A DNA stretch of 32,500 nt from an uncultured Pelagibacteraceae bacterium (GTDB lineage Bacteria; Pseudomonadota; Alphaproteobacteria; Pelagibacterales; Pelagibacteraceae), in NCBI GenBank assembly GCA_902521805.1, contig CABYTL010000008.1:1-32500 (forward strand), written 5' to 3'. The translations under genes were made by a program, and so were the position numbers. Positions 1 through 32,500 of this stretch are shown here, piece after piece. Each line of letters begins with the position of its first letter. Position 1 is the stretch's first letter. The notes beneath the pieces are model-generated. The model was given only the letters and a program-made list of their open reading frames with translations. It had not been told where the DNA came from and made no database searches.

Positions 1-788
1 TATTCACTATGGAGTGAGAGAACATGCAATGAGTGGAATCATGAACGGACTTGCTCTTCATAGTAACCTAATTCCTTATGGTGGTACTTTTTTAATATTT
101 TCTGATTATTGTAAGCCTTCAATTAGATTATCAGCTTTAATGCAAAAAAGAGTAATTTATGTTATGACACATGACTCAATTGGTCTTGGTGAGGATGGTC
201 CTACTCACCAGCCAATAGAACAACTTTCCGGATTAAGATCAATACCAAATTTGAATGTTTTTAGACCAGCAGATAGAGTTGAAACAATTGAATGTTGGGA
301 ACATGCATTAAAAAAGCACAAAGACGCCTAGTATATTATCTTTAACAAGACAAAATCTTGACCCAGTAAGAAAAATTCACTCAAAAATTAATAGATGTTC
401 TCTTGGAGCCTACGAAATTTTAAGGACTAACAGAAAGATTAATTTAACAATACTTGCTAGTGGCTCTGAGGTTAATTTGGCAATAGATGTTAGTCATAAA
501 TTAGCCAAATATAAAATATATTCTAAAGTTATTTCAATGCCTTGTATGGATCTTTTTGATTTACAAACTAACTCATATAAAAATAAAATTTTACATGAAT
601 CTAAGTGTAAAATTTCTATTGAAGCTGGTTCTAGTAATTGTTGGAAAAAATATGTTGGAGACAAGGGCATGACTTTTGGAATTGATGAATTTGGTAAAAG
701 TGCTCCTTATAAAGATATTTATAAATATTTTGGATTAATAAGTTCTAAAATTGTTAATAAATCAAAAAAATTGGTAAAGAATAAATAA
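1..788 (+). CDS. tkt: Transketolase, C-terminal part, interrupted by a 1-base frameshift
   Basis: Transketolase moves two-carbon units between sugar phosphates in the pentose phosphate pathway, using thiamine diphosphate. Only the C-terminal half is in the window. The first frame (from base 2) reads [19 protein letters not shown], then SDY and [16 protein letters not shown], all transketolase signatures. It hits a stop at 329-331. Homology resumes in another frame from about base 315 ([17 protein letters not shown], then [13 protein letters not shown]) and runs to the TAA at 786-788. Removing one A from the run of six at 310-315 joins the two parts exactly. A sequencing or assembly indel is the simplest explanation, and a recent true mutation is possible. 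The gene ends in a TAATG overlap with gap, so it belongs to the same operon. Confidence 0.88.
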
Positions 789-1795
789 TGACAATCAAAA
801 TAGGTATTAATGGGATGGGTAGAATTGGTCGGATGATAGCTAGATCAATTTTAGAGACCAAAAATAAAAATTTGAGAATTCAACATATTAATAATAAATC
901 AAACGCAGAAATAACTTGTTCATTAATCAAATATGATTCTATCCATGGTAAATTTAAAGCTAACTTAGATTTTGATGAAAACCATTTAATAATAAATAAA
1001 AATAAAATTTCATTTTCTCAAGAGTCAAAAATTACTGATATTAATTGGAAAAAATTTAATGTGGACTATGTTTTTGAGTGTACTGGTAAATTTAATTCCA
1101 AAGAAAAGCTTTTAGCACATATAAAAAATGGTGCAAAAAAAGTAATTGTATCAGCGCCTTGTAAAAATGCTGACAAAACTATAGTTTTTGGTGTTAACGA
1201 GAATATGATTACCAAAAAAGATAAAATAATCTCTGCTGCTTCTTGTACAACAAATTGTTTGGCGCCAGTGCTCCATGTTTTGAATGAAAGTTTTAAAATA
1301 GAGAAAGGTTTTATGACAACTATTCATTCTTTCACAAGTGACCAAAGAATTTTAGATAATTCTCATAAAGATATCAGAAGAGCTAGATCGGCTAGCCAAT
1401 CAATAGTACCGACTTCAACTGGAGCTTCAAAAACAATAGGAGATATAATTCCTAGTTTAAAAGGTAAACTAGAAGGAATTGCAATGAGGGTGCCTACTCC
1501 AAATGTTTCACTTGTAGAATTAGTTTTTTGTACAGAAAAAGAGATAAATAAAGAAAAAATAAATAATGCTTTTAAATCATACTCAAAAAATAAGCTTAGT
1601 AAAATTTTGGAAATTACTTATGAAAAGTTAGTTTCAATTGATTTTAATCATAACCCAGCTTCTGCAATAGTTGACGCTTCTTTAACAAATGTTGTAGGTA
1701 AAAATATGGGAAAAATTTCAGCCTGGTATGATAATGAATGGGGTTTTTCCAACAGAATGTGTGATATTGCCCAAATAATTCATAAAATCTCTTAA
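788..1795 (+). CDS. gap: Glyceraldehyde-3-phosphate dehydrogenase
   Basis: Type I GAPDH of 335 residues, the usual length. It interconverts glyceraldehyde 3-phosphate and 1,3-bisphosphoglycerate with NAD(P) in the cytoplasm. The Rossmann motif GINGMGRIGR lies at residues 6-15. The catalytic cysteine is Cys153 in SAASCTTNC, and the C-terminal signature WYDNEWGFSNRM is intact. The ATG shares one base with the tkt stop, and the stop shares one base with the pgk start (TAATG), which implies translational coupling. In SAR11-like metabolism this segment may serve mainly gluconeogenesis, which is inference. No Shine-Dalgarno is visible before the start. Confidence 0.96.
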   Translation: MTIKIGINGMGRIGRMIARSILETKNKNLRIQHINNKSNAEITCSLIKYDSIHGKFKANLDFDENHLIINKNKISFSQESKITDINWKKFNVDYVFECTGKFNSKEKLLAHIKNGAKKVIVSAPCKNADKTIVFGVNENMITKKDKIISAASCTTNCLAPVLHVLNESFKIEKGFMTTIHSFTSDQRILDNSHKDIRRARSASQSIVPTSTGASKTIGDIIPSLKGKLEGIAMRVPTPNVSLVELVFCTEKEINKEKINNAFKSYSKNKLSKILEITYEKLVSIDFNHNPASAIVDASLTNVVGKNMGKISAWYDNEWGFSNRMCDIAQIIHKIS

Positions 1796-2973
1796 TGAGA
1801 AGTATTAGAGACGAAATAAATCTTAGTGAAAAAAAAATATTGTTGAGACTAGATTTAAATGTTCCTTTAGCTAATGGAAAAATAAAAGATTCTACTAGGA
1901 TTGATAAAATTCTCCCAACTTTAAAGTTTTTAATTCAACATAATACAAAAATTATTATTTTATCACATGTGGGAAGACCAAAAGGAAAATTCATTAAAGA
2001 ACTTTCTTTAAAACCAATTGGAGAAAATTTACAGAATAAACTAGGTGTAAATGTAAAGCTCATAGAAAAGAATATTTATAAAATAAAAAATAAAGATTTT
2101 TTTAATGAATATAGCGAAAAAATTTTGATGTTAGAAAACATAAGATTCTACGCTGAAGAGGAAAAAAATGATCTTAAATTTGCTAAACACTTAGCCAGCC
2201 TTGGTGATATATATGTAAATGATGCATTTTCATGTTCTCATAGAGAACATGCATCCATTCATGAAATTCAAAAATTTTTACCATCATTTTCAGGATTACA
2301 GCTTGATTTAGAAATTAATGCTCTTAATAAAATAACTGTCGAAATTACAAAACCAATCACTTGTATTATCGGTGGCTCTAAAATTTCTACCAAAATTAAT
2401 ATTATAAAAAATTTAATAACTAAATTTGACAATATTATAATTGTAGGAGGAATGGCTAATAATTTTATTGAATACTTAGGAAATAATATTGGAAAATCTA
2501 TTAAAGAAGAAAATTCAAAACAAATTGTTAAAGAAATTATTACTCTATCTCAAAAAGAAAAATGTAAGATATATTATCCAGAAGATGTTCTCGTAGCTAA
2601 AAATTTAAGTGGATCACCAAAAAATAAAAAATTAAATGAAATTTTATCTGATGAAATGATTTTAGATATTGGACCAAAAACAATTAAAAATATAAATAAC
2701 ATTATTGATAAAAGTAAAACAATTTTATGGAATGGCCCTGCGGGATATTTTGAAAATCCAGATTTTTCAAATGGAAGCATTCAAATAGCAAAAAAAATAA
2801 TTGAAAGAAATAAATTAAGTAAAATTTTTTCAGTTGCTGGAGGTGGAGAAACTGTTTCCTTACTTAATAGTTTAAATGTGGTAGATAATTTTAATTTTGT
2901 TTCAACTGCTGGTGGTGCTTTTTTAGAATATCTTGAAGGTAAAAAGCTTCCTGGTATAACCGCTCTAAATTAG
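1795..2973 (+). CDS. pgk: Phosphoglycerate kinase
   Basis: Monomeric 392-residue kinase that transfers phosphate between 1,3-bisphosphoglycerate and ADP, the step next to gap. The N-terminal substrate-binding signature RLDLNVPLANGKIKDSTR and the SHVGRPKG loop are present. So is the nucleotide-side motif WNGPAGYFE and the glycine-rich GGGETVSLL near the C terminus, followed by the expected STAGGAFLEYLEGK tail. Length is typical of the family. The ATG overlaps the gap stop by one base, and fba starts one base after the pgk stop, so this is the middle of a tightly packed glycolytic/gluconeogenic operon. Confidence 0.97.
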   Translation: MRSIRDEINLSEKKILLRLDLNVPLANGKIKDSTRIDKILPTLKFLIQHNTKIIILSHVGRPKGKFIKELSLKPIGENLQNKLGVNVKLIEKNIYKIKNKDFFNEYSEKILMLENIRFYAEEEKNDLKFAKHLASLGDIYVNDAFSCSHREHASIHEIQKFLPSFSGLQLDLEINALNKITVEITKPITCIIGGSKISTKINIIKNLITKFDNIIIVGGMANNFIEYLGNNIGKSIKEENSKQIVKEIITLSQKEKCKIYYPEDVLVAKNLSGSPKNKKLNEILSDEMILDIGPKTIKNINNIIDKSKTILWNGPAGYFENPDFSNGSIQIAKKIIERNKLSKIFSVAGGGETVSLLNSLNVVDNFNFVSTAGGAFLEYLEGKKLPGITALN

Positions 2974-2974
2974 T

Positions 2975-3985
2975 ATGACAGAACTAAATAAAATTGCTCT
3001 AAAAATAATTTCTAAAGGAAAGGGTATTTTAGCTGCAGACGAAAGTAACGGAACAATGTCCAAAAGACTTGGGGCAGTTGGTGTATCTTCAACACCTGAA
3101 AATAGACTTAAGTTTAGAGAAATTCTTTTCTCTTCAGATATTATGAATGAATGTATTGGTGGTGTTATCCTTTTTGATGAAACAATTAATCAATTTACTA
3201 GTTCAGGAAAAACAATTCCTGAATTAATATCTAGTTCAGGAGCAGTCCCTGGAATAAAAGTTGATACAGGTGCTAAAGATTTGGCAAATTCTACAAAAGA
3301 AAAAGTTACTGAGGGTTTGGACGGCTTAAGAGAAAGATTAAAAAAGTATTATCAACTAGGAGCAAGATTTACAAAATGGAGAGGGGTATTTTCGATAGGA
3401 AATGAAAAGCCTAGTGAACTTGCAATTCATAGTAATTCCCACGCTCTTGCAAGATATTCTGCATTAGTTCAAGAATGCGGTATGGTTCCAATTGTTGAAC
3501 CCGAGGTATTGATGGATGGCGATCATTCAGCTGATGAATGCTACAATAAAACATCAGAAGTAATTAAAAAATGTTTTGAACAACTAATTTTTAACAAAAT
3601 TGATCTATCAGGTGTAATTTTAAAACCTAATATGATTTTAGCTGGTAGTCTTTCGAAAAATAAAATCTCTAGTGAAGAAATTTCCCATAAAACAATTCAA
3701 TGCCTTAAAAATTCTGTTCCAACTGAAGTACCTGGAATAGCTTTTTTATCTGGTGGACAATCCGAGATTGAAGCAACTGAAAATTTAAATTTAATTAATA
3801 AAAATAATAATACTAAATTTATAATGACTTATTCCTTTGGACGAGCGTTACAACAAAGTGCCCTTAAGAAGTGGTCAAAAAATATAAAAGATATCGAGGA
3901 AACTCAAAGAATTTTTAATCATAGAGCTAAAATGTGTACCTCAGCAGCACAAGGAAAATGGTCAAGCGAACTTGAAAATAAATAA
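2975..3985 (+). CDS. fba: Class I fructose-bisphosphate aldolase
   Basis: Schiff-base (class I) aldolase of 336 residues that joins or cleaves triose phosphates and fructose 1,6-bisphosphate. The class I signature GKGILAADES is at residues 15-24. The acidic residues of VPIVEPEVLMDGDH (Glu175, Glu177) and the Schiff-base lysine in VILKPNMILAG (about Lys217) are intact, as is the phosphate-binding FLSGGQSE. It is the metal-independent class I enzyme, not the zinc class II enzyme many bacteria use. It starts one base after pgk, and its last 14 bases overlap the thiE reading frame. With gap, pgk and tkt it forms a complete lower-sugar-phosphate operon. Confidence 0.95.
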   Translation: MTELNKIALKIISKGKGILAADESNGTMSKRLGAVGVSSTPENRLKFREILFSSDIMNECIGGVILFDETINQFTSSGKTIPELISSSGAVPGIKVDTGAKDLANSTKEKVTEGLDGLRERLKKYYQLGARFTKWRGVFSIGNEKPSELAIHSNSHALARYSALVQECGMVPIVEPEVLMDGDHSADECYNKTSEVIKKCFEQLIFNKIDLSGVILKPNMILAGSLSKNKISSEEISHKTIQCLKNSVPTEVPGIAFLSGGQSEIEATENLNLINKNNNTKFIMTYSFGRALQQSALKKWSKNIKDIEETQRIFNHRAKMCTSAAQGKWSSELENK

Positions 3986-4586
3986 AAAAAAGTTTATTTA
4001 TCTAATTTCTCCAAATAAAATTTCAAAAAATTTCTATCATAATTTAAGAAAAGTTTTAAAAATTGGAAAAGTGAGTTTTTTTCAATTGAGACTTAAAAAT
4101 CACTCAATGAAAAGAAAAATCCAAATAGCATTGAAAATTAGAGAAATATGCAAAAAGATGAATGTAAAATTCATAATTAATGATAATCCCATATTAGCAA
4201 AAAGAATTGATGCAGACGGTTGTCATTTAGGACAGAAAGATACAAACATTAAAGTTGCAAGAAAATTATTAAAAAGAAAAATTATAGGTATGACATGTCA
4301 TAATTCTATAAGACTTGCAAAAATTGCATTTAAAAATGGTGCTGATTATATTGCTTTTGGTGCTTTCAATGCATCAAGAACAAAAAAAGTGAAATATAAA
4401 GCCAGCATAAAAATTATAAAAAGCCTTAAAAAATCATTGAATATTCCTATTGTAGCTATTGGTGGAGTTAATAATTTAAATTATAAGAAACTTTTGTTGA
4501 ACAATGCAGACTTTTTAGCTATCTCAGGTTACATTTGGAACAATAAAAAACTTAAACCTGAAGAGAGTATTAAAAAATTAAAATGA
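3972..4586 (+). CDS. thiE: Thiamine-phosphate synthase-like protein
   Basis: ThiE joins hydroxymethylpyrimidine diphosphate and thiazole phosphate to give thiamine phosphate. The 204-residue protein is a TIM barrel of family length. Visible motifs are QLRLK, FIINDNPILAKRIDADGCHLGQKD (in two parts) and the phosphate-binding AIGGV. The usual TxTK phosphate loop reads SRTKK, so it is somewhat divergent. The only sensible start is a TTG at 3972, which overlaps the end of fba by 14 bases. The stop overlaps efp as ATGA. A thiamine gene beside transketolase, a ThDP enzyme, is suggestive. A diverged TenI-like role cannot be excluded. Confidence 0.82.
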   Translation: MKINKKKFIYLISPNKISKNFYHNLRKVLKIGKVSFFQLRLKNHSMKRKIQIALKIREICKKMNVKFIINDNPILAKRIDADGCHLGQKDTNIKVARKLLKRKIIGMTCHNSIRLAKIAFKNGADYIAFGAFNASRTKKVKYKASIKIIKSLKKSLNIPIVAIGGVNNLNYKKLLLNNADFLAISGYIWNNKKLKPEESIKKLK

Positions 4587-5143
4587 AAATTAATGCTAAT
4601 GAAATAAGAGTTGGAATGCTTTTAGAATTTAAAAATGATTTATGGCAGGTCATTAAAACTCAGCATGTAAAGCCTGGAAAAGGTGGGGCATTTACACAAG
4701 TTGAAATGAAAAGTGTTAACAAAAACACTAAATTAAATGAAAGATTTAGATCTAGCGAGACTGTAGAAAAAGCATCAGTGGAAGATAGCAATTTTAATTA
4801 TCTTTATGAGGATGAAAAAAACTATTTTTTTATGGACCCAAAATCTTTTGAACAAGTAGAAATTAAAAAAGATGTTGTTGGAGAAAAAGGTAAATTGCTT
4901 ACTGAAAATTTAGAAGTCTCAATAAGTTTTTATAATGAAAATCCAATAACCTTAGACTTGCCAAAACAAGTCAACTGTTTAATTCAATCAACTGATGTAG
5001 CTTTAAAAGGCCAGACTGTATCATCTTCATATAAGCCTGCTTTATTAGATAACGGATTGAATATTCAAGTGCCACCATTTATTGAAGCTGGCGATCAAGT
5101 GATTATAGATACAAGAAACTTAGAATACATAAAAAAAATTTAA
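4583..5143 (+). CDS. efp: Translation elongation factor P
   Basis: EF-P relieves ribosome stalling at polyproline stretches by entering the E site. The 186-residue protein has the three-domain length of the family. The acceptor loop reads HVKPGKGGAF, with Lys33 where E. coli EF-P carries its beta-lysyl modification. C-terminal sequences such as GLNIQVPPFIEAGDQVIIDTR are typical. No modification enzyme is encoded nearby. The ATG overlaps the thiE stop (ATGA), and suhB follows after four bases, so it sits inside the same operon. Confidence 0.97.
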   Translation: MKINANEIRVGMLLEFKNDLWQVIKTQHVKPGKGGAFTQVEMKSVNKNTKLNERFRSSETVEKASVEDSNFNYLYEDEKNYFFMDPKSFEQVEIKKDVVGEKGKLLTENLEVSISFYNENPITLDLPKQVNCLIQSTDVALKGQTVSSSYKPALLDNGLNIQVPPFIEAGDQVIIDTRNLEYIKKI

Positions 5144-5147
5144 CTCA

Positions 5148-5888
5148 GTGAATTCAATTTCAGCAAATTTAAATATAATGATTAAGGCAAGTGAAAAGGC
5201 CTCAAAAATTCTTATAAGGGATTTTGGTGAAGTTGAAAAGTTACAGGTATCTAAAAAAGGACCTACTGATTTTGTTACAAATTCAGATTTTAAAGTAGAA
5301 AAAATAATTATTGAAGAACTAAAAAAAGCTAGGCCAAATTATTCTATTATCAGCGAAGAAAATGGGATTGAGAATAATAAAGATAAAAAAAATACCTGGA
5401 TAATAGATCCAATTGATGGAACTATAAATTTTTTACATGGAATTCCTCATTTTGCAATTTCTATAGCGCTGAAGTTAAATGATGAAATAATCTCGGGTTT
5501 AATTTTCGATCCAATAAAAAATGAAATGTTTTTTGCGGAAAAAGGTAATGGAGCTTTTTTTAACAATCATAGAATGAAAGTGTCTAAAAAAAATCAATTA
5601 AATGATTGTTTGTTTGTTACTGGGGGTAAAATCAAACAAGAAATAAACTTATCTTATAGAAAATCAGGATGTGCTGCTCTTGATATGGCTTATGTCGCTG
5701 CAGGTAGATATGATGGTTTTTTTCAAAATCACTTAAATCTTTGGGATATTGCAGCAGGAATTATTATTATTAAAGAGGCTGGTGGGACTATGAATGAAAT
5801 TGATCTTTCTATTAACAACAACATAAAAATCATTGCCTCCAGCACTGACATTAAATCAAAATTATTAGAAAAATTAATTAACTTTTAA
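5148..5888 (+). CDS. suhB: Inositol-1-monophosphatase family protein
   Basis: Magnesium-dependent phosphatase of 246 residues in the SuhB/IMPase family. Members dephosphorylate inositol phosphates or related sugar phosphates, and E. coli SuhB also acts in rRNA antitermination. Metal-binding motifs are complete: SEENG near residue 68, [14 protein letters not shown] with Asp87 and Asp90, and [16 protein letters not shown] with Asp200. Translation probably starts at GTG 5148, four bases after efp. It is the last gene of the tkt-to-suhB operon, as a promoter-like sequence follows. The true substrate cannot be told from sequence. Confidence 0.93.
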
Positions 5889-5916
5889 TTGTTTTAGCCA
5901 ATTCTTTTGCTATAAG
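5889..5916 (+). promoter_or_regulatory. Candidate sigma70-type promoter for rpmE-trcR
   Basis: TTGTTT (5889-5894) and TATAAG (5911-5916) are 16 bases apart, and a TGC just before the -10 makes it an extended -10 element. Transcription would begin at about 5923, giving rpmE a leaderless or nearly leaderless mRNA. This is a visual match only; the -35 fits poorly. Confidence 0.35.
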
Positions 5917-5923
5917 TCTCGTC

Positions 5924-6154
5924 ATGAAAAAAAAAATTCATCCAAACTATCATACAATTAAAGTAGAAATGACAGATGGCTCTCAGTTTGAAACAAAATC
6001 TACCTGGGGAAAAGAAGGAGAAATTTTGAAATTAGAAATTGATCCTAAATCTCATTCTGCTTGGACTGGTGGAAAACAAAAACTGATGGATAAAGGCAGA
6101 ATAAGTAAATTCAATAAAAAATTTCAAAATTTTAAATCAGAAAAAAATAATTAA
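5924..6154 (+). CDS. rpmE: 50S ribosomal protein L31
   Basis: Small large-subunit protein (76 residues) that bridges the ribosomal subunits. The pattern [15 protein letters not shown], then [19 protein letters not shown] and AWTGGKQK, is the alphaproteobacterial L31 form. It contains no cysteine, so it is the zinc-free type and lacks the CxxC ribbon of E. coli RpmE. The next gene, trcR, begins at the base right after the stop. No Shine-Dalgarno is visible, which fits a leaderless transcript from the promoter-like sequence just upstream. Confidence 0.96.
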
Positions 6155-6727
6155 ATGTCCAATGCACCCTTAATGCCAATGGCCACAGCTGTATGGTTAG
6201 TAGAAAATACAACTCTCACATTTAAACAAATAGCAAATTTCTGCAAATTACATGAAGTAGAAATTCAAGGAATTGCAGATGGTGAAGTTGCAAAAGGTAT
6301 TAAGGCTTATAATCCAATTATATCTGGTCAATTAACTAAAGAAGAGATAGAGCTTTCATCAAGTGATAAAGATAGACCTTTGCAAATAAAAAGTATCGAC
6401 ATTGAAATTTCCAACACAGAAAAAAAAATTAAAAAATATATCCCCCTTTCAAAAAGACAAGATAAACCAGATTCAGCTTTATGGTTGCTAAAACAACATA
6501 ATATTTTAAAAGATTCTCAAATTGCTAAGCTAGTAGGTATCACAAAAAATTCTGTAACATCAATTAGAAATAAAAGTTATTGGAATTACAATAATTTAAA
6601 TCCTAAAGATCCAGTGGCTTTAAATCTATTTACTCAAAAAGATTTGGTAGAAGCAATCGAAAAAGCTGAAAGAAGAATAAAAAGAGAAAAAAAACAAAAA
6701 AAAAGAGAGACTTTTACTACAAGTTAA
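6155..6727 (+). CDS. trcR: DUF1013 family cell-cycle regulator (TrcR-like)
   Basis: This 190-residue protein matches the alphaproteobacterial DUF1013 family, annotated as cell-cycle transcriptional regulator TrcR. The conserved N terminus NAPLMPMATAVWLVENTTLT and the central LPLSKRQDKPD-like block (IPLSKRQDKPDSALWLLKQH) are clear. After these, DSQIAKLVGITKNSVTSIRN looks like a helix-turn-helix. The C-terminal 35 residues are charged and probably a helix. Its molecular role in SAR11 is unknown. It directly follows rpmE, and that pairing is common in alphaproteobacteria as far as I recall. Confidence 0.85.
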   Translation: MSNAPLMPMATAVWLVENTTLTFKQIANFCKLHEVEIQGIADGEVAKGIKAYNPIISGQLTKEEIELSSSDKDRPLQIKSIDIEISNTEKKIKKYIPLSKRQDKPDSALWLLKQHNILKDSQIAKLVGITKNSVTSIRNKSYWNYNNLNPKDPVALNLFTQKDLVEAIEKAERRIKREKKQKKRETFTTS

Positions 6728-6787
6728 TGAATAATGAATAAACTAATAGACTTAAAAAAATAAAAATGCTAGTTACTGATTTTTTTT

Positions 6788-6794
6788 GGAGGTG
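6788..6794 (+). promoter_or_regulatory. Strong Shine-Dalgarno of rpsU
   Basis: GGAGGTG is fully complementary to the anti-Shine-Dalgarno core. It shows that the long TTG and GTG starts at 6786 and 6792 lie inside the ribosome-binding site and cannot be the start. The starts I examined elsewhere in the window (gap, pgk, fba, efp, rpmE, rpmJ, pntAA, pseI and others) lack a comparable element. Confidence 0.75.
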
Positions 6795-6797
6795 CTT

Positions 6798-6992
6798 ATT
6801 AAGATAGAAGTTAAAGATAATAATGTAGAACAGGCTCTTAGAGTTTTAAAAAGAAAACTTCAAAGAGACGGTTTTTTTAAAGTTATAAAATTAAAAAATA
6901 CTTATGAAAAACCATCTGAGAAGAAAAAAAGAATTCTTCAAGAAAACATTAAAAGAGTCAAAAAATTAAATAAACTTAAGAATAGAATTTAA
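6798..6992 (+). CDS. rpsU: 30S ribosomal protein S21, probable ATT start
   Basis: bS21 sits near the 3' end of 16S rRNA and helps translation initiation. The protein from ATT 6798 would be MKIEVKDNNVEQALRVLKRK and onward, 64 residues. It aligns end to end with alphaproteobacterial S21 (MxVxVRDNNVxQALxxLKxK) and has the YEKPSEKKKR signature. The basic C-terminal tail is typical. The strong Shine-Dalgarno at 6788-6794 lies 5 bases upstream of this ATT (counted from GGAGG), which favours it over TTG 6786 and GTG 6792. ATA 6804 is the alternative. A 13-codon upstream frame (6766-6807) overlaps the start. The initiator tRNA follows six bases after the stop. Confidence 0.9.
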   Translation: MKIEVKDNNVEQALRVLKRKLQRDGFFKVIKLKNTYEKPSEKKKRILQENIKRVKKLNKLKNRI

Positions 6993-6998
6993 GTATAC

Positions 6999-7075
<77 letters not shown>

Positions 7076-7089
7076 AATATGATTAAATA

Positions 7090-8325
7090 ATGAATAATCA
7101 AGTAAGATCTTATTTAGACAAAACTATAATTATCTTATTTTCAATTTACCCGATTTCGATTCTTGCAGGTAATTTTTTTATTAATGCCTCCATCTTGATG
7201 ATTGGATCTATATTTTTTCTCAAAATTCTAAAAAGTGGTATCAATCTTTCACATTACAAAAGTACTTTATATCTTCTGCTATTTTTTTTTTTCTCTCTTA
7301 TTGTTAACCTTTTGTTTACTAACAACATATCGTTATCATATCAAAGAGTACTAAAATTCTTTTTTATAATACTATTCGTTATATCTTTTAAATACTTAAT
7401 ATTTAATCATTACCAGCGTCTAAAAATTATTTACAGAACATGGTTTATAATTTTTTTAATTGTTATATTTGATTTATCAGTGGAGCTATTTACTGGCAAA
7501 AATACATTTGGCCAAAGTGCAGTTTTTCTAGGCAGACTAGCAAGTTTTACAGGTGAAGAAAGTACAATAGGTTATTATTTTCTCGGTTTTTGCTTGATTT
7601 TTCTATCTTATGTTTACAACCAATCTAAAAATATTAGTTTAAATATTTTTTTAGCAATAATCTTTATTTTGATTTCTTTTCTAATTGGAGAAAGAGCCAA
7701 TTTTTTTAAAACTACAATTGCAATTATCTTATTCATATTTTTTGTTATTCAAATTAATTATAAGTACAAAATTTTGTCTATAGTTTTGTTACTATTAGTT
7801 GGTTATGTTACATTTTTAAATTTAGATAAGCATTATAAGTGGAGATATTTTTATCAAATAGATAAAATATATACAGATGGACTATCAAAATATTTAGAAA
7901 CATCAAAATATGGTGCCCATAAAAATGTTGCAAAAGAAATTTTTTTGGACAATCCATTTTTTGGTGTTGGCATCAAAAATTTTAGAATTGAAAGTGCTAA
8001 TAAAAAATATAATGATTTAGATCATAAAGTAAATCATTTGCGTGTTTCTAATCATCCTCACGATTTATATTATGAGTTTTTATCTGAAACTGGAATATTT
8101 GGATTCGTTTGTTTTTTAATTTTTATTTTGTCTTCAATTGTTCTCTCTTTAAAAAATTACCTACGTTTTAAAAACACCTATCAATTTTCTAGTATAATTT
8201 TTATAGTAATTACAATCCTTCCTATAGTGCCCACCGGTAGTTTTCTAGCGACTTTTACTTCTTCTATATTTTGGATAAATTATTGTATAATGATGGGATA
8301 TAACAATTTACAAAAAATTAAATAA
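7090..8325 (+). CDS. waaL: O-antigen ligase / Wzy-type membrane protein
   Basis: Integral inner-membrane protein of 411 residues with about 11 hydrophobic segments, the layout of WaaL/Wzy proteins. These move undecaprenyl-linked glycan to lipid A core or polymerise it on the periplasmic side. The conserved arginine after a transmembrane helix (IGERANFF) and a periplasmic loop with NPFFGVGIKNF and NHPHDLYYEFLSETGIFG are typical of the Wzy_C family. Ligase and polymerase cannot be separated by sequence alone. It follows the tRNA by 14 bases. Its 3' end overlaps the convergent transaldolase by 8 bases. It lies about 4 kb outside the polysaccharide island whose product it would handle. Confidence 0.85.
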   Translation: MNNQVRSYLDKTIIILFSIYPISILAGNFFINASILMIGSIFFLKILKSGINLSHYKSTLYLLLFFFFSLIVNLLFTNNISLSYQRVLKFFFIILFVISFKYLIFNHYQRLKIIYRTWFIIFLIVIFDLSVELFTGKNTFGQSAVFLGRLASFTGEESTIGYYFLGFCLIFLSYVYNQSKNISLNIFLAIIFILISFLIGERANFFKTTIAIILFIFFVIQINYKYKILSIVLLLLVGYVTFLNLDKHYKWRYFYQIDKIYTDGLSKYLETSKYGAHKNVAKEIFLDNPFFGVGIKNFRIESANKKYNDLDHKVNHLRVSNHPHDLYYEFLSETGIFGFVCFLIFILSSIVLSLKNYLRFKNTYQFSSIIFIVITILPIVPTGSFLATFTSSIFWINYCIMMGYNNLQKIK

Positions 8326-9016
8326 TAAATTTAGATTTTTTGGCATCAACTAGAAATGTTTTTACAGTTTCTTTTGTGAGCTGATCAAAAGTTTTTCCGA
8401 ACTTTTCAATCTTCACAATGATTGCGGGAGGTATAGTAATTATATGACATCCTAATTGCTTCGCTTGCAAATAATTATAAGGCTCTCTCACACTGGCCCA
8501 TAGTATTTCTACGTTTTTAAATTTTTTAGCTAACTTAATGCTTTTAACAAATTCTGGGACCGGATCTTTACCTGTATCACTAGCTCTACCTGCAAAAATT
8601 GATATTATTACTTTTGTTTTTTTATTTATTACTTTTAAAATTTTTTCGGTTTGTTTAGCATTGTAAACTGCAGTAATATTTAATTTAATTCCTTTATTGT
8701 TTAATTCTTTAATTACATTTCCTGAAAATTTATTTTTTGAATTAATAACTGGAACTTTGACATATACGTTTTTTGCCCAAGAATTAATATTTATGCCTTG
8801 TTTTATCATAGATTTTTTTTCATCAGCAAATACCTCAAGCGAAACCGGTTTTTTTTTACATACTTTTAATATTTTTTGAGAATATAATTTATAATCATTT
8901 GCACCAGCTTTTCTCATTAGACTAGGGTTGGTTGTAAAACCTTTTACAATATCTTTTTTATTGAATTTCTTTATCAATGATAGATCAGCAATATCACAAA
9001 AAATTTTAGTTTTCAT
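8318..9016 (-). CDS. tal: Small transaldolase / fructose-6-phosphate aldolase family
   Basis: TIM-barrel aldolase of 232 residues, the size of the short TalC/FSA-type transaldolases. It would transfer dihydroxyacetone units in the pentose phosphate pathway. Motifs are CDIADLSLI, GFTTNPSL, the Schiff-base strand VYVKVPV with its lysine, and LNITAVYNAKQ. Transaldolase and fructose-6-phosphate aldolase activities are hard to tell apart in this group. It starts six bases after pntB and is the last gene of the minus-strand 5S-rpmJ-pnt run. Its 3' end overlaps waaL. Confidence 0.87.
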   Translation of the reverse strand: MKTKIFCDIADLSLIKKFNKKDIVKGFTTNPSLMRKAGANDYKLYSQKILKVCKKKPVSLEVFADEKKSMIKQGININSWAKNVYVKVPVINSKNKFSGNVIKELNNKGIKLNITAVYNAKQTEKILKVINKKTKVIISIFAGRASDTGKDPVPEFVKSIKLAKKFKNVEILWASVREPYNYLQAKQLGCHIITIPPAIIVKIEKFGKTFDQLTKETVKTFLVDAKKSKFII

Positions 9017-9022
9017 TATCGA

Positions 9023-10420
9023 TTATAAATTTTTAGTGATATCCTCTGTCATCTTTTTTGCATCAGCAAATAACATTAATGTATTTTCTTTATAAAACAA
9101 ATCATTATCGATACCAGCATAACCTGGTGAGAGACTTCTTTTTACAAATAAAACTGACTTACATTTTTCAACATCAAGCACTGGCATTCCATAAATAGGA
9201 CTTTGTGGATCAGTTTTTGCTACCGGGTTTGTCACATCATTCGCACCTATTACAAAAGCTACATCTGCATTTGCAAAATCATTATTTATTTCCTCTAATT
9301 CAAAAACTTCATCGTAAGGAACGTTTGCTTCTGCTAAAAGTACATTCATATGACCAGGCATTCTACCGGCCACAGGATGTATTGCATATGATACTTTAAT
9401 GTCATTTTTTTTTAAGGTATCAACCATCTCTCTCAAGGCATGTTGAGCCTGTGCTACTGCCATTCCGTACCCGGGAACAATGATTACAGATGAAGCATTT
9501 TTCATCAAAAAAGCTGCATCGTCTGCATTTCCACTTTTAACAGGTCTTTGCTCTTTGTTTTTTGATACAGATGATTGTTCAGTCCCACCAAATCCACCTA
9601 ATATAACATTAAAAAATGATCTATTCATTCCTTTACACATTATATAAGAAAGTATTGCACCAGAAGATCCAACTAATGCTCCAGTAATAATTAAAGCTGT
9701 ATTTTCCAAAGTAAAACCAATCCCAGCTGCTGCCCAACCCGAATATGAATTTAACATTGAAATTACAACTGGCATATCTGCTCCGCCAATTGGAATGATT
9801 ATTAGAAAACCAATTAAGAAAGAAACTGTGATCAAAATCCAAAATAATTTAGATGATTGTGTTGAACAAAGATAAAATGTTAAAACAATAATAGATATTA
9901 ATATAATTGCATTTATAAGATGTTGTCCTTTAAAAGTGATGGGTGCACCAGACATAATACCTTGAAGTTTCAAAAAGGCTATTACTGAACCTGAAAAAGT
10001 TATTGCTCCTACGGCTGCACCAATAGACATCTCAATTAAACTAGCAAGTTTAATATTTCCTGGGGTTCCTAAATTGAAAGCTTGAGGATTTACAAAAGCT
10101 GATATAGCAACAAAAACAGCTGCTAAACCTACTAAACTGTGAAAACCTGCAACCAACTCTGGCATTGCTGTCATAGGTATACGGTAAGCAATAAGTGCTC
10201 CTATTCCACCACCTATTGCTAAAAATATTAATACATAAATAAAACCAGTAGTAAAATTTCCTACCGAAAGAAATGTTACAGAAATTGCAATTACCATTCC
10301 TATAATACCAAATAAATTACCTTGTCTTGAAGTTTCTGGAGAGGACAATCCTCTTAATGCTAAAATAAATAAAACACCTGAGATTAAATACAAAATTGCT
10401 GATAGATTAGCTGACATCAA
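9023..10420 (-). CDS. pntB: NAD(P) transhydrogenase subunit beta
   Basis: 465-residue beta subunit of the proton-translocating transhydrogenase, which uses the proton gradient to reduce NADP with NADH. Roughly the first 265 residues hold about nine membrane segments. The C-terminal third is the soluble NADP-binding dIII domain, with VIIVPGYGMAVAQAQHALRE, HPVAGRMPGHMNVLLAEA and VIGANDVTNPVAKTDP, all conserved. It follows pntAB after two bases and precedes tal after six, so it is co-transcribed with both. Confidence 0.97.
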   Translation of the reverse strand: MMSANLSAILYLISGVLFILALRGLSSPETSRQGNLFGIIGMVIAISVTFLSVGNFTTGFIYVLIFLAIGGGIGALIAYRIPMTAMPELVAGFHSLVGLAAVFVAISAFVNPQAFNLGTPGNIKLASLIEMSIGAAVGAITFSGSVIAFLKLQGIMSGAPITFKGQHLINAIILISIIVLTFYLCSTQSSKLFWILITVSFLIGFLIIIPIGGADMPVVISMLNSYSGWAAAGIGFTLENTALIITGALVGSSGAILSYIMCKGMNRSFFNVILGGFGGTEQSSVSKNKEQRPVKSGNADDAAFLMKNASSVIIVPGYGMAVAQAQHALREMVDTLKKNDIKVSYAIHPVAGRMPGHMNVLLAEANVPYDEVFELEEINNDFANADVAFVIGANDVTNPVAKTDPQSPIYGMPVLDVEKCKSVLFVKRSLSPGYAGIDNDLFYKENTLMLFADAKKMTEDITKNL

Positions 10421-10422
10421 TA

Positions 10423-10731
10423 TTATTTATCCTTTTTCTTTTTTTTGTACATTGCTAGCATTCTTTGAGTGACTAAAAATCCCCCAAAAATATTAATTGC
10501 TGCTAAAATTATTGCCAAAAACCCGTAAATAGTTGATGTTGAAAAAACTAAGTCTCCATTTGATGATAAAGCAGCAATAATTGCTCCTACAATAATCACA
10601 GATGAAATAGCATTAGTTACTGACATCAATGGTGTGTGAAGTGAGGGGGTTACACTCCATACAACATAGTAACCTATAAAAATTGATAATATAAAAATAC
10701 TTAATCTAAATATAAAAGGATCTATTTCCAT
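10423..10731 (-). CDS. pntAB: NAD(P) transhydrogenase subunit alpha, part 2 (membrane)
   Basis: 102-residue membrane part of the split alpha subunit, with three to four hydrophobic helices. The conserved stretch VVWSVTPSLHTPLMSVTNAI and the following GAI segment line the membrane domain in this family. A basic tail (KKKKKDK) ends the protein. Alphaproteobacteria usually carry alpha as two genes, as here. It lies four bases after pntAA and two bases before pntB. Confidence 0.95.
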   Translation of the reverse strand: MEIDPFIFRLSIFILSIFIGYYVVWSVTPSLHTPLMSVTNAISSVIIVGAIIAALSSNGDLVFSTSTIYGFLAIILAAINIFGGFLVTQRMLAMYKKKKKDK

Positions 10732-10735
10732 AGTT

Positions 10736-11824
10736 TTACTTTATTAAAGTTTTTTCAATAATTTCATCTTCTAAATTAATATTTAATTTTTTATTTTCTT
10801 TATCATACAAATTAGAAATAAAGTTAAATACATTTTTTGCGTATAAATTAGAAGCAGATACAGGTAGTTTATTAAGTATATTTGCCTCACCCAAAATTTT
10901 AACACCATTTTTTTCAATTACTTTATCAACTTCTGTAAATACTGTGTTACCTCCCTGCACTGCAGCTAAGTCGTATATAATTGAACCCCGTTGTAAATTT
11001 TTAAACATTTCCTCTTTAATAATCTTGGGAGCAACTTTTCCAGGAATTAAAGCTGTACAAATTACTATATCAATTTTTTTTAATGTTTCTGATAAAAGCT
11101 CCTCTTGCTTTTGCTTAAAATCGTCTGAAGCCTCTTTTGCATAACCACCCTCGGTTTCAAGGTTTTCTGCACCCTCAACTATTAAAAATTTTCCACCTAA
11201 ACTCTCAACTTGTTCCTTAGAAGCTGTTCTAACATCAGTAGCAAACACAACAGCACCCATTCTTTTAGCTGTAGCAATCGCTTGCAATCCAGCTACACCA
11301 GCGCCAACTACTAAAACTTTGGCTGCAGGTACAGTTCCAGCTGCAGTCATCATCATTGGAATAGCTCTTTCATATATTTGGAATGCTTCTATTACTGCCT
11401 TATATCCTGCAAGGTTTGCTTGTGATGATAAAATATCCATTGATTGTGCTCTGGTAATTCTAGGTAGTAAATCTAAAGAAAAAATGTTCATTTTTTTAGC
11501 TTTTAAATTATCTAGTTTAGTTTTATTTACAAAAGTATTTAATGAACCAATCAAAGTCTGGCCCTCTTTAAAATTTGATAGTTTTTTATCTTCTGGTAAT
11601 CCTAATTGAATTATTATGTTTGCATTTTTAATTAGATCATTTTCGTTATCAGAAATATTTACACCTAAATCTGAATACTGTTTATCTTGAAAACCTAAAT
11701 GAAAACCATAATTTTGAGGTAATGATAAATTGAAACCTAAACTTAAATACTTTTTTGCTAATTCAGGCGTTATAGCTATTCTTTTTTCAATGTTTTTATC
11801 TTCTGAGACTGAAACTAAATTCAT
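10736..11824 (-). CDS. pntAA: NAD(P) transhydrogenase subunit alpha, part 1 (NAD-binding)
   Basis: Soluble dI domain of 362 residues, related to alanine dehydrogenase, which binds NADH on the cytoplasmic side. It begins with KNIEKRIAITPELAKKY. It has the RITRAQSMDILSSQANLAGY block, the nucleotide-binding VLVVGAGVAGLQAIATAKRMG, and ALIPGKVAPKII. The ATG is nine bases after the stop of the small membrane peptide upstream. With pntAB and pntB it completes the transhydrogenase, a source of NADPH for a cell with a limited sugar pathway. Confidence 0.96.
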   Translation of the reverse strand: MNLVSVSEDKNIEKRIAITPELAKKYLSLGFNLSLPQNYGFHLGFQDKQYSDLGVNISDNENDLIKNANIIIQLGLPEDKKLSNFKEGQTLIGSLNTFVNKTKLDNLKAKKMNIFSLDLLPRITRAQSMDILSSQANLAGYKAVIEAFQIYERAIPMMMTAAGTVPAAKVLVVGAGVAGLQAIATAKRMGAVVFATDVRTASKEQVESLGGKFLIVEGAENLETEGGYAKEASDDFKQKQEELLSETLKKIDIVICTALIPGKVAPKIIKEEMFKNLQRGSIIYDLAAVQGGNTVFTEVDKVIEKNGVKILGEANILNKLPVSASNLYAKNVFNFISNLYDKENKKLNINLEDEIIEKTLIK

Positions 11825-11833
11825 TTTATCAAA

Positions 11834-11944
11834 TTATAGGAGGAAAATTGCCATTAATACAAGTACTAATATTACTGCAACTGATCCCCATAAAACAAAT
11901 TTTGTGAAGTTATTCCAAGTATTTTTATGGCTCTCATTATCCAT
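11834..11944 (-). CDS. aa3-type cytochrome c oxidase subunit IV-like small membrane protein
   Basis: A 36-residue gene, below normal ORF cut-offs. The peptide begins MDNESHKNTWNNFTKF and continues into one hydrophobic helix, VLWGSVAVILVLVLMAIFLL. A short polar N terminus with a W/F-x-x-F-x-K motif before a single transmembrane helix ending in LMAIFL is the pattern of the bacterial aa3 oxidase subunit IV family (COX4_pro_2). In alphaproteobacteria that gene often lies just upstream of pntAA, as here. It ends nine bases before pntAA and starts four bases after rpmJ. The oxidase assignment follows family pattern and neighbourhood, not a search. Confidence 0.8.
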   Translation of the reverse strand: MDNESHKNTWNNFTKFVLWGSVAVILVLVLMAIFLL

Positions 11945-11948
11945 AAAA

Positions 11949-12074
11949 TTATTTCTGTCTTGCTTTAAATTTTGGATTAGTTTTATTTATAATATATACT
12001 CTACCTCTTCTTCTAACCATTTTACTGTTTAAATCTCTTTTTTTTATAGACTTTAATGAGCTTTTAATTTTCAT
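11949..12074 (-). CDS. rpmJ: 50S ribosomal protein L36, zinc-free type
   Basis: A 41-residue ribosomal protein that is too short for ordinary ORF lists. It begins [14 protein letters not shown] and has [20 protein letters not shown] before the KARQK end. This is the second (B) type of L36, which carries an RRRGR patch and no zinc-binding cysteines. The start ATG at 12074 lies 13 bases downstream of the 5S rRNA 3' end, with no terminator between, so it probably shares the 5S transcript. Like L31 here, it needs no zinc. Confidence 0.93.
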
Positions 12075-12087
12075 AACATATATTTAA

Positions 12088-12202
12088 GCCGGCAATGACC
12101 TACTCTCCCGTATCTTAAGACAAAGTACCATCGGCGCTGAAAGGCTTGACTTCCGAGTTCGGAATGGGATCGGGTATAACACTCTCGCAATAATTACCGG
12201 CA
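12088..12202 (-). rRNA. rrf: 5S ribosomal RNA, detached from 16S-23S
   Basis: About 115 bases. Read on the minus strand, the ends GCCGGTAAT and ATTGCCGGC pair to form helix I. The conserved CCCATTCCGAACTCGG loop and the GGGAGAGTAGGTC segment near the 3' end are intact. Exact ends are uncertain by one or two bases. No 23S or 16S rRNA lies beside it: the next gene upstream is a polysaccharide gene. Splitting of 5S from 23S by hypervariable region 2 is known in Pelagibacter. Confidence 0.96.
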
Positions 12203-12223
12203 AAAGCTTTATACCTATAATAG

Positions 12224-12252
12224 TTAATATGTAAATAAGGATTTGTAGTCAA
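12224..12252 (-). promoter_or_regulatory. Candidate promoter of the stand-alone 5S gene
   Basis: On the minus strand, TTGACT (12252-12247) and TATTAA (12229-12224) are 17 bases apart, about 20 bases before the 5S. The -35 matches 5 of 6 consensus bases and the -10 matches 4 of 6. It would let 5S and the downstream rpmJ-pnt genes be expressed independently of the island. Confidence 0.45.
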
Positions 12253-12317
12253 AATACCTTTTTTTTCAATAAAATGTTAAAAAAATTTATTTCTAAACAA
12301 TTATTCATCTACAATTA

Positions 12318-13337
12318 TTATATTTTATATCTAAACTTAAATAGTTTAAAATAAACTGTTACATATACTAAAATATTAAGTGTAATCAGAATTATTTGAA
12401 GCTGAGTGTTACCAGGATCATTTGATCCAATCAAAAAAATACAAAAATTGTAAAAAATGATTAGATAAGATGATAAATTATTAGTGTTAATATTTTTTAA
12501 TTTAACATTTTTTTTTATATAAAAATACATCAGTTGATGAAAGTGATTATTATCCGCATTGATTGGAGATCTCTTTAAACTAAATTTTCTTACTATAGAA
12601 AATAAATTTTCAAAACAAGGATACCATAGTAACAAAATTATGAAAAAGGGTGAAATTTCTTGATTTGCTTCGTAGATTTTAATTAAAAGATAACCACAAA
12701 TTAATCCCATAACATAAGAACCACTGTCTCCCATAAATAATTTATTTTTTACGTTTAAGATAAATAGGTATATTAAGATTATAATTAAGCTTATAATTAA
12801 TTTCTTTTCTAAAACTATATAAGTATAAAAATCTAAATTAAAAATAAGACATATTATTAAAAAAAAATAACCCAACATAAGGCCATTCAAGCCATCAATA
12901 AAATTTGAACCATTTATAAGAATGAGCAAACAAAATATTGAAAAAAAATATTTAAAGTATAAATTTTCTAACCAAATATCAATCAAAACAACTCTAGTTT
13001 CATTTATTTGTATATCTAATAAAAAAACAAATAGAAGAATAAAAGTTGTCTGAATTAATAATCTTAATTTTGGTGAAGATAAAAAATTTAAATCAGACAT
13101 AAATCCAATTGTAAAAATAAATATTAAGAATAACGAAAAAAGATAATTGTAAGAAAAAAATAACATAATACTTAATAACACTAAAAAAATTCCGCCTGAT
13201 AAAGGTACGTTTTTTTGACCATAAAACTTTTGATGTTTTTCACCTCTATAATTAGGTAAAAAATTTTGTTTATTTATAAAATCATTTATAAAATAAAAAA
13301 CAATTAATGAAATAAATGTGATTAGATAATATGTCAT
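12318..13337 (-). CDS. WecA/WbpL-like undecaprenyl-phosphate sugar-1-phosphate transferase
   Basis: Polytopic membrane enzyme of 339 residues in the MraY/WecA family. It would start a glycan by placing a HexNAc-1-phosphate on undecaprenyl phosphate at the cytoplasmic face. The signature NFIDGLNG is at residues 145-152, with SDL near 81 and the FMGDSGSY motif further on. The cytoplasmic HxHH-like loop reads NADNNHFHQ. About ten hydrophobic segments are visible. The acceptor sugar cannot be read from sequence. It lies one base after the GT2 gene and is the last gene of the minus-strand island block before the 5S. Confidence 0.88.
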   Translation of the reverse strand: MTYYLITFISLIVFYFINDFINKQNFLPNYRGEKHQKFYGQKNVPLSGGIFLVLLSIMLFFSYNYLFSLFLIFIFTIGFMSDLNFLSSPKLRLLIQTTFILLFVFLLDIQINETRVVLIDIWLENLYFKYFFSIFCLLILINGSNFIDGLNGLMLGYFFLIICLIFNLDFYTYIVLEKKLIISLIIILIYLFILNVKNKLFMGDSGSYVMGLICGYLLIKIYEANQEISPFFIILLLWYPCFENLFSIVRKFSLKRSPINADNNHFHQLMYFYIKKNVKLKNINTNNLSSYLIIFYNFCIFLIGSNDPGNTQLQIILITLNILVYVTVYFKLFKFRYKI

Positions 13338-13338
13338 T

Positions 13339-14079
13339 TTATTTTCTCAAAAAGTTAATACCTAGGATTAATAAAAAGAAAAATGATTTGAAAAAGTTAA
13401 AATTCATGTAAACACTATAAAGAGCAAAGCCGTCTTTAAGTTTTTGAATTGTAGACGAAGATAGTGAATTATCTAATTTTCGCCAAGTTGTTAAGTTTTT
13501 ATTTAGTGAACCAATTATAATTTTTTTTTTCAATATTAAAAGCCAAAGTACAAAATCCTCTTTAGTTTTTAGTTTTGGAAATTTACAATTATTTGTGATT
13601 AATTTTTTTTTTAACATTACTGTAGATAAACCTATATCGCAAGAAAGTAGGAGTTGTTTATAATTTGTGAATGTTTTAGCATGCATAATCTTTCTATTTT
13701 TAAGATTATCTTTTAAAATTTCATAGGATGTGTGAGATATCTCAAGACTATTTTTAATCATAAATTTAAGTTGTAATTGAATTTTATTTTTTTTCCAAAA
13801 ATCGTCAGCATCTAAAAAAGCGATATATTTTGCTTTTGCGTGATATATTCCTAAATTACGAGATCTACCTGCACCTAGTGTTTTTCTATTTATGATTAAT
13901 TTAATTCTTTTATCACTTTTTTTAATCTTTTTAATTAATTTTAGATCTGCATGATCTTCATCATCATATACAATAATTATCTCAAGCTTTTTATGAGTTT
14001 GAGATTTGACAGAATTTACAGCCTTTTTAATAAAGTTTTTTTTTTTAAAATATGGAATAACAACTGTAACTTGAGTCAT
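13339..14079 (-). CDS. Family 2 glycosyltransferase
   Basis: GT-A fold transferase of 246 residues. The N terminus VTVVIPYFKKKNFIKKAVNS is the GT2 nucleotide-binding strand. AGRSRNLGIYHAKAKYIAFL leads into DADD at about residues 91-94, the metal-binding DxD. A lysine-rich middle and a C-terminal hydrophobic segment (FFKSFFFLLILGINFL) suggest membrane attachment. Donor and acceptor are unknown. It overlaps the GT4 gene upstream by four bases (ATGA) and probably adds a sugar to the repeat unit begun by the WecA-like enzyme. Confidence 0.88.
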   Translation of the reverse strand: MTQVTVVIPYFKKKNFIKKAVNSVKSQTHKKLEIIIVYDDEDHADLKLIKKIKKSDKRIKLIINRKTLGAGRSRNLGIYHAKAKYIAFLDADDFWKKNKIQLQLKFMIKNSLEISHTSYEILKDNLKNRKIMHAKTFTNYKQLLLSCDIGLSTVMLKKKLITNNCKFPKLKTKEDFVLWLLILKKKIIIGSLNKNLTTWRKLDNSLSSSTIQKLKDGFALYSVYMNFNFFKSFFFLLILGINFLRK

Positions 14080-15179
14080 AAATATTTTTTTACTCGATTA
14101 AAATGATCATATTTCTTAGATAATCTAAAATTATTTAAACACATAACTAAATTTTTTTTTTTGTTATTTTTGATTATTTCTATATTTTTTTTCCATTCAA
14201 AAATATTCTCATAATTTTTTATAAAATAAGCATTTTTTGTGCTTATAACCTCTCTTAAAACTTTTAGATCAGATGATATAATTATCTTTCCAACAGCTAA
14301 ATAATCAAAAAGTTTCAATGGTGAAATATATTTTGAAATTTCATCAACTGATCCTGAGGATCTAATAATTTTAGTATATGGTAAAGTTAAAATATCCATT
14401 TTTATCATTCTTTCTGCTAAATAGGCATATGGAATATATTGAATAAAAAATAAATTCTTATTCAAATTTTTAATTTTAAATCTTTGAATATCTTTCTTAT
14501 CTCCTCCAAATATATAATAGTCATTATTTGGATCTATTTTTGATAGCTTAATCAAAGTATTAATTCCCTTGGATGGTGAAATCGATCCAAAATAGCCTAT
14601 TTTTAATCTCTTGCTAAAATAAATATTTGGTTGTTTATTTATCCTGAGTGAGCTTCCACTTGGTAAAACTTTTATTTTTTCGGGCTTTACACCAAATTTA
14701 TCAATAAATAATTCTTTTACAGAGTTTGATATTGCAATAATATTTATTAAGTTTTTTTTATTTAAAAAATTTAAATACTTCAGTATAAATTTCGTTACTC
14801 GTCCTTCTACAATGATATCATGATGAATTTCTAAAACTACTTTTTTATTAAATAATAAAAGTAAATAACTTATGAAATAATTTCTCGTAATTGTTAAAGA
14901 ATCGTTTTTTTTCAAAATAAAAAACAAACAATAAAAACTATACAAATAAAAATTTAATCCACGAGGAAAACTTTTAAAAGATTTAAATTCTTTTATTCTT
15001 ACGTTATGCTTCAGACCATAATATTTTTTTATAGAGATTGATTTATCTCCAGTTCCAGGTTTAATTAATGTGGTTTCAAACTTATTTTTAGAAAAGCTTT
15101 CACAAATTTTAATAATTTGTAGAGAACTCGGCAAAGATGAGGGAATAGATGAATATGTAATATAATATATTTTTTTCAA
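14076..15179 (-). CDS. Family 4-like glycosyltransferase
   Basis: GT-B fold protein of 367 residues. The C-terminal half shows the GT4 pattern: IGYFGSISPSKGINTLIKL, then YYIFGG and finally SPLKLFDYLAVGKIIISSDL, the nucleotide-sugar binding region with its acidic KLFDY/E site. The N-terminal half, with LEIHHDIIVEG and IAISNSVKELFI, is typical of the acceptor domain. No signal peptide is seen, so it works on the cytoplasmic side. The substrate is not predictable. Four-base overlaps join it to the dehydrogenase upstream and the GT2 gene downstream. Confidence 0.87.
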   Translation of the reverse strand: MKKIYYITYSSIPSSLPSSLQIIKICESFSKNKFETTLIKPGTGDKSISIKKYYGLKHNVRIKEFKSFKSFPRGLNFYLYSFYCLFFILKKNDSLTITRNYFISYLLLLFNKKVVLEIHHDIIVEGRVTKFILKYLNFLNKKNLINIIAISNSVKELFIDKFGVKPEKIKVLPSGSSLRINKQPNIYFSKRLKIGYFGSISPSKGINTLIKLSKIDPNNDYYIFGGDKKDIQRFKIKNLNKNLFFIQYIPYAYLAERMIKMDILTLPYTKIIRSSGSVDEISKYISPLKLFDYLAVGKIIISSDLKVLREVISTKNAYFIKNYENIFEWKKNIEIIKNNKKKNLVMCLNNFRLSKKYDHFNRVKKYL

Positions 15180-16483
15180 GCTCTATAAACTTTCTGATCT
15201 ACAGCATATCTACCTCTGCAATCGATTATGAGTTTTGAGTGTTTATAAATAAGTTTATAATCAAATTTATCGTGATCTGTCATTATTATGACAATATTAA
15301 ATTTTTTGATATTTTTTGAATTTAGTTTTATGCTTTTTTTATTAAATATGAAATTTCTTGTTGTCACTTTATTTTTTATGTAAGGATCAGTGTACTCAAT
15401 TTTTTTAATATTATTTTTTTGAAGAAGTTTGATTAAATTAATTGATGCTGATTCTCTTAAGTCATCAACATTTTTTTTATAAGCCATTCCGACAACTAAA
15501 ATCTTACAATTTTTTTTTTCTATTTTGTGTAATTTTAAAATTTTCTTTATTTTTTCAAAAATAAAATAGACAACTCTTAAATTAGTTTTGGCAGACAATT
15601 TAATAAAATTTGCCTTTACACCTTTTTTTTTTGCCTTCCAATACAAATAATGAGGATCTATTGGAATGCAATGCCCACCAATACCAGGACCTGGATTAAA
15701 TGGTCTAAAACCATATGGTTTTGTACTTGCTATTTTTAATATTTCATAAATATCAATATTCATTTTATCGGCAACAAACTTCATTTCATTAATAAACCCA
15801 ATATTTACTGCTCTATAAATATTCTCTAATAATTTTGAAAACTCTGCAATTTCAAGACTTTTTGAGTTAACAACTTTTTGAAAGCTTTTTTTATAGAACC
15901 TAGAGGTTATCTCTAAACAATTTTTACTATTACCACTTACGACTTTTGGAACTCGATTAATTGTGTTTTCATTAATTCCAGGATTAATTCTTTCTGATGA
16001 AAAACCAACAAAAAAATTTTTTCCAATAACTAAATCTTTTTTTAATTTTTTTGATATTTCTTCTCTAGTAGTTCCGGGATAGCTTGTACTTTCTAATATC
16101 AACAATTGTCCCATTTTAAGTTTATTTTTAATCGAATAGATTGTTTTTTTTATAAAAGATAAATCCGGGATATTCTTATTTTTTAATGGAGTTGGAACAC
16201 AAATTACTACAACATCACATTTTGTTATTTGATCAAAATCTTTTGTACATTTACCTTTTTTTAAAAAATGTTTTATTTCTAAATCCTTAATTCTATCAAT
16301 ATATGATTTACCTGAATTAAGTAAGTTAACTTTACGAATATCAGTATCAAAACCTATGACATTAAATTTTTTTTTGGTGAAAAGAATTGATAAGGGCAGA
16401 CCTACATATCCTAATCCAATGATTCCTATAGTTATCTTTTTTTTATCTATTTTATATAATAGATCTCTTTTAAAATTACTCAT
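15176..16483 (-). CDS. UDP-N-acetylhexosamine 6-dehydrogenase (WbpA/TviB type)
   Basis: NAD-dependent enzyme of 435 residues that oxidises C6 of a UDP-sugar to a uronic acid. The Rossmann motif GIIGLGYVGLPLS is at about 20-32. The catalytic lysine lies in AEFSKLLENIYRAVNI (about Lys217). The nucleophile is Cys272 in GPGIGGHCIPIDP, followed by the C-terminal domain VVGMAYKKNVDDLRESAS. The IPIDPHYLYWKAK context resembles WbpA/TviB (UDP-GlcNAc) more than UDP-glucose dehydrogenases, but the substrate is inference. It lies 23 bases after pseB, so UDP-GlcNAc may feed both. Confidence 0.9.
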   Translation of the reverse strand: MSNFKRDLLYKIDKKKITIGIIGLGYVGLPLSILFTKKKFNVIGFDTDIRKVNLLNSGKSYIDRIKDLEIKHFLKKGKCTKDFDQITKCDVVVICVPTPLKNKNIPDLSFIKKTIYSIKNKLKMGQLLILESTSYPGTTREEISKKLKKDLVIGKNFFVGFSSERINPGINENTINRVPKVVSGNSKNCLEITSRFYKKSFQKVVNSKSLEIAEFSKLLENIYRAVNIGFINEMKFVADKMNIDIYEILKIASTKPYGFRPFNPGPGIGGHCIPIDPHYLYWKAKKKGVKANFIKLSAKTNLRVVYFIFEKIKKILKLHKIEKKNCKILVVGMAYKKNVDDLRESASINLIKLLQKNNIKKIEYTDPYIKNKVTTRNFIFNKKSIKLNSKNIKKFNIVIIMTDHDKFDYKLIYKHSKLIIDCRGRYAVDQKVYRA

Positions 16484-16506
16484 TTTTCAAACATTTTGAT
16501 TTGATT

Positions 16507-17520
16507 TCAAATATCAATTTTTTTATTTCGAAAATCTAAGACTAATTTTTTTAATTCATTAAGTTTCATAAAATTATGGTTTGTGCCACTGGTATAACTA
16601 AAGTTTGTGTCAATAGTTTTGCATTTCATTTTTTTTTTGAGTAACATAATTTGCTTTTGATCTAAATTTGGATAGATCCTATAATGATCCTTGAACTCAA
16701 GTGTATTTTTTGCCTCTGCTTGACTAATTAGTTCTTCATGTATTTTTTCTCCAGGCCTAATACCTACGATTTCATAATGCTTTTTTTTACCTGTTATCGA
16801 TTCAATCAAATCTTTAATACGGAAACTTTTTAATTTAGGTACAATAATCTCTCCTCCAATTCCATCTTTAACACTATTTTCCACTAATTTAATTGCATCT
16901 TCCATTTCGATATTAAATCTAGTCATATCAGAGTGTGTCAATGGCAACTTTTTTTTATTTGTAAAATTATTTAAAAAAAATGGTATTACTGATCCCCTGC
17001 TTCCCATGACATTACCGTATCTAACAACTAGAAAACTTAAATCCCTTTTTCCTATTATATTATTCGCTGACAGAAATAATTTATCTGAGCATAATTTTGT
17101 TGCACCATACAAATTAATTGGAGATGAAGCCTTATCAGTTGATAACGCTATAACTTTTTTAACTCCAGTATCAATAGCGGCTTCTACTAAATTTTGCGCC
17201 CCAATAATATTTGTTTTAATAAATTCAAACGGATTATATTCAGCAGCAGGAACTTGTTTTAAAGCCGCAGCATGAATAACTATATCAATATCCTCTAATG
17301 CTCTCTTTAATCTATCTTTGTCTCTAATATCTCCTAAAAAATATCTAAGATTTGGATGTTGATATAATTTAGACTTCGACATTTCAAATTGCTTAAGCTC
17401 ATCTCTACTGAAAACAATAAGCCTCTTGAAACCTTTATGTCTCTTGACCATATTCTCAACAAAAGCTTTACCAAAACTTCCTGTACCACCAGTAACGAGT
17501 ATAGATTTATTTTTAAACAT
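16507..17520 (-). CDS. pseB: UDP-GlcNAc 4,6-dehydratase (inverting), PseB
   Basis: Extended SDR of 337 residues. PseB dehydrates UDP-GlcNAc and inverts C5, the first step to pseudaminic acid. The NADP motif TGGTGSFG is at 10-17. The catalytic set Asp129, Lys130, Tyr138 and Lys142 (LSTDK...NLYGATK) corresponds to D132, K133, Y141 and K145 of Helicobacter PseB. The blocks HAAALKQVP, NPFEFIKTN and GIRPGEKIHEELIS are also PseB-like, and the C-terminal FSYTSGTNHNF echoes PseB rather than the longer WbjB/CapE group. It is the first gene after a 124-base gap and heads the sub-block with the 6-dehydrogenase and both glycosyltransferases. Confidence 0.9.
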   Translation of the reverse strand: MFKNKSILVTGGTGSFGKAFVENMVKRHKGFKRLIVFSRDELKQFEMSKSKLYQHPNLRYFLGDIRDKDRLKRALEDIDIVIHAAALKQVPAAEYNPFEFIKTNIIGAQNLVEAAIDTGVKKVIALSTDKASSPINLYGATKLCSDKLFLSANNIIGKRDLSFLVVRYGNVMGSRGSVIPFFLNNFTNKKKLPLTHSDMTRFNIEMEDAIKLVENSVKDGIGGEIIVPKLKSFRIKDLIESITGKKKHYEIVGIRPGEKIHEELISQAEAKNTLEFKDHYRIYPNLDQKQIMLLKKKMKCKTIDTNFSYTSGTNHNFMKLNELKKLVLDFRNKKIDI

Positions 17521-17644
17521 TAATTTTAAATAAAATGTTTATACATATTACATAAAATAAATACTAGCATTTTTTGATGTCTACAATTGTAATAAATAAT
17601 ATCAAAATTAGAAAAAAAAATTTTCTTAATAATACATCATAAAC

Positions 17645-19012
17645 TTACTTAGGAGTAATTATTATTGATCTATCAGAGAGTATTTTATATTTAATTTTAT
17701 GCTCAATATTTAATAAACTCTGAAGTTTATCAATACGCTTGTACATATTTGATTTATCCAAATTTGGAAATTTATAATTCACAATTTTTTTTTTATGTGA
17801 AGTTGAAAATAAATTCTTTATAGCTCTACTGAATATTCCGTTATATTTCATAATTTTCAATGCAAACTGAAATTTGCTCCAATTGTTACTATTAGACAAA
17901 CTTGAGTCTCCTAAGCTTTCCCATACATTTATTATTTTTTTTGCTGCATGCTCATCATCTATGTAAATTTTTTTATCTACAACCTCTAAATCTGGTTCAA
18001 TTTTATCCTTAATATTTTCAGCAACGCCTTTATCAAATATTTCATTAACAACTTTTGATAACTCTTGTGGTGACTGTACATTATAACCTATTTTATTTGG
18101 TATTATTCTAGAAAAATTCCTCTCAAAGGGTGTGTATGTAATGACAGGTTTTTGTGATACGAAAGATTCAATTGCTGTAGTACATCCATTATGCATAACT
18201 GCAAAGGCATTATTTACCCACACTGAAATTGAGTCATTTCTTATAACTTTTATGTTAGGAATATTTTCAAAAAAAATTTTCCAAGTATCTATGTTTTCTG
18301 TTGGATGAGGACGTAAAACAATATCATATCCATTATTATTTTTTGCAAGATATTTGATAGCTTCTATAAAAGAAAATGCCATTTTATAATCTTCACCAAT
18401 GGTTCCAAAAAGTGTTTTTAGTGTTTCTGGATCTCTTTCAAAATATCCAGCTTCTTTATAAAATTTTATTATTTCATTAAAAGACATCATATTAAAAGCT
18501 CCCATATTTGATGAGACTAAAAGAAAGGGTTTTGGAATTTTTAAATTATTTGTATTCCAATAACTTGCAAAAAAAGGCTTCCATAAATCTACTCTTGGTG
18601 ACCCAGTCATAAAAATTTTCGATGAATGTTTAGGATAAATTTTTTTTAAAGTTTCTGTGTCCTCAGGACCCCACCCAAAAACTGCTGAGGATTGGCTTAA
18701 AGTTCGATCTGAATATCTAGAACTTGCAAATTTTTCATATCCTTCATCAACTAATCCTCCCTCCTCATCAATGCTTGTAATTTTTGAACCACTGTCTATC
18801 AAAGATTGATGTCTTGAAATTTTGCTATCTGAAGGTGTTAAAGATTTAGTATGGTAGATTCCAGGTGCCAATATTTTTCGTTTTAAACCTTTTATTATAC
18901 TTTCAAGGTCCGAAATTAAAACCTCATGTCCTCTAGCTGCTGCTAAAGTTCCTAGTAAAATTTTACTATCTAATTCTCTTGCAGAAATTTCAACATGCAA
19001 ATAAATATTCAT
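17645..19012 (-). CDS. Surface carbohydrate biosynthesis protein, GT-B-like
   Basis: This 455-residue protein resembles a family annotated as surface carbohydrate biosynthesis protein (TIGR04396-like, from memory). It starts MNIYLHVEISARELDSKILL and has ARGHEVLISD, TSIDEEGGLVDEGYEKF, FGWGPEDTETLKKIYP and MTGSPRVDLWKP. The second half has IVLRPHPTENIDTWK and a region ending MHNGCTTAIESFVSQKPVI, which looks like the donor-binding half of a GT-B glycosyltransferase or CDP-glycerophosphotransferase. No membrane segment is seen. Such genes often sit in nonulosonic acid loci, so transfer of that sugar is a fair guess but not shown. It has 124 bases before pseB on one side and the methyltransferase on the other. 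Confidence 0.72.
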   Translation of the reverse strand: MNIYLHVEISARELDSKILLGTLAAARGHEVLISDLESIIKGLKRKILAPGIYHTKSLTPSDSKISRHQSLIDSGSKITSIDEEGGLVDEGYEKFASSRYSDRTLSQSSAVFGWGPEDTETLKKIYPKHSSKIFMTGSPRVDLWKPFFASYWNTNNLKIPKPFLLVSSNMGAFNMMSFNEIIKFYKEAGYFERDPETLKTLFGTIGEDYKMAFSFIEAIKYLAKNNNGYDIVLRPHPTENIDTWKIFFENIPNIKVIRNDSISVWVNNAFAVMHNGCTTAIESFVSQKPVITYTPFERNFSRIIPNKIGYNVQSPQELSKVVNEIFDKGVAENIKDKIEPDLEVVDKKIYIDDEHAAKKIINVWESLGDSSLSNSNNWSKFQFALKIMKYNGIFSRAIKNLFSTSHKKKIVNYKFPNLDKSNMYKRIDKLQSLLNIEHKIKYKILSDRSIIITPK

Positions 19013-19072
19013 GAATTTCGTTATTTGTTATCTTTTTTCATTATAAAATATTCCTTTTCAAATTAAAGAATG

Positions 19073-19735
19073 TTAATTAATTTTTTTTAATACTGCAACT
19101 GTCACAAAATTTTCTCTCAACTTTTTACTTTTAGTAATTAAATATTTAGTTTTATACTCTAACTTTATTCTCGGATGCCAATCAAACATTTTTACATAGT
19201 CCATTTTTCTCGATTTGATTTTAGAGTTATGATGATATTTATTATATATTAGTCTAGGAATTATAAAGTCTTCAATTATAATCAACCCGTTTTTTTTTAA
19301 AACACGATAACACTCAGACCCTATTTTAAATAAATCATCGTCGTCACAAAGATACAAACAAAAACCAAATATTACAAAATCAAATTTACGATCTTCATAA
19401 TGTAATTTGCTAGCATCTCTGATAACTAAATTTAATTTAGGGTTATTTTTTTTTGCAAATTTTATAGCTGCAGAAGAGGGATCAATTCCAAAATAATTGT
19501 TATTTTTAAATTTCTTTTGTAAATAATTTAATCTTTGAGAGTCTCCACATCCTATCTCTAATATATTCTTTCTTTTTGAGGATAATAATTTTTTTTCTAT
19601 AGTTTTAGTTAATAAATCTTTTTTAAAATCTTTCTTATTTTCTTTATTTCTAAAATGATATGCATCACCCTCATTTTTAAAAAAAATCGCTTTCTGAGAA
19701 ACAAAAATTTCTTTTTTAGCTTTCATTTTAGTCAT
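19073..19735 (-). CDS. SAM-dependent class I methyltransferase
   Basis: 220-residue protein with the Rossmann-like methyltransferase core. Motif I is NILEIGCGDSQRL at about residues 57-69, the acidic loop end is YFGIDPSSAAI, and motif IV is FDFVIFGFCLYLCDDDDL. YRVLKKNGLIIIEDF follows. The N-terminal 50 residues are lysine-rich (an alternative ATG lies three codons in, at 19726). By context it probably methylates a surface sugar or a lipid-linked glycan. It is transcribed away from pseI, so the 156-base region between them should hold divergent promoters. Confidence 0.85.
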   Translation of the reverse strand: MTKMKAKKEIFVSQKAIFFKNEGDAYHFRNKENKKDFKKDLLTKTIEKKLLSSKRKNILEIGCGDSQRLNYLQKKFKNNNYFGIDPSSAAIKFAKKNNPKLNLVIRDASKLHYEDRKFDFVIFGFCLYLCDDDDLFKIGSECYRVLKKNGLIIIEDFIIPRLIYNKYHHNSKIKSRKMDYVKMFDWHPRIKLEYKTKYLITKSKKLRENFVTVAVLKKIN

Positions 19736-19891
19736 TATTTTTACTCAAATTGGGTAGCATTAATCTATCATCTAATTGCAAACACAATTTAAAATTAATT
19801 TTTCATTCAATTTTTATATAGGTTTATATTGATAAATTGATTATATGTAAAAAAAATTGTCAAAATTAAGATTTAAAAAATATAAATATTA
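19736..19891. promoter_or_regulatory. Divergent control region of the island
   Basis: This 156-base, almost pure A/T gap separates the leftward block (methyltransferase to WecA-like) from the rightward block (pseI to neuA-like). On the + strand TTGTCA (19857-19862) and TATAAA (19881-19886) are 18 bases apart and would give a nearly leaderless pseI transcript. No convincing minus-strand promoter could be picked. Confidence 0.35.
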
Positions 19892-20971
19892 ATGACTGAA
19901 AGCTTAAAAAAGGTTTGTAAAAAAATAAAATTAACAAAAAAAATTACAATTTCTAATAACCATAAATGTTTTGTTGTTGCAGAAATTTCTGCCAATCATG
20001 GGGGTAATTTAAATATTTTAAAAAAAACAATACTCGCAGCCAAAAAGGCAGGTGTGAATGCAGTAAAAATTCAAAGTTATCAGGCAGAAACTATTACTTT
20101 GAAAAGTAAAAATAAGCACTTTTTAATTGATGACAATTCAATTTGGAAAAATCAACAATTATACAATTTATACAAAAGGGCAGAAACTCCATTTAGATGG
20201 CATGAAGAAATTTTTACTTTTGCAAAAAAGAATAATATATTTTGTTTTTCTGCACCCTTTGATTTATCTGCAGTAAGTCTTTTAGAAAAATTAAAATGTC
20301 CAATGTATAAAATAGCTTCGCCTGAAATTGAGGACACTCAATTAATCGAAAAAATTGCCAGGACAAAAAAGCCTATTATTATCAGTACAGGAATAGCTAA
20401 TGAAAATGATATTAAAAATGCTTTAAAAATTTGTTTGAATAATAACAATCGTAAAATTATTCTTCTAAATTGTATTTCTAGTTATCCAGCTAAAGATTCA
20501 GAATTGAATTTAAAATATATAAATGTGTTAAAAAAATATTCAAATATAGTTGGATATTCTGACCACAGCGTCTCTGATTTACCTAGTATAATATCGTTAG
20601 CTTATGGTGCCAAAGTGATTGAGAAGCATTTTATTTTAAATAAAAAAATTAAAAGTCCAGATAGTAAATTCTCTTATGATCCAAGACAATTGTCTAATTT
20701 AATTAATCAGATAAGAGCTACTGAAATCATGATGGGGAGTGAAGATATAAATAAAAAAAAGATAATTTCTAAAAAATTAAAGACAGTAACAAGATCAATT
20801 TTCTACTCTAATAACATTAAAAAAGGAGAGAGAATTTCAATCAAAAATATTAAATCTGTTAGACCAGGAACTGGTTTAAAGCTTTCTTATTTTAAAAAAA
20901 TTATAGGAAAAAAAGTAAATAAAAATTGTAAATTTGGAGATCCAGTAAAAATTAAAGATATAATTTTGTAA
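19892..20971 (+). CDS. pseI: Pseudaminic acid synthase-like (NeuB/PseI family)
   Basis: 359-residue enzyme that condenses phosphoenolpyruvate with a 6-carbon amino sugar to make a nine-carbon nonulosonic acid. A TIM barrel covers residues 28-270, starting VVAEISANHGGNL, with YKIASPEIED, KPIIISTGIA, YSDHSVSDL and VIEKHFILNK. An SAF (antifreeze-like) domain follows from about residue 295, with KKGERISIKNIKSVRPGTGL. The sequence AETPFRWHEEIFTFAKKN resembles PseI more than sialic or legionaminic acid synthases. With PseB and PseG in the island, a pseudaminic-type product is likely. It heads the rightward operon. Confidence 0.9.
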   Translation: MTESLKKVCKKIKLTKKITISNNHKCFVVAEISANHGGNLNILKKTILAAKKAGVNAVKIQSYQAETITLKSKNKHFLIDDNSIWKNQQLYNLYKRAETPFRWHEEIFTFAKKNNIFCFSAPFDLSAVSLLEKLKCPMYKIASPEIEDTQLIEKIARTKKPIIISTGIANENDIKNALKICLNNNNRKIILLNCISSYPAKDSELNLKYINVLKKYSNIVGYSDHSVSDLPSIISLAYGAKVIEKHFILNKKIKSPDSKFSYDPRQLSNLINQIRATEIMMGSEDINKKKIISKKLKTVTRSIFYSNNIKKGERISIKNIKSVRPGTGLKLSYFKKIIGKKVNKNCKFGDPVKIKDIIL

Positions 20972-20976
20972 ATTTG

Positions 20977-21828
20977 ATGAAGAAATATGAATATTTAGTC
21001 CTAGGTTCAAATGGTCTTCTAGGCTCAAATGTAATTAAGGTACTAAAAAAAAAGAAGTTAAGCTACTTTACCGTAGCAAGAAAAAAATCAAATTTTAATC
21101 TTAACTTAAAATTTTTTAATAAATTAAAAAAAATTTTTTTAAAAAATAAATTTAATGTTGTGATAAATTGTGCTGGTATTATTGATATCGATTATTGTGA
21201 AAAACATTTTAAAAGTGCATTAATCATAAATTGTTTACTCGTAAAATTTTTAACTAAAATGTCAAAAAAATATAATTTAAAATTAGTTCAAATTTCCACT
21301 GATCACGTTTATAAAGGCGCAAAATTTAAGCTAAATTCCGAAAAGAGTAAAATTTTTGCAATAAATAAGTATGCAAAAACAAAAATCCTCTCTGAAAAAT
21401 ATCCTAAGAAATTAAAACGCTACTTAATAATAAGAACAAATTTTACAGGAAAAAGAAATGATACATTTATCAATTGGGTAATAAATTCAGTTAAAAAAAA
21501 GGGGGTAATTGATTTATTTAATGACATGTATACGTCAACAATAGATGTAACAAGCTGTGCTAATATAATTGTGGATCTTTGTTCATTAAACACCAAAGGT
21601 ATTTATAACATTGGAACAAGAAATTCCATATCTAAGGAAAAGTTTGCAATTAAAGTATACAAAAAATTAAAAAGAAATTTTAATTACAGGAGCGTTAGTT
21701 GTGATATACACAACACCCCGAGGGGGAAAAATTTAGGACTAAACGTACAAAAAATTGAAAAAAAAATTGGATACAAAATGCCGACATCCGATCAAGCAAT
21801 TAATAATTTAATAAAAGAGTATAAATGA
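20977..21828 (+). CDS. RmlD-like sugar-nucleotide reductase (SDR)
   Basis: 283-residue protein of the dTDP-4-dehydrorhamnose reductase family. These SDRs reduce a keto group of a nucleotide-linked deoxysugar. The Rossmann strand YLVLGSNGLLGSNVIKVL is at the N terminus. NCAGIIDIDYCEKHFKSA, QISTDHVYKG and the catalytic Tyr-Lys pair in NKYAKTK follow. RTNFTGKRNDTFINW and GIYNIGTRNSISKEKFA complete the family pattern. The start should be ATG 20977, since the TTG at 20974 only adds one residue. It lies five bases after pseI and overlaps the carbamoyltransferase by four. The substrate is unknown: it need not be rhamnose, as no RmlABC is present. Confidence 0.84.
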   Translation: MKKYEYLVLGSNGLLGSNVIKVLKKKKLSYFTVARKKSNFNLNLKFFNKLKKIFLKNKFNVVINCAGIIDIDYCEKHFKSALIINCLLVKFLTKMSKKYNLKLVQISTDHVYKGAKFKLNSEKSKIFAINKYAKTKILSEKYPKKLKRYLIIRTNFTGKRNDTFINWVINSVKKKGVIDLFNDMYTSTIDVTSCANIIVDLCSLNTKGIYNIGTRNSISKEKFAIKVYKKLKRNFNYRSVSCDIHNTPRGKNLGLNVQKIEKKIGYKMPTSDQAINNLIKEYK

Positions 21829-23507
21829 AAATTTTAGGTATAAACTATTTATCAGAGTCATCTGTGGCATTAATCGAAAATGGAAAAGTTAAATACGCAA
21901 TAAGTGAAGAAAGACTGAATAGGATTAAAAATTGGTGGGGAAATCCTTTTAAGGCAGTCAATTATGTTCTTAAAGAAACAAATAATACAATTAAAGATAT
22001 AAATATTTTTTCATCGCACGGAGAAGCAAGTATTTATGGTTCTAACAATGAAAAAATTATTTTGAACAAAATAAAGGAAATTAAGTCATCTAAACTTTTT
22101 AAAAAAAAAAGAAAATCTCAAATAAATTTTTTACAAAAAAGATTTGAACACGAGAAAAATGCTTTAAAAAGAAATTTAAACAATATCTTATCTTTAAAAA
22201 AAAAATTTAAAAATATAGAGATACATGATCACCATAAGTCTCATGCAGCCTCAGCATATTTTTATTCTGGTTGGAAAACTTGTTATATTTTAACTATAGA
22301 TGGATGGGGCGATAATTATTCTTCAAAACTTTACTTCGCTCAAAATGGAAAATTGGATTTAGTTTCTAAAACAAGCTCATTAGACTCTCTTGGGTATTTT
22401 TACGGAAGTATAACAAAACTTTTAGGTTTTAAGCCACATCGACATGAAGGAAAAATTTTAGGACTTGCTGCATATGGAGATTACAAAAAAGCTTATACTT
22501 TTGTTTCAAAAATGATTTCTTATGATAAAACAAAAAAATGTTTTAAAGGGAACTTTGAAAAAGGTTTTTATTTATCACAATTTAATAACCCAAATATTAA
22601 TTTTTTAAAGAAAAAATATAATAGAGAGGATATAGCAGCTGCAGCTCAAAGAAGAATAGAGGAAGTAGTCATAGAGTTTATTAAAGATAATATTAAAAAA
22701 AAAACCAAGCTTGCTTTAGCGGGTGGAGTATTTTCAAATGTTAAAATCAACCAGAAAATCTCAGAGTTAAAAAATATCAAAGAAATCTTTGTTTATCCTA
22801 ATATGGGTGATGGTGGTCTTGCGGTAGGGTGTGCAATTTTATCTTATAATAATAGAAAAAAATTTATACCACAAAAAACACTTTCAATGTATTTAGGTCC
22901 AAAGTTTTCAAATAACCAAATTCTAAACGAAATTAAAAAAAATAATCTTAAATATAAAAGAATAAAGAACCCAGAAAAATATTTAGCAGAAAAGTTATAT
23001 CAAGGTTTTGTTGTTGCTTGCTTTCAAGGCAGAATGGAATTTGGTCCTAGAGCTTTAGGTAATAGAAGTATTTTAGTATCGACCCACGATAAAACAGTTA
23101 ATGATTGGTTAAATAAAAAACTAAAAAGAACTGAATTTATGCCTTTTGCTCCAATTACTCTAAAAAAATTTGCAAATAAGATGTATAAAAATTTAGAAAA
23201 TAAAAAAAAGGCAATTAAATTTATGACGGTAACAACTGAATGCACTAATAAAGCAATTAAGATTTCCCCTGCGGCTATTCATATTGATAACACGGCAAGA
23301 CCACAAATAATAGAGAAAAAAGATAATCAAAAAATATATAAAATTTTAAACGAATATTATAAAATTTCTAAAATACCTAACCTGATTAATACTAGTTTCA
23401 ATGTCCATGAGGAACCAATTGTTTGTAATCCAAATGATGCTGTAAGAGCTTATAGAACCAGTAAGATAGATTATCTTTTTATTGGAGATTATATAATTGA
23501 AAAATAA
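21825..23507 (+). CDS. NodU/CmcH-type O-carbamoyltransferase
   Basis: 560-residue carbamoyltransferase that would add a carbamoyl group from carbamoyl phosphate to a sugar hydroxyl through an adenylate. The N-terminal Kae1-like domain contains metal-binding HHKSH (residues 136-140), LTIDGWGDNYS and RHEGKILGLAAYG. LALAGGVFSNVKIN and NMGDGGLAVGCAIL follow. The C-terminal domain starts near residue 380 and has QGRMEFGPRALGNRSIL and INTSFNVHEEPIV, which mark NodU and GdmN. It overlaps the RmlD-like gene by four bases and precedes pseG by 14, so it probably decorates the island nonulosonate or another sugar of the same glycan. Confidence 0.9.
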   Translation: MKILGINYLSESSVALIENGKVKYAISEERLNRIKNWWGNPFKAVNYVLKETNNTIKDINIFSSHGEASIYGSNNEKIILNKIKEIKSSKLFKKKRKSQINFLQKRFEHEKNALKRNLNNILSLKKKFKNIEIHDHHKSHAASAYFYSGWKTCYILTIDGWGDNYSSKLYFAQNGKLDLVSKTSSLDSLGYFYGSITKLLGFKPHRHEGKILGLAAYGDYKKAYTFVSKMISYDKTKKCFKGNFEKGFYLSQFNNPNINFLKKKYNREDIAAAAQRRIEEVVIEFIKDNIKKKTKLALAGGVFSNVKINQKISELKNIKEIFVYPNMGDGGLAVGCAILSYNNRKKFIPQKTLSMYLGPKFSNNQILNEIKKNNLKYKRIKNPEKYLAEKLYQGFVVACFQGRMEFGPRALGNRSILVSTHDKTVNDWLNKKLKRTEFMPFAPITLKKFANKMYKNLENKKKAIKFMTVTTECTNKAIKISPAAIHIDNTARPQIIEKKDNQKIYKILNEYYKISKIPNLINTSFNVHEEPIVCNPNDAVRAYRTSKIDYLFIGDYIIEK

Positions 23508-23521
23508 ATCTTTAGTTTGAA

Positions 23522-24556
23522 ATGAAAAATGTAGGATTTTTTTTTGAGGCCAATTATAAAATTGGTGGTGGTCATTTTTGGAGATGTTTTAACCTTGCGA
23601 AAATATTGAAAAAAAATGAACGAAAATTTTTTTTTCTTTCAAAAGATCTAGATAAAAATTATATTAAAATCCTTAAAAAGGAAAAATTTAATTACATTAG
23701 AATTAAAAGTCTCAAAAATTTTTCAGAACTGAAAAAAAAAATTTTAAATTTTGACCTTAACGTTTTTGTGTCAGATTATTATAATTTAAATGAAAATTTA
23801 AAAAAAAAAATCAGAAACTTTGTAAGAACATTTGTTGTAATTGACGATTACAGTAATAAAAGACATTTTTGTGATGTATTTATAAATAACAATTTTATTT
23901 CAAATAAGATAAAATCAAGAATAAAAAAATTTAATCCAAATACAAAGTTACTACTTGGAACAAAATATTTCATCCAACCCTATAAATTATCAATTCCAAA
24001 GCATATCAGTGAAAAAAAAATTAAAAATATTTTTGTTTTTTTTGGTTCATCAGATCCATCAAACGAGACTACAAAATTTATTAAGGCAATAAAAAATTTC
24101 AAGAATAACAAATTTTTTATTTTAATAGGTAAATTAAATAAAAATTATAAAAAAATAAAAAAATTATCTTTGAATAAAAAAAATATTAAAATTTTTTACA
24201 ACTTAACTAATATTGAAACAATCAAATTAATGAAAAATAAAGACCTTTCTTTTGGAGCAGGTGGTATCAACCTAATTGAAAGACTATTTCTAGGCTTGCC
24301 CTCTATAGTAATATGTAATGCAAATAATCAAAAAGAAGCTTTAAGTGAGCTTAAAAATAAAAAAGTTATACATTTTTTAGGTTATAAAAATAAAGTCAAC
24401 AAGTTATCAATTATTAAATGTTTAAAGAATTTTATAAATAAACCAAAACTAGCAAACAACTTGTTAAAAAAAAGTATCAAATACTTTAAAATTAAAAATA
24501 CTTCAGTTTTATTAAGAGAAGAATTAGACAAAATAATCAGCATTCATGAAAAATAA
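23522..24556 (+). CDS. pseG: PseG-like UDP-sugar hydrolase
   Basis: 344-residue GT-B fold protein. PseG removes UDP from UDP-2,4-diacetamido-2,4,6-trideoxy-altrose, giving the sugar used by PseI. The start VGFFFEANYKIGGGHFWRCF matches the PseG nucleotide loop, with the catalytic-region GGGH. VVIDDY, IFVFFGSSDPSNET and FGAGGINLIERLFLGLPSIV are conserved in the second domain. N-terminal residues are much richer in lysine than in known enzymes. It lies between the carbamoyltransferase and the aldo/keto reductase, overlapping the latter by 11 bases. Its presence implies a UDP-linked 2,4-diamino sugar made by enzymes only partly seen in the window. Confidence 0.86.
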   Translation: MKNVGFFFEANYKIGGGHFWRCFNLAKILKKNERKFFFLSKDLDKNYIKILKKEKFNYIRIKSLKNFSELKKKILNFDLNVFVSDYYNLNENLKKKIRNFVRTFVVIDDYSNKRHFCDVFINNNFISNKIKSRIKKFNPNTKLLLGTKYFIQPYKLSIPKHISEKKIKNIFVFFGSSDPSNETTKFIKAIKNFKNNKFFILIGKLNKNYKKIKKLSLNKKNIKIFYNLTNIETIKLMKNKDLSFGAGGINLIERLFLGLPSIVICNANNQKEALSELKNKKVIHFLGYKNKVNKLSIIKCLKNFINKPKLANNLLKKSIKYFKIKNTSVLLREELDKIISIHEK

Positions 24557-25421
24557 ATACAAAAAAATTATTTTAGGTACTGCTCAATTTGGTATGAAAT
24601 ATGGAATAGCAAATAAAAAAGGTAGGATCAAAACAATTGAAATAAAAAAAATACTAAATTTTCTGCAGAAAAGAAAAATAAACTATCTAGATACAGCAAA
24701 CGCATATAAAGTAAGCGAGAATGAAATTGGTAAATATTTCAAAAGAAATAAAAAAAAATTTAAAGTAATCACAAAATACTCTATTAAAGGTCAAAGAAAT
24801 ATTTTGTCTCAATTTAGAACCTCATTTTTGTCTTTAGGCTATTTACCTGATACTGTTTTGGCCCATAATCATCATGATTACCTTGATCCATTATTTCATA
24901 AACAAATTAAGATTTTAAGAAGAAAATACTCTATCAAGAATATTGGAGTATCAGTTTATAATATAAGTGAGTTACAAAAAATCTTAAAATATAAAAAACC
25001 TGATATAATACAAGTTCCTATTAATATTCTAGATAAAAGATTTATAAACAAAAAAATAATCAAAATAATCAAAAAAAAATCAATTAAAATTTTTGGTAGA
25101 TCAATTTTTTTACAGGGATTGCTTTTTAAAAAAAAAGAATACATTTTTAAAAATTTTAGAAATGTTAAAAAAAAATATTTGTTGCTTCAGAAAATTGCAA
25201 AAAATGAAAATGTTTCTTTAAGTGAACTATCGTTAATTTGGGTAAATAACCTCAGGCATATTGATAAAATAATAATAGGAGTAGACTCTTTAGAGCAACT
25301 TAAAAAAAATATGATAATAATTAAGAAAAAAATTTCAAAAAAGTCTCTTTTACAAATTGAAAAAATTAATCTAAATAATAATAAGATTATAATTCCTTAT
25401 TTATGGAAAATAAAACAGTAG
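24546..25421 (+). CDS. Aldo/keto reductase family protein
   Basis: 291-residue NAD(P)H-dependent reductase with a TIM-barrel fold. The tetrad is readable: Asp49 and Tyr54 in YLDTANAYKVSE, Lys77 in VITKYS, and His108 in VLAHNHHDYL. LGTAQFGMKYGIAN at the start is typical of the aldo/keto reductases found in pseudaminic-type loci. NIGVSVYNISEL and DIIQVPINILDKRF form the later strands. Its step is unknown; it could act on a nonulosonate, its precursor or a carbamoylated sugar. It overlaps pseG by 11 bases and the fusion gene by 19, which suggests strict co-expression. Confidence 0.88.
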   Translation: MKNKYKKIILGTAQFGMKYGIANKKGRIKTIEIKKILNFLQKRKINYLDTANAYKVSENEIGKYFKRNKKKFKVITKYSIKGQRNILSQFRTSFLSLGYLPDTVLAHNHHDYLDPLFHKQIKILRRKYSIKNIGVSVYNISELQKILKYKKPDIIQVPINILDKRFINKKIIKIIKKKSIKIFGRSIFLQGLLFKKKEYIFKNFRNVKKKYLLLQKIAKNENVSLSELSLIWVNNLRHIDKIIIGVDSLEQLKKNMIIIKKKISKKSLLQIEKINLNNNKIIIPYLWKIKQ

Positions 25422-27442
25422 CAATAATACAGGCCAGATTGACCTCTAGTAGGTTTCCAAATAAGATTCTCCAAAAAGTTGGAAAATTCACCTTGATTAA
25501 ACTTCTTATAAAAAGATTAAAAAAATCAAAAGAAATTGATGAAATAATTGTTGCAGCACCAAATGATAAAAAAAATAAAAGAATCAAGAAATATGTTGGA
25601 AATGTAAAAGTATTCTTTGGAAATGAAAATGATGTTCTAGATAGATATTACAAAACTGCAAAAAAATTTAAGGCAAATAACATAATCAGAATATGTGGAG
25701 ATTGTCCATTTATAGATCCACTGATTATAAATAAAATTGTAAAATTATTTAAAGATAAAAAATTTGATTATGTGTCGAATACACTTAGACCTACTTTTCC
25801 AGATGGTTTTGATGTTGAAGTATTCAAATTTGAAATTTTAAAAAAGGCCTGGAAAAATGCAAAAACTAAACATGATAGAGAACACGTCACTCCTTACATT
25901 ATTAGGAATAAGCGTTTTAAAAAATATAATTTCAAATTTAAGAAAGATTTATCTAACATAAGATTAACTATTGATGAAGAGATTGATTTAGATCAATTAA
26001 AAAAAGTTTTCTTTGAATTCAAAAATTCAACAAAATTTGGAATTAATGATATCCTTAATTTATATATGAAAAATAAAAAAATTTTTTTGATAAACTCCTC
26101 CATAAATAGAAATGAAGGAAGTAAATTAAATTTAGGACAAAAAATTTGGAGAAGAGGAAAAAAATATATACCTGGTGGTAATATGCTTCTATCAAAAAGA
26201 CCTGAAATGTTTGCCCCAGAACAATGGCCAACTTATTATAGTAAAGCAAAAGGTTGTTATGTTTGGGATTTGGAGAATAAAAAATATTTAGATATGTCTT
26301 TAATGAGTGTTGGAACTAATATTTTGGGTTATAGCAATAATATTATCGATAATGCAGTAATAAATTCTATAAAAAAAAGCAACATGTCCTCTCTCAATTG
26401 TCCAGAAGAGGTTTTCCTCAGTGAAAAACTTATAGATATGCATCGACATTTTGACATGGTGCGCTATGCGAGAACTGGGGGTGAAGCAAATGCTATTGCT
26501 GTTAGAATAGCACGAGCTGCCTCTGGAAGAGATAAGGTTGCAATATGTGGCTATCACGGATGGCACGATTGGTATCTTTCAGCTAATTTAAATAATAAGG
26601 ATAACAAAGGCGTTTTAAAAGATCATTTGCTTCCTGGATTATCTACAACAGGTGTACCTAAAAATCTTAAAAACACAGTTTACCCATTTAAATTTAATGA
26701 TTTTACAGAATTAGAAAAAATATGTTCTAAAAATAAAATCGGAGTAATTAAAATGGAAATTTTTAGAAATATTTCACCTGATAAAAATTTTTTATCAAAA
26801 GTAAGAAAGTTGGCTACAAAAAAAGGTATTGTTTTAATCTTTGATGAATGTACCAGTGGATTTAGGGAGAGTTTTGGTGGACTTCATTTAAAATATAAAA
26901 TTTTTCCTGACATGTGTATTTTAGGTAAAGCTCTTGGTAATGGCTTTCCAATAACAGCAATTTTAGGTAAAAAAGAGATAATGGAAACAGCACAAACTAG
27001 TTTCATTAGTAGCACATTTTGGACTGAAAGATCTGGATATGTTGCTGCTTTAAAAACTCTAGAGATCATGGAAAAAATTCAATCTTGGAAAATTATCACA
27101 AAACAAGGAAAAAAAATTAAAGAAATGATTTCTAAAGTTGCAAGGAAAAATAATATCTACATCAATATTTCAGGCTTAGATGCTTGTCCAAGCTATTCCA
27201 TTCAAAATAAAGATTGGTTATATTATAAAACTTTGATTACTCAGGAGTTATTAAAACAAAATATTCTTGGAGCAAATACTACTTATACGTCTATCTGCCA
27301 TACTGATAAAATAATAAGTATATATGAAAAAAAATTAGATAAAATATTTAACCAAATTAACAATATTACGGCATCAAAAAATAACATTAAAAATTATCTC
27401 AAGGGACCAGTGTGCCATTCTGGTTTTAAAAGGCTTAATTAG
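25403..27442 (+). CDS. SpsF-type cytidylyltransferase fused to a class III aminotransferase
   Basis: Two enzymes in one 679-residue chain. Residues 1 to about 225 are an SpsF-like cytidylyltransferase: AIIQARLTSSRFPNKIL, RICGDCPFIDPLIIN, DREHVTPYI and LTIDEEIDLDQLKK. Residues from about 245 to 670 resemble glutamate-1-semialdehyde aminomutase-like PLP enzymes, with WRRGKKYIPGGNM, GYHGWHDWYLSA, PLP-nitrogen Asp481 in IFDECTSGFR and Schiff-base Lys509 in LGKALGNGFP. Both active sites look intact. It is not the heme-pathway hemL, given its ISSTFWTERSG block and the glycan context. The joint chain suggests that amination and CMP activation are successive or coordinated. The real substrates are unknown. 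Confidence 0.88.
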   Translation: MENKTVAIIQARLTSSRFPNKILQKVGKFTLIKLLIKRLKKSKEIDEIIVAAPNDKKNKRIKKYVGNVKVFFGNENDVLDRYYKTAKKFKANNIIRICGDCPFIDPLIINKIVKLFKDKKFDYVSNTLRPTFPDGFDVEVFKFEILKKAWKNAKTKHDREHVTPYIIRNKRFKKYNFKFKKDLSNIRLTIDEEIDLDQLKKVFFEFKNSTKFGINDILNLYMKNKKIFLINSSINRNEGSKLNLGQKIWRRGKKYIPGGNMLLSKRPEMFAPEQWPTYYSKAKGCYVWDLENKKYLDMSLMSVGTNILGYSNNIIDNAVINSIKKSNMSSLNCPEEVFLSEKLIDMHRHFDMVRYARTGGEANAIAVRIARAASGRDKVAICGYHGWHDWYLSANLNNKDNKGVLKDHLLPGLSTTGVPKNLKNTVYPFKFNDFTELEKICSKNKIGVIKMEIFRNISPDKNFLSKVRKLATKKGIVLIFDECTSGFRESFGGLHLKYKIFPDMCILGKALGNGFPITAILGKKEIMETAQTSFISSTFWTERSGYVAALKTLEIMEKIQSWKIITKQGKKIKEMISKVARKNNIYINISGLDACPSYSIQNKDWLYYKTLITQELLKQNILGANTTYTSICHTDKIISIYEKKLDKIFNQINNITASKNNIKNYLKGPVCHSGFKRLN

Positions 27443-27464
27443 TAAAGATATTATAATTCAGATT

Positions 27465-28643
27465 ATGAAAATAAAAAATATCAAAGTTTATAATTATACT
27501 GCTGGTTGGAGGGAGTGGTCATTTATAAAAATTGAGAATGATAAAAAAATTTGTGGATGGGCCGAATGTACTGATACTTTTAAAAATCTAAACGGATTTT
27601 GTGGGATTTTAAAGGACTTTAAATCATTAATTTTAGGGGAAGATCCTTTGAATATTGAAAGAATAATTTGGAAATTAAAAGCAAAGTCAAAAAGTAGTCC
27701 AGGATCATTAATTCAAAGAGTTATATCGGCAGTAGAAAATGCATTATGGGATATAAAGGCTAAAAATGTCCAAAAACCAGTTTATGAGTTATTTGGTAAA
27801 AGAAAGAGAAAGGAAATGGAAATTTATTGGTCTCATTGTGGAACTACTAGAGTAAGAAGCCCTGAACTTTTGAACAAACCACCAATAACATCACTCAAAA
27901 GTGTAAAAAATTTTTGTAAGGAAATTAATAAAACTGACTTTAAAGTAATAAAAACTAATTTAGCAATATTTAAAAACGGACCGCAAATTTACATGCCAGG
28001 CCATGTTTTTACTTTTGAAAATCCAAATTTGAAACTTAAAAAGAATATTCTAAACGAAATAATTAATTGGATTAAAGAATTAAACACTCACCTTAATAAG
28101 GATATTTATATTGCTGTTGATTTAAATTTTAATTTCCATACAAAAGATCTAATTAAAATTGCAAGTTCTTTAAAAAATTTTAGGATTAAATGGCTTGAGA
28201 TTGATTGCAGATCTCCAAAAATGTTAGTAGATTTAAAAAAAACTACAAAAATTCCAATTATTACTGGTGAAACAATCATGGAATTTATCCATATGAAAGA
28301 ATTTATAGATCAAAAATGTGCTAATTACTTTTCTATTGATCTACCATGGAACGGTCTGGCAGAGTCAATTAAAATCTCTAAATATTGTAAACAAAAAAAT
28401 TATGAAATCACTACTCATAATTATAATGGTTTTTTAGGAACTTTAATGTCAGCTAACTTTGCGGCTATGGTACCAAATTTCTTTATAGGTGAACTAGATT
28501 TTGATGAGGCTGATGGTGTAGAAAAAATTTTCACAGACAAACCCTTGATCAATGGTAGATATCTCAAAATACCATCTAAACCAGGCTGGGGATGTGAATT
28601 AATTGAAAAAGAAATTAACAATTTTTACAGTGCGAAAAATTAA
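27465..28643 (+). CDS. Enolase-superfamily sugar-acid dehydratase homologue
   Basis: 392-residue protein of the mandelate racemase/galactonate dehydratase group, which abstracts a proton alpha to a carboxylate. The N-terminal capping domain has SLIQRVISAVENALWDIKAK. The barrel keeps the metal ligands Asp219 (AVDLNFNF), Glu245 (WLEID) and Glu269 (TGETI). It also has the His-Asp dyad His318 (TTHN) and Asp292 (SIDLPWNG). The KxK motif reads Lys163-Thr-Asn165, as in DgoD-like enzymes, while the DgoD Asp-x-His becomes Asp-x-Asn. The PSKPGWGCE tail matches acid-sugar dehydratases. Product would be a 2-keto-3-deoxy acid. It follows the fusion gene by 22 bases. Confidence 0.84.
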   Translation: MKIKNIKVYNYTAGWREWSFIKIENDKKICGWAECTDTFKNLNGFCGILKDFKSLILGEDPLNIERIIWKLKAKSKSSPGSLIQRVISAVENALWDIKAKNVQKPVYELFGKRKRKEMEIYWSHCGTTRVRSPELLNKPPITSLKSVKNFCKEINKTDFKVIKTNLAIFKNGPQIYMPGHVFTFENPNLKLKKNILNEIINWIKELNTHLNKDIYIAVDLNFNFHTKDLIKIASSLKNFRIKWLEIDCRSPKMLVDLKKTTKIPIITGETIMEFIHMKEFIDQKCANYFSIDLPWNGLAESIKISKYCKQKNYEITTHNYNGFLGTLMSANFAAMVPNFFIGELDFDEADGVEKIFTDKPLINGRYLKIPSKPGWGCELIEKEINNFYSAKN

Positions 28644-29514
28644 TATAGGCGTAGTTGGTTTAGGAGGAATTGGAGGATTATTGGCAATTCTACTAAGTAA
28701 CAAAAACTTAAAGGTTTTTTCATCAAAAAAGATTGATAAAAATTCAATATTTCATCTAAAAAGTAAGTTTTATGGTAAATTAAAATCAAAAATTGAATTT
28801 GATAAAACTTTTAGAAAAACTGATATAATATTTATTTGCTCTAAATATCCTTATTTAAAAAAACATTTAAAAAATATTTCTAATAATAAAGCGTTAATCA
28901 TCCCTTTATTAAATGGATTGTCTCATTTTAAAATTTTACAAAAAAAATTTGGCGATAACGTTCAAATCTCTACTATTGGAAAAGTAGTTTCAAAAAAAAT
29001 AAAAAAAAATGTAATTTTACACGAATCTAAAAACAAACCAGAGATATTAATCAATTTTAACAAAACAAATAAGAAAAAACAAAAACTTTTGAAAGATATA
29101 TTTAAATTAATTCGAGTAAAAACTAAAATAGTAAAAAACAAAAATTATGTAATTTGGACAAAACTAATTCGGTTAAGTTCTCTTTCTGCTATAACTTCGT
29201 TATATAATTGTAATTTAGGTAAAATAAGAAGATCAAAAATAAAAACGAAAGAACTTAATTATTTATTGAAAGAATCAATTCTTCTCTCAAAAAAAATCTT
29301 TAAGAACAATTTTAGCATTTATAAAATAAAAAAAGTAATTGATACATTTCCAAATGATTTAACTACATCTCTGCAAAGAGATATTAAGCGTCAAGTACCA
29401 TCAGAATTGGAAACGCAAGTTGGATCTATTGTAAAATTATCAAATAAATATAAAATTTCCTTACCTATGTATAAAAAAATTTACTACGAACTTAAAGAAA
29501 ATGAGAAAAAATAA
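28630..29514 (+). CDS. Ketopantoate-reductase-like (ApbA/PanE) 2-oxoacid reductase
   Basis: About 294 residues from GTG 28630 (MRKINIGVVGLGGIGGLL), which is a more canonical start than TTG 28603. It overlaps the dehydratase gene by 14 bases. The N-terminal NADP domain has GVVGLGGIGG and LLNGL. Catalytic Lys178 in WTKL and the C-terminal TSLQRDIKRQ...SELE with its conserved Glu are kept. The two asparagines that follow the lysine in E. coli PanE (WRKLAVNCVINPLT) are replaced (WTKLIRLSSLSAIT). This argues for a substrate other than ketopantoate. In this operon it probably reduces a keto acid or keto sugar in glycan synthesis. Confidence 0.82.
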   Translation: MRKINIGVVGLGGIGGLLAILLSNKNLKVFSSKKIDKNSIFHLKSKFYGKLKSKIEFDKTFRKTDIIFICSKYPYLKKHLKNISNNKALIIPLLNGLSHFKILQKKFGDNVQISTIGKVVSKKIKKNVILHESKNKPEILINFNKTNKKKQKLLKDIFKLIRVKTKIVKNKNYVIWTKLIRLSSLSAITSLYNCNLGKIRRSKIKTKELNYLLKESILLSKKIFKNNFSIYKIKKVIDTFPNDLTTSLQRDIKRQVPSELETQVGSIVKLSNKYKISLPMYKKIYYELKENEKK

Positions 29515-30211
29515 AATTCTTGCAGTAATAGGTTTAAGATCTGGATCAAAAAGTATCAAAAATAAAAATATCAAAAAATTAAACGGCAAACCATTATTTC
29601 ACTATATTTTAAGAGCTGCAAAGAAATCAAAATATATAAATAGAATTACTGTTTCGACAGACTCATATAAATATAAGAAAATTATCATAAAGTATGGGGG
29701 GGACTGTCCTTATATGAGACCAAAAAAATATTCTAAAGATAATTCTAACGAGATTTTATTTATTAAAGACCTTTTAAAAAAAATGAAAAAAAATGAAAAC
29801 TATATACCTGATATAATTGTCAGATTATTGGCGACATGTCCATTTCAAAAATCAAAAGATATCGATAAAGCTATTAGTTTAGTTTTAAAAAACAAGTATG
29901 ACTCATCAGTTATTATTTCAAAAGCTCAACAACATCCGGAAAAAGCTTTGAGAATTGTCGGAAATGATAAAAAATATTTAACCTCTTATTTTGGAAATAA
30001 TTCTGTGAGGGTTGGTTCCAAGTTAAATAGGCAACAATTTAAAGAGGCTTATTTTAGATCCAATGTTATAGTATGTAAAAAAAAAGTTATAAATAAGTTT
30101 AACTCTCTTTCCTCTAATAAACCAGGTTATATCAAAATTCCATATCAATTAGATATAGATACTTTAGACGATTTCAATTTTGCAAAATTCAAAATGTCAA
30201 AAAAAAAATAA
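29501..30211 (+). CDS. NeuA/PseF-type CMP-nonulosonate cytidylyltransferase
   Basis: 236-residue enzyme that activates a 2-keto-3-deoxy sugar acid with CTP. The P-loop-like start VIGLRSGSKSIKNKNIKKL and GKPLFHYIL fits NeuA, with RITVSTDS, the MRPKKYSKDNS segment, VRLLATCPFQKSKDID and the closing LDIDTLDDF. The usual TSPLR reads TCPFQ. It overlaps the KPR-like gene by 14 bases and ends the rightward operon. It could be the PseF of the pseudaminic-type pathway, or could activate the product of the dehydratase module. The fusion protein carries a second, different cytidylyltransferase. Confidence 0.87.
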   Translation: MRKNKILAVIGLRSGSKSIKNKNIKKLNGKPLFHYILRAAKKSKYINRITVSTDSYKYKKIIIKYGGDCPYMRPKKYSKDNSNEILFIKDLLKKMKKNENYIPDIIVRLLATCPFQKSKDIDKAISLVLKNKYDSSVIISKAQQHPEKALRIVGNDKKYLTSYFGNNSVRVGSKLNRQQFKEAYFRSNVIVCKKKVINKFNSLSSNKPGYIKIPYQLDIDTLDDFNFAKFKMSKKK

Positions 30212-30231
30212 ATTTGCTACATCAATTTAAA

Positions 30232-31518
30232 TTAAATATTAGTATTTTTAATTAAATTTTTTTGTTCCAGAATACTCATCTTGTCATAAAGACTCCATAT
30301 TGGAACATTTAATATTTCAGCAATTTCTAATAATGACTTTTTTCCATCACATAAACTAACTAAATCTAAAAATAATTTTATCTCTTGATCTAATAAATCC
30401 TTTGTTGATAAAGTGGGATAGAGACCTCTTTTCCCCATCTGAGGTTCGCACAATACAGTAGTTTTATAATATTTATTTTTTTCAATTGCCTCCAGAGCTC
30501 TCCTAATTGCCCAGTAACCTCCATCAAGACCTTTTGGTGTAACAACATTTTCTAAATTATCCAGAGAAGTATGATACTCAGGATATTCTCCAAATTTTGT
30601 TCTTAATATGGATGCAATTGGCAAATCTATTCCTGGTGCACAATACTGCCTTTCATCACTACCTCTATTTAACCAAGAATATTTAATAAATTTAGGATCA
30701 ATCCATTTAAGTACATGCTTTGATATTGTGTCGCTAATTGTATCACCATTCCTCGTAGGTAAATATGAATAAGTTCTATCATCTCCCACACAAGAAACAT
30801 TAAAGCCTGCAAAAGTTTTTTTTTTCATTTTTTTATAATTCCTACTTAAATAAGTTATGGAGCCGATAGTTTCAGGAACAAAAATTATACGATAGCTATA
30901 ACTCGTCTCATTAATTTCCTTTAACCATTTTGCCAAAAAGGTAAGAACAGTTGGACCTGATAGCTCATTGTTAGCCATTGAAGGATGGCAAATATAACTA
31001 CTTAATAATATTTCTTTGTCACTTTTTCCTTTAATAAACATTTCACCATAATTCAATTCGCCCTTAAATAATGATGATTTAATTACAACCTTATAGTTTC
31101 CTTTTCCCAAAGTATCATACAGGTTTTGTGAGAGACAAAATCCCCACCTTTCCTTATAATAACTTGTTACATAGGGGATAGCATCTGGTTGCTTTGGTAA
31201 TGTATAAAGGTTTTTTTTTAATTCATCAAAACTAATTACACCTTGAAATGGAATACTATATCCAAGGATATGAAGATTATTTTGCGAAAAATCACATATC
31301 TTTTTACCTTTTGGTGTAATTATATAAGCTTCTTTTATGCTCCATTCTTTTGGTACAGTCCAATCAAACGCTCGAGTACCTGAGGGTACTGACTTAATTT
31401 TGAGACCAGGTATATGATTGGAAATTCTTTTAAGTGTTTCTCTTACACCTTCGCCGGTTATACTTCGATTAATTGGCCATAACTCTTGAGCAAATTGATG
31501 AATATTTTTACCTATCAT
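30232..31518 (-). CDS. DUF4910/DUF2172 aminopeptidase-like protein with winged-helix C terminus
   Basis: 428-residue protein of a family with an M28-like zinc-peptidase fold, common in polysaccharide loci. It starts NIHQFAQELWPINRSITGEG, has SGTRAFDWTVPKEWSI, and the metal region SSYICHPSMANNELSGP, then VPETIGSI and NRGSDERQYCAPGIDLP. The C-terminal 75 residues (LDQEIKLFLDLVSLCDGKKS through LSIL) look like a winged helix. The role in glycan synthesis is unknown: amide hydrolysis or deacylation of a sugar is possible. It is alone on the minus strand, converging on the neuA-like gene. Confidence 0.8.
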   Translation of the reverse strand: MIGKNIHQFAQELWPINRSITGEGVRETLKRISNHIPGLKIKSVPSGTRAFDWTVPKEWSIKEAYIITPKGKKICDFSQNNLHILGYSIPFQGVISFDELKKNLYTLPKQPDAIPYVTSYYKERWGFCLSQNLYDTLGKGNYKVVIKSSLFKGELNYGEMFIKGKSDKEILLSSYICHPSMANNELSGPTVLTFLAKWLKEINETSYSYRIIFVPETIGSITYLSRNYKKMKKKTFAGFNVSCVGDDRTYSYLPTRNGDTISDTISKHVLKWIDPKFIKYSWLNRGSDERQYCAPGIDLPIASILRTKFGEYPEYHTSLDNLENVVTPKGLDGGYWAIRRALEAIEKNKYYKTTVLCEPQMGKRGLYPTLSTKDLLDQEIKLFLDLVSLCDGKKSLLEIAEILNVPIWSLYDKMSILEQKNLIKNTNI

Positions 31519-31567
31519 AAATATTTATTGATGTTAATTTATAAATACTAGCAACATCGTTTAATAA

Positions 31568-31596
31568 ATTATCACTATTAATAACTTTGTCATCAA
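31568..31596 (-). promoter_or_regulatory. Candidate promoter of the aminopeptidase-like gene
   Basis: On the minus strand TTGATG (31596-31591) and GATAAT (31573-31568) are 17 bases apart, giving a leader of about 43 bases. Matches are 4 of 6 and 5 of 6 bases. It lies back to back with the ACP promoter in the 243-base gap. Confidence 0.35.
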
Positions 31597-31681
31597 TAAA
31601 AAAATATGATTAAACTCTTCATTTTTTACATCATTTTACAATTATTAGTCTGACCCTAATTATTTTTATTATTTAGAAAAA

Positions 31682-31710
31682 TTTATCTCACAAAATTTTA
31701 GTTGTATAAT
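31682..31710 (+). promoter_or_regulatory. Candidate promoter of the ACP-SDR operon
   Basis: A perfect TATAAT (31705-31710) is preceded 17 bases earlier by TTTATC (31682-31687), a weak -35. The leader would be about 45 bases. The rest of the gap (31597-31681) shows no gene. Confidence 0.38.
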
Positions 31711-31761
31711 TAATTCAAAAAAACTAATATAAAAAATATACCTTAAGCAATTATTTTAATT

Positions 31762-31983
31762 ATGAAACATATTAAAATTATCTCAAAATCATTTGGAGTA
31801 GACAAAAAAAAAATAAAGTATAATGATAGAGTTGATAAGTTGATTTGGGACTCGATGACTAAAATAAATCTTATAAGTTTAGTAAATGAGAAATTTTCAA
31901 AAGCTATAGATCATACAAAATTAGAAAAAATTATTTATTTTAAAGACATTGATAATCTTATTGAAAAAACAATTAGAAAATGA
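31762..31983 (+). CDS. Acyl carrier protein-like protein
   Basis: 73-residue protein with the ACP four-helix pattern. The phosphopantetheine serine lies in WDSMTKINLISLVNEKF (about residue 31), and FGVDKKKIKYNDRVDKL precedes it. The chain is unusually basic for an ACP, which normally is acidic. The partner SDR begins in an ATGA overlap at its stop. ACPs of this kind in glycan islands can carry an acyl or amino-acyl group for sugar modification, or work with ACP-linked reductases. It opens a new plus-strand operon that leaves the window. Confidence 0.82.
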   Translation: MKHIKIISKSFGVDKKKIKYNDRVDKLIWDSMTKINLISLVNEKFSKAIDHTKLEKIIYFKDIDNLIEKTIRK

Positions 31984-32500
31984 ATAACCTTTTTTTTGGT
32001 GGTTCAAGTGAAATAGCTTTAAAATTAGCGAATAAATTTAAAAATACTGACGCCATTTCAACAAAAGACATAAAAAATAGTTATAGAAAATTTTATAAGA
32101 TAAAAGATTACAGTAGTTTAAGTTTAAAAAAACTACATAAAAAAATTACCAAAAAATATGACAATATTCTTATTTTTAATGGTTCTTATTCAGTATCATT
32201 TTTAAGTTTTTTTGATACTAAAAGTTTTTTCAATGATTTTAAAATAAATTTTTTAACTCCAATGGAAATATCATCTTTTATAATACATAATAAAATTTTA
32301 AAGAATAAAGGTGCTATTTATTTTATATCATCGATTGCTGCTAATGAAGATTTAATTGGAAATGCTAATTATAGTATTTCAAAAAACTGCTTAAATTTTT
32401 CTGCAAAAATTTTAGGAAATGAACAGAGTAAAAGAGATATAAGAATTAACACAATTTCCCTAGGGCTGATAAAAAATAAAATGGGATTGAGGGTAAAAAA
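31980..32500 (+). CDS. SDR oxidoreductase (3-oxoacyl-ACP reductase-like), cut by window end
   Basis: A frame with no stop before the window edge, so only the first 173 residues are seen. The ATG overlaps the ACP stop (ATGA). It starts MNNLFFGGSSEIALKLANKF, a shortened GG-S-S-E-I nucleotide loop, and has ILIFNGSYS, IYFISSIAANEDLIG and the Tyr-Lys pair in NYSISKNCL. NTISLGLIKNKMG follows. This is the pattern of classical SDRs of the FabG type. Being coupled to an ACP, it may reduce an ACP-bound keto group, but a sugar substrate is equally possible. Confidence 0.83.
   Translation, partial: MNNLFFGGSSEIALKLANKFKNTDAISTKDIKNSYRKFYKIKDYSSLSLKKLHKKITKKYDNILIFNGSYSVSFLSFFDTKSFFNDFKINFLTPMEISSFIIHNKILKNKGAIYFISSIAANEDLIGNANYSISKNCLNFSAKILGNEQSKRDIRINTISLGLIKNKMGLRVK

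Follow-up and report, generated by a model that had tools for sequence, protein, structure and literature searches.

The gene of initiation factor IF3, infC, starts with AUU or AUA and is autoregulated through IF3, and pcnB starts with AUU. In Staphylococcus aureus, extended Shine-Dalgarno (SD) sequences are used with AUU and AUA starts, infC included, and the combination of an SD with AUU or AUA lowers initiation, according to the accessible part of that study (PMC13009471). The accessible part of a study on Flavobacterium describes an autoregulated rpsU gene, encoding ribosomal protein bS21, with a strong SD through which ribosomes without bS21 favour rpsU (PMC9976891). The SD-scarce groups listed in the accessible text of a further article are Bacteroidota classes and Mollicutes, Pelagibacter being unmentioned there (PMC10783764).

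Here we analyze rpsU in a stretch of 32,500 nucleotides of SAR11 DNA, which as a whole is called the window below (Table 1). Like the conserved genes with non-canonical starts infC, pcnB and cvfC1, this gene has a near-cognate start that is kept in its relatives and a strong SD. A literature search, which mostly did not extend to subscription journals, found no account of rpsU with an AUU start or of a non-canonical rpsU start in Alphaproteobacteria and, by title or beginning of the abstract, nothing on S21 with an unusual initiation codon or an infC-like AUU and nothing on Pelagibacter SDs, the SAR11 antiSD or a link between rpsU and the initiator tRNA; this is weak evidence that the finding on the rpsU start is new.

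Table 1. Features of the rpsU region and one further RNA motif, in window coordinates
Feature	Position	Strand	Basis or remark
Promoter-like TAGACT (6747-6752), 17 nt, extended -10 TG-C-TAGTTA (6767-6775)	6747-6775	+	Conservation
13-codon overlapping ORF, not taken as functional	6766-6807	+	Poorly conserved
T-run before the SD, probable region of the mRNA 5' end	6780-6787	+	Leader conservation
SD GGAGGTG	6788-6794	+	GG[AG]GG conservation; duplex of -11.6 kcal/mol with own 16S tail
rpsU, bS21 CDS, 64 codons	6798-6992	+	ATT 6798-6800, stop TAA 6990-6992; PF01165, alignment in relatives
tRNA-Met (CAT), initiator type	6999-7075	+	ARAGORN; 6 nt after the rpsU stop
pntA RNA motif	11887-11948	-	Rfam match, 78.9 bits

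The start codon of rpsU in SAR11

The gene lies in the order EF-P, inositol-phosphatase family, bL31, TrcR, rpsU, tRNA-Met, O-antigen ligase family. Its product was identified as bS21 by a match to the profile PF01165 (E 1.8e-15; 56.8 bits against a curated cut-off of 27), and it is the sole copy found with this profile in its own assembly, which is 83% complete. The first-pass annotation had placed the start at ATT 6798, behind a GGAGGTG within which two longer frames begin (TTG 6786 and GTG 6792), and all these coordinates are correct; the spacing between GGAGG and ATT is 5 nt.

The position of the start was anchored by TBLASTN in relatives, and the codon was then read there. Rates for the genus were taken only from 52 loci (31 and 21) found by family searches blind to the start codon, in which ATT was read 46 times, ATG three times, ACG twice and ATC once. 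The codon at the alphaproteobacterial S21 position is near-cognate in 49 of these loci, in line with the original placement, and ATG, far from occupying it in all close relatives, does so in three. A further 80 named loci (ATT 77, ATC 2, ATG 1) form a biased sample, since they were ranked by an identity that includes the first residue and favours ATT, ATC and ATA, and were excluded from the rates; the full genus set comprises 132 loci with 130 distinct leaders.

In five further genera of the family (g5, g6, g8, g9 and g10, without g7), all 15 loci carry ATT behind GGAGG, with spacers of 4, 5, 6 or 9 nt. The start of the sister family f2 lies one codon upstream and is ATA in 40 and ATC in one of 41 loci, followed by GTC, GTT or GTA; GGAGG stands 8 nt before this near-cognate codon in 40 loci, and GGGGG in one. 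Both the near-cognate start and the strong SD are thus kept across the SAR11 loci read.

TTG 6786 or GTG 6792, inside the SD, could instead be the true start, with a protein longer by four or two residues; a canonical codon, which standard gene callers would take, does stand four codons before ATT at most of the 132 loci in the genus (TTG in the window). We consider such an upstream start very improbable. The window TTG arises at the junction of the T-run and GGAGG and, being preceded only by the T-run, has no SD of its own; the spacers vary among genera, while ATT sits at the position of the alphaproteobacterial Met; and a scan from the upstream stop to the codon after the Met position found no in-frame ATG, GTG or TTG in 8 of the 132 genus loci, 12 of the 15 loci from other genera and 38 of the 41 f2 loci. 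ATA 6804 was rejected as another candidate because its distance to GGAGG is 11 nt and some relatives have ATC, ATT or GTA in its place.

The comparison of relatives makes it nearly certain, in our judgement, that synthesis of bS21 begins at AUU 6798, and this codon is presumably decoded as fMet. Callers restricted to ATG, GTG and TTG would misplace the N-terminus of SAR11 bS21 or, in most f2 loci, would have no legal start.

The surroundings of the start (6796-6806, TT ATT AAR ATA GA) are almost invariant among the 130 distinct genus leaders, silent positions included. Codon 3 is ATA in 129 of them, although ATA makes up one third of isoleucine codons. Two of these nucleotides, T at -1 and A at +4, might lengthen the pairing with the anticodon loop of the initiator tRNA. 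In f2, a hairpin covering the SD, an impression gained by eye, seems not to hold in all rows and was dropped.

The Shine-Dalgarno sequence and the weak start, within and beyond SAR11

The 16S tail of the same organism reads GGATTACCTCCTTTCT, hence its antiSD core is intact. The SD of rpsU had been called the clearest among the starts examined, and the pairing energies agree, the rpsU leader reaching -11.6 kcal/mol and the strongest pairing among 25 long ORFs with ATG starts in the window being -5.6. The use of SDs in general was surveyed in 400 kb (20 stretches) of one complete relative, where GGAGG precedes the first ATG of 4 of 309 long ORFs and an internal stretch, taken as control, has it in 1 of 309; with weaker SD-like motifs counted too, the numbers are 39 and 25. 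The mean leader pairing energy is -2.93 compared with -3.27 in the control, a measure blurred by taking the first ATG as the start. The genome to which the window belongs seems otherwise to use SDs little. The rpsU leader pairs at -11.9 in the sampled relative; among the 309 first-ATG leaders it is surpassed by one (-12.2) and closely followed by two (-11.8), which places rpsU close to the top but not alone there. It is the only convincing case of GGAGG with a near-cognate start in the sample, two further ORFs (one with ATA, one with ATT or ATA) having matched this search mechanically. The adjacent bL31 gene has ATG without GG[AG]GG in 86 of 86 readable loci of the 89 given.

The SD goes together with the type of start. 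GG[AG]GG is present within the last 14 nt in all 128 non-ATG loci of the genus and in none of the four ATG loci (Fisher p 8e-8, kinship among loci ignored). In a tree built from neighbouring DNA (66 rows), the well-supported branches cannot be reconciled with fewer than two changes of the ATG label. This count takes in only the ATG rows and, against them, the ACG and ATC rows, not the 58 others; an ACG row that retains the SD is the sister of one of the ATG rows. The simplest reading would be that ATG was gained twice and the SD was lost each time. Because start type and SD go together, the weak start appears to hold the SD in place. Four genus loci have dispensed with the pair, which means that a weak start with an SD is not indispensable.

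Starts outside SAR11 were read in 70 loci, one per alphaproteobacterial family, from the 107 genomes with a match among 115 searched. The assigned starts are GTG in 28, ATG in 18, TTG in 8 and near-cognate in 16; two of the latter have a canonical codon nearby, which leaves 14 without one near the Met position. The 70 loci comprise the 30 best-scoring and 40 chosen by hand, the last 20 of which tend towards low scores and small genomes, so the proportion of 14 in 70 should not be taken as an unbiased estimate. Directly before the Met position, the 14 loci have ATC (6), ATA (3), CTG (2), ATT (2) or ACG (1); such a near-cognate codon is found there in 14 of 14, compared with 1 of 45 loci in which the Met codon itself is canonical. 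A canonical in-frame codon, sought from the upstream stop, is missing in six of the 14 and lies further upstream in eight. The mean SD pairing of rpsU in this class is -12.3 kcal/mol for the 18 ATG loci, -11.0 for the 36 GTG or TTG loci and -10.9 for the 16 near-cognate ones; weaker starts outside SAR11 thus do not come with stronger SDs, and the trade-off is seen only in SAR11.

The gene of bS20 starts with ATG in 30 of 30 loci of the same class (the 30 best-scoring of 110). A phylum sample of 27 new loci, from 97 genomes with a match, gave ATG 21 times and TTG once with gamma-type probes (n=22), and GTG four times and TTG once with the alpha probe (n=5). Taken together, these counts make the avoidance of ATG in rpsU look like an alphaproteobacterial habit, with near-cognate starts most consistent in SAR11.

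Could AUU and the SD simply set a constant output of bS21 with no feedback? This is a serious rival, to which we assign a real, if minority, share of the probability: drift might then exchange either part provided that the product of the AUU and SD strengths stays right. The loss of the SD with ATG (none of 4 compared with 128 of 128), together with the two or more changes that the tree requires, is what such compensation predicts. The rival explains less well why 128 of the 132 loci in the genus have kept so unusual a pair, or why near-cognate starts recur in 14 of the 70 class families; ATG without an SD is the ordinary mode in the sampled genome, yet the pair has been retained.

Phage-borne bS21 genes were inspected for a weak start like that of the host (79 loci counted of 80 fetched; L134, L135, L386-L465). 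Near the aligned position, 54 have ATG, 13 have TTG and 12 have neither; to the eye, these 12 look like S21 within a longer frame. In contrast to the host gene of SAR11, the phage copies thus have ATG or TTG in 67 of 79 loci, often with a strong SD, and may escape host control.

Sequences flanking rpsU

The promoter-like pattern (a TAGACA-like box, about 17 nt and an extended -10) recurs at a distance of 18-22 nt from the start, upstream of it, in 131 of the 132 loci of the genus. A generic scan of 6600-7200 for sigma-70 promoters and terminators returned no promoter on the plus strand and no terminator, so the case for a promoter is its conservation. The spacing suggests a leader of roughly 13-16 nt, and T occupies positions -15 to -11 in 94-98% of the 130 distinct genus leaders.

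The 13-codon ORF overlapping the start, to which the first-pass annotation had drawn attention, has the coordinates given for it, but only 12 of the 132 loci of the genus have it. In 103 of the 132 there is an 11-codon ORF in a different frame, with ATG (47) or GTG (56) as its start and a TAA that overlaps the last base of the rpsU start codon. If this ORF were translated, ribosomes might re-initiate at AUU, and the overlap of its stop in so many loci speaks for such coupling. We give this very little credence: the start of the short ORF coincides with the TG of the conserved extended -10, hence the ORF would begin outside the likely transcript, which starts downstream; both its start and its peptide vary (84 distinct peptides), the constant residues being those over the T-run, the SD and the start; and the window, like 12 of the 132 loci, carries the 13-codon form in a different frame. 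The short ORF is probably a by-product of the fixed spacing between promoter and start.

Downstream of rpsU lies a tRNA-Met gene, which we take to be an initiator because of its 5' C, CAT anticodon and AGG/CCU anticodon stem; the usual stem of initiator tRNA is GGG/CCC. All 113 genus loci whose sequence extends 110 nt or more past rpsU carry a tRNA-Met gene of this type 0-8 nt after the rpsU stop. One match each to this tRNA was found in four genomes (G000, G012, G061 and G037, among them its own assembly and the complete family genomes G012 and G061) by a search allowing up to 3 mismatches in 49 nt, which more diverged copies would escape. The distance is 17-18 nt in g5, 43 nt in g10 and 227-246 nt, on the same strand, in nine loci of g8 and g9 (L374-L382). 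No tRNA was found beside rpsU in f2 (0 of 37) or in the two g6 loci examined, and in the class sample one follows rpsU in 1 of 30 loci with enough sequence, a tRNA-Ala.

The invariable neighbourhood in the genus and the single match in the complete genomes G012 and G061 would suit an explanation in which transcription is high for the sake of the initiator tRNA and is offset by poor translation of rpsU. We regard this as improbable. The near-cognate start of f2 and the ATT of the two g6 loci occur with no tRNA nearby, which means that the link is not needed for a weak start; the tRNA is nearly absent from the class neighbours of rpsU and is of another type in the one exception; and a strong SD would defeat the purpose of poor translation.

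Proposed control of bS21 synthesis and comparison with known systems

The pair of a weak start and a strong SD is likely, judging by its conservation, to be a selected translational control element. A strong SD in a genome otherwise poor in SDs, and its loss in loci with ATG, would fit autoregulation. AUU is a weak initiation codon, as infC, pcnB and recent S. aureus cases show, and the strong SD would offset this in rpsU; translation of the gene would then depend both on SD-antiSD pairing and on the stringency of start-codon selection. With 30S subunits short of bS21, in which the antiSD would be freer, or with low IF3, more bS21 would be made until the balance is restored. Feedback by bS21 and/or IF3, suggested by analogy, is plausible though less likely than not, and we propose it tentatively. 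Taken as a whole, an AUU start that belongs to a control element is in our view the best explanation, and we hold it with moderate confidence.

A broader version, which we consider speculative and rather unlikely, is that rpsU is cotranscribed with the initiator tRNA and, as the first gene of that transcript, senses start-codon stringency, which would make the unit a homeostat of translation initiation in SAR11: initiation at AUU would increase with a scarcity of IF3, an abundance of initiator tRNA or a lack of bS21 on 30S subunits. If so, alphaproteobacterial rpsU would be a second class of genes, after infC, that uses near-cognate starts for sensing. If the proposed control is real, it would place a translational control point within the ribosome of one of the ocean's most abundant bacterial groups and extend the autoregulation of bS21 past Bacteroidota in a new form, a weak start with a strong SD. 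It raises the testable question of whether bS21 occupancy or IF3 sets start-codon stringency in vivo.

The nearest parallel in start codon is infC, likewise a gene of the translation machinery with a conserved near-cognate codon behind an SD, which encodes another protein. Read by eye, infC of f2 (14 loci: L293, L296-L301, L303, L304, L306, L309, L316, L318 and L319) has an apparent ATA start (ATC in L316) behind AAGGAG or a similar motif, and infC of the window's genus (16 loci) has GTG directly after a stop, with no SD. The AUU signal is therefore not common to infC and rpsU in this genus, and a shared control by IF3 finds support only in f2. The S. aureus genes cvfC1 (AUU) and ccpN (AUA) are similar in that an extended SD directs initiation to a conserved codon with reduced output; as far as the accessible text goes, they differ in belonging to Firmicutes, in being unrelated genes and in having experimental proof (PMC13009471).

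The nearest parallel in gene is rpsU of Flavobacteriales and other Bacteroidota. The accessible main text of that study does not mention a non-AUG start, and AUU does not occur in it. The extended SD of rpsU in Bacteroidota, through which bS21 is autoregulated, has 9-13 bp and pairs below -13 kcal/mol, which the SAR11 SD does not reach (about 6-7 bp, -11.6 to -11.9 by RNAduplex; program and tail differ between the studies, so that the energies are only roughly comparable). According to the same part of the source, rpsU has the single top SD in Flavobacteriales, which is not so in the 400-kb SAR11 sample. Sequestration of the antiSD in Bacteroidota involves bS18 and bS6 besides bS21; the bS21 chain of 7jil aligned to residues 3-49 of the SAR11 protein only. 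What the two groups share, as far as the available text of that work describes it, is a genome in which SDs are scarce, an intact antiSD, a strong SD on rpsU and a bS21 that sits beside the 16S tail (PMC9976891).
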